Assembly (NCBI RefSeq): GCF_010731595.1 | Contig: NZ_AP022582.1 | Coordinates: forward strand, 1,612,001 to 1,676,000 | DNA from: Mycobacterium seoulense | GTDB taxonomy: Bacteria > Actinomycetota > Actinomycetes > Mycobacteriales > Mycobacteriaceae | DNA: 64,000 nt | Direction: 5' to 3' | Shown: positions 1-64,000 of the stretch, one piece after another | How the letters are laid out: every line of letters begins with the position of its first letter | How positions within the stretch are numbered: position 1 is the first letter of the stretch | Notes under the pieces: generated by a model | Seen by the model: the letters and a program-made list of their open reading frames with translations, nothing else | What the model was told of the DNA's origin: nothing | The model's database searches: none | Position numbers and translations under genes: made by a program

Positions 1-572
1 CGCTCTGGGACGCCGAGGATGTCGCTGATGATTGCGACCGGAAGCTGCGAGCAATACCGGCCGACGATGTCGACGACCTGGGAGGAGCCGGACTCGGCGG
101 CCAGCGAATCCAACAGCTCGGCCGCGGTGTCCTCGACCCGATCCCGCAATGCGGCGACCGCCCGGGGGGTGAAGACCGCCGAGACCGTCTTGCGGTAGCG
201 GGTGTGGTCTGGCGGCTCGACGGCGAGCAGCGACGGCGCGCGGAGCGGGTGCAGCAGGTCGTCGCGGGTGCGGCCCTCCAGCCAGCGCAACGGCCGCGGC
301 AGATTCGCGCCGAACACCAGCACGCGGAAGTCGTCGGAGCGCAGCAACTCATGGGCGAGCGCATGGTCGGCCGTGAGGTAACTGACGCGGCCCTTGACCA
401 ACGGCCCCGCGGCCCGGAACTCGTCGTAGAAGGGCGCCGGGTTTTCGGCCACCCCGGGATCGGCGATCAGCCTGGCGTGCAAGTCACCCCGGCGGACCCC
501 GAGCGTCGCGACGCCCCGGATGAACCCGTGCATCGCCAACCAGTGCAGTCGTTCCTTCACCGGCCCCTCCAT
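1..572 (-). CDS. cyp140: Cytochrome P450, CYP140-like (N-terminal part; gene runs off the left edge)
   Basis: About 190 codons of the amino-terminal part of a P450 read from an ATG at 572 towards the window edge. The C-helix region with DHTRYRK, followed by FTPRAV, is typical of bacterial class I P450s. The heme-binding cysteine lies outside the window. Directly upstream on the same strand are the LppE-like lipoprotein, an SDR and an SRPBCC gene, which is the neighbourhood of CYP140 (Rv1880c) in M. tuberculosis. The family assignment rests mainly on that order. The substrate is unknown. A heme monooxygenase needing ferredoxin and a reductase is expected. Confidence 0.85.
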   Translation of the reverse strand, partial: MEGPVKERLHWLAMHGFIRGVATLGVRRGDLHARLIADPGVAENPAPFYDEFRAAGPLVKGRVSYLTADHALAHELLRSDDFRVLVFGANLPRPLRWLEGRTRDDLLHPLRAPSLLAVEPPDHTRYRKTVSAVFTPRAVAALRDRVEDTAAELLDSLAAESGSSQVVDIVGRYCSQLPVAIISDILGVPE

Positions 573-615
573 CGATCGATGCCACCGAGCCTAGGCCCGA
601 ACGCCCCGGCCCGGG

Positions 616-1038
616 TCAGCACTCGGCGATGATCTTGAATTCTGTCGTCACCGTTTTGTTGGGGTTGCTGCTGTTGATGCCGTAGGCGCTGCCGGTGATC
701 GTGTACGCGTCGTTGGTGACGTCGGCGTGCGCGTCGCCCACGCCGCCTTCCCAGAAGCTGCCGGTGAACCCGTCGACGTTGCGGATCTTCACCCACTGGG
801 GCATCACCCGGTAACCACTGGTCAGCACGACCGCCTCGACGCCGCCGTCGCGGTCCTTGATGTCGATGGTGCGGTACTGCTGGGTCTGGCTGCACGCCGG
901 GGGGCGCGTGGTGTGGGTGGCGCCGTCGATGGTCAGGCGGGCCGCTTTTCGGGGTACCGTCTGCGCACCGCCGCACCCGGCGACGCTGACGACTACCGCC
1001 ACCAGGGCCAAAACGACTGTGAGCAACCGATTTTGCAC
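616..1038 (-). CDS. lppE: LppE-like lipoprotein
   Basis: A 140-residue lipoprotein precursor. The hydrophobic signal segment (residues 6-20) ends in the lipobox VAGC, so Cys22 should be lipidated and the protein anchored outside the membrane. The mature part is small and rich in beta-type sequence, with no catalytic motif seen. Size and position between CYP140 and an SDR gene match LppE (Rv1881c). It starts 12 bp after the SDR stop, so the two are probably cotranscribed. Function is unknown in the family. Confidence 0.85.
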   Translation of the reverse strand: MQNRLLTVVLALVAVVVSVAGCGGAQTVPRKAARLTIDGATHTTRPPACSQTQQYRTIDIKDRDGGVEAVVLTSGYRVMPQWVKIRNVDGFTGSFWEGGVGDAHADVTNDAYTITGSAYGINSSNPNKTVTTEFKIIAEC

Positions 1039-1050
1039 CAGCCGACCTCC

Positions 1051-1881
1051 TTACTGCCGCTTCGGCATCAGCGCGGGTAGCGACTTGACGATGCTGCGTC
1101 GTACGAATTCCGGACTCAGACCCTTGAACAAGTCGATCAATCGGATGCTGCGGGGCACGTACCAATGCAACCGCTTCGGGTTGTGGTAAGCCTGCCATGC
1201 CGTTTCCGCCACACTGCTGGCCGGCATCAACCGCAGCATGCCCTTCTTGGGCGCGGCGGCGCGCAGTTCCTCCGCCGTCATGGGCGTGCCGCCGTCCGAG
1301 TGGTTGGTCGTCGTGGTCAGGATTGCGGTGTCGATCAGGCCGGGCAGGACGTCGGCGACCCGCACCCCGTGCCGGTGCCATTCCACGCTCAGCGCCTCGG
1401 TCAAGCCCTTGACCGCGTGCTTGGTCGACGAATACACGGCCAGGCGGGGCATGCCGTACGTCGCCGACGAGGACGACGTCGAGAACATCAGGCTGCCCGG
1501 GGCCTTCTTCAGGTACGGCAACGATGCGTAGGCGCCGCTGAGCACCGCCTTGAAGTTGATGTCGACCACGCGCATGGCGGCCTCGTATGGCACGTCCTCG
1601 AACCAGCCGGATTCACCGATCCCGGCGTTGTTCCACATCATGTCGAGGCCGCCGCCACCGTTGCCGGCGCAGAAGTCGGCCAGGGCGCCCTCGAGCGCCG
1701 CCCTGTCCGTCACGTCAACCCGGCGGGTCCACAGCCGGCCGCCACCCAGTTCTTGTTGCAGGGTGGTCAGGCCGTCGTCGTTGCGGTCCACGGCGCCGAC
1801 CCGCCAGCCCTTGGCGTGGAACAGCTTTGCGCCCTCCCGACCCATGCCGCTGCCCGCGCCGGTGATGAAGACCGATTTCAC
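1051..1881 (-). CDS. Short-chain dehydrogenase/reductase
   Basis: A 276-residue SDR with a GTG start. The Rossmann motif TGAGSGMG lies at residues 7-14, NNAG near residue 87, and the catalytic YSSTK with its upstream serine stretch near residue 150. It should be an NAD(P)H-dependent oxidoreductase of the classical SDR type; the substrate is unknown. It begins 6 bp after the SRPBCC gene and runs into lppE, forming a minus-strand operon. It corresponds in position to Rv1882c. Confidence 0.9.
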   Translation of the reverse strand: MKSVFITGAGSGMGREGAKLFHAKGWRVGAVDRNDDGLTTLQQELGGGRLWTRRVDVTDRAALEGALADFCAGNGGGGLDMMWNNAGIGESGWFEDVPYEAAMRVVDINFKAVLSGAYASLPYLKKAPGSLMFSTSSSSATYGMPRLAVYSSTKHAVKGLTEALSVEWHRHGVRVADVLPGLIDTAILTTTTNHSDGGTPMTAEELRAAAPKKGMLRLMPASSVAETAWQAYHNPKRLHWYVPRSIRLIDLFKGLSPEFVRRSIVKSLPALMPKRQ

Positions 1882-1887
1882 GGCGCG

Positions 1888-2343
1888 TCAGTCCGCCTCG
1901 ACCACATCTTTGATGCGGTTCAGGGTTTTGGTCATGTCGCGGACGTTGCGCCGCTTGCGCAGAAAACCACCGAACAGCCAGTAGAGGCCGATCCACGGCG
2001 CCGGGTTGAGGCGGAAAGACTCGGTCACGTCCGTGCCGCCACCGCTGGGAGCCAATCGGTAGTGCCAGTTGTTGACCGCCCGATCGCCGAGCAGCACCGC
2101 AAAGCCGAATTCGCGGCCCGGTTCACACGCGGTGACCTCGCACGTCGTCCAATACACCGGCCCGATCTCGTTACGCCGCACATGACCGCGGAATTTGGCG
2201 CCGAGGGCCGGGCCGTTCGCGTCGCCCAGCCATTCGGCCTCAAACACCTCGGGGGAGAACCGTCCGATGTTGCCGACGTTTGCGATCAGATCCCAGATCT
2301 TGTCCGCAGACGCCGCCATGTGAACGGTGGCCGAACCTTCCAT
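1888..2343 (-). CDS. SRPBCC (polyketide cyclase/START-like) protein
   Basis: A 151-residue small-ligand-binding protein of the SRPBCC fold. The opening VHMAASADKIWDLIANVGN is the usual first strand and helices of this family, and Trp-rich strands follow. I prefer the ATG at 2343; a TTG at 2355 in the same frame would add four residues. It is the first gene of the operon with the SDR and lppE, and matches the position of Rv1883c. Ligand unknown. It may feed or protect a hydrophobic substrate for the neighbouring reductase, which is inference. Confidence 0.82.
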   Translation of the reverse strand: MEGSATVHMAASADKIWDLIANVGNIGRFSPEVFEAEWLGDANGPALGAKFRGHVRRNEIGPVYWTTCEVTACEPGREFGFAVLLGDRAVNNWHYRLAPSGGGTDVTESFRLNPAPWIGLYWLFGGFLRKRRNVRDMTKTLNRIKDVVEAD

Positions 2344-2399
2344 GGCCTGATCCAAACACAGCTTCGCGTTCGGTCATAGACCGCGAGGGCGGTTGATCG

Positions 2400-2942
<543 letters not shown>

Positions 2943-3527
2943 TTATTGCTGGCAATATGACCGCGTTGCTAACGCCAGCGCCCGTTGATAGAGGCCGTCG
3001 AGCCGGCGCCCGCGGACGACGCCGCGCGTGGCGGCGTCGAGCTGCGCGGCGCACGCCGGCGAATGCAGCAGGTCCCAATGGGCCACCACCTGGGACAGCA
3101 TCACTTGATTGAGGTCGTCGATCGCTGACCGCGACGCCGACAGGTCCGCCGCCTCGGTCGGGGCGGACCCGGGATCGAGCTTCCATTGCGCGAACCGGCT
3201 GTATTCGATCCCCTCGGTCGCGCTGATCTGGTCGGCGAAGAGCCGGGTCACGTAATCGGCGTCGATCTGCTGGACCGAGGCCTGGGCGGCCATCTTCGCG
3301 AGCTCTAGCTGGGCGCGGCCCTGGTCTTCGATGGCCCCGTGGGTGGTCCACTTGAAAGCGGCGACCGGCTCGGCGATCCGTAGGCGCTGCGCGGCGGCGT
3401 CGACCAGCCCGGTGAGTGAACTCGTCTCGTCCGCTCTCGCCGGCGGCGCCGCCAGGATCGCCAGCCCGGCGAGCATGCCGCCGCAGCAGCGGGCAACGAG
3501 AGCGGTGCGGCGGTTGGCCATGACCAT
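2943..3527 (-). CDS. Secreted chorismate mutase (AroQ gamma class)
   Basis: A 194-residue precursor with a signal peptide (residues 10-32, cleavage expected after ARA before DETSS). The helical body carries [13 protein letters not shown], then a long helix and [21 protein letters not shown], as in the exported AroQ gamma enzymes that turn chorismate into prephenate outside the cytoplasm. Cysteines near the C-terminus (SPACAAQ and YCQQ) could form the known disulfide. A second ATG at 3521 is equally possible. It is the neighbour of rpfC and antigen 85B, as Rv1885c is. Confidence 0.9.
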
Positions 3528-3580
3528 GATTCTGCGGCAGCCCCGCTACCCGGACCTTTTCGAGTTAGCCTGAATTGCTG

Positions 3581-4198
3581 ATGTCGTCGCCAATGGACAG
3601 CCGCGGCCCGCGCCGGGTCGGTGGCAAGCGCGGGAAATCGTTGCGCTCGAAGCGAATTCGCGCGCTGCTCGCCCTTGCGCTGGCGATCCCCTTGCTGCTG
3701 GGTGCGGCGTTCCTGCTCATCGATCGCCTCCATTCGACGCCCGCCGACGCGCTCGAGCATCCCGCCAGCCCGGTGAACGACGAGCAGTCGCGGGCTCAGG
3801 CCGTCCAGTCGGCCCAGAACGTGGTCAGCACGACGGGCCTGCAGACGTCGTCGGCCGGCTACTCACTGATGTCCTGCAAAGACCGCGACGACCCGCCGTA
3901 TCAAGGCTCGATATACCTGACCTTCTCGCTGCCCGCGGGGGCACCCGCCGACACCTACTTCGCCCGCATTGCGGCGACGCTGGCCCAGCACGGCTGGGCC
4001 GAGGGCCTGCCCCCCAACAACCACGCCTTCGCCAAGACGCTCACCAAGGACGCGGTCACGGTGATCGTTTACCGCCACGACGACGAACCCCGTCTGGGCG
4101 TCCTGCGCGTCTACGGTGAGTGCCGCAACATGAACGACCACCGCCGGGACGCGGCGGCATGGACCGATGTCACCGACCAGTTCCCCAGGACGAGTTGA
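3581..4198 (+). CDS. Membrane-anchored or exported hypothetical protein
   Basis: About 205 residues. A basic N-terminus (RVGGKRGKSLRSKRIR) precedes one membrane segment (LLALALAIPLLLGAAFLLI), leaving a soluble domain outside the membrane with a cysteine in MSCKDRDD and another near GECRN. The domain has the look of a small secreted beta/alpha protein; no family recognised. Start choice is open: TTG 3575, ATG 3581 and ATG 3593 share the frame and no clear Shine-Dalgarno site is visible. It is not part of the M. tuberculosis order between Rv1885c and Rv1886c as I recall it. Confidence 0.75.
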   Translation: MSSPMDSRGPRRVGGKRGKSLRSKRIRALLALALAIPLLLGAAFLLIDRLHSTPADALEHPASPVNDEQSRAQAVQSAQNVVSTTGLQTSSAGYSLMSCKDRDDPPYQGSIYLTFSLPAGAPADTYFARIAATLAQHGWAEGLPPNNHAFAKTLTKDAVTVIVYRHDDEPRLGVLRVYGECRNMNDHRRDAAAWTDVTDQFPRTS

Positions 4199-4226
4199 AC
4201 GGCCGGCCACAGAGGGCCATGACGTG

Positions 4227-4263
4227 CTACTGCGCCCGACGGCGTCGTCGTCGGGCGCAGTAG
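4227..4263. terminator. Perfect 15-bp hairpin between convergent genes
   Basis: CTACTGCGCCCGACG and its exact complement flank a 7-base loop. It sits in the 85-bp gap between the exported-protein gene and fbpB, which converge here, so it probably stops transcription from both sides. No U-tract follows, as is usual in mycobacteria. Confidence 0.75.
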
Positions 4264-4283
4264 CGATCTCGGGACAGGTGAGG

Positions 4284-5870
<1,587 letters not shown>

Positions 5871-6983
5871 ATGAGTTTGGACACGGTACTTGGGCTATCA
5901 GTGACGCCGACCGCTATGGGGTGGGTGCTCGCTGAGGGGCACGGCGCGGACGGCACCATCCTGGATCATCAGGAGCTGGCGCTGCACGTCGGCCGCGGTG
6001 CGCGCGCCGTCGGTACTGCGGAGCAGGTGGCGGACGAGATCGCGCGGGTGGAAGCGCAGGCGGCTGCGAGCGACCACCGGCTGCGGGTCATCGGGGTCAC
6101 CTGGAGCGACGACGCATGCGCGCAGGCCGCCCTGCTGCTCGAATCGTTGACCGACGCGGGCTTCGACAACGTCGTGCCCGTCCGCCAACTCGAGGCCGTC
6201 GAGACACTGGCACAGGCCATCGCACCGGTGATCGGCTACCAGCAGACCGCGGTCTGCATCCTCGAACCCGACTCGACGACCGTCGTCATGGTCGACACCC
6301 ACGGCGGCGAAACGCAAACGGCTACCAAGCAGGTGCGCGGCGGCTTCGACGGGCTGACTCGATGGCTGACCGGCATGTTCGACCGCAACGGGTGGCAGCC
6401 GGGCGGCGTTGTCGTCGTAGGCGCGCACAACGACATCGACGGCTTCTCCTGGCATCTCGAAAATACGCTGCCCGTACCAGTTTTCGTGCAGACGATGGCG
6501 CAAGTGACCATCGCGCGGGGCGCGGCGCTCACCGCGGCCCGAAGCACCGAGTTCACCGACGACCAACTGGTCGTGCACCCCGGGGAACCGGTCACCACGC
6601 CCACGGCACCGCGGAAGCTGCCGTACACCGGGGCTGTGACCACCCTGGCCGCCGGGGTGGTCACCTTCGTCTCGTCGATATCGCTCGCGGTCGGCCTTCA
6701 GCTGGCTCCGGCCAGCAACTCCGCCCCGCGGAACGAGGTACATGCGCCGCCACCGCAGGTCGCCGAGGCTGTGGCACCGCCCCCGGTCGTCGCGCCGCTG
6801 ACGCCGCAGCCGAAAGCGCCCGTCAGAGAACCGATCACGGAACCCGCCGCGCCGGACGTGCAGCAGCCGGACACCAACGGCCGCCAGTCCTACCTGACGC
6901 GAGTGCTCGAGCACATACCGGCCGACGCCGGCGACTCGACGGGTGATTCGGCGCCGCAGCCGCCCACCCAGCCGCAGCCCTGA
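5871..6983 (+). CDS. DUF7159-type mycobacterial protein with one membrane segment
   Basis: A 370-residue protein. The opening MSLDTVLGLSVTPTAMGWVL followed by a GADGTILDH element is shared by a family found widely in mycobacteria (I recall it as DUF7159). The N-terminal ~230 residues look like an actin/Hsp70-type ATPase fold with repeated glycine turns (VVVVGAHNDIDGF). A membrane helix (TLAAGVVTFVSSISLAVGL) follows near residue 260, then a long Pro/Ala-rich tail. It would be membrane-bound with the globular domain probably inside. It lies at the position of Rv1887. Function unknown. Confidence 0.75.
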   Translation: MSLDTVLGLSVTPTAMGWVLAEGHGADGTILDHQELALHVGRGARAVGTAEQVADEIARVEAQAAASDHRLRVIGVTWSDDACAQAALLLESLTDAGFDNVVPVRQLEAVETLAQAIAPVIGYQQTAVCILEPDSTTVVMVDTHGGETQTATKQVRGGFDGLTRWLTGMFDRNGWQPGGVVVVGAHNDIDGFSWHLENTLPVPVFVQTMAQVTIARGAALTAARSTEFTDDQLVVHPGEPVTTPTAPRKLPYTGAVTTLAAGVVTFVSSISLAVGLQLAPASNSAPRNEVHAPPPQVAEAVAPPPVVAPLTPQPKAPVREPITEPAAPDVQQPDTNGRQSYLTRVLEHIPADAGDSTGDSAPQPPTQPQP

Positions 6984-7004
6984 CGCCGGCGCCGGGCCGG
7001 CGGC

Positions 7005-7553
7005 TCAGGCGCCTTTCGCGTGAGTCGCGGTGAAGGACACCGAAACGTCATTGGCGACCTGGACCGAGCCCATCAGCAGTGAGTAGGGCTTGACGCCGTA
7101 ATCCGTTTGGCGAACGGCGGATTCGACCGTCATCCGCCACGCGTCGCCGAGATCCTCGGTGCGCACATCGACGACGTGCGTTCGGGACTTGCCGCGGATG
7201 TGCAGCTTGCCGGTCAGGCGGTACCCGTCGCCGGCCTTCTCGATGGTGTCTGCGGCATAACGGATCTCGGGAAACCTGCCGGCGTCCAACGATTTCAACG
7301 CGTTCGATTTCACCAGGGTCTTTTCCGGGCCGGACAAGCCTTTGACACCGCCCTCGCCGCGCACCACCTCAAAGGAATCGACCTCGACGGCCAACTCCGC
7401 GGTGAGTGGTTCGGCGCCCGCCCAAGCCACGGTGGCCTCCCAGCGCGTCATCGTGATGGTGAGCCGATGGCCCATCCGCGCCGCCCTGCCGGTGACGCCG
7501 GTGCGGATCAACAACTCACCGTCGGATGGGGTGAGGGTCCATAGCTCGGTCAC
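7005..7553 (-). CDS. YceI-family lipid-binding protein
   Basis: A 182-residue protein with the lipocalin-like pattern of the YceI family: WTLTPSDGELLIRTG at the start, FPEIRYAADTIE in the middle and GKLHIRGKSRTHVVDV near the C-terminus. Members bind isoprenoid or amide lipids. No signal peptide is visible, so it is probably cytosolic. It follows the alcohol dehydrogenase by 13 bp and closes the CYP125-like operon, suggesting a hydrophobic substrate shared by the three proteins (inference). Confidence 0.8.
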   Translation of the reverse strand: MTELWTLTPSDGELLIRTGVTGRAARMGHRLTITMTRWEATVAWAGAEPLTAELAVEVDSFEVVRGEGGVKGLSGPEKTLVKSNALKSLDAGRFPEIRYAADTIEKAGDGYRLTGKLHIRGKSRTHVVDVRTEDLGDAWRMTVESAVRQTDYGVKPYSLLMGSVQVANDVSVSFTATHAKGA

Positions 7554-7566
7554 GGACGGACCGTCA

Positions 7567-8580
7567 TCACATTGTCAGCACCGTGCGGTAGTGCGCGCGG
7601 CCCTCTTCCAACGCCGCGTAGCCCTCGGCGGCCTGTGCCAGCGGCAACTCCTCGATCCAGGCCCGGACACCGGACAGGACCGCGAAGTGCATCGTGTCTT
7701 CGACGTCTTTCGCCGTGCCGGAGGGATGACCGATCACACTGAGCCCCGGGGTGATCAATTGGACCGGGCTGATCGGCAGGGGATCGGGGGTCACGCCGAT
7801 GGTGACCAGTTGGCCTTGCGGCAGCAGCCCGCCGACGGTGTCCGCCATGGCGGCGGAGTTACCGGCGGTGGCCAGCACGACCGCGACTCCACCCAAGGCC
7901 TGCAACGCTTCTGCGACATCACCGCTGGTGGAGTCGACGTAGTGATGGGCCCCCAATTTCCTGGCGTCTTCGGCTTTGGCGGTACCACGGGCGATGGCAA
8001 CGGTCTCGAAACCCATCGCACGAGCGAACTGCACCCCGAGATGGCCGAGCCCGCCGACGCCCAGGATCGCCACCCGGTCACCGGGCACGGCGTTGGTCTG
8101 GCGCAGCGCGTGGTAGGTGGTGACCCCCGCGCAGCCCATCGGCGCGGCCTCCACGTCGGAGAGCTCCGACGGAATCCGGGCCAGCGAGCTGACCGGTACC
8201 GTCACCGACTCCGCGTACCCGCCGGGGTAGTGCCAGCTCGGCACCTTACCGTTCGCGCAGTGGATGAAAATCCCCCTGCGGCACGGATCGCAGTGATAAC
8301 AGCAGCCGCCGAACCACCCCACCGCCACCCGGTCGCCGACCGCGAACTCTTCGACGCCGTCGCCGAGTTCGGCGATCCTCCCGGCAATTTCGTGCCCCGG
8401 GGTCAGTGGCCAGGACATGTTCGGGAAGCCGCCGTTCACGAAGGCGCGGTCGGTCCCGCATATCCCACACGCGGTGACCGCAATCCGCACCTCGTCACGA
8501 CCGGGCGGCGTTGTTTCGACATCGGCGAGCTCCAGTGGGCCGCCCACGGACTGTATCCGCACGGCTTGATGTGTCGGCAT
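7567..8580 (-). CDS. Zinc-dependent alcohol dehydrogenase
   Basis: A 337-residue medium-chain dehydrogenase. The catalytic zinc ligands are Cys in CGICGTD (near residue 38) and His in GHE (near residue 62). The structural-zinc loop reads CCYHCDPCRRGIFIHC and the nucleotide-binding motif is GVGGLGHLG (near residue 175). It oxidises an alcohol or reduces an aldehyde with NAD(P). The gene lies 24 bp downstream of the CYP125-like P450 and could carry out the next oxidation of its hydroxylated product (inference from operon order). Confidence 0.9.
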   Translation of the reverse strand: MPTHQAVRIQSVGGPLELADVETTPPGRDEVRIAVTACGICGTDRAFVNGGFPNMSWPLTPGHEIAGRIAELGDGVEEFAVGDRVAVGWFGGCCYHCDPCRRGIFIHCANGKVPSWHYPGGYAESVTVPVSSLARIPSELSDVEAAPMGCAGVTTYHALRQTNAVPGDRVAILGVGGLGHLGVQFARAMGFETVAIARGTAKAEDARKLGAHHYVDSTSGDVAEALQALGGVAVVLATAGNSAAMADTVGGLLPQGQLVTIGVTPDPLPISPVQLITPGLSVIGHPSGTAKDVEDTMHFAVLSGVRAWIEELPLAQAAEGYAALEEGRAHYRTVLTM

Positions 8581-8604
8581 CGGCTTAGCCTAGTGCGCGA
8601 CAGG

Positions 8605-9876
8605 TTATTTCGCCGCGCCGACGGTGTGGTAGTCGACCTGCCAGTGCTTGATCCCGTTGAGCCAGCCCGAGCGGAGGCGCTCCGGCTTTCCGATCGATTC
8701 CAAGTTGGGGATGCCGTCGGCGATCGCGTTGAACATCAGGTCGATGGTCATCCGCGCCAGGTTCGCCCCGATGCAGTAATGGGCACCGGTGCCACCGAAA
8801 CCCACGTGCGGGTTGGGGTCGCGCAGGATGTTGAAGGTGAACGGGTCGTCGAACACGTCCTCGTCGAAATTGGCGGAGCGGTAGACCATCACCACCCGCT
8901 GCCCCTTCTTGATCTGCACGCCCGACAGTTCGTAGTCCTCCAGCGCGGTGCGCTGGAAGGACGTCACCGGGGTGGCCCACCGGACGATCTCGTCGGCCGC
9001 GGTGGCGGGACGCTCCCGCTTGAACAGCTCCCACTGATCGGGGAAATCGGTGAAGGCCATCATGCCCTGGGTGATGGAGTTGCGAGTGGTCTCGTTGCCG
9101 GCCACCGCCAGCAGGATCACGAAGAAACCGAACTCGTCGTCGGACAGCTTGTGGCCGTCGATGTCGGCCTGGACCAGCTTGGTGACCAGGTCTTCGCCCG
9201 GATTCTTCGCCCGCTCGGCGGCCATCTGCATGCCGTACATGATGAGTTCGACGGACGCGGTCATGGCGTCGTTGCTGGCGAACTCGGGGTCCTGGTCACC
9301 GACCATTTCGTTGGACCAGTGGAAAAGCTTCTTGCGGTCTTCCTGTGGCACGCCCATCAACCCGGCGATGGCCTGCAACGGCAGCTCGCACGACACCTGC
9401 TCGACGAAGTCACCGCGCCCCTCGGCGGCCGCTTCCTCGACGATGCGCCGGGCGCGCTCGGCGAGGTCGCCGCGCAGGCGCTCGATGGCTCGAGGGGTGA
9501 AGGCACGCGAGATGATCTTGCGCAGCCGGGTGTGTTGGGGTGCATCCATATTGAGCAGGACGAACTTGCCGCGTTCGACCTGCTCGTCGACCGTGCCGTC
9601 CTTGTAGCGTGGCAGCGCGGTCTTCTGCAGGCTGGAGAACACGTCGCTGCGCAGCGAAACCTCTTTGACGTCTTTGTGCTTGGACACCACCCAGAAGCCG
9701 CCGTCGTCGAATCCGCCCGCCCCGATCGGCTGCTCGTTCCACCAGATCGGCGCGGTTCGGCGCAGCTCGGCCAGCTCTTCCACCGGCAGCCGCTCGGCGT
9801 GGACGTCCGGGTCGGTGAAGTCGAATCCGGGCGGAAGATTGGGGACCGGCTTGGCGGTTGGCTCGACGGTTGGCAT
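8605..9876 (-). CDS. Cytochrome P450, CYP125 family paralogue
   Basis: A 423-residue P450 very close to the steroid C26/C27-monooxygenase CYP125A1 as I remember it: NLPPGFDFTDPDVHAERLPV near the start, APIWWNEQ, the I-helix AVAGNETTRNS, the K-helix EIVR, and the heme loop GFGGTGAHYCIGANLAR with the thiolate cysteine near residue 370. It is expected to oxidise the side chain of cholest-4-en-3-one or a related sterol. It heads an operon with an alcohol dehydrogenase and a YceI protein. A near-match to the KstR operator lies about 100 bp upstream. It is probably a second CYP125 copy, because the canonical gene sits in the cholesterol cluster elsewhere. Confidence 0.9.
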   Translation of the reverse strand: MPTVEPTAKPVPNLPPGFDFTDPDVHAERLPVEELAELRRTAPIWWNEQPIGAGGFDDGGFWVVSKHKDVKEVSLRSDVFSSLQKTALPRYKDGTVDEQVERGKFVLLNMDAPQHTRLRKIISRAFTPRAIERLRGDLAERARRIVEEAAAEGRGDFVEQVSCELPLQAIAGLMGVPQEDRKKLFHWSNEMVGDQDPEFASNDAMTASVELIMYGMQMAAERAKNPGEDLVTKLVQADIDGHKLSDDEFGFFVILLAVAGNETTRNSITQGMMAFTDFPDQWELFKRERPATAADEIVRWATPVTSFQRTALEDYELSGVQIKKGQRVVMVYRSANFDEDVFDDPFTFNILRDPNPHVGFGGTGAHYCIGANLARMTIDLMFNAIADGIPNLESIGKPERLRSGWLNGIKHWQVDYHTVGAAK

Positions 9877-9978
9877 GGCCCGCTCCTCGATGACGAAGTG
9901 GTCTAGTCGTCTTTGTGCAAATAAACCATTGCCGCACCACGGTTGGGAAGCATTGCGGCAAGATCGCCGGGGCCGAAT

Positions 9979-9992
9979 TGGAACGTGTTCAG
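9979..9992. promoter_or_regulatory. KstR-like operator (13 of 14 positions)
   Basis: TGGAACGTGTTCAG fits the KstR consensus TNNAACNNGTTNNA except for its last base. It lies between the CYP125-like gene and the divergent exported-protein gene, about 100 bp from each start, and its core GAACGTGTTC is palindromic. It would place the P450 operon under control of the cholesterol repressor. Confidence 0.55.
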
Positions 9993-10087
9993 CGTTCCGC
10001 GCCCGGCCGGCCGATACGGTCTTGTGGCCGGCGCCCCGATGGATATGCTTTGGTGCAGGTCACCGGCGACGACAGGCGGGGTGGAAC

Positions 10088-10486
10088 ATGATTCGGGAAC
10101 TGCTCAGCGCCGCTTCTGTAGCGGGCATCGCGATTGGCATGGCGCCGTGCGCGGCCGCGGGGTACGACGGCGACGTGCCGGGCATGAATTATCAGGCGTC
10201 GCTGGGCGCGCCGTGCGACAACTACGAGCGCTTCATCTTCGGTCGAGGCCCCAGCGGCCAGGCCGAGGCGTGCCACTTCCCGCCGCCCAACCAGTTCCCT
10301 GCGGCGACCACCGGGTACTGGGTCATCTCGTACCCGCTGTACGGCGTGCAGCAGGCGGGCGCGAAGTGCCCTGGGCCGCAGGCGGCGGCGCAGTCCGACG
10401 CCGGGCTGCCCATGCTGTGCCTCGGGGAGCGGGGCTGGCAAGAGGGATGGTTCACCGGGGCGGGGTTCTTCCCGCCGGCCGGATGA
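10088..10486 (+). CDS. Small exported protein (Rv1891-like)
   Basis: A 132-residue precursor with a signal peptide (MIRELLSAASVAGIAIGMA, cleavage after AAA or nearby) and a mature part with about four cysteines (PCDNYERF, EACHFPPP, AKCPGPQ, MLCLGE) likely to form disulfides outside the membrane. The tail is aromatic (WFTGAGFFPPAG). Position and size match Rv1891. Function unknown. The next gene starts 11 bp after the stop. Confidence 0.82.
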   Translation: MIRELLSAASVAGIAIGMAPCAAAGYDGDVPGMNYQASLGAPCDNYERFIFGRGPSGQAEACHFPPPNQFPAATTGYWVISYPLYGVQQAGAKCPGPQAAAQSDAGLPMLCLGERGWQEGWFTGAGFFPPAG

Positions 10487-10497
10487 CCGGCTGAGCC

Positions 10498-10788
10498 ATG
10501 GCCGACGCGCGGCCCGCCGCAACGCCGATCCCGCGCTGGCTGCGGTTCGTCCTCGCGTCCGATCGTGCCGGCTCGGCGTGGTACATCGGGACGGGCTTCT
10601 TCTTCGCGCCGGTTCTCGCCGTGCTGTCGCCGTGGCCCACCGTCACCGCGGTGCTGTGGGGGATCATCGGGATGGCCGGGCTGTGGCTCGGCCTGCTGGG
10701 CATCGCGATGGCCGTCGGGCTGGCCCGAATCTTGCGGTCCGGCGCCGAGATCCCCGAATCCTATTGGCGCACCTTGGTGAACTACTAG
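10498..10788 (+). CDS. Small integral membrane protein (Rv1892-like)
   Basis: A 96-residue protein with two membrane helices (about residues 30-48 and 52-80) joined by a short WPTVT turn, and a soluble C-terminus ending ESYWRTLVNY. It follows the exported-protein gene closely and corresponds to Rv1892. No enzymatic motif seen. Confidence 0.8.
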   Translation: MADARPAATPIPRWLRFVLASDRAGSAWYIGTGFFFAPVLAVLSPWPTVTAVLWGIIGMAGLWLGLLGIAMAVGLARILRSGAEIPESYWRTLVNY

Positions 10789-10844
10789 CGCAGCCCGGCC
10801 GGGCTAGAGTCATAGCAACTGTCCTGCGACTAGAGGAGATCGAG

Positions 10845-11072
10845 ATGGGCTTCACCCCGAAGGATGCGGTCGACGCGGCCAGGGATATCGCGACCAACGC
10901 GGTCGAAAAGGCTTCCGACATCGTGGAACACGCCAGCGACATCATCCGTGGCGACATCGCCGGCGGCGCCAGCGGGATCGTTCAGAACTCGATCGACATC
11001 GGCACGTACGCGGTGGACCGCACCAAAGAGATGTTCACCGGCCGCGACGAGGTCGACGACGACGAAATCTAG
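10845..11072 (+). CDS. Small hydrophilic protein (Rv1893-like)
   Basis: A 75-residue protein with a heptad-like amphipathic pattern (DAVDAARDIATNAVEKASDI) and an acidic end, DEVDDDEI. An AGGAGA ribosome site lies upstream of the ATG. Position and size match Rv1893. It may form a helical bundle or associate with a membrane surface; function unknown. Confidence 0.82.
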   Translation: MGFTPKDAVDAARDIATNAVEKASDIVEHASDIIRGDIAGGASGIVQNSIDIGTYAVDRTKEMFTGRDEVDDDEI

Positions 11073-11078
11073 CGGCCG

Positions 11079-12209
11079 TCAGATGGAGGCGGCCTCGTTG
11101 AGCTCGTCGAGCCTGTTGGTCGCCTCCAGGTATTCCTGCACCCAGCGCTCGATGACCGTCGCCGTCTTCTCCACCTTGGTGAACTGGCCGACGACCTGAC
11201 CGACCGGGTTGAACGCGACGTCCACGCTCTCGTTCGGGTACCGGTTCGTTGCCCGCACCGCCATGCCGGAGACCATGTACTGCAGCGGCATGCCGAGCGG
11301 CTTCGGGTTGTCCGGCTGCTCCCACGCTTCGGTCCAGTCGTTACGCAACATGCGGGCCGGCTTGCCGGTGAACGACCGGCTGCGCACGGTGTCGCGGCTA
11401 CCCGCCTTCACGTACGCCTGCTGCTGAACCGGGGTGTTCGAGGATTCCTCGACCATCAGCCACTGCGAGCCCGTCCACGCCCCTTGGGCACCCAGCGCCA
11501 GTGCCGCCGCGATCTGCTGGCCGCTGCCGATACCGCCGGCCGCCAGCACCGGCACCGGGGCGACCTCCTTGACCACCTGCGGCCACAACACGATGGAGCC
11601 CACCTCGCCGCAGTGCCCGCCCGCCTCGCCGCCCTGGGCGATGATGATGTCGACGCCGGCGTCGGCGTGCTTGCGTGCCTGCGACGGCGAGCCGCACAGC
11701 GCGGCCACCTTGAGTCCGGCGTCGTGGATGTGCTTGATCATGTCCGCCGGCGGGGTGCCGAGCGCGTTGGCGATCATCTTCACTTTGGGGTGCTTGAGCG
11801 CCACCTCGACCTGGGGCGTGGCGGTCGCCTCGGTCCAACCGAGGAGCTGCAGGCTGTCGCCGTCGCTGTCCTCGATCGGCACGCCGTGGTCGGCGAGGAT
11901 CTTCTTGCCGAAGTCCAGGTGCTCTTGGGGCACCATCTTGCGCAGCGTTTCGGCCAGCTCTTCGGCGGACAGGTGCGAGTCCATCCCCTCGTACTTGTTG
12001 GGAATGACGATGTCGACCCCGTACGGGTGGTCGCCGATGTTCTCGTCGATCCAGTTGAGCTCGATCTCGAGCTGCTCCGGGGTGAAGCCGACCGCGCCGA
12101 GCACGCCGAACCCCCCGGCCTTGCTGACCGCGACCACGACATCACGACAGTGGGTGAACGCGAAGATCGGAAACTCGATACCTAGCTCATCGCAGATGGC
12201 GGTGTGCAT
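11079..12209 (-). CDS. Nitronate monooxygenase (2-nitropropane dioxygenase-like), Rv1894c type
   Basis: A 376-residue FMN-dependent TIM-barrel enzyme. Typical pieces are FGVLGAVGFTPEQLE near the start, the central IIAQGGEAGGHCG motif near residue 195 (flavin and active-site loop with the family histidine), and VLAAGGIGSGQQIAAALALG near residue 220. It oxidises nitroalkanes or acts on a related substrate. In M. tuberculosis Rv1894c belongs, as I recall, to the KstR cholesterol regulon, and a perfect KstR box lies just upstream here. Confidence 0.9.
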   Translation of the reverse strand: MHTAICDELGIEFPIFAFTHCRDVVVAVSKAGGFGVLGAVGFTPEQLEIELNWIDENIGDHPYGVDIVIPNKYEGMDSHLSAEELAETLRKMVPQEHLDFGKKILADHGVPIEDSDGDSLQLLGWTEATATPQVEVALKHPKVKMIANALGTPPADMIKHIHDAGLKVAALCGSPSQARKHADAGVDIIIAQGGEAGGHCGEVGSIVLWPQVVKEVAPVPVLAAGGIGSGQQIAAALALGAQGAWTGSQWLMVEESSNTPVQQQAYVKAGSRDTVRSRSFTGKPARMLRNDWTEAWEQPDNPKPLGMPLQYMVSGMAVRATNRYPNESVDVAFNPVGQVVGQFTKVEKTATVIERWVQEYLEATNRLDELNEAASI

Positions 12210-12234
12210 GCCTACTCCTGGGACCCGGCCGAAT

Positions 12235-12248
12235 TGAAACGTGTTCTA
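12235..12248. promoter_or_regulatory. KstR operator
   Basis: TGAAACGTGTTCTA matches TNNAACNNGTTNNA at every fixed position. It ends 39 bp upstream of the nitronate monooxygenase ATG on the minus strand, a normal place for repression. The match is direct; control by KstR is inferred from the motif and from the M. tuberculosis regulon. Confidence 0.8.
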
Positions 12249-12322
12249 GTTTAGTACGGACCCCATTGACGTGGCCAGCGGGTCCTGACCTGCGTTTTGT
12301 CACTACGACCCGTCGCTGGCTG

Positions 12323-12787
12323 TCAGACTGCCGCGCTGTGGGCAACCCACAGCACCACGAACGCGAACATGCAGCCGGCGCACACGAGATGATCCCGGCA
12401 GACCGACCTGGCCAGCCGCGCCTGCTCGGGCGCATCGTCCACCCGGCGCCCGAGTCGCACCGCGTCGGGAACCGTTTGCGTCAGGGCCAGCATGATCGGA
12501 ATCCCCGCGAGGACGGCCGACAGCACCAGCAGCCACCACGGTTCCAGGCCGCGGGCGGACTGGAAGGTCAACGCCGCCAACAGGATCACCATGACGAGGG
12601 CGATGAGCCGGCTCATCGGGCGGGACGTGGTGGTGGCGCGGTGGTAGTAAGCCGCGACGGATGCGAGCACAGGCTCGGGCAGATCAGCTGGCGCAGAACG
12701 AAACCGGAGCACCTGCACGTCGAATATCAGATCCATCCACAGGACGGCGAACAGGAACCCGGCGCAGGCCGTGAGCAACGAGGCCAT
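12323..12787 (-). CDS. Four-helix integral membrane protein
   Basis: A 154-residue protein. Helices cover about residues 2-20, 58-72, 80-102 and 135-150, with a charged loop RRVDDAPEQARLARS between the last two. The start at 12787 is set by a strong GGAGG six bases upstream; the frame is open further upstream but that extension looks non-coding. No family is recognised with confidence (it resembles DUF1772-like small membrane proteins). It begins a stretch of genes that I do not recall from the M. tuberculosis order. Confidence 0.75.
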   Translation of the reverse strand: MASLLTACAGFLFAVLWMDLIFDVQVLRFRSAPADLPEPVLASVAAYYHRATTTSRPMSRLIALVMVILLAALTFQSARGLEPWWLLVLSAVLAGIPIMLALTQTVPDAVRLGRRVDDAPEQARLARSVCRDHLVCAGCMFAFVVLWVAHSAAV

Positions 12788-13040
12788 GACGCTCCTCCAT
12801 CTCCGGCTCACTGGGAGCACTCGCTCGACGTGGATCCATTGTTTCTCAGCACCGTGTCGAAGTGGAATCAGCTTGGCCTCGTTCTCGATGCGCACTGCCA
12901 CGTTCACGCGCCCGACACATTTCGTGGTGCCGCCCCGTCTTAGACGGCAGCCCTGACTGCAGGCGTACCTGGTGCGACCGCCGCGCGTGCACCAGCAGCC
13001 CAGCCGTGGGGACATTGGGCACTATCGATTTCCTCGGCGA

Positions 13041-13133
13041 CTACATTCGCCCGTACGCAACGGCCATCATGAGGCCGATCACCGCCATCAGAAGAAACAC
13101 CATCGCCACCGGGTCGATTAGTTCGAACATCAT
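13041..13133 (-). CDS. Possible 30-residue hydrophobic micropeptide
   Basis: An open frame of 30 codons starting with two ATGs and reading as a single membrane helix (VAMVFLLMAVIGLMMAVAYG) between a short acidic head and a basic end. The ribosome site is weak (GGTGA). It lies alone in the roughly 470-bp gap between two minus-strand genes. The composition is unusually clean for a random frame, but coding status is unproven. Confidence 0.4.
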   Translation of the reverse strand: MMFELIDPVAMVFLLMAVIGLMMAVAYGRM

Positions 13134-13256
13134 GCGATCACCACTGCCTCGGGCCGTCAGCCATGCCGGATTGAACGGCTGGTGAATGCCACTACACGAC
13201 GTATGTCGTTGTAGCACAACACGAATGGCGCCTGGTCGCTGATGCCGCCAGCCGAT

Positions 13257-13841
13257 CTACGCCGCGACGCGATGTCGTTGACGCCTACTTCGTTTCGGCT
13301 GCTTGCCTGTCGTTGTGGTGGTCTCTGGCGCCCGAGGGTCACCGTTGCGTCGCGGTGGCGGCCTGTGGTCGGGGTTTTTCGCCACGTACATCTCGTACGG
13401 CACGGCCTCTAGCAGCGTCACCAGCCGTCCCCTCTCGTCGGGGAGCGGGTAGATGCGCTGCTCGCCAGGACGTGCGCCGGCGATCGCGTGGCCCAGCGGC
13501 GACAGCGTCGAGTAGACCGTGACGTCGGCGCCCTCGCCGAAACGCCGGCCGAGCAGGAAGGTTTCCGTCTCGCCGGAGGCGTCGTAGCGGATGGTAAGAA
13601 CCATGCCCGGTTCGGCGATGCGAGCGCCGACGGCGTCCTCACCGACGACTGCGTTGGTCAGCAGATCCTGAATCTCGCATATGCGTGCACGTCGCGCCGC
13701 GTAGCCCGCGACGAGATTCGCGTCATAATCCATGAAGTCGTCGGGAACTTCGATACTGCGCCGCGAGCGCAGCGCGGCGAGCTCATTGTGCAGTCGCGCG
13801 TAGTCCAGTCGCGTCATCCAGATGCGTTCGGTACTAGTCAT
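13257..13841 (-). CDS. GreA/Rnk-like transcript elongation factor homologue
   Basis: A 194-residue protein. The N-terminal helical part (RLDYARLHNELAALRSRRS) and the C-terminal FKBP-like GreA domain (VGARIAEPGMVLTIRY, then STLSPLGHAIAGARPGE) resemble the short Gre-like proteins of mycobacteria. A basic tail (KQPKRSRRQRHR) could bind nucleic acid. An AAAGGA site precedes the ATG; an internal ATG at 13817 is an alternative. The N-terminal coiled coil seems shorter than in true GreA, so rescue of stalled polymerase is only a possibility. Confidence 0.75.
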   Translation of the reverse strand: MTSTERIWMTRLDYARLHNELAALRSRRSIEVPDDFMDYDANLVAGYAARRARICEIQDLLTNAVVGEDAVGARIAEPGMVLTIRYDASGETETFLLGRRFGEGADVTVYSTLSPLGHAIAGARPGEQRIYPLPDERGRLVTLLEAVPYEMYVAKNPDHRPPPRRNGDPRAPETTTTTGKQPKRSRRQRHRVAA

Positions 13842-14252
13842 TTTGGGTGGTGTCCTTTCTCTTGTCGAGGAGTGTCGTCAGGGGCGGGCCCAATGCGGGC
13901 AGCCGCCACTGACGACCCGCAGGGCCCGTGGTGGGCAAATTCCGGCGCGTTTGAACCCGCGGCTATCGCGGGGTGTCAGCGTCCGTTTTCGGCGCAGCGG
14001 ATCGAACTCGCGCAGGGGCTTCGGGTTGCCGGCCGGAGGCGGACTGTTCGGCGTGAACTTTGGTCGTCAATTCCCATGGTGGCGTGAATGGAAGCTGCAG
14101 TGTTTGCCAGAACCGGACAACACCGCGGTGGTCGATTGTCGCCATCCGACAACGCGGATTCGTGATCGTGGCCTGGAAGCCGATACCGCGAATCTCGGAC
14201 CCGCACCGGACGCCGCGGCGGGAAAGTCGCGGCGACGATACGGGTAGTGGGT
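13842..14252. other. Gene-free interval with one long imperfect hairpin
   Basis: No convincing gene in 411 bp. Close to the GreA-like gene lies an inverted repeat GTCGTCAG (13874-13881) with CTGACGAC (13909-13916), extended inward by GGCGG/CCGCC, so the leader of the GreA-like transcript could fold. The rest shows mixed codon use in all frames and may hold a decayed gene. Confidence 0.5.
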
Positions 14253-14903
14253 TTAGCGCTGGTTGGTGTGCCCGTCGCCGTCGACGACCAGATTGTCGAA
14301 GTTCTTTTGCCATTGCGCGTGGCGGGCCCGGTTGAAGGCCGCCCGGGTACCGGCGACCAGCACGCCTGCCGCGATGGCCACGCCGAACCAGGTCAATAAT
14401 GCGGCCGCCACTGCCTCGTCGCCAGCGGTTTCGGGGGGTGGGCCGACATGCGAACCGTCTTCACCCACCCAGATGTCGATCGAATCACCGATGGTGACTC
14501 CCCGAGGCGCCGACACTGCGCCGGTGTGTTCGGTCCCGCCATCAACCCATCGGGCAAGTACGGTGATCGTCGGTCCTAACGATTCGTGGTAGGCGACCTT
14601 GAGGCTGGTGACTGTCCCGGTGACCACGCGACTGATCTGGGCCCGCTCGGCGTATTGGCGGCTGCGGGAGTCGTAGACCACGGTGCCCACGGCGGCAGCG
14701 ATCGGCACGGCAATGACCGAGATGACCACGGCCAGCACCACAACGAGTGCCTCGACTCGATCTCCGATGCGTACCAATGGGTTGAAGCCAAATAGTTGCG
14801 CAAATCGCCACCGCGGCAAGCGCACGGTAAAGGTGTCCAACGCCGTGTCTTCGTCCGACCGATGGCCCGTCGGCCGGCCACAATTGGGATGCGGGGTAGT
14901 CAT
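14253..14903 (-). CDS. Rv1733c-family membrane protein
   Basis: A 216-residue protein with two membrane helices (about residues 50-72 and 168-190) enclosing an outside domain. The signature FNPLVRIGDRVEALVVVLAV, then AVGTVVYDSRSRQYA, matches the Rv1733c family of mycobacterial latency antigens. Rv1733c itself is under DosR; no DosR palindrome was found upstream here, so this copy may be regulated differently. The C-terminus ends in the soluble WQKNFDNLVVDGDGH. Function unknown. Confidence 0.82.
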   Translation of the reverse strand: MTTPHPNCGRPTGHRSDEDTALDTFTVRLPRWRFAQLFGFNPLVRIGDRVEALVVVLAVVISVIAVPIAAAVGTVVYDSRSRQYAERAQISRVVTGTVTSLKVAYHESLGPTITVLARWVDGGTEHTGAVSAPRGVTIGDSIDIWVGEDGSHVGPPPETAGDEAVAAALLTWFGVAIAAGVLVAGTRAAFNRARHAQWQKNFDNLVVDGDGHTNQR

Positions 14904-15023
14904 TGGTTGATTCCTGTCGGCGGGTCGCTATGGCTTCATCGTGGCGTGAGTGGGCCCGGCAGGCTTTGCGGAAACTCAACAATGGCGTCGCGGCCTTTTG
15001 TTGCATTTCGATAGCGTCGACGG

Positions 15024-16547
15024 TTAATCGTCGTCCGCGACCGCGAGGTCGATCATCATGGCCAGCCGCTTTCTGGCGTCGTCCAACGGCAGCTCGGTGA
15101 TTTCGGCCATCTTGCGTAGCCGGTATCGCACCGTGTTTTCGTGTACTCCCAAACGCCGACCGGCCTCGACCGGGTCGCCCTGGGCCTCCAGCCAGCCCCG
15201 CAGCGTCGCCACGTAGTCGGTCTCGTTGGCGCGGTCGTGGCGACGCAGCTCGGCCACCGGTCCACGGTCGGGGGACCGGCCTGACCGCGACCCGATGCGC
15301 AGCCGCTGCAGCAGGATTTCATCCCATGACTCGTCGTAAGCAGGAGGCGTGACCCGCGACGTCGCCTCGTGCAGCGCGAGGCACTCATCGGCCTCGCGGC
15401 GGGCGGCTGCGAGGTCCGCCACCTCGGCTACCCCGCTGATGCCGGCCAACACCGTTACCCGCTCGGGTAGGGCCGCCCGCAAGCCGGTGATCCAGCGTCG
15501 GGCCGTCATTACCTGGTCGCCGGGAAGCACGGTGTAGACGGTGTTGCCTGCCAAGGCGCTGCGGCCTGGACGTGACCAACCGAACCCGGTGGTGGCGCGC
15601 TCGAACGCGAGCAGAAGAGGGGCATCGCGTTCGGTGCTGGTGAACGCTTGGAGTGCGATCACCCGCAACTGACTGTGCGGCAGGCCCAGCCTGCTGGCCA
15701 GCGTGGCGGCGTCAGCGGCGCCCTCCAACAACCGGATCACCAGCTCGGACTCGACCTGGCGCTCCAGGTCCGCGCTGGCTCGTGACCGCAGCAGATGCAA
15801 GGCCACCGTGTGCGCGCCGTCGGCCAAGGCGATGAGCGCGACCCCGTCCAGCGGCGCCGAGCACGCGACCCACACCGACCCGAGGAGTTCTCGTCCCGAG
15901 CGCACCGCCACCACCATCCGGCCGGTCATCCCCTGCTCGGTGTCCTCGGCGACAAACAGTGGATCGTCGGAGGCCGCCAGGTGCGCGAAGACTCCGCGGG
16001 CCTCGAATAATGCGCGCAGCTGTTCCGGTGCCTGTCGTTCCAGGATGGTCGCCACCCGCGCAGAGTCCGCGTCCTGCTGCTGCCTCGAATACGCCAGCAC
16101 CCGCAACAGCCGATCGTGGATAACTAGTGCACCGCCGATGGCGTCGGCCAGACTGTCCGCCAGCGCGAACAAATCGGTGGGACCACGACCGGACTCTGTC
16201 TCACGGCCCTCCAGCACCAGCCCATAGACGACCGCCGCCACCTCGCTCCAGGCCATCTCCTCGTCGACAACCATGATCGCGAGGTCGTCGGACGCACCGG
16301 CGAAGGTCACCTCTTGGCCGTGGCCGCGCAGTAGCACCACGGTGGCCCGAGCCGAGGTTGCCCAATGCACAGCTTGGGTCACCGTGTCGGCACCGATGGC
16401 CAACAAGACATCGCCGACGACGGCGCGGTTTCCGACGGACTCGTGGATGACGACGCTGCGCAATTCCGTCGACCGCGGCACAGATGACCATTTAAGGCGG
16501 ACTCCGTAATCGCCCAACACATTCACTAAGCGGTCCAACGTGATCAC
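15024..16547 (-). CDS. PucR/CdaR-family transcriptional regulator
   Basis: A 507-residue regulator. The N-terminal ~130 residues fit a PucR-type sensory domain (GDVLLAIGADTVTQAVHW). The middle is GGDEF-like (VTVLAGISGVAEVADLAAAR). The C-terminal helix-turn-helix (RRLGVHENTVRYRLRKMAEI, near residue 470) is the hallmark of the CdaR group. It is divergent from the Baeyer-Villiger monooxygenase and probably controls that gene in response to a substrate. An inverted repeat near the monooxygenase start is a candidate site. Confidence 0.88.
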   Translation of the reverse strand: MITLDRLVNVLGDYGVRLKWSSVPRSTELRSVVIHESVGNRAVVGDVLLAIGADTVTQAVHWATSARATVVLLRGHGQEVTFAGASDDLAIMVVDEEMAWSEVAAVVYGLVLEGRETESGRGPTDLFALADSLADAIGGALVIHDRLLRVLAYSRQQQDADSARVATILERQAPEQLRALFEARGVFAHLAASDDPLFVAEDTEQGMTGRMVVAVRSGRELLGSVWVACSAPLDGVALIALADGAHTVALHLLRSRASADLERQVESELVIRLLEGAADAATLASRLGLPHSQLRVIALQAFTSTERDAPLLLAFERATTGFGWSRPGRSALAGNTVYTVLPGDQVMTARRWITGLRAALPERVTVLAGISGVAEVADLAAARREADECLALHEATSRVTPPAYDESWDEILLQRLRIGSRSGRSPDRGPVAELRRHDRANETDYVATLRGWLEAQGDPVEAGRRLGVHENTVRYRLRKMAEITELPLDDARKRLAMMIDLAVADDD

Positions 16548-16780
16548 AAGCCGCTCCCCATACCATCGACCGTAGCGACATTTCTGTGGCCGTTACGGAA
16601 CTCTGGACACGAGACATAACCGGCGACGGCTCTCACGTGATTGGTGGCGAGCCGCATTACGGATTAACGGCACGAACCACATAGGCGGCGAGTGCGCAAG
16701 ACGCAGGGACGAGGACGCTGACGCGCCGTAGCGATCACGCTATTGATCCGCTCCCTCGCCAGCGGGTAGCGTAGTGCTGC

Positions 16781-16809
16781 CAATTACGACACGGCTAGTA
16801 GCGTAATTG
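16781..16809. promoter_or_regulatory. Inverted repeat CAATTACG/CGTAATTG upstream of the monooxygenase
   Basis: Two exact 8-bp arms separated by 13 bp, ending 29 bp before the monooxygenase ATG in the region divergent from the PucR-type regulator gene. Spacing and position suit a regulator binding site. No binding data. Confidence 0.5.
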
Positions 16810-16838
16810 CGGCCCCGTTCACCGAGAGGATCGGCTCG

Positions 16839-18770
16839 ATGCGCAGCGCCTACGCCGGCGTTCCCTTCACCACGTCGACGGCGGAGATCGAAGCCGCCCT
16901 GGCGGATGTCAGCATTCCGACGCTGCTGTTGTCGCTCGTGCACATCACCGGCGACCCGCGCTTCATCCGCGACTTCAAGCAGATGGGCGTCTTCCTCAAC
17001 GAGATCCAGGGATTCATGTCCGAGGAGGACAAGGCGCGGGCCCGGGCGGCGGCCTTGCCGGTGATCACCGACTACCGGGACCGCGGATGTCCCGAGCCGG
17101 AACCGCTCGGCGTCGACCTCATCCGGGAAATGATGGACTGGGCGGCCTGCGAGCACGTGAGTGACGACTACCTGCCCCTGGTCCTGGAAGAGATGGACCT
17201 CGACGGCGTCGATCCGCGCCGCCCGCCGGCCCTGCCGCCGGAAAGCGCCGCAGACGTCCCGGTTCTCGTCGTCGGCTGCGGCGAATCGGGCATTCTGGCC
17301 GGAATCCGGCTCAAGCAGGCCAACATTCCCTTCACCATCGTGGAGAAGAACCCCGGGCCGGGTGGAACCTGGTGGGAGAACAGCTATCCCGGAGCCCGCG
17401 TCGACGTGGCCAACCACTTCTACTGCTACAGCTTCGAACCCAACAACGACTGGACGCACTTCTTCGCCGAGCAGCACGAGCTGCAGGACTATTTCACCCG
17501 GGTCATGAATAAGCACGACCTGGCCGAGCACGTGCTGTGGAATACGGAGGTGCTGGCCGCCGAGTGGGTCGACGACGACGCCACCTGGAGCATCCGGCTG
17601 CGCGGCGCCGAGGGCCAGACGCGCACGGTACGCGCCCGCGCCCTGATCACGGCCGTCGGTCAGTTGAACCGGCCCAACATTCCCGACTTCGCCGGGGCCG
17701 AGACGTTCGCGGGCCCGTCGTTCCATTCCGCCGCCTGGGACCACTCCGTCGACATGAGCGGCAAGCGCGTCGCGCTGGTCGGCGCCGGCGCCAGCGGTTT
17801 CCAGATCGCCCCCGCGATCGCCCCGAAAGTGGAGCACCTCACCGTGTTCCAGCGCACCGCGCAGTGGATGTTCCCCAACCCGATGTATCACGACGAGGTC
17901 GGCGAGGGCATGCGCTGGGCGATGCGCCACCTGCCGTACTACGGACGGTGGTACCGCTTCCTGGTGCTCTGGCCCGGCTCCGACAAGGGTCTGGACGCCG
18001 CGGAGAGCGACCCGGACTATGCCGACCAGGACCATGCCGTCAGCGACATCAACGCCGCCGCCCAGATGATGTTCTCCCAGTGGATCACCAGTCAGGTCGG
18101 TGAACGGGACGAACTGCTGAGCAAGGTGATGCCCGACTATCCGGCCTGCGGCAAACGGACCCTGCAGGACAACGGCAGCTGGCTGCAAACACTGCAACGG
18201 GACAACGTGGAACTGGTGCGCACACCGATCCGCCAGATCACGCCCCGCGGCATCGTCACCGAGGACGGCGTGACGCACGAGGTCGACGTCATCGTGTACG
18301 CCACCGGTTTCCGGCACACCGACGTGCTGTGGCCGCTGAAGATCACCGGCCGCGACGGGGTGGACCTGCACCAGTTGTGGGGGAGCCGGCCGTACGCCTA
18401 CCTCGGCATCACCGTTCCGAAGTTCCCCAACTTCTTCATCATCTACGGGCCCGGGACCCACCTGGCGCACGGGGGCAGCCTGATCTTTCAGTCCGAACTG
18501 CAGATGCGCTACATCGACCAGTGCCTGGCGCGGCTGGCCGAGGCGCACGTGCACTCGATGGAACCGAAGCCCGACGCCGCCACCGATTGGCATGAGCGCA
18601 CCCAGAACCAGATCAAGAAGATGGTGTGGGCGCACCCCGCGGTCAAACACTCCTACTTCAAGAACGCCGACGGGGAGATCCACACCGTCAGCCCGTGGCG
18701 CCTCAACGAGTACTGGGCCGCGGTGCGCGAGCCCGACTGGTCACAATTCGTCGTCCGGCAATGGAAGTGA
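16839..18770 (+). CDS. Baeyer-Villiger monooxygenase with N-terminal extension
   Basis: A 643-residue flavoprotein. An N-terminal helical extension of about 135 residues, like that of 4-hydroxyacetophenone monooxygenase, precedes the FAD motif VVGCGESGILAG (GxGxxG, residues 146-151). The Baeyer-Villiger fingerprint FAGPSFHSAAWD lies near residue 290 and the NADPH motif VGAGASGFQIA near 313. It would insert oxygen next to a ketone to give an ester or lactone. The alcohol dehydrogenase starts 10 bp downstream, so ketone formation from an alcohol and its oxidation may be coupled (inference). Confidence 0.92.
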   Translation: MRSAYAGVPFTTSTAEIEAALADVSIPTLLLSLVHITGDPRFIRDFKQMGVFLNEIQGFMSEEDKARARAAALPVITDYRDRGCPEPEPLGVDLIREMMDWAACEHVSDDYLPLVLEEMDLDGVDPRRPPALPPESAADVPVLVVGCGESGILAGIRLKQANIPFTIVEKNPGPGGTWWENSYPGARVDVANHFYCYSFEPNNDWTHFFAEQHELQDYFTRVMNKHDLAEHVLWNTEVLAAEWVDDDATWSIRLRGAEGQTRTVRARALITAVGQLNRPNIPDFAGAETFAGPSFHSAAWDHSVDMSGKRVALVGAGASGFQIAPAIAPKVEHLTVFQRTAQWMFPNPMYHDEVGEGMRWAMRHLPYYGRWYRFLVLWPGSDKGLDAAESDPDYADQDHAVSDINAAAQMMFSQWITSQVGERDELLSKVMPDYPACGKRTLQDNGSWLQTLQRDNVELVRTPIRQITPRGIVTEDGVTHEVDVIVYATGFRHTDVLWPLKITGRDGVDLHQLWGSRPYAYLGITVPKFPNFFIIYGPGTHLAHGGSLIFQSELQMRYIDQCLARLAEAHVHSMEPKPDAATDWHERTQNQIKKMVWAHPAVKHSYFKNADGEIHTVSPWRLNEYWAAVREPDWSQFVVRQWK

Positions 18771-18780
18771 GCTCGCCACC

Positions 18781-19806
18781 ATGCGTACGGTAGTCGTCGA
18801 CGGGCCCCACAGCATCCGGGTCGACACCCGGCCCGATCCCACCCTGCCCGGCCCCGACGGGGCGATCGTCGAGGTCACCGCGGCCGGCATCTGCGGATCG
18901 GATTTGCACTTCTACGAGGCGGATTTCCCGATGCCGGACCCGATCGCGCTGGGCCACGAAGCGATCGGCACCGTCGTGGAAGTCGGCCGCGACGTGCGCA
19001 CGGTCCAGGTCGGCGACCCCGTCATGGTGTCGTCGGTGACCGGATGCGGCGCCTGCGCCGGGTGCGCCACCCGCGATCCGGTCATGTGCCACAACGGCTT
19101 CCAGATCTTCGGCGGGGGCGTGCTCGGCGGCGCCCAGGCCGACCTGCTGGCCGTGCCGGCGGCCGACTTCCAGCTGCTCAAAATGCCGGAAGGCATCAGC
19201 ACCGAACAGGCACTCTTACTCACCGACAACCTCGCCACCGGCTGGGCGGCGGCGCAACGCGCCGACATTCCCTACGGTGGCACCGTGGCGGTCGTCGGCT
19301 TGGGCGCGGTCGGCCTGTGTTCGCTGCGCAGCGCGCTGTTTCAGGGCGCCGCAACGGTTTTCGCCGTCGATCAGGTCCAGGGGCGGCTGGACCGCGCCGC
19401 CCGGTGGGGCGCAACGCCCCTCAAGGCGCCAGCGCTCGAGGCCATCCTCGCGGCGACGGGGGGCCGCGGCGCCGACGCGGTGATCGATGCCGTCGCCACC
19501 GATGCCTCCCTGACCGACGCGCTCAACGCGGTACGGCCCGGCGGCACCGTCTCGGTGGTCGGCGTGCACGACATGAATCCGTTCCCGCTCAACGCCCTGG
19601 GCTGCCTGATCCGCAGCATCACGCTGCGGATGACCACGGCGCCGGTGCAGCGCACCTGGCCGGAATTGATCCCGCTGCTGCAGTCCGGGCGGCTCGACGT
19701 CGACGGCATCTTCACCACGACGCTGCCGTTGGGGGAAGCGTCCAAGGCCTACGCGACGGCGGCGTCGCGATCGGGCGACGACGTGAAAATCCTGCTGACG
19801 CCGTAG
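18781..19806 (+). CDS. Zinc-dependent alcohol dehydrogenase (Rv1895-like)
   Basis: A 341-residue medium-chain dehydrogenase. Catalytic zinc ligands are Cys in GICGSD and His in LGHE; the structural-zinc cysteines are in CGACAGCATRDPVMC; the Rossmann motif is VVGLGAVGL near residue 172. The ATG directly after the monooxygenase stop was chosen over an open frame further upstream that overlaps that gene. It is convergent with the methyltransferase as in the Rv1895/Rv1896c pair. It probably forms an operon with the monooxygenase. Confidence 0.9.
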   Translation: MRTVVVDGPHSIRVDTRPDPTLPGPDGAIVEVTAAGICGSDLHFYEADFPMPDPIALGHEAIGTVVEVGRDVRTVQVGDPVMVSSVTGCGACAGCATRDPVMCHNGFQIFGGGVLGGAQADLLAVPAADFQLLKMPEGISTEQALLLTDNLATGWAAAQRADIPYGGTVAVVGLGAVGLCSLRSALFQGAATVFAVDQVQGRLDRAARWGATPLKAPALEAILAATGGRGADAVIDAVATDASLTDALNAVRPGGTVSVVGVHDMNPFPLNALGCLIRSITLRMTTAPVQRTWPELIPLLQSGRLDVDGIFTTTLPLGEASKAYATAASRSGDDVKILLTP

Positions 19807-19844
19807 CAACTGCCGGTGGTGACCGGCGCCATGCCGACCACGCC

Positions 19845-20756
19845 TTACCGCGTCGCCGTGATGTATTGGGACCGCATGAAACTGTCGATCTTGACGTCGA
19901 CGTCGGGCGGGGTCATCCCATAACCGGCCTGCAAGTCGAGCGTGTTGCGCACGGGGTCCACCGCCCACCCGTGCGCGGCCAGCCGTTCCGCCGGGTCGGT
20001 CTGGGGCTCGTAGGTCAGGGCGGAGAAATCGACATCGCCGGACACGTTGACGCCGGGATGCGCCGCTTCCAAGGCCGTCAGCTGGTCGTGGTCCAGGCGA
20101 GACCCCAACGCGCCGACGGCAATTCGGCTGCCGGGCGCACTGAGCCCGCTGATCCGGGTGAAGAGCGTGTTCTGGGCCTCGTCGGTCAGGTAGGGCAGCA
20201 CCCCCTCCACCGACCAGGCGCTCGGCCGTTCCACGTCGAAGCCGGCCGCCTCCAGCGCCCTCGACCAGTCGGTGCGCAGGTCGGCGGCGACCTCGACCCT
20301 GGGGGCCTTGGGTTTCGCGCCGTGCTGGGCGAGCACGTGTGCCTTGAATTCCAGCACCTTCGGCAGGTCGATCTCGAAAACCCTTGTGCCCTGTACCCAT
20401 TCGAGTCGATATGCGCGGGAATCGAGGCCGGCGGCCACGATCACCGCCTGTCGGATGCCCGCGGCGCCGGCGGCGAGGAAGAAGTCGTCGAAGAACCGGG
20501 TCTGCACGCCGTAGAGGCGGGGGAAGGCCATCTCGTCCTCGGAGCTCCCCGGGTTGGCGAGCACCCCCGCCAGATACGGATCCCGCGACGCCGCGACGAA
20601 GACCTTGGCGAAGTCGTCGCGGGCCAGCGGTTGCGGGCTCATGGCGTGCAGCGCGCGCCATCCGGCCACCAGCAAGGCGGTGTAACCGACGCTGCTGACG
20701 ATGTCCCAGTTGTCATCGTCGGAACGGAGCGAACCGAATTCGGGCGTTGTGCTCAT
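19845..20756 (-). CDS. SAM-dependent methyltransferase of the mycobacterial LCMT-like family (Rv1896c)
   Basis: A 303-residue enzyme of the large mycobacterial family related to leucine carboxyl methyltransferases. Diagnostic stretches are [19 protein letters not shown] at the N-terminus, [16 protein letters not shown] (SAM-binding glycine loop) near residue 100, and [14 protein letters not shown] near residue 180. The frame continues far upstream, but the ATG at 20756 gives the family's normal length. It follows dtd by 64 bp on the same strand. Substrate unknown. Confidence 0.9.
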
Positions 20757-20820
20757 GGTCGCCCCTCCCGTCGTCATGCGGCCGCGAAAGTCGATGTCCA
20801 ACGTACCCGCAGTCGCCGCA

Positions 20821-21252
20821 TCAGAGCTCCAGCAGCACCGTGACCGGGCCGTCATTGACCAATTCGACCTGCATGTCCGCGCCGAACATCCCGGTCTGGA
20901 CCTCGGCGCCCAGCCGCCGCAACGCATCGGCGAACGCCGCGACCAGCGGTTCGGCGACCGCGCCCGGAGCGGCGGCGTTCCACGACGGTCGCCGGCCCTT
21001 GGCGGTGTCGGCGTACAGAGTGAACTGACTGACGACCAGGATCGGCGCGTTGACGTCGGCGGCGGACCTCTCGTCGGCGAGAATGCGTAAATACCAGAGC
21101 TTTTCAGCCAGCCGCCGCGCTTTGTCGGAGTCGTCGCTGTGGGTGACGCCGACGAAGGCCAGCAGGCCTTGGCCGTCCGGCCGGATGGCGCCCACCACTT
21201 CGCCGGCGACCGACACCGCCGCCGACGCGACCCGTTGTACCAAGACCCGCAT
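20821..21252 (-). CDS. dtd: D-aminoacyl-tRNA deacylase
   Basis: A 143-residue protein of the full Dtd length. The conserved SQFTLYAD near residue 77 and the Gly-cisPro-like [12 protein letters not shown] at the C-terminus form the chiral proofreading site that removes D-amino acids (and glycine) from mischarged tRNA. It is cytosolic and acts as a dimer. It lies divergent from the thiamine-binding-like gene and upstream of the methyltransferase, as in Rv1897c. Confidence 0.95.
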
Positions 21253-21302
21253 GGGCCTTGATGCTGCCAGGCCGCCTCGGGAGGGTTGGGTAGGCTCGTT
21301 GA

Positions 21303-21608
21303 GTGTCTGTGCTTGTCGCGTTCTCCGTCACGCCCATGGGTGTGGGCGAGGGTGTCGGGGAGATTGTCGCCGAAGCGGTCCGGGTGGTTCGCGAATCCGG
21401 CCTGCCCAACCAGACGGATGCGATGTTCACGGTCATCGAAGGCGATTCCTGGGAAGAGGTGATGGCGGTCGTGCAGCGCGCGGTGGAGGCGGTCGCCGCC
21501 CGGGCGCCCCGGGTCAGCACGGTGATCAAGGCGGACTGGCGGGCCGGCGTCAGCGACGCGATGACGCGGAAGGTCGCCTCCGTCGAGCGTTACCTCGAGG
21601 AGGGCTAG
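21303..21608 (+). CDS. Thiamine-binding/MTH1187-family protein (Rv1898-like)
   Basis: A 101-residue protein with a GTG start. [20 protein letters not shown] and [15 protein letters not shown] are the strands and helix of the MTH1187/YkoF-type fold; relatives bind thiamine or its pyrimidine moiety. It is a small cytosolic ligand-binding protein, possibly involved in thiamine salvage. It sits between divergent dtd and downstream cinA, as Rv1898 lies near Rv1901. Confidence 0.85.
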
Positions 21609-21684
21609 CTGTTCTAGCCCGCAACGGCGTCCCGCAGCGCGCTGCCGTGGCTCGGCTCCGCCTTGCGGCCCTGCCAGTAGGCTC

Positions 21685-22959
21685 ATGGCGGTGAGCGCAC
21701 GCGCAGGCATCGTCGTCACCGGAACCGAAGTTCTCACCGGGCGCGTCCAAGACGCTAACGGTCCGTGGATCGCCGACCGCCTGCTGGAGCTGGGTGTGGA
21801 GCTGGCGCACATCACCATCTGCGGCGACCGCCCGGCCGACATCGAGGCGCAGCTGCACTTCATGGCCGAGCAGGGCATGGACCTCATCGTCACCAGCGGC
21901 GGACTGGGGCCCACGGCCGACGACATGACCGTGGAGGTGGTGGCCCGGTTCTGCGGTCGCGAATTGGTGTTGGACGACGACACCGAGAACAAGATCGCGA
22001 ACATCCTCAGGAAACTCATGGCCCGCTTCGAGGGCGTCGACTTCGAAGCGGTGCGCGCCGCCAACCGCAAGCAAGCGATGATTCCCGCCGGAGCTCAGGT
22101 GCTCGACCCGGTCGGCACCGCGCCCGGCGTCGTCGTCCCCGGCACGCCGACGGTCATCGTGCTCCCGGGGCCGCCGCGGGAGCTGCAGCCGATGTGGAGC
22201 CGGGCCATCGAGACGCCGGCCGCCCAGCAGGCGATCGCCGGCCGGACGCTCTATCGGCAGGACACCGTGCGGATGTTCGGGCTGCCCGAGTCGGGTCTGG
22301 CCGAGACGCTGCGCGACGCCGAGGCGTCGGTACCCGGTTTCGACTCGCTCGAGATCACCACGTGCCTGCGGCGGGGCGAAGTCGAGATGGTCACGCGCTA
22401 CGAGCCGGACGCCGCGGCCAGCTACGGGAAGCTGATGCAGCTGGTGCGCGACCGGCATGCTCAGCAGCTCTTCTCCGAAGACGGTTCCACGGTGGACGAT
22501 CTGGTCGCCCGGGCGCTGACCGGTCGCCGGATCGCGACGGCCGAATCCTGCACCGCCGGGCTGCTGGCTGCTCGACTGACCGACCGGCCGGGATCGTCGG
22601 ATTACGTGGCCGGCGGGGTGGTGGCCTACTCGAACGACGCGAAAGCAGAGCTGCTGGGTGTGGACCCGGCGCTGATCGAGGCGCACGGTGCGGTATCCGA
22701 GCCGGTGGCCGAGGCGATGGCGGCCGGCGCGCTACGCCGGTTCGGCGCCGACACCGCCGTCGCGATCACCGGTATCGCCGGCCCGGGCGGAGGCACTCCC
22801 GAAAAGCCGGTTGGCACGGTGTGTTTCACGGTAGCGCTCGGGGACGGCCGGAAGGACACCCGCACGTTGCGCCTGCCCGGCAACCGCTCCGACATCCGGG
22901 AGCGCTCGACGACGGTGGCGATGCACCTGCTGCGGCGCCTGCTGAGCGCCGCCGACTAG
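21685..22959 (+). CDS. cinA: CinA-like protein
   Basis: A 424-residue two-domain protein. The N-terminal MoaB/MogA-like COG1058 domain carries [13 protein letters not shown] near residue 71. The C-terminal CinA/PncC domain carries [16 protein letters not shown] and [20 protein letters not shown], typical of nicotinamide-mononucleotide deamidase. It recycles pyridine nucleotide or cleans up ADP-ribose. The start is ATG or the GTG two codons later. M. tuberculosis lppD and lipJ, which lie before cinA there, are missing here. Confidence 0.93.
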
Positions 22960-22962
22960 TGG

Positions 22963-24225
22963 TCACGTCACTTCGGTTGGCAGGAAAGCGCTTTCGGCGG
23001 TGCCGAACCGAATTCCGGTGGCATCCTTGCCGATAAAGGTCAGGAAGGCGACGGCGATCAGCACCGGCACGATCGTCGCGGCGAGCGCAAAGGGATAGCC
23101 GTGCGACTCCGCCAGGCGTTCCTGGATGGGCAGGTTGAACGCGGCCAGCAGGTTTCCCAGCTGGTAGGTGACGCCGGGGTAGAGGCCGCGGATGGCGTCC
23201 GGTGACATCTCGGTCAGGTGGGCGGGAATCACGCCCCACGCGCCCTGCACGCACAACTGCATCAGGAACGAACCAAGACACAGCATCGCAGCCGTGCGTG
23301 AGTAGGCGAACAGCGGAACGATCGGCAGCCCCAGCAGCGCGCAGAAAATGATGGTGTAGCGGCGGCTGAACCGCTGCGACAAGGTGCCGAACACCAGTCC
23401 GCCGATGATGGCGCCGAGGTTGTAGACGATGACGATCCACTTGACCGTGGCGCTGGACAGGGCGGCGCCGTGGTTGGCGGTCGACGTCAGGAAGCTCGGG
23501 TAGACGTCCTGGGTGCCGTGGCTCATCCAGTTGAAGGCCGTCATCAGCAGCACCAGGTAGAAGAACCGGCGGATGATCGCCCCGTCGCGCAGCACGTCGC
23601 GGATCCTGGTGCTGGTGAGCTTCATCTGATCCTGCGCGGCCTCCCACACCTCGGACTCCTCCACCCGGTACCGGATGATCAGGCTGACCAGCGCAGGAAC
23701 GATGCTCAGGGCGAAGAGCCAGCGCCACGACAGGCCGAGCCAGTTCATCACCACCAGCGAGGCGACGCTGGCCAACAGGTAGCCGAATGCGTAGCCCTCC
23801 TGCAGCAGCCCGGAGAAGAACCCGCGGCGCTCGACGGGGACCTTCTCCATGGCGAGCGCGGCGCCCAGGCCCCACTCGCCGCCCATGCCGATCCCATACA
23901 ACAGCCGCAGGATCACCAGCACGGTGAAGTTCGGCGCGAACGCGCACAGGAAGCCCACCACCGAGTAGAACATCACGTCCACCATCAGCGGCAGCCGGCG
24001 GCCGACGCGGTCGGCCCACAGCCCGAACAGCAGCGCGCCCACCGGGCGCATGATCAGGGTGGCCGTGGTGACGAAGGCGACCTCGGCTTTGCTGTGGTGG
24101 AAGGTCTTTGCGATGTCGGCGTAGACGAGCACGACGATGAAGTAGTCGAAGGCGTCCATCGTCCAGCCCAACGATGCCGCGATGAATGAGTTCCGCTGAT
24201 CGGCGGTCAACCGTTGTGTGGTCAC
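22963..24225 (-). CDS. nanT: MFS transporter (NanT-like)
   Basis: A 420-residue permease with 12 predicted membrane helices. The loop between helices 2 and 3 reads [10 protein letters not shown], the MFS signature, and helix 4 contains [18 protein letters not shown] as in the sialate/metabolite proton symporters. The position next to cinA matches Rv1902c, annotated NanT. True sialic acid transport has not been shown from sequence; an aromatic or organic acid substrate is as likely. The gene converges with cinA, with only 3 bp between the stops. Confidence 0.88.
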
Positions 24226-24303
24226 GTCAGCATCGTGCAGTACCGAGCATTCGATGGCGAGCCTTTCGCCCCGCGCGCCATGACGGCTGGGGTCACCCGG
24301 CGC

Positions 24304-25194
24304 TCATCCCACCAACCTTTGCAGCCCTTGCCGATAGGCGTAAAGGCTGTGGCGCCATAGTGCGCCGAGACCACCGCTGTTGATGTAGATCGCGGCGCCG
24401 ACGTGCTCGTAGGGGCACGGCGGTAGCAACGGAATGAGATCGGAATAGTTCACCACTCGGTAGCAGGAGGCGATGGTCTCATTGAATGGGTTGACGAAAT
24501 CGGTGAGCCCAGACTTTGGCCCGGCAAAGGTGATGAGGCGAGGCGCGAGATTGGGCGGGATGTTCGCGAAAATGTCGGGCGCGGAGACAACGGAAAGCGC
24601 CCCGCCCAGGCTGTGTCCGATGACCAGGAGGTCCGTGCACCCCGCGCACGCGGCGCCCAGGTTGGCCACGATGCTGGCGCGCAACATGCGGTAGAGGGCG
24701 TGAAAGCCACTCTGCACGCATCCGAATTTGGGAACGAATCCGTAGGGCGTGGCGATGATGTCCAAGTCCGTGAGCACGTCGTCGAGGTCGGCCGTGCCAC
24801 GAAACGCCACGAATGCGGTACCGGTGGAGAGGTTATTGCCAATCAGGCCGAAGATGTTGTTTCGCAACACCATTTTGGCTGCCACGGGATGCTGGGCGGC
24901 CAATGCGGCGGCGAGAGCACGGTCACCCAGGATCAGCGCCGTCGCTTGATATCCCGGCGGAAGGTTCAACGGGCCGCCGGACATTGCGCTGTACGCGGAG
25001 AAAGCCAAGGGGATGGCCACATTGAGGGCGAAAGCCGGATCGAAACCCGTCGAAGACAGGGCGGCCGCGCCAATTGGAGCAGCGCTGGCTTTCACGGGAG
25101 AGATCCATGGCGCGATAATGGCGGAGCCACTGAGTAAAGCTGTTCTTGCCAGGAAGTCGCGCCGCGCCATTCCCCTCGAAAGAGAATCGCTCAT
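24304..25194 (-). CDS. Exported class 3 lipase-like protein with Tat signal
   Basis: A 296-residue protein. The start at 25194 has an AAAGGA site upstream; a further in-frame start at 25236 is less likely. The N-terminus carries RRDFLARTALLSGS, a twin-arginine signal followed by a hydrophobic stretch, so folded export is expected. The hydrolase core shows TAFVAFRGTADLDDVLTD and the nucleophile motif GHSLGGA of class 3 lipases, then ITFAGPKSG and a late histidine. Several cysteines (CAGCTD) suggest disulfides. It is inserted between the nanT and Rv1903 equivalents. Confidence 0.82.
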   Translation of the reverse strand: MSDSLSRGMARRDFLARTALLSGSAIIAPWISPVKASAAPIGAAALSSTGFDPAFALNVAIPLAFSAYSAMSGGPLNLPPGYQATALILGDRALAAALAAQHPVAAKMVLRNNIFGLIGNNLSTGTAFVAFRGTADLDDVLTDLDIIATPYGFVPKFGCVQSGFHALYRMLRASIVANLGAACAGCTDLLVIGHSLGGALSVVSAPDIFANIPPNLAPRLITFAGPKSGLTDFVNPFNETIASCYRVVNYSDLIPLLPPCPYEHVGAAIYINSGGLGALWRHSLYAYRQGLQRLVG

Positions 25195-25415
25195 CGATTT
25201 CCTTTCTAGGTTTGCCATGAAAAGGGTACGGGACAAATCGCCGTTGTCTTGAACCGTTGTTCTTCCGTCACCGGTTCGAAATCGGCACGCGCCTAAACGG
25301 GCCGAAAGTAGAACGCTCTGTTGAATGGGGTCGACGTCGATCGCATTCGTCTACGCGCCGATGCGACCGTGCGAGCCGTTTCACCATGCGGTCCGCAAGA
25401 GTAAGTTCCGAATAC

Positions 25416-26483
25416 ATGCGCATCATCGACGCCGACGGACACGTCGCCGAGAACTCGTCGCTGGCAATCGAAGCGATCAAGCGCTGGCCGCAGCACGTCA
25501 AGCCCAGCACCGACGGGCGGATGCGGTTGACGTTCGAGGGCCGCAATTACCCGGAGGATCAGGGCCCGGGTGCCGGTTGTCCGCCCGAGCACGGCATCAG
25601 CAACGCCCCGGACATCAACTGCCGATCGACCGACGGCGTCCTGGGCGATGCCGATCGCGACCACATCGACACGATGGTGTTGTACCCGAGCCTGGGCCTG
25701 TGCACGCCCAGCCTCGAAGACCCCGAGTTCGCCGCCGGGTTCGCCCGGCTGTACAACCAGTGGATCGCGGACTACTGCGCCCCGTCGGGAGGCCGGCTAC
25801 GCGGCGTCGCGGTAACCCCGATCGAGCACGGGCAGGCGGCGATCGACGTGATGACCGAAGCGAAAGACCTTGGGCTGGTGGCGACCCTGGTGCCGCCGGC
25901 GCTCAAGACCCGCAACCTCGACCACCCGGACCTCGACCCCTTCTACGCCGCCGCGGTCGAGCTGGAGATGCCGCTGGGCATCCACGGCGCCCCCGGCATA
26001 CACCTACCGAAGATCGGCGTGGACCGCTTCACCAACTACATTCAGGTGCACTGCATCAGTTTCCCGTTCGACCAGATGACGGCCATGACGGCGCTGGTGT
26101 CCGGCGGGGTCTTCGAGCGCCACCCGCGGTTGCGGGTCGCCTTCCTCGAGGCGGGCGCGGGCTGGGTCCCGTTCTTCATGGATCGCCTGCACGAGCACTA
26201 CGAAAAGCGGGGCGATTGGGTCGAACGCGGCTGGCGCCGCGACCCGCACGAGTATCTGGCCGCGGGCAACATCTGGGTGACGTGTGAGCCGGAGGAACCG
26301 ATCCTGCCGGGCGTGATCGACGTGCTCGGCTCCGACTTCATCATGTTCGCCAGCGACTACCCGCACTGGGACGGCGAATGGCCGGAAAGCACCAAGCACC
26401 TGCGGACCCGCGCCGACATCAGCGAAGAGGCCCGCGAAAAGATCGGCGGGCTGAACGCGGCGCGCTTCTACAACTTGAATTAG
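25416..26483 (+). CDS. Amidohydrolase-2 family metal-dependent hydrolase
   Basis: A 355-residue TIM-barrel protein of the amidohydrolase 2 (PF04909) type. The start MRIIDADGHVAEN holds the first metal-ligand motif (DxH-like); PLGIHGAP supplies the middle histidine, and MFASDYPHWDGEWPES near the C-terminus the conserved Asp. Enzymes of this family decarboxylate or hydrolyse aromatic and cyclic acids. The ATG at 25416 was chosen because the upstream in-frame extension is not protein-like. It has no M. tuberculosis neighbour at this place that I recall. Confidence 0.85.
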   Translation: MRIIDADGHVAENSSLAIEAIKRWPQHVKPSTDGRMRLTFEGRNYPEDQGPGAGCPPEHGISNAPDINCRSTDGVLGDADRDHIDTMVLYPSLGLCTPSLEDPEFAAGFARLYNQWIADYCAPSGGRLRGVAVTPIEHGQAAIDVMTEAKDLGLVATLVPPALKTRNLDHPDLDPFYAAAVELEMPLGIHGAPGIHLPKIGVDRFTNYIQVHCISFPFDQMTAMTALVSGGVFERHPRLRVAFLEAGAGWVPFFMDRLHEHYEKRGDWVERGWRRDPHEYLAAGNIWVTCEPEEPILPGVIDVLGSDFIMFASDYPHWDGEWPESTKHLRTRADISEEAREKIGGLNAARFYNLN

Positions 26484-26604
26484 CGGGCTCGCCGACCGGG
26501 CAACTCGGGCCTTTCACCGCCCGGGATTCAGCCCGATCGATCCTCCCGGCGGACGACCCGATAGCCTCGTGACACCAGGGCTTTTTGGAAGGCGACAATC
26601 TGAC

Positions 26605-26850
26605 ATGACTGATAAATGGTTCTCCGATATCAGTGCGCCGGGACAGTTGACCCTCGCGGACGTGTGCGACCAAATCGAGCAGAAAATCCACGTCAACGCG
26701 GACAACCAGAAACCGCCGCAGGAGTTTCCCGATTGGCAGGCGTGTGTGGCAGATCGGGACGCCACCATCCAGAAGTTGAGCGCGGCTGTCGTCAACCTGT
26801 GCCAGATGGTGAAGTACCTGGCAGCACAAGGCCAGCACGGCGACGCTTAG
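26605..26850 (+). CDS. Small hypothetical protein
   Basis: An 81-residue soluble acidic protein with two cysteines (VCDQIEQK and WQACVADRD) and a C-terminal helix (ATIQKLSAAVVNLCQMVKYL). A GGAAGG site lies 12-18 bases before the ATG. No family recognised. It sits just upstream of the phage-holin-like membrane gene on the same strand. Confidence 0.65.
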   Translation: MTDKWFSDISAPGQLTLADVCDQIEQKIHVNADNQKPPQEFPDWQACVADRDATIQKLSAAVVNLCQMVKYLAAQGQHGDA

Positions 26851-26912
26851 CGCGGAATATCAGACGCGAATGGGCTGCCCTTGGCCGGCGCCCGGTGGCA
26901 GGATCTTGGACC

Positions 26913-27305
26913 ATGGGCCCTTTTCTGCTTCGCGCCGCACTGACCGGTTTCGCGCTGTGGCTGGTCACGAAGTTCGTCCACGGGATCACGTTCGTCGGCG
27001 GTGACACAAAGCTTCAGCGGGTCGGCATCATCTTCGTCGTCGCCGTCGTCTTCGGTCTGGTCAACGCGTTCATCAAGCCGGTCGTCCAGCTCTTGTCGAT
27101 CCCGCTGTACATCCTCACCCTCGGCCTGTTCCACGTCGTCGTCAACGCGCTGATGTTGTGGATCACCGCGTGGATCACCGAGCACACCACGCACTGGGGC
27201 CTACAGATCGATCATTTCTGGTGGACGGCGATCTGGGCCGCCATCGTGCTGTCGATCGTGAGCTGGCTGCTGTCGCTGATCATTCGGGACGTCAGCCGCC
27301 GCTAG
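26913..27305 (+). CDS. Phage-holin-family-4-like membrane protein (Rv1903-like)
   Basis: A 130-residue protein with four membrane helices. The pattern GLVNAFIKPVVQLLSIPLYI then LTLGLFHVVVNALMLW is the signature of the membrane family named phage holin IV (DUF360-like), common in bacterial chromosomes and not itself a sign of phage. Position matches Rv1903. Its stop codon overlaps the stop of the convergent enoyl-CoA hydratase gene within one CTAG. Confidence 0.85.
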   Translation: MGPFLLRAALTGFALWLVTKFVHGITFVGGDTKLQRVGIIFVVAVVFGLVNAFIKPVVQLLSIPLYILTLGLFHVVVNALMLWITAWITEHTTHWGLQIDHFWWTAIWAAIVLSIVSWLLSLIIRDVSRR

Positions 27306-28084
27306 CGCCCCCGCCAGCGCGGCGGTCGCTTCTCGGCGAAGGCGCGCGGCCCCTCCTTCGCGTCCTCGGTCTCGAAAATGCGGTCGCTGTGCCGGGTTTC
27401 GTTGTCGTATGCCGACTCGAGGTCGAGCGCCAAACCCTCGACGGCCGACTGCTTCGTCGCGAACACCGCGAGCGGTGCGTTCGCCGCGATGCGCTCGGCG
27501 TAGTCGTAGGCGGTGTCCATCAGCCGCTCGGGCGCGACGACGCGATTGATCAGTCCCATCGCCAGCGCCCGCTGCGCGTCCACCATGTCGGCGGTCAACA
27601 ACAACTCCATCGCCAGCGGGTAGGGCATCTGACGCGGCAGCCGCACGGTGCTCCCGCCGCCGGCGAACAGGCCGCGCTTGGGTTCCATCACCGCGAAACG
27701 GGCGGCCGGCACGGCCAGCCGGATGTCGGTGGAACTGAGCATCTCGAATCCGCCGGCGACGCAGGTGCCGTTGACCGCGGCGATGATCGGCTTGTAGACG
27801 GGGAAGCGGTGCAGGACGGCGTGGATGGCGTCGTCCTTGTTCCAGCCTGCCGGCTGCGGCAGGTCGCCGGTGAGCTCGGGGATGAACTTCTTGAGGTCGG
27901 CACCGGTGCAGAAGTCTTGCCCCACACCGGTGATCACGGCGACCCGGGCGCCGGCGTCGTCGCGGAACGCCGCCCAGGCGTGGGCCAGGTCGCGGAAGTG
28001 TTGCATGTCGAGCGAGTTACGGGTTTCGGGACGGTTGATGGTGATGGTGACGATGTGGGCGTCCAGCGCATAGTCGATGCTCAT
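27302..28084 (-). CDS. Enoyl-CoA hydratase/isomerase family protein
   Basis: A 260-residue crotonase-fold enzyme. GVGQDFCTGADLKKF and NGTCVAGGFEMLSSTDIR form the oxyanion hole and CoA pocket, and MEPKRGLFAGGGSTVRLPR carries the second catalytic region. It hydrates or isomerises enoyl-CoA in beta-oxidation or a related pathway. The ATG overlaps the stop of the D-amino-acid oxidase gene (ATGA), so the two are translationally coupled. Confidence 0.9.
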   Translation of the reverse strand: MSIDYALDAHIVTITINRPETRNSLDMQHFRDLAHAWAAFRDDAGARVAVITGVGQDFCTGADLKKFIPELTGDLPQPAGWNKDDAIHAVLHRFPVYKPIIAAVNGTCVAGGFEMLSSTDIRLAVPAARFAVMEPKRGLFAGGGSTVRLPRQMPYPLAMELLLTADMVDAQRALAMGLINRVVAPERLMDTAYDYAERIAANAPLAVFATKQSAVEGLALDLESAYDNETRHSDRIFETEDAKEGPRAFAEKRPPRWRGR

Positions 28085-29052
28085 CGCGCCTCCCGCTGAC
28101 CGGCGAGGCGGACCACGTCGCGCGCGCAACCCCACGACAACGTCACGCCGTTGCCGCCGTGGCCGTAATTGTGAATGCACAGGGCCGGTCCCAATCGTTC
28201 GGCCGCCACCCGCACCGAGGGGCGGTCGGGACGCAGCCCGGTGATGGTCTCTATCAGCTCGGCGTCGGCGAGCCGCGGCTCGATCCGGCGGCACCGGTGC
28301 AGGATTCGCTCGGTCACGTCGGGGTCCGCGGTGGTGTCCCAGCGGTCGGGGATGCTGATCCCGCCGCACACGACACGCTGTGGATGGGGGAAGTAGCACG
28401 TCCATTCCGGACCGCCGTTGATCTCCAGAAACAGTTGCCGCAGACCGGGATTGGTGAGCACGACGTGCTGGCCGAACAGGGGGCGCAGCGTGTCGTCGCC
28501 GGTCAGGCGTCCCGCGGCGAGGCCGGCGCAGTTGACCACGATCGGCGCGGCGTCGGCGGCCTCGGCCAGCGACCGCACGGGATGCTCCTCGATTTCGCAG
28601 CCGGCCGCGGCCAGCCGCCGGGTCAGGTAGTCGAGATAGTGCGGCATGTCGATCATCGGCAGCGTGGCGCGAAACCCGTTACCGAAGCCGTCCGGGAGGT
28701 CGCTCGGGTCGGCCGGCCTCAGGTCGGGGATCAACGCGGCGGCCGCCGACATCGCCTCGGTCGCCGTGAGTTCACCGACGGCCAGCGCGGGCACCAGTTG
28801 AACGCCCGAGCCGGGATCGGTGGCGAGTTCGCGGAAGACCCGCAGGGAGTGTTCGGTCCAGTCCAGTGTGTCGCCGGCGCGTTCGGCGGGCCGCGGCGGC
28901 AGCCACACCGCGCCCGCCACCTTCGACGTCGTGCGCTGTGGCATCGCGGCGGTCCAGACCCGCACCGGCCAACCGGCCTCGGCCAGGCACACCGCCGACG
29001 TCAGCCCGCTGACTCCGGCACCGACGACGACGATCTGTTGCGCACTGGCCAC
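28081..29052 (-). CDS. aao: D-amino acid oxidase
   Basis: A 323-residue flavoprotein with a GTG start. The FAD-binding motif VVVGAGVSGLTSAVCLAEAG lies at residues 8-27, followed by RVWTAAMPQRTTSKVAGAVW. NCAGLAAGRLTGDD and the C-terminal HNYGHGGNGVTLSWG are the conserved blocks of D-amino-acid oxidases. It converts D-amino acids to keto acids with H2O2. It corresponds to Rv1905c. Confidence 0.92.
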   Translation of the reverse strand: MASAQQIVVVGAGVSGLTSAVCLAEAGWPVRVWTAAMPQRTTSKVAGAVWLPPRPAERAGDTLDWTEHSLRVFRELATDPGSGVQLVPALAVGELTATEAMSAAAALIPDLRPADPSDLPDGFGNGFRATLPMIDMPHYLDYLTRRLAAAGCEIEEHPVRSLAEAADAAPIVVNCAGLAAGRLTGDDTLRPLFGQHVVLTNPGLRQLFLEINGGPEWTCYFPHPQRVVCGGISIPDRWDTTADPDVTERILHRCRRIEPRLADAELIETITGLRPDRPSVRVAAERLGPALCIHNYGHGGNGVTLSWGCARDVVRLAGQREAR

Positions 29053-29108
29053 GGCGCCACCGTAGCGAAAGTGGCCGGGGGTTGCGGCCGGCTCGCGTCA
29101 GCGCCTCG

Positions 29109-29675
29109 TCAGTTGTGCGGGGGCGGCGGCGGCTGTTGCCCACCCTGGGCGCCGCCGAGCAGGCCGTTGAGGATACCGAGCGTGCCCTGCACACTGGCGG
29201 GCGGCGCGCTGGGCGGCAGCGCGGCGTCCGGGGTCAGTTGCCAGGGCTGGCAGCCCGACGTCTTGAACGCCTTGTCGCTCGGGTCGATCTGCACCACCTG
29301 CGGCTTCTTGCTCATGTTGTTGTCGATGATGTTGCCGTCGGGATTGCCCGTCCGCTTCCAGTAGCAGGTGCCGTTGTTGGCGGGTCCGCCCGAGCTGTAG
29401 ATCCCGGGGACGATGTCGGTCCCGACGTTGTAGATGCCGTCCTTGTCGATGCTCGTCTTCGGTCCGGGTGCCGGTGAGGCGGCGGGGGAAGCCCCCGGAG
29501 ACGCCGACGGTGGCGGGCCCGGCGGGGGACCCTGCGACGCTGCCGGCGCCGGTGACGGCGCCGGCGTCTGGTCCGGGTCGGCCCCCGCGAATCCCGCCGA
29601 CGCGGTCCAGCCCGCGATCATCAGTCCCGCGACGGCCAACCGTGCCGCGGTAGGAACACCAGCCTCGAACCCCAT
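29109..29675 (-). CDS. Exported proline-rich protein (Rv1906c-like)
   Basis: A 188-residue precursor. A signal peptide (about residues 10-32) is followed by a long Pro/Ala/Ser stretch (residues 35-75) and a compact domain with KDGIYNVGTDIVPGIY, a conserved CYWKR and a second cysteine in TSGCQPW, likely paired. The protein ends in a Gly-Gln-Pro tail. The domain resembles a small extracellular family found in actinobacteria. It matches Rv1906c in position beside aao. Function unknown. Confidence 0.8.
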   Translation of the reverse strand: MGFEAGVPTAARLAVAGLMIAGWTASAGFAGADPDQTPAPSPAPAASQGPPPGPPPSASPGASPAASPAPGPKTSIDKDGIYNVGTDIVPGIYSSGGPANNGTCYWKRTGNPDGNIIDNNMSKKPQVVQIDPSDKAFKTSGCQPWQLTPDAALPPSAPPASVQGTLGILNGLLGGAQGGQQPPPPPHN

Positions 29676-29777
29676 AGCACGCCAGCGTACCGGGGTGAGC
29701 GCGTTAATCACATGATGCGGCGTACCGCGGTTGCCCACCGCGGACGCGTAACCCCTGGTCGCGGGCCTTGGTGGACC

Positions 29778-30272
29778 CTAGGTCAGCCGGCGAACGCGCC
29801 CGGCATAGCCGAGCGCATGCTCGTAGGTTTCGAGGTTGTCGCGAGAAATCCTCGCGTGCACGGGGCGTTCGAGGAAGAACCGCAGCACCGGGTTGTAGGC
29901 GTGGTAGGTCTCGTGGAAGGTCAACACGGTGGTCCCGTCCGGCTGCTCCTCGAGTTGGTGATAGCCCTCGGCCCGTGACCACAGCGGCGCGCCGACGGCC
30001 ACGTAGCGCGACAGCTTGTTGGTTTCCGCCTCGGTGACGGTCTCCCACGAGCGCGCCCTGCCGCCCGACAGCAGGTACTTGGGGACCGGGTAGACGCAGG
30101 TGCGGACCAGGCCCTCACCGGCCTCGTTGCCCTCGTTGAGGATCTCCATGCTGCCGGTGGGCCAGGTGAGGACTCGCGGCCGCGGCGCGTCGGGCGGCGC
30201 GGGCGGGTGCAGCACCCGCCACACCTTCACCGGCGGCGCCTCGACGTGAAATCGCACGGTGTAGGACTGCAT
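29778..30272 (-). CDS. SRPBCC-family protein
   Basis: A 164-residue START-like protein (SYTVRFHVEAPPVKVWRVL at the start, VLTFHETYHAYNPVLRFFLE near the end). Its ATG shares one base with the stop of the upstream nitroreductase gene (TGATG), so translation is coupled. It is the last gene of the minus-strand operon with nitroreductase and AhpD-like genes; it probably binds the small hydrophobic compound they act on. Confidence 0.8.
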   Translation of the reverse strand: MQSYTVRFHVEAPPVKVWRVLHPPAPPDAPRPRVLTWPTGSMEILNEGNEAGEGLVRTCVYPVPKYLLSGGRARSWETVTEAETNKLSRYVAVGAPLWSRAEGYHQLEEQPDGTTVLTFHETYHAYNPVLRFFLERPVHARISRDNLETYEHALGYAGRVRRLT

Positions 30273-30901
30273 CAGCCGTCTCCCCAGCTATCCCAGAACG
30301 TCACGGTTTCGGCGGGCGGCCGCGCGGCCGGCCGGAAGTCGGTGCCGATCGTGTAGGCCACCGGGAACAACGCGGCCTGCGTGACGGTGTCCGGGATGCC
30401 GAGCAACTCGGCCACCTCTTTTTCCTTCGCCAGATGCATCGTCGTCCACACCGACCCCAAGCCGCGCGAGCGCAGGGCGAGCAGGAAGCTCCAGCCGGCC
30501 GGGATGATCGACGCCCAGGCCGACGCGGCCGTCAGCAGCGTGGAGTTGTCGATGCGGTTCGCCAGGCAGGGGATGACGTGCACGGGAACCTTGGCCAGGG
30601 TGTGAGTCAGGGCCAGCGCGCCGGCGTACACGCGTTGGGTCTGCGGATCGGACGCCTCCTTGGCCGCGTGGGCAAGGTATTCGGCACCGATGCTGCGATA
30701 GATCTCGCCGATCGCGGCGCGCTTGTCGGCATCGGTGATGACCAGCCAGCGCCAGTCCTGCGCGTTGCTCGCGGTGGGCGCCTGCATCGCCAGCCGGATG
30801 CACTCGAGGATCACGTCGCGACCGACCGGCCGGTCCAGGTCGAGGCGCTTGCGCACCGACCGCGTCGTCGTCAACAGTTCGTCGACGGTCGCCAGGTCCA
30901 T
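30272..30901 (-). CDS. Nitroreductase-family oxidoreductase
   Basis: A 209-residue FMN enzyme. TTRSVRKRLDLDRPV near residue 10, MQAPTASNAQDWRWLVI near residue 40, and GLGSVWTTMHLAKEKEVAELLGI are the usual FMN-binding elements. AAGGA lies 7 bases upstream of the ATG at 30901. It reduces nitro, quinone or enone groups with NAD(P)H. The gap to the AhpD-like gene is 11 bp, so they share a transcript. Confidence 0.88.
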   Translation of the reverse strand: MDLATVDELLTTTRSVRKRLDLDRPVGRDVILECIRLAMQAPTASNAQDWRWLVITDADKRAAIGEIYRSIGAEYLAHAAKEASDPQTQRVYAGALALTHTLAKVPVHVIPCLANRIDNSTLLTAASAWASIIPAGWSFLLALRSRGLGSVWTTMHLAKEKEVAELLGIPDTVTQAALFPVAYTIGTDFRPAARPPAETVTFWDSWGDG

Positions 30902-30912
30902 TCGGTTCCTTA

Positions 30913-31395
30913 CTAGAGATCGATTGCGCACGATTGATCGACGCCCAGCACCGTCAACGAGCGCCCCAGGCCCAGGAATACCGCGACGCAGAGGGTGAGA
31001 TCGAGGATCTCGGGATCGGAGAACGACTCCCGCAGCCGCTCGAAGAAGGCGTCGTCCAGCGACGCATGGTCGGTTGCGAACCGCTCGGCGTATTCGATGG
31101 CCAGCCGCTGGCGGGGCGTGTAGCCCGGGTAGCTGGCGTACGCCGCGACGTTGTCGTACAGCTCAGGCGGGACGCCGGCGTCCAGCACAGACCGCGCCCG
31201 GAAGCCCGCGCAGGCGGCGCAGTCGTTGATCTGCGCGATGCGCATCCTGGCCAGCTCGCGCTCGTCGGCAGGCAGGACGCTCTGCTGGTATGCGCCGCGA
31301 ATCATCCGCTCGACCATGTCGCCGAGTTGCGGCCGCAGCGTCCAGATCATGGCGGCTTCGCCGCCCGGGCCGTCCGGCACGTCGAGACGGGCCAT
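30913..31395 (-). CDS. Carboxymuconolactone decarboxylase/AhpD-like protein
   Basis: A 160-residue all-helical protein with INDCAACAGFRARSVLDAG, the CxxC redox motif of AhpD-like proteins, followed by the helix TPRQRLAIEYAERFA. An AGGAG site precedes the ATG. It is probably a thiol-peroxidase or decarboxylase-like enzyme and heads the operon with nitroreductase and SRPBCC genes. It diverges from the ligase cluster across about 180 bp. Confidence 0.87.
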   Translation of the reverse strand: MARLDVPDGPGGEAAMIWTLRPQLGDMVERMIRGAYQQSVLPADERELARMRIAQINDCAACAGFRARSVLDAGVPPELYDNVAAYASYPGYTPRQRLAIEYAERFATDHASLDDAFFERLRESFSDPEILDLTLCVAVFLGLGRSLTVLGVDQSCAIDL

Positions 31396-31572
31396 CGGCG
31401 ACTCCTGCGGTGAGGTAATTACTGAGTCGAGCAAACCAGTTCGGACCTCGGCTGTCCAGGGCGGTCAGGTCCGGCCGCACGGTGAACCGCCATGGACACT
31501 GCGGCCGGTCGGGGTTAGCGTCCGTTGGACGAGGGCGCTCAGGGCCGAGCGCACTCGGTGGGAGGTCTCGGC

Positions 31573-32271
31573 ATGCTGTTCATGCACGAGGTACACAAAG
31601 TGCGCGGGCGCTGCGAGGACGACTTCGAGGCCGCGTTCCGGCAGGGCTGGATGCCGATGCTCGCCGCCGGCGACGACGCGCGGCTGCTCTGGTACGCCGA
31701 CCACGCGCAAGGCAGCGGCCCGTCTTACACGGTCGTGACCGTGACCGCCGTCCGGGACGGAGCGGCGTGGGAGCGCCTCGCGCTGCGGGTGCAACGGGGT
31801 GATCTGCAGCCGTGGATGCGCGAGCTGGACGATTTGCGCTACGACGTCGAGGCCAAGCTGCTCGCGCCGCTGCCGTGGTCGCCGCTGGGGGAGATCCCGT
31901 TCGAGGAGGTGCCGGTCGACGGGCGGGAGCACGAACTCAGTCTCTACATGGAAGACACCATGTGGCCTTACCAGGACAAGTTCGAGGAATACATCGCTCG
32001 CAGCGGCGACGTGTACGCCCAGAGCCTCGCGCGGCCGTCGTCAATGCTGTTGATCCAGGCGGCGTTTCAGCCCGCCCTGGGCAGCCACCTGCACCGCGAG
32101 GTCATTCTGATGCAGCGCATTCAGCGGCCCGAGCAACTGCTCGCACTGCTGCGGACCCGGATCCCGCATGAATTTCGCGCGCCCGGGACCTGGATGCACG
32201 ACGCCCTCGAGCTGCGGGACCAGTGGACCAGTCGGCTGCTGCGCACCTCCGCGTGGTCACCCCTGCACTGA
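31573..32271 (+). CDS. Paired dimeric alpha/beta-barrel-like protein, copy 1
   Basis: A 232-residue protein with two repeats of a ferredoxin-like half: HEVHKVRGRCEDDFEAAFRQ with LLWYADHAQG, and later AFQPALGSHLHREVILMQ. It resembles NIPSNAP- or EthD-like barrels, but the family is not certain. GGGAGG precedes the ATG. It is a clear paralogue of the gene after the ligase: both share the opening, the WMPMLAAGDDARLLWY block and the WTSRLLRTS/WQSRLLRTS ending. The ligase starts 8 bp after its stop. Confidence 0.78.
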   Translation: MLFMHEVHKVRGRCEDDFEAAFRQGWMPMLAAGDDARLLWYADHAQGSGPSYTVVTVTAVRDGAAWERLALRVQRGDLQPWMRELDDLRYDVEAKLLAPLPWSPLGEIPFEEVPVDGREHELSLYMEDTMWPYQDKFEEYIARSGDVYAQSLARPSSMLLIQAAFQPALGSHLHREVILMQRIQRPEQLLALLRTRIPHEFRAPGTWMHDALELRDQWTSRLLRTSAWSPLH

Positions 32272-32279
32272 GCGCAAAC

Positions 32280-33719
32280 ATGAATATCGGAACGATCCTC
32301 GAAGCCGCCGCGACCGACGATCCCGCTCGCGTCGCGCTCATCATCGACGGGCGCCCTATCGGTTACGGCGAGCTCGCGGACACCGTGCGCCGGTGCGCCG
32401 CCGGGTTGGCCGACCGCGGCGTGGTGGCCGGCCAGCGCGTTGCCGTCGTCGACGGGGGAAGCGTGCTGTCGATCGCGGCCGTGTTGGGAGCGGCTCGGAT
32501 CGGCGCCGCGGCCGCCTTGATGAACCCCGCGCTGACCCCGTCCGAGCTGCACGGACTTCTGACGAACGCGGGCTGTGCCGACGCGGCCGTCGCGGGGGAG
32601 CCATCCGCCGACCGGCTCCGCGAGGCCGGTGCCCCGATGGTCTTGACAGGCGACGATCTGCTGGAGGGCCTCGGTTCGGCGGCGCCGTCCGCCGACGACG
32701 CCGACCGCGATGCCCTGGTCCTGTTCACCAGCGGGACAACGGGACTCCCCAAGGCCGTCGGCATCACCGGCCGGCAGCTGTCACGGCGGATCACCGGGAT
32801 GGCGGCACCATTCCGGGCGGATGCCAAACCCTCGGTGGGGATGATGTGCGTCCCGTTCTTTCATGTCGGAGGCGCGCTCGGCACGCTCGGCGGTTTGTAC
32901 TCGGGCAACACGTCGGTGCTACAGCGGCGGTTTGACGCCGGCGAGTGGTTGCGCCTGGTGTCCGAGCATCGGGTGACCACGACGTTCCTGGTTCCGACGA
33001 TGCTGCAGCGCATCCTCGACCATCCCGACTTCGGCGACGCCGACTTGTCGTCGTTGGTCGCCATCGCCTACGGGGCTGCCGCCGCGCCGGTCAATTTGGT
33101 GCGCAGGGCCATGGCCGCTCTCCCACATGTGGCTTTCGCCAACGTGTTCGGCCAGACCGAGACGCTCGGCGCCTATACGACGCTGATGCCCGCCGATCAC
33201 CGCGATCCCGCCCGCGCGGGATCCGTCGGCCGCCCGCTGCCGGGCGTCGACGTCCGCGTGGTGGACCCGGCGACGGGAGAGGACGTCGAGCCGGGAGGGG
33301 TCGGCGAGTTGTGGGTGAACAGCGCCCAGAACGTCACCGAGGGCTGGCTGCGCACCGGTGACCTCGCCCGGCAGGACGCCGACGGCTACCTCTTCCCGAG
33401 CGGGCGGCTCAGCGACACCATCAACCGCGGGGGAGAGAAGTTCGGGCCGATCGAAATCGAGGAAGCGCTTCGTTCCCACCCGGCCGTACGCGACGTCGCG
33501 GTCGCCGGAATCGCCGACGACGAGCTCGGTCAGCGGGTGGGGGTAGCGGTGGTGGCTTGCGCCCCCGTGACTCTCGACCAGCTGCGGTCGCACTGCCGCG
33601 AACTCATCGCCTATTTCAAACTGCCCGAGCGGCTGATACTGGTCGACAACATCCCCTACAGCTCGACCGGCAAAGTCAACCGCCGTCAGCTCGCCGCACT
33701 GATCGCCAAAGAGTCCTGA
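32280..33719 (+). CDS. AMP-binding acyl-CoA ligase
   Basis: A 479-residue ANL-superfamily enzyme. The ATP loop LFTSGTTGLPKAV lies near residue 150, FGQTETLGAYT (A5) near 290, TGDLARQDADGYLFPSGR (A7/A8) near 360, and the C-terminal catalytic Lys in YSSTGKVNRRQL. It activates a carboxylic acid to the acyl-AMP and then acyl-CoA. It is shorter than the FadD long-chain enzymes, so a small or cyclic acid is more likely. It is sandwiched between two paralogous barrel proteins in one operon. Confidence 0.88.
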   Translation: MNIGTILEAAATDDPARVALIIDGRPIGYGELADTVRRCAAGLADRGVVAGQRVAVVDGGSVLSIAAVLGAARIGAAAALMNPALTPSELHGLLTNAGCADAAVAGEPSADRLREAGAPMVLTGDDLLEGLGSAAPSADDADRDALVLFTSGTTGLPKAVGITGRQLSRRITGMAAPFRADAKPSVGMMCVPFFHVGGALGTLGGLYSGNTSVLQRRFDAGEWLRLVSEHRVTTTFLVPTMLQRILDHPDFGDADLSSLVAIAYGAAAAPVNLVRRAMAALPHVAFANVFGQTETLGAYTTLMPADHRDPARAGSVGRPLPGVDVRVVDPATGEDVEPGGVGELWVNSAQNVTEGWLRTGDLARQDADGYLFPSGRLSDTINRGGEKFGPIEIEEALRSHPAVRDVAVAGIADDELGQRVGVAVVACAPVTLDQLRSHCRELIAYFKLPERLILVDNIPYSSTGKVNRRQLAALIAKES

Positions 33720-33734
33720 CGGCAAGGAGTTCCG

Positions 33735-34448
33735 ATGCTGTTCCTGCACGAGACCCACAAAGTGGTCGGCGCACGTCAGGACGAGTTCGAGGCCGCATAC
33801 CGCGAGGGCTGGATGCCGATGCTCGCCGCCGGCGATGACGCGCGGCTGCTCTGGTACACCAACCACGCCCACGGGTCCGGGCTGTCCTACAACGTGGTCA
33901 CCATCACCGGCATCGCCGACGGCGCGGCGTGGGAAAGGCTCGCGCGCCGAGCGCAAAGTGGCGACCTGCGACCGTGGATGCGTGAATTGGAAAACCTGCG
34001 CCACGAAGTGACGGGCAAGCTCTTGCTGCCGGTGACCTGGTCACCGCTGCAGACCGTCGACCTGGCCAGCGTGCCGACCACGGGGCAGACACACCCGCTG
34101 ACGATGTTCATGGAGGACACCGGCTGGCCGTCCGCTCCGCTCGACGACTACATCCGCTCATGGGACGAGATCTACTACCGCCCGCTGTCCCGGGCGCCCG
34201 CCAGGATGCGCATCCTCGACATCCAGGCGTGCTTCCAGGTGGCGCATGGGAGCCACCGGCGACGAGAGGCCATGCTGTGGCAGAAGATTGACGACTCCAA
34301 CAACTACGCCGCCCTGGTCCACCTGCTGACCAAGGAGATCCCGCCGGAGCACCGGGCGCCGGGCAGCTACATGTTCGACGCCCTGCAATACCGCGACCAG
34401 TGGCAGAGCCGCCTGCTGCGGACGTCGGATTGGTCACCGCTGTATTGA
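33735..34448 (+). CDS. Paired dimeric alpha/beta-barrel-like protein, copy 2
   Basis: A 237-residue paralogue of the gene before the ligase, sharing WMPMLAAGDDARLLWY and the C-terminal RAPGSYMFDALQYRDQW pattern. An AAGGAG site lies about 8 bases before the ATG. Its last 15 bp overlap the 3' end of the convergent nitronate monooxygenase gene. The two copies differ in the middle part, which points to different ligands or a heteromer. Confidence 0.78.
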   Translation: MLFLHETHKVVGARQDEFEAAYREGWMPMLAAGDDARLLWYTNHAHGSGLSYNVVTITGIADGAAWERLARRAQSGDLRPWMRELENLRHEVTGKLLLPVTWSPLQTVDLASVPTTGQTHPLTMFMEDTGWPSAPLDDYIRSWDEIYYRPLSRAPARMRILDIQACFQVAHGSHRRREAMLWQKIDDSNNYAALVHLLTKEIPPEHRAPGSYMFDALQYRDQWQSRLLRTSDWSPLY

Positions 34449-35420
34449 GGTTGGCCCCGTGGCCCGGCTCAAGATCCGCCCGGCCTGCGCGACCATGTCG
34501 GCCATGATGTCGGCCGCGGGCCGGACCTCGCGGACGAGGCCCACACCCTCGCCGACGAGTATGGCGGCCGCTTCGAAATCCTCGGCGGCAACAGCCTTTT
34601 CATACTCGGCGACGACTTCGGGCAGCGACGCCGCCAGCCGGTCCTCGTTGCCATGCCAGGTCTCCAGGAACGTGTTGCCCAGCGCCCGCGCGTCGTAGCC
34701 GGCGGGCCAATCCAGCCGCCGCACCAGGTCATAGGCCCGCGTGCGAAGGGTGTCGTCGCCGCTGGCCGGTAGCGCCCGCTCGTGTGCCCGTGGCGACACC
34801 AACGCCTCGGGAGACGCCCAGAACCTGGTGCCCACGAGCGCGCCGTCGGCGCCGAGCGCCAGCGCGGCGGCGAGTCCGCGGCCGTCGGTAACCCCGCCGG
34901 CGGCCAGCACCAGCGTGCCCGGCGACCGTTCGGCGGCGAGGTCGACGACGTCGGGCACCAGCGTGAAGGTGGCCCGGGCGGTCATGCCGTGCCCACCGGC
35001 CTCGCCGCCCTGCGCCACCACGACCTCCGCGCCGGCGTCCAGCGCCCGGCGCGCGTGGTCGAGCGTTTGCGCCTGCGCGATGAGCGGGACGCCGGCGGCG
35101 TGAATGCGGTCGGCGAACGGCTGCAGTTCGCCGAACGACAACATGATCGCGGCGGGCTGTCGCTCCAGGGCCTCGTCGAGCAGCGCGGGTTGGTGGGCGA
35201 GGCTCCAGCTGATGAACCCGCATCCCACCGTTACGCCGCCGGCCCGGCCGAACTCGCGCCGCAGCCATTCGGCGTCCCCGTAACCGCCGCCGATCAGGCC
35301 CAGGCCACCGGCCGATGTCACCGCCGCCGCCAGCCGGCCCCCGGAGATTCCCGCCATCGGGGCGAGCACGACGGGGTGCTCGATGCCGAAGAATCTGGTG
35401 ATCCGTGTGTCGAGGCTCAT
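34434..35420 (-). CDS. Nitronate monooxygenase-like flavoenzyme
   Basis: A 328-residue TIM-barrel FMN enzyme. HPVVLAPMAGISGGRLAAAV is the N-terminal FMN contact, VVAQGGEAGGHGMT near residue 130 the active-site loop, and LVLAAGGVTDGRGLAAALALGADG the phosphate-binding part. It oxidises nitronates or acts as a related dehydrogenase. Its ATG overlaps the stop of the tautomerase gene (ATGA), giving a two-gene operon. Confidence 0.9.
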   Translation of the reverse strand: MSLDTRITRFFGIEHPVVLAPMAGISGGRLAAAVTSAGGLGLIGGGYGDAEWLRREFGRAGGVTVGCGFISWSLAHQPALLDEALERQPAAIMLSFGELQPFADRIHAAGVPLIAQAQTLDHARRALDAGAEVVVAQGGEAGGHGMTARATFTLVPDVVDLAAERSPGTLVLAAGGVTDGRGLAAALALGADGALVGTRFWASPEALVSPRAHERALPASGDDTLRTRAYDLVRRLDWPAGYDARALGNTFLETWHGNEDRLAASLPEVVAEYEKAVAAEDFEAAAILVGEGVGLVREVRPAADIMADMVAQAGRILSRATGPTSIQR

Positions 35421-35809
35421 TGCAGCTCCCCGGTGAGAAACTGTGCCCGGCCGTGGCCGAAAGACCAGTCCTCGTCACCGTTTTCGGTGACCGAGACGAT
35501 CAGGTCGGCCGGGTCGAGCCCGCACCGCCCGGCGAGGTTGCCGGCCAGCAGTTCGTAGAACTTCTCCTTCATCGCCCGCGTGCGCCGCCGGCTCACCACG
35601 TGCACGATCACCTGGTGCGTCGACCGGGTGATGCCGAGGCCGGTGTCCAAAGCGACGATTTCGTGGGCGGGATGGGTGCGCACCACCTGATAGCGGTCAC
35701 GCGGGGGCACCCCGAAGGCTTCGACGACGGACTCGTGAACCGCGTCGAGCAGCGCGCCGACCTCCGACGGCGTGCGGCCCTCGATGAGGTCGATGTATAG
35801 CAAGGGCAT
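35417..35809 (-). CDS. 4-oxalocrotonate tautomerase-like enzyme
   Basis: A 130-residue protein that begins MPLLYIDLIEGRT. Removal of Met leaves the catalytic Pro1 of the tautomerase superfamily, which decides the start at 35809 over a GTG two codons upstream. GAGGAG stands five bases before it. A double-length fold is likely (RRRTRAMKEKFYELLAGNL). It handles a keto-enol product of ring cleavage or of a nitro compound, together with the downstream flavoenzyme. It is divergent from the LysR gene. Confidence 0.87.
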   Translation of the reverse strand: MPLLYIDLIEGRTPSEVGALLDAVHESVVEAFGVPPRDRYQVVRTHPAHEIVALDTGLGITRSTHQVIVHVVSRRRTRAMKEKFYELLAGNLAGRCGLDPADLIVSVTENGDEDWSFGHGRAQFLTGELQ

Positions 35810-35902
35810 TTTCACTCCTCTGATCTATGTCCTGGCTTCGACGCTAGGGGCGTCGCGGCCGGGTGTGAAATGCCCGCTGTAATCGATCTATGCTTCTCAG
35901 GC

Positions 35903-36784
35903 ATGGGCGCGTTGGACAGCGGCAGGGTCGAGTTGCGCCACCTCCGCGCGTTCGAGGCCGTGGCACGGCTCAAGTCGTTCACCCAGGCCGCCGATGAACT
36001 GCGCATCACCCAACCGGCGCTGAGCCGCACCATCCGCCAGCTGGAGGACGCGCTCGGCGTGACACTCGTCGATCGCACCTCGCGGCACGTCGAGACCACC
36101 CGCGCCGGACGGACGTTCCTGGATCACGTCGAGCGGGTCCTCGCGGAGTTGGAGCGGGCGTTCGGCGCCGTACGCCGGCAGGCGAGCATCGGCCTCGGGT
36201 TCAGCTGGTTGCTTCCCGATCCGTGGGCGCAGGACACCGTCGCCCGTTTCGAGCGGGCCACCGGCACGACGGTCAGGCTGGTCCGCACCGACGACGCGCT
36301 GGCCGCCGTGCAGCAGGGCAGGGTCGACGTCGCCGTCGTGCGTGGGCGGGTGACGTCAACCGCCGTCCGGGTGGTGCACCTGTTCGACGAGACCCGGGTG
36401 GCCGTCTGTGCGGTCCACTCGCCGCTGGCCAACAGGTCCGAGTTGGCCTGGGCTGAGGTGCCACGCTGGCCGTTGGTCGTCAACACCGCCAGCGGGACCA
36501 CCGGGCCGTGGTCGTGGCCGGCGGGCGAGGGGCCGAAAACCGTTGTGGAGACTGCCAATTTCGATGAGTGGCTGGAATCCGTCGCGGCGGATCGGGGCAT
36601 CGGGGTGATCCCCGACGTCGCCGTCCGGCGCAACATCCACCCGGGTGTCCGGTTCGTCGCTCTGCGCGGAGCGCCGCAGAGCCCGGTGTCGCTGGCGTTT
36701 CTGCCGCGCGCCCGCAACGCGGTGCTGCGCCGCTTCGTCGAGGCGGCCCTCGAAAGCGTGGAGGCGTCCGCGGAAACCGATTGA
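35903..36784 (+). CDS. LysR-family transcriptional regulator
   Basis: A 293-residue LysR regulator. The winged helix-turn-helix is FTQAADELRITQPALSRTIRQLED (residues 24-47 region), followed by the effector domain with LPDPWAQDTVARFE and a long periplasmic-binding-like fold. An upstream in-frame ATG at 35870 would add 11 residues that are not family-like. It is divergent from the tautomerase operon across 93 bp and probably controls it. Two GATCTATG copies lie in that gap (35822-35829 and 35885-35892). Confidence 0.88.
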   Translation: MGALDSGRVELRHLRAFEAVARLKSFTQAADELRITQPALSRTIRQLEDALGVTLVDRTSRHVETTRAGRTFLDHVERVLAELERAFGAVRRQASIGLGFSWLLPDPWAQDTVARFERATGTTVRLVRTDDALAAVQQGRVDVAVVRGRVTSTAVRVVHLFDETRVAVCAVHSPLANRSELAWAEVPRWPLVVNTASGTTGPWSWPAGEGPKTVVETANFDEWLESVAADRGIGVIPDVAVRRNIHPGVRFVALRGAPQSPVSLAFLPRARNAVLRRFVEAALESVEASAETD

Positions 36785-36863
36785 GTGTGCGCTCATGGCT
36801 TTGCGTGTGCGCCCACGGCGGGGCTCCACGGCGTGTCGCCGCCCTGGGCGCACACTCAACGGA

Positions 36864-37463
36864 TCAGGCGAGCGGCGCCAAACCCGAGCGCAGCAGCGCC
36901 AGGCTGGACGCCACCAGTTCACCGAGATCGCCGGCGCAGCCGTTGCGGCCCCAATTCTCGACTGCCACAACGAGGGCGGCGGCCAGGGCTGAACCGGTGA
37001 CCTCGGCGAGCAGATCGATGTTCGGCACGCCCGGATTGCGGTCCCTGACGAAGTCGGTCAGCACCTGCGCGAAGGACGATTGCACGACGCGCAGATGGCC
37101 CGCGATGCGCTCCGCGCTGATCAGCTCGGCGCGGGCCGTCGCGGCCTGGCGGACCACTTCGAGGTCGTGCGGGAAGGCCGCGACGCTCGCGAGCACCGCA
37201 TCGAAGATCGGCTCGGAGGCGGGGCGGGCGGCCAGCGCCTCGGCCAGCCAATCCAGCTGCGTCTCGTAGTCCTGGAAGAGCACTGCCTCCTTGGTGGGGA
37301 AGTGGCGGAAGAAGGTCCGTTCGGTGACGCCGGCCTCGCGGGCCAGCTCGGTCACGGTGACGTTGGTGAATCCCTTGCGCGCAAAGCTTTTCAATGCCGC
37401 TTCGCGCAGCGCCTCGTGCGTCGATCGTCGGCGTAGCTCGTGGCGGTTCGTCGGCGCGCTCAT
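36864..37463 (-). CDS. TetR-family transcriptional regulator
   Basis: A 199-residue regulator. The N-terminal helix-turn-helix reads TVTELAREAGVTERTFFRHFPTK, with LRRRSTHEALREAAL before it. The C-terminal part is the MftR-like all-helical ligand-binding domain. The ATG at 37463 is preferred; the frame stays open to 37511. It is divergent from the FAD oxidoreductase gene, and a striking operator palindrome lies in between, so it probably represses that gene and itself. Confidence 0.88.
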   Translation of the reverse strand: MSAPTNRHELRRRSTHEALREAALKSFARKGFTNVTVTELAREAGVTERTFFRHFPTKEAVLFQDYETQLDWLAEALAARPASEPIFDAVLASVAAFPHDLEVVRQAATARAELISAERIAGHLRVVQSSFAQVLTDFVRDRNPGVPNIDLLAEVTGSALAAALVVAVENWGRNGCAGDLGELVASSLALLRSGLAPLA

Positions 37464-37503
37464 CCCACGGGGATGGTATCCCACCGCTGGGAAAGTAGTC
37501 GGA

Positions 37504-37546
37504 ACTGACATCTTCCAATTATGTCAGTACTGACATATTCTTGTCA
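37504..37546. promoter_or_regulatory. TetR operator: TATGTCAGTACTGACATA with extra half-sites
   Basis: The core (37520-37537) is a perfect 18-bp palindrome. A further half-site ACTGACAT lies 8 bp to its left (37504-37511), and TGACA/TGTCA flanks TATTCT to its right (37531-37546). This tiling of TGTCA units between divergent TetR and oxidoreductase genes suggests binding by more than one dimer. Confidence 0.8.
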
Positions 37547-37570
37547 CGCGCCGACCCCAGGGAGGAAGCC

Positions 37571-39133
37571 ATGTCGGACTATGACGCGATCGTCGTGGGA
37601 GCGGGCCACAACGGCTTGACCGCGGCGACGGTGCTGCAGCGCGGGGGCCTGCGCACGCTGTGCCTGGAAGCCAACACCTATGCGGGGGGCATGGCGGCGA
37701 CCGTCGAATTGATCGACGGCTTCCGGTACGAGATCGCCGGTTCCGTCCAGTTCCCGACGGCAAGCCAGATCACCAAGGACCTCGGGCTGGACACCCTGCC
37801 CACGGTGGAGCCGGAGGTGATGTCCACCAACATCGGCGACCACGGCGAGGAGCCGATGGTCTTCTACCGCGACCCGATGCAGCTGATGACGCACCTGGGC
37901 GACAAGCACGGCATCGAAGCCGTCACCGGCATGGCCGAGCTGATCGGGTGGAGCCAGGGGCCCGCAAAGGCCCTGGGCCGCTTCGATGTCCGGACACCGC
38001 CCAAGACACTCGACGAGATGTATGCCTGCGCGGCCAACGACGCCGAGCGGCGCGCCATCCACGAAATGCTGTTCGGGTCGGCGATGGACGTCATCGACCG
38101 CTACCTGCCCGACAAGGACAAACACGCGGTCATGCGGGGGATGCTCGCGTTTCTCGCGATCAACTCCACCTATCGCGGCCCCTACACCCCGGGCAGCGCC
38201 ACCTGTCTGGCGTTCGCCCTGGCCGTTCCCGACGACAGCACCGCGATGATGACCAAACTCAGGGGCGGCATCGGCGCGCTCACCGAACACCTGCGTGAAC
38301 TCTTCGTCTCCCACGGCGGCGAGATCCGCTTCCGCGCCAAGGTGGAGCAGATCCTCGTCGATCACGGCGCGGTGACCGGGGTGCGGCTGCGGGACGGGTC
38401 GACCATCACCGCACCGATCGTGGTGTCCAACCTGGCGCCGGACGTGACGGTGACCGACCTCATCGCACCGGAACACGTTCCGGCCGAGCTGTTTTCGCGG
38501 CTTTCAGGCCGCGACCACCGGGCCAGCTTCGTGCAGATCCACTTCGCCCTCGACGGGCTGCCCGAATTCGCCGCGCCCTATGAGTTCTTGAACGAAGAGG
38601 GCATGCAGCAGTCGGTCGGGATTTTCGGCGCCCCGGAGGAACAACAGCTGCACTGGGAGAATTGCCGACGGGGGATCGTGCCGGACAACCCGTCGATGGG
38701 AATGCAGATCCCGTCCGTGCACGATCCGAGCATGGCGCCGCCCGGTAAGCACGCCGCCAGCGCGTACGCGTACGCCTTCCCGGTCGAAGTCGACCGGCAC
38801 GACCATGGACGACTCAAAAATGAGATGGCACAACGCGTTATCGAGAAGATCACCCGGTTGGCCCCCAACTTCAAGGACATCGTGATCCGCCACATCACTT
38901 TCGCGCCCTACCACATGAACACGATGTTCGGGGCGCCCGCCGGCGACTTCTGCCACGGCCTCCTGCACCCGGACCTGATGGGCCCCAACCGGCCCGGGCC
39001 CAAGGGATTCCTCGATTTCCCGATACCCATCGACGGCCTCTACCTCGGCGGCGCGGGATGCCACGGCGGCCCGGGCATCACGTTCACACCCGGCTACAAC
39101 GCCGGCTATCAGGCCCTCGACGATATGGCCTGA
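37571..39133 (+). CDS. NAD(P)/FAD-dependent oxidoreductase, phytoene-dehydrogenase/PYROXD2-like
   Basis: A 520-residue flavoprotein. VVGAGHNGLTAATVLQRGG at residues 8-26 is the dinucleotide-binding motif; GGIGALTEHLRELFVSHGGE near residue 235 and GLYLGGAGCHGGPGITFTPGYNA at the C-terminus are the carotenoid-desaturase-type FAD contacts. GGAGGAA lies just upstream of the ATG. It is likely to desaturate or oxidise a hydrophobic substrate. It lies divergent from a TetR regulator. Confidence 0.88.
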   Translation: MSDYDAIVVGAGHNGLTAATVLQRGGLRTLCLEANTYAGGMAATVELIDGFRYEIAGSVQFPTASQITKDLGLDTLPTVEPEVMSTNIGDHGEEPMVFYRDPMQLMTHLGDKHGIEAVTGMAELIGWSQGPAKALGRFDVRTPPKTLDEMYACAANDAERRAIHEMLFGSAMDVIDRYLPDKDKHAVMRGMLAFLAINSTYRGPYTPGSATCLAFALAVPDDSTAMMTKLRGGIGALTEHLRELFVSHGGEIRFRAKVEQILVDHGAVTGVRLRDGSTITAPIVVSNLAPDVTVTDLIAPEHVPAELFSRLSGRDHRASFVQIHFALDGLPEFAAPYEFLNEEGMQQSVGIFGAPEEQQLHWENCRRGIVPDNPSMGMQIPSVHDPSMAPPGKHAASAYAYAFPVEVDRHDHGRLKNEMAQRVIEKITRLAPNFKDIVIRHITFAPYHMNTMFGAPAGDFCHGLLHPDLMGPNRPGPKGFLDFPIPIDGLYLGGAGCHGGPGITFTPGYNAGYQALDDMA

Positions 39134-39138
39134 CGCGA

Positions 39139-39747
39139 TCAGCCGCCGAAGGTCCCGGTGAGCTGGGCCTGGGCGGTCGCTGCGCCGGCGATCGTCTTCG
39201 CCGCCTGGACGCCGGCGAGGCCGGCGGGCAGCCCGTAGTCGTTGGGGAGCTGGTACAGGGTGAATCGGTAATGATGCGTGCCGGTTCCGGCCGGCGGGCA
39301 GGGGCCTTGGTATGCGGGCCGTCCGGCCGTATTCGGCAGCGTGGTCGCCCCGGCCGGCGTCTGACCGTCGCTGGTGCTGCCGGGTCCGGGCGCGATTCCG
39401 GTCACGATCCAGTGCACGTAGAGGCCGTTGACGGCGTCGGGGTCGTCGACCACGAGCGCCGCGCCCAGCGGCGCCGACCATGTCAGCGGCGGGGCAATGT
39501 TGGCCCCCTTGCAGGTGTACTGCACGGGGATCGGCGCGCCGTCGGCGAACGCCGGGCTGCTGATGGTCAACGGCGCGCCGGCGGGCGCCGCCGCGCCGGT
39601 CCGCCCGAGTGTGGTCACCTTCGGCGTCGACGGCGCCGTCATGCGGGTGTCGCCGTGCCCGCCGCAACCGGCCAGGGCCCCGACGATCGCCAGCCCACCG
39701 ATCATCGATGAAATCCGGCGAAGGCTGTTCAGGATTGTCGATTCCAT
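39139..39747 (-). CDS. lppC: LppC-like lipoprotein with PEBP/YbhB domain
   Basis: A 202-residue lipoprotein precursor. The lipobox LAGC follows GGLAIVGA, so a cysteine near residue 28 is lipidated. The mature domain has [27 protein letters not shown] and [17 protein letters not shown], the hallmark of the phosphatidylethanolamine-binding (YbhB/RKIP) family. A start at 39786 in the same frame is less likely. Position before FadB5 matches LppC (Rv1911c); Rv1910c is a similar neighbour there, so the exact orthologue is open. Confidence 0.85.
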
Positions 39748-39809
39748 AAGGGACAGTGTGGCGCGCGCGGCGGCCGTCCGGAACACCCGGTGTGGGCAGC
39801 CGGGCGCCG

Positions 39810-40253
39810 CTACTGGCCGCGCTTGAGCTCCAGCACCCGCTTACGCAAACCCTTGGTGGCCGTGTCCATGAGGCTCTTGGACCCTCGCCTGATCAGAAAC
39901 CCGGGCACCGGCATCAACAGGTCGACGGTGAGATCGAAGCTCACCCGGGTGGAGTCCCCGGCGGGCGTCAGCGTGTACCGACCGTCTTGCGCGCGTTGCT
40001 GTTTGGCCTTCACCAGCGTCCAGCTCACGCCGTCGTCGTGGACGGTGTAGGCCAGCTCCTGCTCGTCGCTGACACCGACGAGTTTGACCACTTGCTTCGA
40101 TCTGATCGGGTGCCCCTGATCGTCGCGCTCGAGAACCTCCACCTTTTGATGGATCGAGGACCATTCGGGCAGCGATTCGATGTCGAACAGCACATCCAGG
40201 ATCTCATCCGGTGTCGCTTCGATGACGACCTCGCGGGATTCGGTGACAGCCAT
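39810..40253 (-). CDS. SRPBCC (CoxG/polyketide cyclase-like) protein
   Basis: A 147-residue protein opening [20 protein letters not shown] and ending [23 protein letters not shown] basic helices. It belongs to the cluster of SRPBCC proteins common in mycobacteria (Rv0854-Rv0857 type). It has 35 bp to the upstream FadB5-like gene on the same strand. Binds a small lipid or sterol-like ligand by family; exact role unknown. Confidence 0.82.
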
Positions 40254-40288
40254 GCAGGATAGATAACCACTGCGGCGCCGCTAAAAAC

Positions 40289-41293
40289 TCACGGCACCAG
40301 GACCACCTTGCCGACGTTCTCCCGCGCGGCCAGGATGCGGTGCGCCTCCGGCGCTTCGGCGAATGGCACCGCGGCATGGACGACGGGCGCGATCGTACCT
40401 TCGTCGAGCGCCCGGGCCAGCGGAGTGATCCACGGCTCGAGCGTGCCGCGGTCGTCCCACAACCTCAGCATGTTGAGGCCGATGACGGCCTTGGACTCGG
40501 AGAGCTGGTCGATCAGGTTGAACCCGCGCAGCATCGCCAACGCGTGTGGGGCGGCCGCCCGCAGCGAGCGCTTCTCGCCGTGCTGCAGGTTCGAGACCCC
40601 GTATCCCACAAGCCTTCCGCCCGGCCGCAACAGCGCGTAGGACCGCCGCAACGACGTGCCGCCCAGCGCGTCGAGCACCAGGTCATACGGATCCAGGCCG
40701 CGCCACCAACCGTCGCGGCGGTAGTCGATTGCCCGGTCGACGCCCAACTCGGCCAGCTTCGGATGCTTGGCGGGCGACGCGGTGCCATGCACCTCGGCCC
40801 CGGCGGCCTTGGCGAACTGAACGGCCGCTATGCCGACCCCGCCGGCCGCGGCGTGCACCAGCACCCGTTCGCCGGCGCGCAGCGAACCGTAACCGTGCAG
40901 CGCGGCCCAGGCGGTCGCGTAGTTGACGGGGACGGCGGCGCCCTGTTCGAAGCTCATCCCGGCCGGCAGCGGAACGGAGTCGCTGGCGGACACGTTGACA
41001 ATCTCGGCGTAGCCGCCGAAGCGGGTGCCCGCCAGCACCCGGTCGCCGACACGGCCGGGATCGACACCCTCGCCGACGGACTCGACCGTCCCCGCGACTT
41101 CGTAGCCGACGATCGCGGGGAGTTTCGGCGCATCGGGGTACATGCCGACGCGAGCGAGGTGATCGGCGAAGTTCACGCCCGCCGCGCGCACCGCGACCCG
41201 CAACTGCCCGGGGCCCGGCGACGGGGGATCGGGCCGCTGCTCGACCCGCAGCACCGACGGACCGCCGCGCTTGGTGATGACGACTGCGCGCAT
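40289..41293 (-). CDS. fadB5: Zinc-type quinone oxidoreductase, FadB5-like
   Basis: A 334-residue medium-chain reductase without zinc ligands. GVNFADHLARVGMYP is the quinone-reductase N-terminus; VHAAAGGVGIAAVQFAKAAGAEV the NADPH motif near residue 150; GRLVGYGVSN follows. The ATG at 41293 has GGGAGGAT upstream; the frame is open further but the extension is antisense to the AHSA1 gene. FadB5 (Rv1912c) is the M. tuberculosis counterpart by order. Confidence 0.9.
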   Translation of the reverse strand: MRAVVITKRGGPSVLRVEQRPDPPSPGPGQLRVAVRAAGVNFADHLARVGMYPDAPKLPAIVGYEVAGTVESVGEGVDPGRVGDRVLAGTRFGGYAEIVNVSASDSVPLPAGMSFEQGAAVPVNYATAWAALHGYGSLRAGERVLVHAAAGGVGIAAVQFAKAAGAEVHGTASPAKHPKLAELGVDRAIDYRRDGWWRGLDPYDLVLDALGGTSLRRSYALLRPGGRLVGYGVSNLQHGEKRSLRAAAPHALAMLRGFNLIDQLSESKAVIGLNMLRLWDDRGTLEPWITPLARALDEGTIAPVVHAAVPFAEAPEAHRILAARENVGKVVLVP

Positions 41294-41315
41294 GGGCGAA
41301 ATCCTCCCCGGCCGC

Positions 41316-41726
41316 TCAGGCCTGGTTGACGGCGTCGACCAAACGGGGGAGGACGACGCCCGACCAGCCGGTCCCCATCCGGCGGAAGGCCTCGGCCATC
41401 CTCTTGTCGTCGAGGTCAAATCCGCTGTGCTCCAAGAATACTCGGGTACCGTCGCCCTCCGGTTCAAGGCGCCAGGTGAGCGTCCAGGCAGGGGTGAAGG
41501 TATACACGAAGCGGTGCGGGGGATCGACCTCGAGCACCTTACATGGCTGCTTGCCATAGCCCGGCATGTCGAGGGTGAACTGATGGCCGACCACCGCGGC
41601 CACTTCACCCTCGGCCCACCACAGCCGCATGAGGTCGGGCTCGGTCAACAACCGCCACACCCTCGCCGGCGGGGCCGCCACGAACTGATCCACCCGGATC
41701 GTCGCGGGCATCGACGTCTCGGTCAT
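41316..41726 (-). CDS. AHSA1/SRPBCC-family protein
   Basis: A 136-residue protein of the Aha1-C-like START group: IRVDQFVAAPPARVWRLLTEPD at the N-terminus, FVYTFTPAWTLTWRLEPEGDGT and LVDAVNQA at the end. The ATG overlaps the ArsR stop (ATGA), a very common ArsR-AHSA1 pairing. The regulator and this protein probably respond to the same compound. Confidence 0.87.
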   Translation of the reverse strand: MTETSMPATIRVDQFVAAPPARVWRLLTEPDLMRLWWAEGEVAAVVGHQFTLDMPGYGKQPCKVLEVDPPHRFVYTFTPAWTLTWRLEPEGDGTRVFLEHSGFDLDDKRMAEAFRRMGTGWSGVVLPRLVDAVNQA

Positions 41727-42037
41727 TCCAACTCCTCTGCCGTCTCGGCGAGTTTGGCCAGTCGCGCCCGCCAGAACTTCTCGAACGGATGCAGCCACTC
41801 ACCGAGCTGCGCCAGCGGTTCTGCGGTCAGGCGGTAGATGCGATGGCGGCCCTGCGGCTCGTCGGCGACCAGCCCGGCGTCGCGCAGCACCTTGAGGTGC
41901 TCGGCGACCGCGGGGCGGCTGAGGTCGAACCGCTCGCAGAGCTTCCCCGCCGACAGCGGCTGGCGGGACAGGATCTCCAGCAGTTCCCGCCGCACCGGGT
42001 TGGCCAGCGCGAGAAAGACGCGGTCGGTGCTAGCCAC
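41723..42037 (-). CDS. ArsR-family transcriptional regulator
   Basis: A 104-residue winged-helix regulator. ALANPVRRELLEILSRQPLS, then LSRPAVAEHLKVLRDAGLV (recognition helix) and RHRIYRLTAE (wing). The start is probably the GTG at 42037: a TATATT -10 hexamer lies seven bases before it, so the mRNA may be leaderless. A TTG at 42046 is the alternative. It is coupled to the AHSA1 gene and divergent from the MBL-fold gene. Confidence 0.87.
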   Translation of the reverse strand: MASTDRVFLALANPVRRELLEILSRQPLSAGKLCERFDLSRPAVAEHLKVLRDAGLVADEPQGRHRIYRLTAEPLAQLGEWLHPFEKFWRARLAKLAETAEELE

Positions 42038-42049
42038 GCCGCGCAATAT

Positions 42050-42069
42050 ATGTCGGGGATTTCCGACAT
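42050..42069. promoter_or_regulatory. ArsR operator ATGTCGG-N6-CCGACAT
   Basis: Perfect 7-bp arms overlap the -10 of the ArsR promoter, and a further TTTCCGAC half-site lies at 42078-42085. The position between divergent ArsR and MBL genes points to autorepression and joint control. Confidence 0.75.
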
Positions 42070-42127
42070 GTCAACCATTTCCGACGAGTGCTCACGACGC
42101 GCGCCGGTGACCGCTATCTTCGCGGTC

Positions 42128-42850
42128 ATGCATTTCGCCTGGGAGCGGCTGACGCCCAGCGTGCACCGCTGCCGGCTGAAGTTCTGCGACGTCACCATCG
42201 GCCTGGTGCGGGGGCGTACCGGGGCGCTGCTCATCGACACCGGCACCACGCTGGTCGAAGCGGATGCGATCGACGCCGACGTCCGCCAGATCGCGGGAGG
42301 ACCGGTCACTCATGTCGTGTTGACGCACAAGCACTTCGACCACGTCCTGGGCTCGTCGGCGTTCGGCGGAGCTGAAATCTTGTGTGCACCCGACGTTGTC
42401 GAGTACTTGTCGTCCGCCGTCGATGACCTTCGCTCGCACGCCGTGAGTTATGGCGCGGACGCCGCGGAGGTCGACCGCGCGATCGCGGCATTGAAGCCGC
42501 CGCGGCGCGGTGTCTACGACGCCGTTATCGACCTCGGCGACCGAACCGTGACGATCGCTCACCTGGGTCGGGGACACACGACCGCAGACCTGGTCGTCAT
42601 TGCGCCCGGCGCCGACGGCGAAGGCGATCCGGTTGTCCTGTTCACCGGTGATCTCGTCGAGGAGTCTGCCGACCCCTCTATCGATGCCGATTCCGATGTG
42701 GGGGCCTGGCCGTCGACGCTCGATCGGATACTCGCGGTCGGCGGGCCCGACGCCATCTACGTGCCGGGCCACGGCAGAGTGGTCGACGCGGGGTTCGTCC
42801 GCCGCCAGCGGGAGTGGCTGGCCCGACGCACGGGCGCCGACCCGGGCTAA
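42128..42850 (+). CDS. MBL-fold metallo-hydrolase (Rv1913-like)
   Basis: A 240-residue metallo-beta-lactamase-fold protein. LTHKHFDH gives the HxHxDH zinc motif near residue 65; HLGRGHTTADLVVI gives the next histidine; TGDLVEESADP the bridging Asp; VPGHGRVV the last His. It is a cytosolic hydrolase of unknown substrate. It is convergent with the next gene; the two stop codons overlap within CTAA. Position matches Rv1913. Confidence 0.9.
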   Translation: MHFAWERLTPSVHRCRLKFCDVTIGLVRGRTGALLIDTGTTLVEADAIDADVRQIAGGPVTHVVLTHKHFDHVLGSSAFGGAEILCAPDVVEYLSSAVDDLRSHAVSYGADAAEVDRAIAALKPPRRGVYDAVIDLGDRTVTIAHLGRGHTTADLVVIAPGADGEGDPVVLFTGDLVEESADPSIDADSDVGAWPSTLDRILAVGGPDAIYVPGHGRVVDAGFVRRQREWLARRTGADPG

Positions 42851-43221
42851 ACGCGCGGACCGGTGCAGGCGGCGATGAGGGCATCCGGGTCGGTGACACT
42901 GACCCATAACTCACGCAGGGATATCGATCGGCCTACAGCTTTCGCGCGCACCGGTGGCTCAATCGTCAACGCCACCAAGCCCTTACCCGACCCATTGACC
43001 AGCCAGCGTCCGCCCGAGTAGTGCACCCCCAGGGTGAAGGCCCGGTCGTGCGCCCTCGCGGCGCCGGTGATCGACGCCAAGGGAATGTCCGCGGCGAACG
43101 CCCAGCCCATCTTCACGTGCAGCGTCTCGCCGTCGACCCTTATCTCGCTGCGCTTGGGCCCCAGTCCGACCGGAACTGAAAGCGGCAGGTACCACCGGTC
43201 ATAGCGCAATTCGGTCTGCAT
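42847..43221 (-). CDS. Conserved hypothetical protein (Rv1914c-like)
   Basis: A 124-residue soluble protein with a beta-rich look (RVDGETLHVKMGWAFAADIPL, FTLGVHYSGGRWLVNGSGKG). No catalytic motif; the pattern resembles PH-like bacterial domains. Size and order between the MBL gene and isocitrate lyase match Rv1914c. Confidence 0.8.
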   Translation of the reverse strand: MQTELRYDRWYLPLSVPVGLGPKRSEIRVDGETLHVKMGWAFAADIPLASITGAARAHDRAFTLGVHYSGGRWLVNGSGKGLVALTIEPPVRAKAVGRSISLRELWVSVTDPDALIAACTGPRV

Positions 43222-43545
43222 GGCGCCGACCCTACCTCTTGTTTGCTGCGCTTGTCGTTTTTTCGCATTTCCGCTCGGCCGGCCGGCGGGTTCGGGGTGG
43301 TGGGTATCGTTGAAAGGTGTTGCGTTTCAAAGACTTATCATCGGCCCAGAATGGTCCGAGCCGGTTATGGTCGTTCGGGCGATACCGATGGTCTTGTGTG
43401 CCCACCGGCTTCAACGGCCGGAACGCGCCGGAGTAGGGCATGCGGCAATAGTTTTGGCATAGGTCTTTTGACCCCTGATTGAACCGTCATCCCCGGGGAT
43501 AGACTCACGTCCAAGGGAATCGTGCCGAAAAGGGAGCGTAAGGCC
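43222..43545. other. Promoter and leader region of isocitrate lyase
   Basis: The 324-bp divergent gap has no gene. It contains AT-richer patches suitable for promoters and, near the start codon, GGGAG followed by AAGG as ribosome site. I saw no clear match to a known regulator motif. Confidence 0.5.
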
Positions 43546-45834
43546 ATGGCCATCATTGACTCGGACGTCGAGGTCCGAACTTCGTTCGAAGACGAGCTGG
43601 CTGCCACGCAGCGCTACATGGACGGCCCGCGCTTCGCCGGCATCACCCGCCTCTACACCGCGCGCCAGGTAGTGGAGCAACGCGGCACCATCCCCACCGA
43701 CTACCCGGTGGCGCGCAACGCGGCGACGGCCTTCTACGACCGGCTGCGCGAACTGTTCGCCGCCAAGAAGAGCATCACCACGTTCGGGCCCTACTCGCCG
43801 GGCCAGGCGGTGGCCATGAAACGGATGGGCATCGAGGGCATCTACCTCGGCGGCTGGGCAACCTCGGCCAAGGGCTCCACCACCGAAGACCCCGGCCCCG
43901 ACCTCGCGAGCTACCCCCTGAGCCAGGTGCCCGACGACGCCGCGGTACTCGTCCGCGCCCTGCTCACCGCCGACCGCAACCAGCAGTACCAGCGGCTGAA
44001 CATGAGCGAGCGCCAGCGCGCCACCACACCGGCCTACGACTACCGCCCGTTCATCATTGCCGACGCGGACACCGGCCACGGCGGCGATCCGCACGTGCGC
44101 AACCTGATCCGCCGCTTCGTGGAGGTCGGTGTGGCCGGATACCACATCGAGGACCAGCGCCCGGGCACCAAGAAGTGCGGTCACCAGGGCGGCAAGGTGC
44201 TGGTGCCGTCGGACGAACAGATCAAGCGACTCAACGCGGCCCGCTTCCAGCTGGACATCATGCGGGTGCCAGGCATCATCGTCGCCCGCACCGACGCCGA
44301 GGCGGCCAACCTGATCGACAGCCGCGCAGACGAACGGGACCAGCCGTTCCTGCTCGGCGCCACCAACCTCAACATCCCTTCGTACAAGGCGTGTTTCCTG
44401 GCGCTGGTCCGGCGCTTCTACGAGCTGGGCGTCAAGGAGCTCAACGGTCACCTGCTCTACGCTCTCGCCGACTCGGAGTACGCAGCCGCGACGGCCTGGC
44501 TCGAGCGCCAGGGCATCCAGGGGCTGATCTCCGAAGCGGTGAACGCCCGGCGGGAGGACGGACGAGACTCCATCGACGACCTCTTCGACCAGGTCGAATC
44601 GCGATTCGTGGCGGCGTGGGAGGACGACGCCGGGCTGATGACCTACAGCGAGGCCGTGGCGGAGGTACTCGCCTTCGGCGAGAGCGAAGACGAGCCGCCG
44701 AGCATGACCCCTGACGAGTGGCGCCAGTTCGCGGCGCGCGCGTCGCTCTACACGGCCCGGGAGAAGGCGAAGGAATTGGGCGTCGATCCGCCGTGGGACC
44801 CGGAGCTGTCGAAGACCCCCGAGGGCTACTACCAGATCCGCGGCGGCATTCCGTACGCGATCGCCAAGTCGCTGGCGGCCGCGCCGTTCGCCGACATCCT
44901 CTGGATGGAGACGAAGACCGCCGATCTCGCCGACGCGCGCCAGTTCGCCGACGCGATCCACGCCGAATTCCCCGAGCAGATGCTGGCCTACAACCTCTCC
45001 CCGTCGTTCAACTGGGACACCACCGGTATGACCGACGAGGAGATGAAGCGTTTCCCGGAGGAGCTGGGCAAGATGGGCTTCGTCTTCAACTTCATCACCT
45101 ACGGCGGTCACCAGATCGACGGCGTCGCCGCCGAGGAGTTCGCCACGTCGCTGCAGCAGGACGGCATGCTGGCGCTGGCTCGGCTGCAGCGGAAAATGCG
45201 CCTGGTCGAGTCCCCGTACCGGACGCCGCAGACGCTGGTCGGCGGGCCACGCAGCGACGCTGCACTGCAGGCGTCCTCCGGGCGCACGGCGACCACCAAG
45301 GCGATGGGCAAGGGCTCGACCCAGCATCAGCACCTTGCGCAGACCGAGGTGCCCAAGAAACTGCTGGAGGAGTGGCTGACGCTGTGGAGCGAGCACTACC
45401 AGCTCGGCGAGAAGCTGCGGGTGCAGCTGCGGCCCCGCCGCGCCGGTTCCGACGTTCTGGAGCTTGGGATCTACGGCAATGGCGACGAGCAGCTGGCCAA
45501 CGTCGTCGTCGATCCCATCAAGGACCGGCACGGCCGCAGCATCCTGCAGGTCCGTGACCAGAACACCTTTGCCGAGAAACTGCGCCAGAAGCGGCTGATG
45601 ACCCTGATCCACCTCTGGCTGGTGCACCGGTTCAAGGCCGACGCGGTGTATTACGTGACGCCGACCGAGGACAACCTCTATCAGACCGAGAAGATGAAGT
45701 CCCACGGGATCTTCAGCGAGGTCTACCAGGAGGTCGGCGAGATCATCGTCGCCGAGGTGAACAAACCACGCATCGCCGCGCTGCTGACACCCGATCGGGT
45801 GGCGCTGCGAAAGCTGATCACCAAGGACGATTAG
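43546..45834 (+). CDS. aceA: Isocitrate lyase 2, full length
   Basis: A 762-residue enzyme of the large ICL2 type. The catalytic signature [10 protein letters not shown] lies near residue 209 and [13 protein letters not shown] near 169; the C-terminal third is the extra regulatory domain of ICL2. It cleaves isocitrate (and methylisocitrate) in the glyoxylate and methylcitrate routes for growth on fatty acids and sterols. In M. tuberculosis H37Rv the gene is split into aceAa and aceAb; here the frame is continuous. The ATG with GGGAG upstream is preferred to a GTG eight codons earlier. Confidence 0.95.
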
Positions 45835-45885
45835 CTGTACCGCTCCACTCGTTGAGACGCGCGAAGCCGTTGGACGGCAACGCCA

Positions 45886-45912
45886 TCCGGCCCGGCCGCC
45901 CACCGGGCCGGA
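45886..45912 (+). terminator. GC-rich hairpin after aceA
   Basis: TCCGGCCCGG and CCGGGCCGGA form a perfect 10-bp stem with a 7-base loop about 50 bp after the isocitrate lyase stop. No U-tract, as common for mycobacterial intrinsic terminators. Confidence 0.7.
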
Positions 45913-46005
45913 CGAGCTGTCCAATTTACGAATAAGAAAATTTCTTATCGCCCGGTTCGTACGTTTCCGCATGACAACAATTGTCAGCGGATACGATTTG
46001 GCTCA

Positions 46006-46038
46006 CCGATGGCCCATTAGCCCGAGATGGGCCATCGG
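46006..46038. terminator. Hairpin CCGATGGCCCAT/ATGGGCCATCGG, copy 1
   Basis: Perfect 12-bp arms with a 9-base loop. The identical arms occur again after the following small gene with another loop. It may be a terminator for the upstream side or one end of a small duplicated cassette. Confidence 0.65.
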
Positions 46039-46235
46039 CCCCCAACGCGTTTGACGCCCTCGCGTTTCCGTTCGCACCAGCACCTGAACCAGCCCGGATT
46101 GCGGTCGATGCCGCAGGCTTGGGTGCGGCATCTTCGCGACCGCAAAATGTGTCTGTTGCAACAGTTGCACAGGTGTAGAATCACCGTATGGATGCGCGCC
46201 ACCCCCGGACGCGCGGTGACAGAAAGGAGCGACCG

Positions 46236-46436
46236 ATGAGGGCGCAGATGAAGACAGCGGTGGCAGTGTTCGGCGGGATCTCCGCGGTGGCCTTGGCGCT
46301 CGGATTCGGTGGCAGCGGTGCCGGCCCGGCGGCGACCGCGACGCACTCGTCATCCAGCCCCGCCGCGACGGTGGCGACCCCCGCAACCACCCATGCGGCC
46401 ATACTGGCCGGCTGCGTGTCGGGTCTCGACTGCTAG
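46236..46436 (+). CDS. Small exported protein with C-terminal cysteine pair
   Basis: A 66-residue precursor. AAAGGAGC precedes the ATG. The signal segment (AVAVFGGISAVALALGFGG) is followed by a short Ser/Thr/Ala-rich linker and a C-terminus ILAGCVSGLDC with two cysteines six residues apart. The mature peptide would be about 35 residues, a possible disulfide-closed secreted peptide. Flanked by two copies of the same hairpin and followed by a similar but Gly-rich relative. Confidence 0.72.
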   Translation: MRAQMKTAVAVFGGISAVALALGFGGSGAGPAATATHSSSSPAATVATPATTHAAILAGCVSGLDC

Positions 46437-46449
46437 CTCCACCGTTGTC

Positions 46450-46480
46450 CCGATGGCCCATCCCCGTGATGGGCCATCGG
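46450..46480. terminator. Hairpin CCGATGGCCCAT/ATGGGCCATCGG, copy 2
   Basis: The same 12-bp arms as the copy 432 bp upstream, here with a 7-base loop CCCCGTG and followed by CGTTTTCG. It starts 14 bp after the small exported protein gene and is well placed as its terminator. Confidence 0.75.
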
Positions 46481-46583
46481 CGTTTTCGTGGACGGGAGTC
46501 CCGCGTCGAAACTCGTTTGCCGCGACTCCTGCCGGGGTAAGGAGAAGTGGACCACGCGGTGCACGTGGGGATTGGGGACTCCG

Positions 46584-46946
46584 ATGAGATCTGCAGCAAG
46601 GACCTCGGTCGCGCTCTTCGGCGGCGCGGCCATGCTCGTGCTGGCGGTCGGGTGTGGCGGCGGCAATAAGGGGCCGAGCAGCACCACCACGCCGACGACG
46701 ACGCCCTCGTCGAGCGTCGCACCATCGACGCCCGGTGGCGGCGGCGGAACCCCGGGCGGCCCCACGGGCGGTGGCGGACCCGGCGGCGGTGGCGGACCCG
46801 GCGGCGGTGGCGGCGGCGTCCCCGGCGGCCCGACCGGCGGTGGCGGACCCGGCGGCGGTGGCGGCACCATCCCCGGTGTCGGCGGTGGCGGCGGCGGCCC
46901 GGGTGGCGGCGGCGGTTGCGTCGGCAACGTCTGCGGCGGCTACTGA
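46584..46946 (+). CDS. Gly/Pro-rich lipoprotein, relative of the preceding small protein
   Basis: A 120-residue precursor. The signal segment ALFGGAAMLVLAVGC ends in a lipobox-like VGC at Cys22-23, so lipidation is probable. The mature part is Thr/Ser-rich, then about 60 residues of Gly-Pro repeats (GGGGPGGGGG, with PGGPTGGGG units), closing in CVGNVCGGY. The N-terminus and C-terminal Cys motif resemble the preceding gene, so the two are probably duplicated and diverged. The opposite strand shows only the mirrored low-complexity frame. Confidence 0.72.
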   Translation: MRSAARTSVALFGGAAMLVLAVGCGGGNKGPSSTTTPTTTPSSSVAPSTPGGGGGTPGGPTGGGGPGGGGGPGGGGGGVPGGPTGGGGPGGGGGTIPGVGGGGGGPGGGGGCVGNVCGGY

Positions 46947-46999
46947 CATCCGCGCGCTGAGCCGGCCGTAACACGCGAATCGAAAAAAACTTGCTCCCT

Positions 47000-47035
47000 A
47001 GTCGGCGGGGCTGGGATCACCCGGCCCCGCCGGCT
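47000..47035 (+). terminator. Long hairpin after the Gly/Pro-rich gene
   Basis: CGGCGGGGC pairs with GCCCCGCCG and the stem extends on both sides with wobble pairs to about 16 bp with a 4-base ATCA loop. A tract of seven A lies before it, so in the other direction it would end in T's. Probable terminator. Confidence 0.7.
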
Positions 47036-47133
47036 GAAAACTCCACGCTCACCGAGCGTTCTGGCGTGACGGCCTAGGCCGAACACCGCATTCGAGTTAT
47101 GGTTCTGCCCAACTCGAATGCAAGGGGACTTCG

Positions 47134-48306
47134 ATGGCGAAGCTCAGGTTTGGATACTTCATCGCCCCGTTCCACCGGGCGGGCACGAACCCGACGCTCG
47201 CATTGCAGCGCGACCTCCAGTTCATCGAGCACCTCGACACCCTCGGCTTCGACGAAGTGTGGTTGGGCGAACACCACTCCGCCGGCAGCGAGATCATCAG
47301 CTCGCCGGAGATCTTCATCGCCGCCGCGGCCGAACGCGCCAAGCGGATTCGCTTTGGCACCGGGGTCATTTCGCTCTCCTATCACAACCCGCTCTGGGTC
47401 GCCGACCGCCTGATGCTGCTCGATCACCTGACCCATGGCCGCATCATCGGCGGTGTGGGGCCGGGTTCGCTGCCCAGCGACTCGTCCATGATCGGACTCA
47501 CCCCCACGGACACACGTGAGCTGCTCGAAACGAATCTCGACATCGTCGTCCGGCTCCTGGCGGGGGAGACGGTGAGCGCCAAGACGGCCACGCATCAGTT
47601 GTTCGACGCCAAGCTGCAGCTTGCCCCGTACTCGGACGGCGGGATCCCCCTGTCGGTCGCCGCGGTCGCATCGCCGACTGGTGCGCGGCTGGCGGGCAAG
47701 CATGGCATCGGCCTGCTGTCGATCGGGGCGACGTTGACCGTCGAGGGTTTCAACGCGCTCTCCTATCACTGGGGCATCGTCGAGGAGCGGGCGGCGACCT
47801 TCGGCACACAGGTTGACCGCAAGCACTGGAGCCTGGTCGGCCTGTTCCACCTCGCCGAGACCGAAAAGCAGGCCCGAGAAGAGGTCAAGTTCGGCATCGA
47901 GCCATGGTTCCGCTATTTCCAGAAAGTCGCCGCCTTCCCGCAGATGACGATGCCGGGCGAGCAGCTCGACGAGATGATCGACGTCATCAACGACAACGGG
48001 GCGGGCGTGATCGGCACGCCCGAGCGGGCGCGGGAACAGGTGCAGCGGCTGTGGGATCAGTCCGGCGGGTTCGGCTGCATGCTGCAGATGGGCCACGAGT
48101 GGGCCAACCCGGCCGCCACCAGACGGTCCGCCGAATTGTTTGCCGCCGAAGTGATGCCGCATTTCCAGGGTCAAGCGCGGCCGACGCTGGATGCCGCCGC
48201 GCGGGCCGGGCAGGCAAGGGAGAGCCTCGCGCAATCTCAGCTGGACGCCGTGGCGCACATGACGAAGAAGTACGAAGCGGAGAAACGTCCTACTAACACC
48301 GTTTGA
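47134..48306 (+). CDS. LLM-class flavin-dependent oxidoreductase with a swapped C-terminus
   Basis: A 390-residue luciferase-like monooxygenase. FGYFIAPFHRAGTNPT at the start, GFDEVWLGEHHSAGSEIISS near residue 45, and IGGVGPGSLPSDSSM near residue 108 are typical. It uses reduced FMN or F420 and oxygen or a hydride acceptor. The last native codons are replaced after TKKY (residue 380) by EAEKRPTNTV from the integrated element; the displaced original end, TKKYQDEVDSK then stop, is found 10.3 kb to the right. The protein stays near its native length of about 387, so it is probably still active. Confidence 0.9.
   Translation: MAKLRFGYFIAPFHRAGTNPTLALQRDLQFIEHLDTLGFDEVWLGEHHSAGSEIISSPEIFIAAAAERAKRIRFGTGVISLSYHNPLWVADRLMLLDHLTHGRIIGGVGPGSLPSDSSMIGLTPTDTRELLETNLDIVVRLLAGETVSAKTATHQLFDAKLQLAPYSDGGIPLSVAAVASPTGARLAGKHGIGLLSIGATLTVEGFNALSYHWGIVEERAATFGTQVDRKHWSLVGLFHLAETEKQAREEVKFGIEPWFRYFQKVAAFPQMTMPGEQLDEMIDVINDNGAGVIGTPERAREQVQRLWDQSGGFGCMLQMGHEWANPAATRRSAELFAAEVMPHFQGQARPTLDAAARAGQARESLAQSQLDAVAHMTKKYEAEKRPTNTV
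48262..48272 (+). repeat. Left attachment core (attL), ACGAAGAAGTA
   Basis: Eleven bases identical to those at 58564-58574, in the same direction and in the reading frame of the oxidoreductase (T-K-K-Y). The base three positions before also matches. It marks the left boundary of the integrated element. Confidence 0.8.
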
Positions 48307-48394
48307 CCTGGTGTTTTAAGGAGCGTCCTGCGTAAATATCCTTACGCAACGCAGACCCGCAGCAAACAAACTTAGCCCTCTGACAAGTCAGAGG
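48295..48394. repeat. Cluster of inverted repeats at the left end of the element
   Basis: Three inverted repeats follow the left core: AACACC/GGTGTT around the oxidoreductase stop codon (48295-48315), TGCGTAA-ATATCC-TTACGCA (48329-48348) and CCTCTGAC-AA-GTCAGAGG (48377-48394). They may be recombinase or regulator sites; the last is 14 bp before the first element gene and suits an operator. Confidence 0.55.
48303..48316 (+). repeat. Arm-type repeat near the left end
   Basis: TTGACCTGGTGTTT, 31 bp inside the left core, recurs as TTGACCGGTGTTT at 58507-58519, 45 bp inside the right core, in the same orientation. Short repeats on both arms of an attachment site are typical integrase arm-binding sites. 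Confidence 0.5.
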
Positions 48395-48408
48395 AGTGCA
48401 TCGTAACC

Positions 48409-48906
48409 GTGTCCACCGACAACACCGCGACCTGCTGGCGTGACATCGCCGACCAGCTCACACCCCAACAGGTCGCACGATTCGACCGCCAAGAAACCAT
48501 GGCGATGCGATCACTCGAGAAATGGCGGCAACCCGAATACGGCGGGTGGGCGCCAGAATCCGCCGAGGACATCGCCCGCGGGTTTCTGGCCGAGGCCCGC
48601 TGGGAGGCTGCGCAGAACCTCACCGACACGATGATCAACATCCCCGTCCCGGCCGGCGTGCGCGAGGTCGAGCATTGGGAAGCCGACGACACGGGCACCT
48701 GGACCCGCCAGGTCCACGGCACAGAACGCACCCTCGCAGGGTTTGACGCCGCGATCTACCTCGAAGGCATCCAGCACCGGGACAGCACCGTCACCTGGTC
48801 GCTGTACGCCCACGTCGAGGACTCGGAGGCGATGACTTCCGGGCAGGTGCGCCAACTAGCCGCGCATTTAGTCGAGGCGGCCGACGAGTTGGACCGGCTG
48901 CAATGA
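48409..48906 (+). CDS. Element-borne hypothetical protein
   Basis: A 165-residue soluble acidic protein with a GTG start. Trp-rich segments (WRDIADQLTPQQVARFDRQE, HWEADDTGTWTRQVHGTERT) and a helical C-terminus (RQLAAHLVEAADELDRL) are visible; similar small proteins occur next to integrases in mycobacterial prophages. Its stop overlaps the start of the split integrase gene (ATGA), so it belonged to an integrase operon. Confidence 0.7.
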   Translation: MSTDNTATCWRDIADQLTPQQVARFDRQETMAMRSLEKWRQPEYGGWAPESAEDIARGFLAEARWEAAQNLTDTMINIPVPAGVREVEHWEADDTGTWTRQVHGTERTLAGFDAAIYLEGIQHRDSTVTWSLYAHVEDSEAMTSGQVRQLAAHLVEAADELDRLQ

Positions 48907-49358
48907 GCGACACGGATGGGGTGAGTTCGGCTCAGGGTAAGGATGTCGCTCAGGGCGACGCCCTTCGCAGGTCAGATACTCCGCACTTGGCCGGGGGTAA
49001 CGACGGTGGGGCGCGCCAGACGCACCCCGACTTGCAGGCGTTGAAGAATGCGCAGTCCCGCGCCCGCCGTGTCGGCCTGTTCCTGTCCAAACAAGGCACC
49101 ACATACACACTTCTCCGGGGAACCGGAGAAGTGATCGCCACCGGGAACCTACCATCCGTGCTGGCCCACATCCCCGACCGCCGCCGATACGCCCACCAAA
49201 GCCAACCCCGACCGCAATGGCAACAGATCATCGACGACTACCTGCTCACCCTCGCCGCCGCCGGCAAACCGAACACGACCATCACCTTGCGGCGCATCCA
49301 ACTATCGAAGATGGGCCGCGAAATCGGCGGCACACCAACCGAACTGACCGCCGACGAG
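48903..49358 (+). pseudogene. Tyrosine integrase, N-terminal half (split by inversion)
   Basis: 152 codons. The second part, WQQIIDDYLLTLAAAG then RRIQLSKMGREIG, is the SAM-like core-binding domain of phage integrases. It ends GTPTELTADE where the normal continuation LVAWFGNHDDWAIETRRSY is found on the opposite strand at 51771 downward. After the break the frame runs 14 codons into antisense of the ATPase gene and stops at 49400. The first ~90 residues form an extra domain with TTYTLLRGTGEVIATG, an unusual fusion. No catalytic residues are left in this half. Confidence 0.85.
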
Positions 49359-49681
49359 GATTCGGTTTCGCCGATGACGACGTTTTCGCGGCCGTCGTAG
49401 AGGAACCGGATGCCGTCTGATCGGGCGAGTCCGACTGTTTGTTGGGGTGGTTGGACTTCGCCGCGTAGGTAGGGGCCGAGGTCGACGGGTTCCCAGGTGG
49501 TCGGTTCGTGTTCGGTGTCGGAGGATTCTTGTGATTTGTGGCCGTCCCCTGCGCCGATGTGCTCATCGTCGGGTGGGGGTTCGTCGGGTCCGGGGTCATC
49601 GGCAAGGTCATGTCTCGCAATTTGTACAACTCTGCTTTTAATTACAACTCTGGAATAAAAGGGGACGATTACTACGCGCAT
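49359..49681 (-). pseudogene. RecA/AAA-type ATPase, N-terminal part (split by inversion)
   Basis: 107 codons from an ATG at 49681, reading the acidic linker then WEPVDLGPYLRGEV, DGIRFLYDGRENVVIGETES, where the first half of a Walker A motif stops at the break. The remaining GKTWFALGCVAREL begins at 51774 on the other strand. The N-terminal ~20 codons overlap an AT-rich control region with two ACAACTCTG copies, so the true start may be further inside. Confidence 0.8.
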
Positions 49682-49996
49682 GAGTTTTCCGCGCTTGACC
49701 TCGAACTCGACCGTGCAGAGCGCCGCGAAATCGTGGTGTCGCTGCGTGAGTCGGGGATGAGCCTGCGCGCCATCGCAGCAGCGACAGGAGTCAGCCATCA
49801 GACCGCCATCCGCGACTTAGCAGGTGGTCCGCAATCACCAGAAAATGGACCACCTGATGGAGTGATTGATGTTGACGCGGAGGATGATTCCGGCGACTGG
49901 TACTGCGAAGGCGGCGGCCACGACGCCAACGCAGCAACCCCCTCTGAACAAGTTGGCAGGAATTCCGGTAATTTGCCTGATTTTTTGGGGCGGTAG
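49610..49996 (+). CDS. Helix-turn-helix protein of the element
   Basis: About 128 residues from an ATG at 49610 (a weak AAGG upstream). The core LDRAERREIVVSLRESGMSLRAIAAATGVSHQTAIRDLAGG is a sigma-like or resolvase-like helix-turn-helix that recurs in actinobacterial phages. The C-terminal part is acidic and Cys-poor. The first ~25 codons lie in the AT-rich divergent control region, so translation may start later. Before the inversion it would have diverged from the ATPase gene, as a regulator does. Confidence 0.62.
   Translation: MSRNLYNSAFNYNSGIKGDDYYAHEFSALDLELDRAERREIVVSLRESGMSLRAIAAATGVSHQTAIRDLAGGPQSPENGPPDGVIDVDAEDDSGDWYCEGGGHDANAATPSEQVGRNSGNLPDFLGR
49627..49663. promoter_or_regulatory. 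Divergent control region with ACAACTCTG direct repeats
   Basis: Two ACAACTCTG copies about 20 bp apart in an AT-rich stretch (GCTTTTAATT between them) lie between the start of the ATPase gene fragment and the helix-turn-helix gene. Likely binding sites for the element's regulator. Confidence 0.5.
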
Positions 49997-50003
49997 CGAG
50001 ACG

Positions 50004-50351
50004 ATGCGGGGCATGTCCCGCATCCGACACCTCATGCGGCGACTGGCTCTTAGTGAGGCGGCGCGCGGCCGGCTGGCGCGTGTGGTCGCCGAAGTGTTGG
50101 TTGCGGTCATCGTGGTCTGCGTGGTGATCGTCATCTTGGCCTTGTTGAAACAGGGTCCGTCTAACACGCGGCCCACCTATCCGAGCACTCACTTCAGCAC
50201 TACGACCAGCCGGCCCGTGGTCTATTACAAGAACTGCGCTGAGGCTCACGCTGATGGTCGTTGGAACATTCCCGAGGGGGATCCGGCTTACCGGCCGGGG
50301 TTGGATAAGGACCACAACGGTGTGGCGTGTGAGTCCCGCGAGCCGAACTGA
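50004..50351 (+). CDS. Membrane-anchored excalibur-domain protein
   Basis: A 115-residue protein. After a basic head (SRIRHLMRRL) comes one membrane helix (VVAEVLVAVIVVCVVIVILALL), then a Thr/Ser linker and a C-terminal excalibur calcium-binding domain: YKNCAEAHADGRWNIPEGDP ending DKDHNGVACE. The domain carries the EF-hand-like DxDxNGxxCE loop. The cell-surface side is expected. It starts 7 bp after the helix-turn-helix gene. Excalibur proteins occur as morons in mycobacterial prophages. Confidence 0.8.
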   Translation: MRGMSRIRHLMRRLALSEAARGRLARVVAEVLVAVIVVCVVIVILALLKQGPSNTRPTYPSTHFSTTTSRPVVYYKNCAEAHADGRWNIPEGDPAYRPGLDKDHNGVACESREPN

Positions 50352-50384
50352 GCAACCCCGGCCCCTTGGGGGCGGGTGTGTCGA

Positions 50385-50876
50385 TTATTCGTGCCAGCGG
50401 ACCCTCCGGCCGGTGCGTGCCGCCCAGGCTTCGACGGCGGCGCGGGGGTCGCCGTCGTGCTGCACCCATCGGACCCTGTAGCCGTTGCGGGCGGCCCACT
50501 GCTCCACGTCGTCCATTTCGCCGCGGTAGTGGCGGGCGGCGGCGGCCACTGACTCCGGGGTGATGTGGCCCGCGGCGGCGGTGACGTCCTCGATCGCGCC
50601 GCCGGACCGGGCCCCTGGGGGCTGAACCGCTGACTCTAGCGCCCCGATCAGGCCGCTTTTGCCGGGTGGGGCAACTTGGAATCCTGTGCCGTGTCCTGCT
50701 GGCGGTGTGATGCCGCCGATCGGGGTTGTGCCGGCTCCTGACACTGTCGGCCCGAAGGATGCCTTCGGGAGGGGTACGGGTGCCGGGCGGGCCGGCTGGT
50801 GCTGCTGGCGGGGGCGGGGTGTGCGCGGCGAGGGCCGTTCAGGTTCGGGGGGTTGGGGTTCATCCGGGCCGGTCAT
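50385..50876 (-). CDS. Proline-rich element protein with repeated C-terminal motif
   Basis: A 163-residue protein with a Pro/Gln/Arg-rich N-terminal ~50 residues and a C-terminus with the unit VEQWAARNGYRVRWVQH followed by VEAWAARTGRRVRW, two copies of about 20 residues. The ATG at 50876 is preferred; a TTG at 50897 is possible. It converges with the excalibur gene. Function unknown; the repeats may pair as a small binding domain. Confidence 0.6.
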   Translation of the reverse strand: MTGPDEPQPPEPERPSPRTPRPRQQHQPARPAPVPLPKASFGPTVSGAGTTPIGGITPPAGHGTGFQVAPPGKSGLIGALESAVQPPGARSGGAIEDVTAAAGHITPESVAAAARHYRGEMDDVEQWAARNGYRVRWVQHDGDPRAAVEAWAARTGRRVRWHE

Positions 50877-51044
50877 GGTCTCATTATGACTTGGCAACTG
50901 CGCAAAATTACGCAGTTGACGAACCTGTGCACGGCAACTGCACGTCGCCGTTCGGTCTGCGGCCGGCGAACACGAACAAGATCACACGTGTTGACATCAG
51001 AAGATCGCCGGCAGACTTGAGCGGTTGCCCCAACCAGCGTGAAA

Positions 51045-51062
51045 AGTGGCGAAAATTCGTCA
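51045..51062. terminator. Hairpin with T-tracts after the integrase half
   Basis: GTGGCGAA and TTCGTCAC (one mismatch) form a stem followed by TTTTTTCTTTTTTT on the plus strand and by TTTT on the minus strand. It lies 17 bp after the stop of the integrase half, so it works for that gene and perhaps in both directions. A canonical U-tract terminator is unusual for mycobacterial DNA and typical of phage DNA. Confidence 0.72.
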
Positions 51063-51078
51063 CTTTTTTCTTTTTTTC

Positions 51079-51771
51079 TCAGATCGCGTCGTCGAGGGCG
51101 GCTGTCATCGCCGCCCGCAGCTCCTCATCGTCGACAGCGGTGTAACGCTGCGTGGTGCCGAGGTTTTCGTGCCCCAACAGGATCTGCACGGCCCGCAGGT
51201 TGCGGGTGCCTCGATAGGCGCGGCTAGCGAAACGATGTCTGAGCTGGTGCATGGTCCAGCCGCGGGGCAGGACCTCGCGCACCAGGTAGCCGACCCAGGG
51301 GGCGGTCAGATGGTCGGTGCCCTTGTTGTTGGGGAACAGCCAGCCGCCCGCCGCGCGGATTGTCGGGTCTTGCAGACGATCTCGGATCGCATCAGCCAGC
51401 GAGTCGGACAGCGGGACGACGCGCTGCTTGTTGCCCTTGCCGTGCACCAGCAGCTGCGTCCCGTCGACGCCGTCGATGAGGTCGCGGGCGTGGACTTGGG
51501 CGACCTCAGCCCGCCTTAGGCCGCATTCGGCGGCCAGGCGTAGCACGAGTTTCAGGCGTGGATCGGCGGCCAGCAGCGCTTCCCGCCACACCCGATCCGG
51601 GGTCGGGCGGGGCGCCCCGCGCTGTTCCCGCACGGAGGGCAGCTCGTCAGCCAAATGCACGGGCATCCGTTTCGTGCGGTAGGCCCACCGCAGAAAACCT
51701 CGGATTGTGGCCCGATACGAGCGGCGGGTTTCGATCGCCCAGTCGTCGTGGTTGCCGAACCAGGCCACCAG
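51079..51771 (-). pseudogene. Tyrosine integrase, catalytic half (split by inversion)
   Basis: 231 codons including the stop. All active-site parts remain: CGLRRAEVAQVHARDL (Arg I), the beta-hairpin lysine in HGKGNKQRVVPL, HQLRHRFAS (His-x-x-Arg), LLGHENLGTTQRYTAV (His and nucleophile Tyr). The first codons LVAWFGN continue the ADE end of the other half at 49358. Translation could begin at the GTG at 51768, giving an N-terminally truncated protein without the core-binding domain, so it is probably inactive. Confidence 0.85.
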
Positions 51772-51773
51772 CT

Positions 51774-52686
51774 AGGCAAAACCTGGTTCGCCCTCGGCTG
51801 CGTCGCCCGCGAACTCCGCATGGGCCACCACGTCCTCTACATCCACTACGAGGAAGCCGACGCCGCCTCCACCATCGAACGACTACGACTCCTCGGCGTA
51901 CCGGACACAGACATCGAAACCGGGCTGCGGTTCGTCGCCCCCAACCGGCCACCCCATACCGAATGGCTGTGCGCGCTCCTCCAGCCCACCCCCACGCTCG
52001 TCGTCCACGACGGCATCAACGAAGCGTTTACACTGCTCGGCGCCGAGATCAAAGACGTCGACGGGGCGTCGGAATTCCGGCGCCGCCTCATCCGCCCCTG
52101 CACCAAAGCCGGCGCCACCACACTCGGCTGCGACCACATGCCCATGATGCGCGACCACGCCCGCCGCGACGCCTACGGCAGCGTGCACAAGGGCAACGCG
52201 CTCGACGGTGCCCGCATTCTGCTGGAGAACATCGAACCGTTCGGCCGGAACATGCGCGGGGCGTCCTCGGTGTACGTCACCAAAGACCGGCCCGGCCGGC
52301 TCCGCGCGCACGGCAACCCCACCAAGACACCCGGAAAAACATTCATGGGTGTGCTCGTCGTCGACGACATGACCGGCGGGCCCGACTTCCTGCTCGAGCT
52401 GTACGCCCCGAAAGACGAGCAGGACGACGCCCCCGCGGGGACCGTCACGCTCCCGGAGCTGGGCGACATTGTGCACCAGGTGATCGCGGCGCTACCCAAT
52501 CACACGGTGGACTCGCTGCGGAAGCTATATGCGGCGATGCGGCAGGCAGATCAACCGTTCCGCGAAAACTCGATCAAGATGGCCGTCGATGACCTGGTGA
52601 TTGCCGGCCGTCTGAATGAAGTGCGCGGGAAGCGCGGAGCTACCGGCTATCAGGCCGTTACGACTGCTGCCGGGGAGAATTTCTAA
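51774..52686 (+). pseudogene. RecA/AAA-type ATPase, C-terminal part (split by inversion)
   Basis: 304 codons. It opens in the Walker A motif (GKTWFALGCVAREL), followed by VLYIHYEEADA, the Walker B strand TLVVHDGIN, and a C-terminal winged-helix-like part ALPNHTVDSLRKLYAAMRQ ... LNEVRGKRGATGY. This is the layout of phage RepA-type helicase loaders or DnaB-like ATPases (AAA_25). An open frame upstream of the junction belongs to antisense of the integrase half. Without its N-terminus, ATP binding would be lost. Confidence 0.83.
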
Positions 52687-52781
52687 TGAGAGTTTGCTAC
52701 CGACTTCGGCTCGGACCGCTGCCCGTGGTTTGCGCCTATCGGCGCAAGCCTACCACGGCAGCAGATCCATCCGTTTGCACG

Positions 52782-52820
52782 ACTGCTGCCCGGCAGCAGT
52801 GGGCAGCAGTGGGCAGCAGT
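52782..52820. repeat. GGCAGCAGTG tandem repeats with an inverted copy
   Basis: ACTGCTGCC and GGCAGCAGT face each other across one base, and the unit then recurs twice more at 10-bp spacing. An isolated GACTGCTGCC also occurs at 52664-52673 inside the ATPase end. The repeats lie between the ATPase and the small-protein array. Iterons near a replication ATPase suggest an origin; an operator is the alternative. Confidence 0.5.
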
Positions 52821-52855
52821 CAGACCTGCGGGAAAAAATTGTTAGAAGACACGCC

Positions 52856-53077
52856 ATGACGGTCGGCATCCCTACTCAATGCGTCGGCTGCGGCGCCCCC
52901 CTGCACGCGCACAACCTCACCAAGTTGTGCGCCGAATGCAAGCTGATTGCCCGTAATCGGCGCCTGTCCGGCCAGCCCGCAGACACCGCCAACCCGGTCA
53001 CCCACACCGAGGCGGTCGCCAACGTCACCACGGTGCTCGGCGGCCGCATCATCCACGAAGGAGAACAACTCACATGA
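52856..53077 (+). CDS. Zinc-ribbon-like small protein 1
   Basis: A 73-residue protein with CVGCGAPLHAHNLTKLCAEC, two CxxC pairs 16 residues apart, as in a zinc ribbon. The rest is polar. The stop overlaps the next gene's ATG (ATGA). It leads an array of tiny genes that run in one direction with coupled starts. Confidence 0.7.
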   Translation: MTVGIPTQCVGCGAPLHAHNLTKLCAECKLIARNRRLSGQPADTANPVTHTEAVANVTTVLGGRIIHEGEQLT

Positions 53078-53262
53078 CTGTCCCCGTCGCGGAGGTCATC
53101 GCCGAACGCCGCTACGGCGGCGTCCCCACCGTCCGCGTCCTATGCCCGCTGTGCGGACGCACCCATCTGCATCCGCAGCCCACCGACCCCCCCACACCCG
53201 TCGCCGCGCACTGCGGCGGCGGCCTCTACACCCTCGCAACCGAAAGGAAACCCCAACCATGA
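53074..53262 (+). CDS. Zinc-ribbon-like small protein 2
   Basis: A 62-residue protein. VRVLCPLCGRTHLHPQP plus AAHCGGGLYTL gives CxxC, a His pair and a late Cys, a plausible zinc site. The start overlaps the preceding stop, and its own stop overlaps the following ATG. Confidence 0.68.
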   Translation: MTVPVAEVIAERRYGGVPTVRVLCPLCGRTHLHPQPTDPPTPVAAHCGGGLYTLATERKPQP

Positions 53263-53477
53263 CCGACACCACCCGCGCCGCCATTGAGCCGGTAGCCGTC
53301 GACGCCTTCGGCGACCCGGTCGTCGTCACCACCAACGCAGAACGGCTCATCCAATTACGCACCGGAGCCGCCACATCAGCCACCTACCTCAACCCCGGTG
53401 ACGCGCTGGCGTTGGCCGACGCCCTACGCACGGCCGCGCATGGGGTGCTCGCCGCACGCGAGGCGGCGAACCGATGA
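53259..53477 (+). CDS. Small acidic protein of the array
   Basis: A 72-residue protein without cysteines: a beta-type N-terminal half (VDAFGDPVVVTTNAERLIQL) and a C-terminal helix (LALADALRTAAHGVLAAREA). AAGGAAA precedes the ATG, which overlaps the previous stop. No family recognised. Confidence 0.68.
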   Translation: MTDTTRAAIEPVAVDAFGDPVVVTTNAERLIQLRTGAATSATYLNPGDALALADALRTAAHGVLAAREAANR

Positions 53478-53620
53478 TCGACCTTCCGCCGCATTGCCCC
53501 ACCTGCAACACCCCCACCGACACCCCGCGTGACCGCTGCAGCTGCGGCCGCGCCCACTGCTACGCCTGCGGCGAACTGCTGGAATGCGGCCGATTCACTG
53601 TTGCCCATAGGCCTATCTGA
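53474..53620 (+). CDS. 48-residue cysteine-rich protein
   Basis: The open frame encodes eight cysteines in 48 residues, paired as CPTC, CSC, CYAC and a final C: about two zinc sites (PHCPTCNTPTD, RCSCGRAHCYACGELLEC). The start overlaps the preceding stop (ATGA). It is too short for usual gene calls. An operator-like repeat covers its stop codon. Confidence 0.62.
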   Translation: MIDLPPHCPTCNTPTDTPRDRCSCGRAHCYACGELLECGRFTVAHRPI

Positions 53621-53643
53621 AACGTTTACATTGTTAACGTTTC
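53619..53643. promoter_or_regulatory. Inverted repeat GAAACGTT-N9-AACGTTTC
   Basis: Two exact 8-bp arms with a 9-bp spacer TACATTGTT (which could supply a -35/-10-like TTTACA...). It lies in the only real gap of the array, 27 bp before the next gene, so a second promoter with its operator is likely here. Confidence 0.55.
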
Positions 53644-53669
53644 CCCTCCACTGAAAAGGAAACCACCAC

Positions 53670-53879
53670 ATGACCGAACAGCCTCGCCGTTTGTGCTGCA
53701 CCTGCTTTCGGGCCTACGTGCCACCAGGGATGTACAAATGCGGCGACTGCGATCCTGGCCGCGCCGTCCCCAACCGCGCGGCCAAATGCCCCACCCCGAA
53801 CCCGTTAGACCTGACTGGTGACCTCGCCGGGCTCAACCTGGCCGACCTCGGTCTCACCGATCCGGAGATGCCCCAATGA
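53670..53879 (+). CDS. Small cysteine protein of the array
   Basis: A 69-residue protein with LCCTCFRAYVPPGMYKCGDC, four to five cysteines like a rubredoxin-type knuckle pair, then a polar C-terminus. AAAAGGAAA is the ribosome site. The stop overlaps the next ATG. Confidence 0.68.
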   Translation: MTEQPRRLCCTCFRAYVPPGMYKCGDCDPGRAVPNRAAKCPTPNPLDLTGDLAGLNLADLGLTDPEMPQ

Positions 53880-54142
53880 CCGCCCCGGTTCACTGCCGAG
53901 AATGCCGGCGCCGCATCGGGAAACGCGGCCACCTCTGGGCGTTCGGCGGCCACGCGCTGGGCCTATGCCAACACTGCACGACCACCAGCTGGTCGCGGCT
54001 ACACGCCAAATACTTCCCCCACTGCCGCCAATCCCATACCCCGGCCGACCACAACGCCATGCTGGTCACCCCCGCCGGATACACCTATTTGCAAGCAAAT
54101 CCAGCCACAATTAACCCAACGAGTAAGGAGACATCGTCGTGA
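53876..54142 (+). CDS. Zinc-finger-like small protein of the array
   Basis: An 88-residue protein: VHCRECRRRIGKRGHLWAFGG, then GLCQHCTTTSW and FPHCRQSH, giving two CxxC pairs and later His/Cys. Basic and probably nucleic-acid binding. Overlaps the next GTG by 4 bp. Confidence 0.66.
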   Translation: MTAPVHCRECRRRIGKRGHLWAFGGHALGLCQHCTTTSWSRLHAKYFPHCRQSHTPADHNAMLVTPAGYTYLQANPATINPTSKETSS

Positions 54143-54570
54143 ACGAGTTGATCCCGCTGTCAGTGTTGGCGCTCGACACCGGCACCACCGCAGCCGAACT
54201 AGAGCGCCGCCACGCCGACAGAACGCTCCCCGACCACCTCGGCCGGGTTTGCGTAGACGCCGAGCTGGCGCGCGAACTGATCGCCGCCGAGCGGGCCCGT
54301 GTCGAGGGCCATGCACAGTACCGGCGGCAAGCCCGCCAAACCCAGCGCGAGAAGGTCGCCGCCACCCACCCACGCCGCCGCGTCAAGGCGATCACCGAAC
54401 ACCAGGCGCAGTTACGCGAGAAGGGCCTCATCGATGCCGACATGTCCGCGTTCGCGGTGATGGGCTCCGGTGACACCCAGGCCAGCTTGGACGGCTACGC
54501 CAGCAGGCGCATGGACGCCTGGCTGCGCGGTGAATCCACTGGCGGCCGCTACACCATCGGAAAGGACTAA
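54139..54570 (+). CDS. Helical DNA-binding-like element protein
   Basis: A 143-residue protein with a GTG start and AAGGAG upstream. The N-terminal part looks like an excisionase-type winged helix (PLSVLALDTGTTAAELERRH, then DELAREL); the middle is a charged helix (ARQTQREKVAATHPRRRVKA). Similar proteins serve as directionality factors or regulators in actinobacterial elements. Excisionase function is inference only. Confidence 0.6.
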   Translation: MNELIPLSVLALDTGTTAAELERRHADRTLPDHLGRVCVDAELARELIAAERARVEGHAQYRRQARQTQREKVAATHPRRRVKAITEHQAQLREKGLIDADMSAFAVMGSGDTQASLDGYASRRMDAWLRGESTGGRYTIGKD

Positions 54571-54572
54571 CC

Positions 54573-54911
54573 ATGGAATCGTTTAGCGTTCACGCCCCGC
54601 CACCACCTCCCGGCGTCCTCGCCGCCATCGAAGATGACGAGCGGCACGCCCGGCAAGCCCTGGTGGAACGGGAGCTGCGCGCCATGCGGGCGCGCACCGA
54701 GACCCGCTCCTACGAGCGCGTCCACCCCACCCCTGCCATATACGAGCAGGCGCGCAGGTTGCTCGAGGAACACAACGGCGACTTCGAAGCCGCCCTAGCA
54801 GCTTGGATGCGTGAAAACGGTTGGGGCAACGGCAACGCCCACACCGACGAACGTGGCGGCAAACCCCCGATCGAGCACGGCCCACTGGGTCGCGTCCTGG
54901 GTGTGAGATGA
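54573..54911 (+). CDS. Element-borne hypothetical protein
   Basis: A 112-residue protein with a proline run (PPPPPG) at the N-terminus, a long charged helix (ALVERELRAMRARTETRS) and a Gly/Asn C-terminus. AAAGGA precedes the ATG. Its stop overlaps a following ATG. No family recognised. Confidence 0.62.
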   Translation: MESFSVHAPPPPPGVLAAIEDDERHARQALVERELRAMRARTETRSYERVHPTPAIYEQARRLLEEHNGDFEAALAAWMRENGWGNGNAHTDERGGKPPIEHGPLGRVLGVR

Positions 54912-55015
54912 GTTCGCCGCGCTGGCGTCGGGGGTCTGTCGTCATGGAGATTTCCAGGTCTTCTAAAAGTAACGCCGTGTTACCTTTTATATCGGGCAAA
55001 TTATTCACCGTGTGA
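54908..55015 (+). CDS. Truncated or chance small frame at the junction to AT-rich DNA
   Basis: A 35-codon frame coupled by ATGA to the previous gene. The first 12 residues (SSPRWRRGSVVM) have the array's codon use; the rest is AT-rich and ends in a hairpin. It looks like the start of a gene cut off by the AT-rich segment. Low confidence as a functional gene. Confidence 0.35.
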   Translation: MSSPRWRRGSVVMEISRSSKSNAVLPFISGKLFTV

Positions 55016-55400
55016 ATAATTATTTCGGCGCTTCAGATTTTTTATTGCTATAACTATACAATGCTGACCTTGCCGGTCTTGACCTGCAGAGATGCGAAAA
55101 AATTAGCCTTTCAGGTGTCACAAATGTGACAGCTGAAGATGATCTAGGCGCCGAATCCACAACTTCTGCGATGCTCGCCCATGCATTTAATTCCATTATT
55201 GACATTGCAATGTAAGTGGGCAGCATGCGCGTTTTTAAGAATGAACTCGCTGTTGACCGGTTGCATTTAAAGAATGGCGAGGAATTCCTAGCTACATTAA
55301 ATGCTAAATCAAATCGCAAAGCAGATCGAGACGCGCACTTAATTGCAAGAGGACTCTGGTAATTAAAATTATGATGACGCCGCTCAACGAATTAGCCTGC
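54945..55400. other. AT-rich segment of different origin
   Basis: About 450 bp of much lower GC than the rest. It contains a perfect AT-rich hairpin AATTATTCAC-CGT-GTGAATAATT (54999-55021), the palindrome TGTCACA-AA-TGTGACA (55116-55131) and short frames in A/T-rich codons. It separates the plus-strand array from the minus-strand primase module and looks like a joint or transferred patch. No transposase or terminal repeats were seen. Confidence 0.65.
55225..55362 (+). CDS. 45-residue protein in AT-rich DNA
   Basis: The frame runs from ATG (or a GTG nine bases earlier) for 45 codons: a charged helical peptide, VDRLHLKNGEEFLATLNAKS then NRKADRDAHLIARGLW. It has the AT-rich codons of its surroundings. 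A short frame of about 29 codons ends just before it, so two tiny coupled genes are possible. Coding status is unproven. Confidence 0.4.
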   Translation: MRVFKNELAVDRLHLKNGEEFLATLNAKSNRKADRDAHLIARGLW

Positions 55401-56573
55401 CTATGCAAGCTTCTGACCTGCGATTCTTAGCCAGCCACCACCGGTAGACCGGCAAGTTGGCCATTCTGGTTCGATGGTGATTCGGGCTTGCCGGTCGGCG
55501 CGGATCTTGTCCCAGCTGGTGCCCACGTCGTCGTCGTTGCGTTCGTCGAGCCGGCCGGCGAGGTCGGCCCGGGTGCGTACCGCCCAGCGGGTCTGCTCAA
55601 GGGTCAGGCCGGCGTCGGCGCAGGCGGCGACCACGCGGTAGGTGTCGGCTGATCGGTCCGGTGGGGTGGTGACCGTGGCCAGCGCGGTGGCCACCGCCCA
55701 GTGGCTGTCGAGGTCGAACGGCTCGCCGGGTTGTCCCGCTGCGGGCGGGTGCCCGGCGTGCCCGTTCGTGCCGGGCACGAGTGTGCTCGCGCGCCAGGGT
55801 TCTTGGCCGGGTTCGGGCAGGGTGACGCCGAGCTGGAAGGCCAGCGCGTGTTTGTCGTGGCGTGTACCGCTCGGTGTGACGAGCCAGCGCACCGGGGTGG
55901 GTTCACCGCCGGAGAGGGTGGCTTTCTGGCTGTATGTGCCGGGCGGGCGCAGTACGTCGTTGTCGCTGATTTTCGAGTCGGCGCAGCCGAGGTGGTCCCC
56001 GAGGGCGCGGGACAGGATGTCGTATTCGGTGACGGTGAGCGGTTCGGTCGTCTCGGCATAGACGTGGCCGTTGCCGGGTGTGCCGCTGCTGATGGCCCAT
56101 CCGCCGATGGCGGTGACCTTGTCGGGGTTGAGGTGGCCGTGGTCGGCGTCGGCGTGGATGCGGGTGCGTTCCACGGCGGCGCCCTTGGCGCGGGTGCGGC
56201 CGCGCATCACCGAGGTGCACACGTACACGTCGGCGCCGGGCGCGGCCCGCAGCATGTGGTTCACGGCTTGATCGGCGTGCGCCGGGTAGTCGTAGGACGT
56301 TTGTTTCCAGTCCCGGTGCTTGTATTTCCCGTTGTCGCTCAGATAGGGGTCACGGCCCACGGCGATATGCAGGTAGCCGGGTGTGTCACCGAATAGGGCG
56401 GCGAGGAATTCCCGTAACTGGCGCTCGCGCGCCGCGTCGTCGTCGTGTTCGTGTCGCCCGTCGCCGTTAGACTGAGGGCGGCTACTGGTCTTAATGGGGG
56501 CTGGTGTGCTGGTGGTGTCGGGTCCCTCGGGAGTGGTGTCCCGGGGGCCGACTTCGTTAGGCGGTTCGCGCAT
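55401..56573 (-). CDS. AEP-type primase/replication protein
   Basis: A 390-residue protein. RIHADADHGHL is the hhDhD catalytic motif of archaeo-eukaryotic primases; SSGTPGNGHVYAE the second motif with its conserved His; LRPPGTYSQKATL the third. A disordered acidic N-terminus precedes. Such PrimPol proteins start replication of plasmids and phage satellites. The start overlaps the upstream gene by 17 bp. With the integrase it forms the minus-strand replication/integration module. Confidence 0.8.
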   Translation of the reverse strand: MREPPNEVGPRDTTPEGPDTTSTPAPIKTSSRPQSNGDGRHEHDDDAARERQLREFLAALFGDTPGYLHIAVGRDPYLSDNGKYKHRDWKQTSYDYPAHADQAVNHMLRAAPGADVYVCTSVMRGRTRAKGAAVERTRIHADADHGHLNPDKVTAIGGWAISSGTPGNGHVYAETTEPLTVTEYDILSRALGDHLGCADSKISDNDVLRPPGTYSQKATLSGGEPTPVRWLVTPSGTRHDKHALAFQLGVTLPEPGQEPWRASTLVPGTNGHAGHPPAAGQPGEPFDLDSHWAVATALATVTTPPDRSADTYRVVAACADAGLTLEQTRWAVRTRADLAGRLDERNDDDVGTSWDKIRADRQARITIEPEWPTCRSTGGGWLRIAGQKLA

Positions 56574-56889
56574 CGCCGGTACCGCCGTCGAGTTGTTCGG
56601 CTTGGCGTGCCGCCTTGCGCTGTTGGGCGAGTTGTTCGCGTTGTTCTCTGCGTTCGCGGCGGGCTTTGGCTGACCGGAACGCCATCCGCTGCATATGTGC
56701 GCGGTACGCGCTGTCGGCCATCCTGGCCCGCAGGTCTTCGGGTAGTCCGGGATCGGTGGCGTTGTAGAACTTTTCCCAGTTGCCGCGGGCGGCGTGGGCG
56801 GCGCGCTGCGAGCGGTTGGCGGTGTTGGCCCAGCCGGTCAGGCCGGCGATGCGGGCGCGGAGTTTACGTTCGGCTGCGGTGAGCGGCAT
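56557..56889 (-). CDS. Small basic helical protein before the primase
   Basis: A 110-residue protein rich in Arg, Ala and Gln: LTAAERKLRARIAGLTGWAN, then a long coiled-coil-like end RRERREQREQLAQQRKAARQ. A GGAG lies 10 bases before the ATG. It resembles small proteins placed next to Rep genes in actinobacterial integrative elements. Probably DNA-associated. Confidence 0.65.
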   Translation of the reverse strand: MPLTAAERKLRARIAGLTGWANTANRSQRAAHAARGNWEKFYNATDPGLPEDLRARMADSAYRAHMQRMAFRSAKARRERREQREQLAQQRKAARQAEQLDGGTGDARTA

Positions 56890-57022
56890 CTCGTCTCCAT
56901 GACGGGATTGCCGACCCGTGAGGATCAGCACCTAATGCCGCGACACCCGCTGGTGTCGGGTCCGGGTCTCAACCGTTCTCGCCCGGCTCCAAGTCAGCCG
57001 ACGTAGGACTGACAACTACATA

Positions 57023-57559
57023 CTACGACAGGCGGGCCAAGATTTCGGCGTACAACGCGGGTTCCGCGATTCGCCGCTGCTCGGGGGAAAGGGTGTGAAG
57101 CCGCGCGATGCGCCCCCCAAGGGTCTCATCCGATGCGATCCGGTGGATTTTCGCAAGGTCAATGTGGTGGTGTTCCTTACTGACAAGTGCCTCAAAGATG
57201 ATGACGAGTGTTATCGCCCGGACATCCACGCCCTGAGCGAGGGGCACAACACCGGGCAGCGGCTCTGACCGGCTGAGCAGTACCGGATAACCAAGGCTTT
57301 TGTCGTAGCGGATCTTCTCGGTCACCCGCTCCCAGTGCAGGCGGGTGTCGGGGTCCGCTTCGTCGTCGGCAACCAGGATGAAGGTGTGCTTTTTACGGCC
57401 GCGGCCGGTGGTGACCGTGATGAGGTAGTCCGGGGCGCGTTGCCCGCCGAGGCCCTCACCCCAGCGGGTTCTGGTCTTCGCGGTAGTTCGCTGCCGCCGC
57501 TCGTTGAGCGCTTCGTTAATTCCGAATTCTGAATTAGCCGCTTCATCGTGGTCGTTCAC
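57023..57559 (-). CDS. Element-borne hypothetical protein coupled to the integrase
   Basis: A 178-residue protein with a GTG start overlapping the integrase stop (GTGA). A basic N-terminus (NERRQRTTAKTRTRWGEG) is followed by a compact domain, HTFILVADDEADPDTRLHW ... YPVLLSRSEPLPGVVPLAQG. No family recognised. Coupling to the integrase suggests a role in integration or its control. Confidence 0.66.
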   Translation of the reverse strand: MNDHDEAANSEFGINEALNERRQRTTAKTRTRWGEGLGGQRAPDYLITVTTGRGRKKHTFILVADDEADPDTRLHWERVTEKIRYDKSLGYPVLLSRSEPLPGVVPLAQGVDVRAITLVIIFEALVSKEHHHIDLAKIHRIASDETLGGRIARLHTLSPEQRRIAEPALYAEILARLS

Positions 57560-58458
57560 AGGTCGCCGAGCCGCAGTCGTTTGGCTTCGTCGGCGGCCCG
57601 CTCGGATGCGGTGGCCGCGGTGTAACGGTCGAGCATCTGGCGTTGCTTCCACCCGGCCATCGTCATCAGCCCGCCCTCCGAGCCGCCTGCGGCCAGCCAG
57701 CGCGACGCTGCGGTGTGCCTCAGCAGGTGCGGGTGAAAAGTGTCGAGGCCGACCAGGGCGGCGCGGCGCCGCAACGCCCGATACAGCGATGTGTACCCGA
57801 AAGACCCGGCCGCCCGGACAGGCAGCCACAGCGAGGGCCGCTCGGCGAGTTTGTGGGAGCGCCGCATCCGTATGTAGCGGTCGAGCACCGTGGCGGTTTG
57901 TGGCCCGAATGGCACCGGCCGGTCCCGGCCGCCCTTGCCGGAGCGGATGACCGCGCGCCCGTGCAGGGTGTCGACGTCGGCCACGGCCAGGGAGGCGCAC
58001 TCGCCGGCCCTCATCCCGGTTTCGGCCATCAGCCGGCAGATGGCCTCGTCGCGGCGATCGGCGAAGCCGGGGCCCTGACAGGCTTTGATCAGGTCGCGCA
58101 GCTCGGCCTCGGTGAGCGGGTCGGTGATCTTGACGGCCAGCTTCGGCGGGGACATGCCCAGCAGCCGGTCCGCCTCGATCTCGCCCTCGGCGGTCAGCCA
58201 ATGCGAGAACCGGCGCAACGCGAGATAGCGGGCCCGCACCGTGGCCGCCTGGGCGCCGTCGTCGAATAACGCCGCGAGGAAGCCCTGCACCGTGGGCTTG
58301 CTCAACTCCGGGGCGGTACCGGTGCGCTCACACCAGCGCAGGAACTGACGGACGCCCTCGCGGTACTGGGCGAGGGTGTGGCGCGACTTGCGCTCCGAGC
58401 GCAGCGCGACCTCCCAGGACGGCAACAACTCAGCTAATAAATTCGGAGTTTGGGGCAC
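57556..58458 (-). CDS. Intact tyrosine recombinase (integrase)
   Basis: A 300-residue XerC/D-like recombinase with the full active site: TGMRAGECASLAVADV (Arg I), SGKGGRDRPVPF (Lys), HLLRHTAASRW (His-x-x-Arg), MAGWKQRQMLDRYTAATA (Trp/His position and nucleophile Tyr). The N-terminal SAM-like domain (LRSERKSRHTLAQYREGVRQ) is complete. It starts 106 bp from the right core and reads away from it, so it is the likely enzyme that placed the element in the oxidoreductase gene. Confidence 0.92.
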   Translation of the reverse strand: MPQTPNLLAELLPSWEVALRSERKSRHTLAQYREGVRQFLRWCERTGTAPELSKPTVQGFLAALFDDGAQAATVRARYLALRRFSHWLTAEGEIEADRLLGMSPPKLAVKITDPLTEAELRDLIKACQGPGFADRRDEAICRLMAETGMRAGECASLAVADVDTLHGRAVIRSGKGGRDRPVPFGPQTATVLDRYIRMRRSHKLAERPSLWLPVRAAGSFGYTSLYRALRRRAALVGLDTFHPHLLRHTAASRWLAAGGSEGGLMTMAGWKQRQMLDRYTAATASERAADEAKRLRLGDL

Positions 58459-58506
58459 AAGCAGTTATCTTACTTGCGGGCCACATACAAGACCAGTATT
58501 CTGCGG

Positions 58507-58519
58507 TTGACCGGTGTTT
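58507..58519 (+). repeat. Arm-type repeat near the right end
   Basis: TTGACCGGTGTTT, the partner of TTGACCTGGTGTTT at the left end (48303-48316), same orientation. It lies in the noncoding strip between the integrase and the right core, where arm sites are expected. Confidence 0.5.
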
Positions 58520-58563
58520 CTGCTGGTAAACCTGCTAAACATGGATGAGGGCTAAGTCAGATA

Positions 58564-58599
58564 ACGAAGAAGTATCAGGACGAGGTCGACTCGAAGTAG
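58564..58599 (+). repeat. Right attachment core (attR) with the displaced native end of the oxidoreductase
   Basis: The core ACGAAGAAGTA (58564-58574) is followed in frame by codons that read on to a TAG: TKKYQDEVDSK then stop. These are the original last codons of the LLM oxidoreductase, now cut off. The match of frame, sequence and sense orientation shows the insertion point at base level. Confidence 0.85.
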
Positions 58600-58673
58600 C
58601 CCGCCGGAGGCTGCACATTCCGGTGACAGCTCCTTCCCAGGCCGCAGCCAGGGTCTCGGCGCACAACTAGGGG

Positions 58674-59015
58674 ATGACCACCAGCACGCCTCACCACGAC
58701 TGGCGACGGATCGCGCAGCTCATCTTCGCGGGAGCCGCGGCCGTCGCTGTGCTTACCGTGTTCGACACGGCGCAGGAATCGGCGCGCCCGACGGACGTCG
58801 CGGCTTTCCCGCAGACGCCGCCCAATTTCTCCGGGGGAAGCGGCTTCGCCGCCGATGACGGCGACGACCAAGCCCAACTGCAGCAGCAGCTCGCCCAACA
58901 GCAGCTGCAGCAGTCCATGCAGCAGGCCGAACAACAGAACGAACAGGCGCAGCAGCAGTTCGAACAAGGCATGCAGCAGGCTCAGCTCGACGAGCAGCAG
59001 GCCAACAACCCGTAG
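58674..59015 (+). CDS. Exported Gln-rich small protein
   Basis: A 113-residue protein. One membrane or signal segment (IAQLIFAGAAAVAVLTVF, residues 13-30), then a short linker and about 60 residues of Gln-rich coiled coil (LQQQLAQQQLQQSMQQAEQQ). Probably a secreted or membrane-anchored helical rod. It is the first chromosomal gene after the element. Function unknown. Confidence 0.72.
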   Translation: MTTSTPHHDWRRIAQLIFAGAAAVAVLTVFDTAQESARPTDVAAFPQTPPNFSGGSGFAADDGDDQAQLQQQLAQQQLQQSMQQAEQQNEQAQQQFEQGMQQAQLDEQQANNP

Positions 59016-59050
59016 CCTGCCCGAAGGCCGGCAGGTTGCGCCGGAAGTAG

Positions 59051-59518
59051 CTAGCGCTGGACGCTCGATTCGCGCTCGGCCGCTTTCACCAGCCGGCCGG
59101 CAAAGAACCGGACCGCCCCGCCCATGGCCGCGCGCATCACCGGTCCCGTTCCGCGCACGCCCTCGGTGAACGAGCCGCTCCAGCGGATGTCGGTTCCACC
59201 CGCCGGGTTGGGCGTGAAGACCACCTCACCCGAGTAGTCCTTGGCCGGGGTCGGGGACCCGACGAGCTTGTAGGCGTGCCGGCGATCCTGCTCGTACTCG
59301 ACGGTCTCCTCCTGGACGAGCACGGGCCACATCCCCACCTTGCGGACGGCCCCGATCCCACCGGGGGCGGGATCGCCCTGCCGTGCCCAGCTCGAGTGAA
59401 AAACGATGGGTTTGGCCCACTTCGACCAGTTCGCGCCATCGGTCACCAGCCGGAACAGCGTCGCGGCGGGCGCGGTGCTGGTGCGGTTGATCTCGAAGGA
59501 AAACGTCCTGCCTGCCAT
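59051..59518 (-). CDS. SRPBCC-family protein
   Basis: A 155-residue START-like protein: FSFEINRTSTAPAATLFRLV at the N-terminus, WSKWAKPIVFHSSWARQ, then GTDIRWSGSFTEGVRGTGPV. GGGGAG precedes the ATG at 59518; a second in-frame ATG lies two codons earlier. A ligand-binding protein related to those in the Rv1883c group. Convergent with the Gln-rich gene. Confidence 0.82.
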   Translation of the reverse strand: MAGRTFSFEINRTSTAPAATLFRLVTDGANWSKWAKPIVFHSSWARQGDPAPGGIGAVRKVGMWPVLVQEETVEYEQDRRHAYKLVGSPTPAKDYSGEVVFTPNPAGGTDIRWSGSFTEGVRGTGPVMRAAMGGAVRFFAGRLVKAAERESSVQR

Positions 59519-59758
59519 GATCAACTCCCCGTGAAATCAGCGGCGGCCCCGCCGGCCGCTCGCGGGTAGGCTACCGCTCACGCCGCGCGCCTCCCGAGCG
59601 GGGTTTTGTCGGCCGCACCGCGGGCACCGTGACGAACATGCACGAACGCCAAGGCCTATCCCGAATTCGGTTCGCCTTGAACCGCCTTCACGCGCGCCGT
59701 GCTGATCATGACCTTCACGGTACGGGGGTTGCCGCACCGCCTTGCCTACAGTGGGTCC

Positions 59759-61597
59759 ATGGAATCCGGTTCGCGCCCGCACGCCAAAGGTGTCCCGGGC
59801 GGCTTGCTCGAGATCGAGGACTGCCTGGATGCCCAAGGCAACATCATGGTGCCGCCGGACGTCACCCTGATCTCCCTGGTCGACCGCAACATCGCGAACG
59901 TCGGTGACGCCGTGGCCTACCGCTTCCTGGACTACAACCGCTCGGCTGACGGCCTCGTCGAAGAGGTGACCTGGAACCAGTTCGGTGTCCGGCTGGAAGC
60001 CATCGGCGCGCGCGTCCAGGAGGCGGCCGGCCGTGGCGAGCGAGTCGCGGTCCTGGCTCCCCAGAGCCTGGACTATGTGATGGGTTTCTACGCGGCGATC
60101 AAGGCCGGAGCCATTGCGGTGCCGCTGTTCGCGCCCGAGTTGCCCGGGCACGCGGAACGTCTGGATACGGCCCTGCGCGATTCACAGCCCACGGCCGTAT
60201 TGACGACCACGTCGGCAAGCGGCGCGGTCGAGGATTTTCTGAGCACCCTTCCGCAACACCACCGGCCGAAAGTCATCGTCATCGACGAGATCCCCGACGC
60301 GGCGCGCGATTCGTTCGCTCCCACCGAGTTGCGCCACGACGACATCTCCCACCTGCAGTACACCTCGGGCTCGACGCGGCCCCCGGTTGGCGTCGAGATC
60401 ACGCACCGAGCGGTGGGCACGAACCTCGTCCAGATGATCCTTTCGATCGACCTGCTGGACCGCAACACCCACGGTGTGAGCTGGTTGCCGCTGTACCACG
60501 ACATGGGCCTGTCGATGATCGGCTTCCCCGCGGTGTACGGGGGACACTCCACGCTGATGTCGCCGGCCGCGTTCGTGCGCCGCCCGCAGCGCTGGATCAA
60601 AGCCTTGTCGGCCCAGGCGGGCCGCGCCGTCACCGCCGCGCCGAACTTCGCCTACGAATGGGCCGCCCAGCGCGGCCTGCCCGCACCCGGCGACGACGTC
60701 GACCTGAGCGACGTGGTGCTGATCATCGGATCGGAACCGGTCAGCATCGAGGCGATCAGCACCTTCAACAAGGCCTTCGCCCCGTACGGGTTACCGCCGA
60801 CCGCATTCAAGCCGTCGTACGGCATCGCGGAGGCCACCCTGTTCATCGCGACCATCGCCCCCGCCGCCCAGGCCACCCCCGCCTATTTCGACCGCGAGAA
60901 GCTGGGCGCCGGTCGCGCCGTACGGGTCGCCGCGGACGCCCCGGGCGCCGTGGCGCAGGTCTCCTGCGGTCAGGTGGGCCGCAGCGAATGGGCCGTCATC
61001 GTCGACCCGGACACCCGGACCGAACTGCCCGACGGCCACGTCGGCGAGATCTGGGTGCAGGGCAACAACGTCGGCCGCGGCTACTGGGGGCTGCCCGAGG
61101 ACACCCGCCGAGCGTTCGGCGCCAGGCTGCAGTCGCGGCTCGCCGAGGGCAGCCACGCCGAGGGCTCGGCGGTCGAACGCCCGTGGCTGCGCACCGGCGA
61201 CCTGGGCACCCATCTCGACGGCGAGCTGTATGTCACGGGCCGGATCGCCGACATGGTCACGGTCGACGGCCGCAACCACTACCCCCAGGACATCGAGGCG
61301 ACCGTCGCCGAAGCGTCCCCGATCGTCCGGCGCGGGTATGTGACCGCTTTCGCGGTGCCGGCCGGGGAGACCCAGCAACAATTGGTGGTCATCGCCGAGC
61401 GCGCGACGGGTACCAGCCGCGCCGACCCGCAGCCGGCCATCGAGGCCATCCGGGCGGCGGTCTTGCGCCGCCACGGTGTGCCGGTCGCCGACGTGCGGTT
61501 CCTGCCCGCCGGCGGCATTCCGCGCACCACCAGCGGCAAGTTGGCGCGCCGGGCCTGCCGTGCCCAGTATCTGAGTGACACTCTGGGCAGCCACTGA
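59759..61597 (+). CDS. fadD31: Fatty acyl-AMP ligase, FadD31-like
   Basis: A 612-residue FAAL of the FadD type. YTSGSTRPPVGVEITH is the ATP-binding loop, SWLPLYHDMGLSMIGF and KPSYGIAEATLFIA are family blocks, and the C-terminal TSGKLARRACRAQY carries the catalytic lysine. The region after RTGDLGTHLDGELYVTGR is typical of FAALs that make acyl-AMP for transfer to a polyketide synthase. The start is ATG 59759. Position near LipD matches FadD31 (Rv1925), though the order is changed. Confidence 0.9.
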   Translation: MESGSRPHAKGVPGGLLEIEDCLDAQGNIMVPPDVTLISLVDRNIANVGDAVAYRFLDYNRSADGLVEEVTWNQFGVRLEAIGARVQEAAGRGERVAVLAPQSLDYVMGFYAAIKAGAIAVPLFAPELPGHAERLDTALRDSQPTAVLTTTSASGAVEDFLSTLPQHHRPKVIVIDEIPDAARDSFAPTELRHDDISHLQYTSGSTRPPVGVEITHRAVGTNLVQMILSIDLLDRNTHGVSWLPLYHDMGLSMIGFPAVYGGHSTLMSPAAFVRRPQRWIKALSAQAGRAVTAAPNFAYEWAAQRGLPAPGDDVDLSDVVLIIGSEPVSIEAISTFNKAFAPYGLPPTAFKPSYGIAEATLFIATIAPAAQATPAYFDREKLGAGRAVRVAADAPGAVAQVSCGQVGRSEWAVIVDPDTRTELPDGHVGEIWVQGNNVGRGYWGLPEDTRRAFGARLQSRLAEGSHAEGSAVERPWLRTGDLGTHLDGELYVTGRIADMVTVDGRNHYPQDIEATVAEASPIVRRGYVTAFAVPAGETQQQLVVIAERATGTSRADPQPAIEAIRAAVLRRHGVPVADVRFLPAGGIPRTTSGKLARRACRAQYLSDTLGSH

Positions 61598-61671
61598 CCT
61601 CGCTGGAGCGGGAGGGCCCGAAAACGCGATCCGCGCGGCGCGGGTGACTTAGTCTCCGTTCGGAGGCGAAC

Positions 61672-62901
61672 ATGGTTCTCAAGGTCGCGGTGCCGGCGGA
61701 TCAGATCCACGGCGACGTCGATACCGGCTACGGAAAAGTCGCCGACGCCTTCCGCGCCAGTTTCCGCGACGGAGCGGAAGTCGGCGCCGCCGTGGCCGTC
61801 TACCGCGACGGGGTCAAGGTCGTCGACCTGTGGGGCGGCTACCGCAACGGGTTGGCGAAAGACCCCTGGCGCCACGACACGATGGTCAACATGTTCTCCA
61901 CCACCAAAGGGGTTGCCGCCCTGGTGGTGGCCGTGGCGGTGTCCCGCGGGCTGGTCTCCTATGACGCCAGAGTGGCCGACTACTGGCCGGAATTCGCGCA
62001 AGCGGGCAAGGGCGACGTGACGGTCCGCCAACTCCTCGGCCATCAGGCCGGGCTGTGCGCGCTCAAACCCAAGCCCACGCTGGCCGACGTCGCCGACCCC
62101 ACCAGGCTCTCGCCGATCCTGGCGGCCCAGGCACCGGCGTGGCGGCCCGGCACCCGGCACGGCTACCACGCGATCACGCTCGGCTGGTACGAATCCGAGC
62201 TGATCCGCCGGACCGACCCGGCCGGGCGCACGCTGGGCCGCTTCATGGCCGACGAGATCGCCGGGCCGCTGGGGCTGGACCTGCACATCGGCCTGCCGGA
62301 GTCGGTCAACCGCGAGCGGGTGGCACACGTCCACAACTGGGTGCGTGCGGAGACACTGCTGCACCTCCACGTGATGCCGCCCGGGTTCGTCGGCGCCTCG
62401 CTCAACCCGGTCGGCCTGACGGCGCGCGCCATCGGGGTCCCGCGCGGCGTCAATGCGTTCAACGGCGACTACAACCGCGACGAGGTGCGGTCGGTCGAGA
62501 TCCCGTCGGCCAACGGCATCGGCACCGCCCGGGCGGTCGCGCGGATGTACGGCAGCGCGGCCATCGGGGGAGCCGAGCTCGGGCTCGGCGACACCCTCGA
62601 TGCGCTGGCGGCGCCGCCAGTCTCGCCAAGCCGGAGCGTTCGCGACAAGGTGATGAACGTCGACGTGGCGTATTCCCTCGGCTTCTGTAAACCCGTGCCG
62701 CACTTCGCATTCGGCTCCTCGGACAGGGCCTTCGGAACTCCCGGCTTCGGCGGATCGTTCGGCTGCGCGGACCCGGACACCGGCGTCGGCTTCGCCTACG
62801 TCATGAACCGGCTGGGCTTTCACCTGTGGAGCGACCCGCGCGAACTAGCGCTGCGGCAGGCGCTGTTTCGCGATGTGCTCGGGGTGCGTTCCCAGACCTG
62901 A
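61672..62901 (+). CDS. lipD: Beta-lactamase-family esterase, LipD-like
   Basis: A 409-residue serine hydrolase of the class C beta-lactamase/EstB type. MFSTTKGVAAL carries the SxxK nucleophile (Ser76, Lys79), GYHAITLGWYE the YxN-type tyrosine region near residue 160, and FGTPGFGGSFGCADPDTGVG the third motif. A GGAGG site lies upstream. It hydrolyses short or medium esters; no signal peptide is seen. LipD (Rv1923) is the nearest remembered counterpart by order. Confidence 0.88.
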   Translation: MVLKVAVPADQIHGDVDTGYGKVADAFRASFRDGAEVGAAVAVYRDGVKVVDLWGGYRNGLAKDPWRHDTMVNMFSTTKGVAALVVAVAVSRGLVSYDARVADYWPEFAQAGKGDVTVRQLLGHQAGLCALKPKPTLADVADPTRLSPILAAQAPAWRPGTRHGYHAITLGWYESELIRRTDPAGRTLGRFMADEIAGPLGLDLHIGLPESVNRERVAHVHNWVRAETLLHLHVMPPGFVGASLNPVGLTARAIGVPRGVNAFNGDYNRDEVRSVEIPSANGIGTARAVARMYGSAAIGGAELGLGDTLDALAAPPVSPSRSVRDKVMNVDVAYSLGFCKPVPHFAFGSSDRAFGTPGFGGSFGCADPDTGVGFAYVMNRLGFHLWSDPRELALRQALFRDVLGVRSQT

Positions 62902-62992
62902 CGCCGACCGCAAATCGCCGCCTATCACGGTGAGGGCGCCGAATTGCGTGGGGAACGGCCGAGAAACCGCTGCACCAACACCAGGAGGCGTG

Positions 62993-64000
62993 ATGGTCAA
63001 CCAGCCCCCCGAGGGCGAACGGTTCGACGGGGTCATCAACCCCTCGGCGGCCGGTTCCACACCCGTTACACCCTCGATCGTCTATCCGCCGGCCGGCGCC
63101 CCCAACGTCGTCGTGGTATTGCTCGACGATGTCGGATTCGGCGCCGCATCAACGTTCGGCGGTCCGGTCCCGACACCGGCGCTCGACCGTGTCGCGGGTG
63201 CCGGGTTGCGCTACAACCAATTCCACACGACCGCGCTGTGCTCCCCGACGCGCGCCGCCCTGCTGACCGGACGCAACCACCACAGCGCGCACATGGGCAC
63301 CATCTGTGAGATCGCTTACGGGTTCCCGGGTTACGACAGCGTGATACCGCAGAGCACCGCGACGATCGCCCAGGTGCTGCGGATGAACGGTTACAGCACG
63401 GCACTGTTCGGCAAGGCGCATTTCACGCCCACGTGGGAGATCGGACCGGCCGGCCCGTTCGACCGCTGGCCGACCGGACTCGGCTTCGAACGGTTTTACG
63501 GCTTTTTGGGCGGGGACACCTCCCAGTACGAACCCGCACTCTACGACCAGACCACGCCCGTTGAGCCGTACCTCGGCCGCGACGACTACCACCTGACGGA
63601 GGACCTCGCCGACAGGGCGATCGACTGGATCCGGCTGCAGAAGACGTCGGCGCCGGACAAGCCGTTCTTTCTCTACTTCGCGCCCGGCGCGACCCATAGT
63701 CCCCACCACGTGTGGCCGGAATGGTCCGACCGATTCGCCGGCCGGTTCGACGACGGCTGGGATGCGTTGCGGGAACGCATATATACCCGCCAGCTCGACA
63801 TGGGCATCATTCCTTCCGGGGCCCGGCTGACGCCGCGGCCCGAGCAGATACCCGCGTGGGCGGACTACGACGACCGCTACAAGCCAGTGGCGCGCCGGTT
63901 GATGGAGGTCTACGCCGGCTTTCTGGCCCACACCGACGCACAGGTCGGGCGGGTCATCGACGCCATCGACGAGTTAGGGCATTGGGAAGAAACGCTATTC
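62993..64000 (+). CDS. Sulfatase (arylsulfatase) N-terminal part, cut by the window edge
   Basis: 336 codons of a formylglycine-dependent sulfatase. The metal-binding aspartates are in LLDDVGFG (residues 45-46) and the modification site CSPTRAALLTGR starts at Cys83 (CxPxR type, for conversion to formylglycine). An AGGAGG site precedes the ATG. It cleaves sulfate esters; actinobacterial relatives are about 780 residues, so less than half is visible. Probably cytosolic or exported in its full form; no signal is seen at the start. Confidence 0.9.
   Translation, partial: MVNQPPEGERFDGVINPSAAGSTPVTPSIVYPPAGAPNVVVVLLDDVGFGAASTFGGPVPTPALDRVAGAGLRYNQFHTTALCSPTRAALLTGRNHHSAHMGTICEIAYGFPGYDSVIPQSTATIAQVLRMNGYSTALFGKAHFTPTWEIGPAGPFDRWPTGLGFERFYGFLGGDTSQYEPALYDQTTPVEPYLGRDDYHLTEDLADRAIDWIRLQKTSAPDKPFFLYFAPGATHSPHHVWPEWSDRFAGRFDDGWDALRERIYTRQLDMGIIPSGARLTPRPEQIPAWADYDDRYKPVARRLMEVYAGFLAHTDAQVGRVIDAIDELGHWEETLF

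What the first reader, a model, noticed from the sequence alone, without database searches (positions are those of the whole stretch)
49359..51773. A 2.4-kb inversion cuts an integrase and an ATPase into opposite-strand halves
Integrase ADE and LVAWFGN, and ATPase GETES and GKTWF, are found on opposite strands at the two ends. Re-inverting the segment gives intact frames of 382 and 411 residues with a complete Walker A motif, and only 2 bp (AG/CT) are surplus. It could be an accidental inactivation, or a reversible switch that couples the two genes.
Basis: seen in the sequence. Interest (0 to 1): 0.88.

Follow-up and report, generated by a model that had tools for sequence, protein, structure and literature searches.

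The report
Inversion breaking two mobile-element genes
In one mycobacterial genome a 2.4-kb piece of a small integrated mobile element is flipped, cutting an integrase gene and a replication-type ATPase gene in two; it looks like a one-off accident rather than a switch.

Summary
Two genes are each split into opposite-strand halves at window 49358/49359 and 51771-51775. Relatives show the halves belong together: in 19 of 21 distinct ATPase loci read, the N-half relative runs into the C-half relative in one open frame (2 could not be scored); in 18 of 18 integrase loci read the frame runs through the junction. No relative scored has the split. DNA similarity to relatives stops at the proposed breakpoints.

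The segment lies in a 10.3-kb integrated element (about 48262-58574) at the 3' end of a flavin-monooxygenase gene; related genomes show the empty site.

The switch reading is not supported: no terminal inverted repeats above chance, arrangement unique, two bases at the right junction fit neither gene. Best explanation: two double-strand breaks rejoined in flipped order by end joining; the genome encodes Ku. Against a purely random accident, a 9-bp hairpin is centred on the right junction, found at only 0.14% of positions (looked for after the fact). An assembly or library chimera cannot be excluded without reads. The halves were not rejoined (genus-mate of a listed germ). Interest is low.

The parts
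48262..58574 (.). Integrated element, about 10.3 kb, bounded by an 11-bp att core (48262-48272 and 58564-58574)
   Evidence: Both flanks lie side by side, overlapping by 17-18 bp, in 3 of 4 relative loci compared (L061, L063, L064; not L062)
48409..48906 (+). Small gene of unknown function directly upstream of the integrase gene
   Evidence: ORF; relatives lie upstream of the integrase in 3 of 15 loci L087-L101: L087, L093, L095
48903..49358 (+). N half of the integrase gene (152 codons)
   Evidence: N-half matches directly upstream of C-half matches in 17 of 18 integrase loci; 33-45% to parts of two viral integrases
49359..51773 (.). Inverted segment
   Evidence: Breaks in similarity at both ends; halves contiguous in relatives
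49359..49681 (-). N half of the ATPase gene, up to the first part of the Walker A motif (start codon uncertain)
   Evidence: tblastn match directly upstream of the C half in 19 of 19 scored loci
49610..49996 (+). Helix-turn-helix ORF inside the segment; its start overlaps the 5' part of the ATPase frame
   Evidence: HTH_38 and HTH_23, both below the curated cut-off
49866..50351 (+). ORF with an Excalibur calcium-binding domain, inside the segment
   Evidence: PF05901, E 1.8e-12
50385..50897 (-). ORF of unknown function inside the segment
   Evidence: ORF; no Pfam or PHROG match
51079..51771 (-). C half (catalytic domain) of the integrase gene
   Evidence: PF00589, E 1.2e-25; 58% to phage Typha integrase
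51756..51790 (.). Hairpin with 9-bp arms (51756-51764 and 51782-51790) centred on the right junction
51775..52686 (+). C half of the ATPase gene, from the second part of the Walker A motif
   Evidence: Relatives in 54 of 396 genomes of the genus, own included
57556..58458 (-). Second, unbroken tyrosine integrase next to the right end
   Evidence: PF00589, E 1.3e-26, and SAM-like N-terminal domain

Best explanation
A 2.4-kb segment of an integrated, prophage- or plasmid-like mycobacterial element was inverted once, probably recently, by joining of double-strand-break ends without homology, with one break in the integrase gene and one in the P-loop of a replication-type ATPase gene. The ATPase has its nucleotide-binding motif cut in two, and the integrase catalytic domain is separated from its N-terminal part, so both are inferred to be dead. 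A second, unbroken integrase at the right end could still move the element. Shown: the split, the intact relatives, the absence of terminal inverted repeats, the presence of Ku. Inferred: the joining mechanism, recency and loss of function.
For: Halves contiguous in 19 of 21 ATPase loci (2 not scorable) and 18 of 18 integrase loci; similarity stops at the breakpoints; no end repeats above chance; two bases at the right junction fit neither gene, as end joining with fill-in can leave (PMC5869714, passages); Ku in the genome, E 5.9e-54; the halves have no internal stops, a weak sign of recency.
Against: A hairpin with 9-bp arms is centred on the right junction; such a near-symmetric hairpin occurs at 85 of 60000 random positions, and two random cuts share a 9-mer at the same downstream offset in 146 of 200000 pairs. 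Found after the fact, but it hints that the breaks were guided by sequence or structure. LigD was not searched for. No reads and no second isolate were available.
Confidence: 0.75

Rival explanations
1. Assembly error or library chimera: the strain's DNA has the genes whole and the flip exists only in the assembly.
For: Single assembly, no reads; none of the scored relatives has the flip; a hairpin sits at one junction.
Against: The longest inverted word shared within 60 bp of the two ends is 7 bp, the commonest random value, so an assembler had no repeat there to confuse it; the genome is one contig, 99.98% complete.
Confidence: 0.16
2. Reversible switch that turns integrase and ATPase on and off together.
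For: Both genes are broken and would be restored together; the halves have no internal stops; two tyrosine integrases lie in the element.
Against: In-register inverted identity of the two ends is 0.31-0.37 against random means of 0.35-0.43; none of the scored relatives has the flip; leftover bases at one junction do not fit conservative recombination.
Confidence: 0.05
3. The pieces are separate genes by design (split proteins) and not halves of broken genes.
For: Pieces can be read as ORFs.
Against: One continuous frame in 19 of 21 ATPase loci (2 not scorable) and 18 of 18 integrase loci; the ATPase split falls inside the Walker A motif.
Confidence: 0.02

Closest known systems
Mycobacteriophage tyrosine integrases (Typha, Angel)
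   Same: C half 58.1% (Typha) and 55.6% (Angel) identical; Phage_integrase domain.
   Different: Split here, in a 10.3-kb element. In Angel a repressor gene overlaps the start of the integrase gene; here that place is taken by a small gene without a Pfam or PHROG match.
Invertons, intragenic invertons and gene-altering programmed inversions
   Same: A DNA segment with both ends inside genes is flipped.
   Different: Invertons are described as flanked by 10-40 nt inverted repeats and flipped by an invertase (PMC11892184, passages seen). No such repeats here. The papers on intragenic and gene-altering inversions were seen only as entries in that paper's reference list.
End-joining (NHEJ) repair scars of actinobacteria
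   Same: Ku present; junctions without end homology; a small addition. Scars in Streptomyces include fill-in of 1-4 nt and are likened to those of M. tuberculosis (PMC5869714, passages seen).
   Different: Two breaks joined in flipped order; the hairpin at the junction is not part of that picture. The passages shown did not mention inversions (0 occurrences).

Membership tests
Inverton (invertase-driven phase switch) | Inverted repeats at both ends of the segment | tested here: not met
   In-register identity at or below random means, longest shared inverted word 7 bp
Inverton (invertase-driven phase switch) | Both orientations found in a population | not testable with these tools
   No reads and no second isolate
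Inverton (invertase-driven phase switch) | Recombinase encoded nearby | tested here: inconclusive
   Two tyrosine integrases in the element, one broken; no serine invertase search was made
NHEJ scar | Host encodes Ku | tested here: met
   PF02735, E 5.9e-54, one match
NHEJ scar | Host encodes LigD | not tested
   No search made
NHEJ scar | Junctions without homology and with small additions or losses | tested here: met
   No shared word above chance between the ends; two unassigned bases. The hairpin is unexplained
Tyrosine integrase | Phage_integrase catalytic domain | tested here: met
   PF00589, 90.7 bits against a cut-off of 27.1, in the C half
Tyrosine integrase | N-terminal DNA-binding part in the same protein | tested here: not met
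   It lies on the other strand, 1.7 kb from the nearest end of the C half
P-loop ATPase of the AAA_25 or phage primase-helicase kind | Profile match above the curated cut-off | tested here: not met
   Intact relative: AAA_25 19.3 bits against 27; phrog_695 E 2.7e-07, no curated cut-off

The most novel reading that the evidence does not exclude
The flip was guided by sequence: a nuclease or recombinase that reads a short word lying 7 bases inside each break (each gene read in its own direction) cut both genes and the ends were rejoined flipped, perhaps repeatedly, so that integration and replication of the element are disabled together and the element stays dormant in part of the population, without the inverted repeats that known invertible switches use.
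Probability: 0.06. Interest if true: 0.75.

Novelty: new member of a known kind. Interest (0 to 1): 0.22.

Why it matters
It is a clear, two-sided example of how a mobile element can lose two key genes in one event in a mycobacterium, and a caution against reading every flipped segment as a switch. If it were sequence-guided or recurrent, it would need a mechanism without terminal inverted repeats, which would be surprising; only the hairpin at one junction points that way.

Tried and rejected
Terminal inverted repeats at the breakpoints: none above chance. Hairpin at the right junction: 9-bp arms occur around 87 of 5000 random positions if the arms may lie anywhere within 30 bp, but only 85 of 60000 if they must be near-symmetric about the cut, as here. 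Close relatives of the ATPase C half in viral contigs: no pattern match. Plasmids: 19 of the 20 records listed match only the flavin-monooxygenase gene, one is a 1% match, 3 of 23 were not listed. A tRNA-Thr called at 55438-55524 was not supported by Rfam at gathering threshold. Literature: searches for inversions or end joining with prophage integrases listed 3 and 1 papers, none on this by title and start of abstract; no claim of absence from print is made.

The more distant ATPase matches (about 41% identity or less) were not read. The integrase junction was read in the 15 non-own loci supplied (52 of 396 genomes match, own included) and 3 phage or viral loci (L038-L040). L036/L050, a 53% integrase whose match starts at residue 7, fell outside the filter and was not read.

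Full report
What is there. The window is part of a 5,531,300-base single-contig genome. Integrase matches in phages are mostly to mycobacteriophages and Gordonia phages.

The split. The integrase N half is at 48903-49358 (+) and its C half at 51079-51771 (-). The ATPase N half is on the minus strand, ending at 49359-49361, and its C half is at 51775-52686 (+). The ATPase C half has relatives in 54 of 396 genomes of the genus, own included. I read the junction in 21 distinct relative loci: in 19 the N-half relative runs into the C-half relative in one open frame, and 2 could not be scored. The integrase C half has relatives at E <= 1e-30 in 52 of 396 genomes, own included. In 18 of 18 distinct integrase loci read the frame runs through the junction; the N half itself was detected by tblastn at E <= 0.01 in 17 of them (not L091), and L098 has a stop 32 codons upstream. 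Among the loci read, only the window has the split. The nearest integrase relative, in G370, is 67% identical over the C half.

Breakpoints. DNA matches to the ATPase C half begin at window 51774 or 51775 in 9 of 9 other genomes listed with one; the G370 integrase match ends at 51772; a G199 match to the ATPase N half begins at 49359 on the opposite strand, with one base between it and the C-half match in that genome. Two bases at 51772-51773 are left that neither gene accounts for.

Is it a switch? Invertons are described as flanked by 10-40 nt inverted repeats bound by an invertase (PMC11892184, passages seen). Here the in-register inverted identity of the two ends (half-widths 10 to 50) is 0.31-0.37 against random means of 0.35-0.43, and the longest inverted word shared within 60 bp of each end is 7 bp, the commonest random value. 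The flipped state was not seen in the relatives read. Leftover bases do not fit conservative site-specific recombination (established knowledge). So the switch reading is not supported, though reads of the culture were not available.

How it probably arose. The genome encodes a Ku-domain protein; LigD was not searched for. End-joining scars in Streptomyces include fill-in additions of 1-4 nt and are likened there to those of M. tuberculosis (PMC5869714, passages seen). Two breaks, one in each gene, joined in flipped order with a small fill-in, fit what is seen. This is inference. The halves have no internal stops, a weak sign of recency, since high-GC frames stay open easily. The lack of any repeat shared by the ends makes an ordinary assembly mis-join unlikely but does not exclude a chimeric molecule.

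A result against randomness. The right junction sits at the centre of a hairpin with 9-bp arms (51756-51764, 51782-51790). Put otherwise, the same 9-bp word lies 7 bases inside each break, each gene read in its own direction. A near-symmetric hairpin of this size is found at 85 of 60000 random positions of the window, and two random cuts share a 9-mer at the same offset in 146 of 200000 pairs. The word falls on a Trp-Phe codon pair present in both proteins, so shared coding is a plain explanation for the match itself; its placement is not explained. I noticed it after the fact, so the odds are weaker than they look, but it leaves room for a sequence-guided cut and is the basis of the novel case. 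The confidence in the plain accident was lowered for it.

Consequences (inferred). The ATPase P-loop motif is cut between its two halves. It is a replication-type protein by weak similarity only: for an intact relative, AAA_25 below cut-off and phrog_695. The integrase's catalytic domain remains as an ORF without its N-terminal part. The element has a second, unbroken tyrosine integrase next to its right end, so it is not necessarily locked in place.

The element. Its two flanks lie side by side in 3 of 4 relative loci compared (L061, L063, L064, overlapping by 17-18 bp; in L062 the right-flank match lies some 600 bp away); an 11-bp core is identical at window 48262 and 58564. The last codons of the flavin-monooxygenase gene at 47134-48306 now come from the element.

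Verdict. It is an ordinary kind of event, cleanly documented, with one unexplained detail at the right junction.

Noticed in passing
51756-51790: The right junction lies at the centre of a hairpin with 9-bp arms; the same word lies 7 bases inside each break when each gene is read in its own direction. Unexplained.
   Followed up: partly
48262-48272 and 58564-58574: Att core of a 10.3-kb element inserted at the 3' end of a flavin-monooxygenase gene, whose last codons are now supplied by the element.
   Followed up: yes
57556-58458: The element carries a second tyrosine integrase, unbroken, about 100 bp from the right end; which integrase made the insertion is unknown.
   Followed up: no
L089 1504-3002, L093 1504-3013: In two relatives the integrase is followed by a second tyrosine-recombinase-like match (31-33%), as if in tandem.
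   Followed up: no
55000-55499: Stretch of 45% GC in a 65% GC element, without a convincing gene.
   Followed up: partly
55438-55524: ARAGORN calls a tRNA-Thr over the end of a primase-like gene; Rfam gives no match at gathering threshold.
   Followed up: partly
L037 7429-8175: In a relative locus a prohead-protease-like gene lies near the ATPase, hinting at prophage or satellite kinship of such elements.
   Followed up: no
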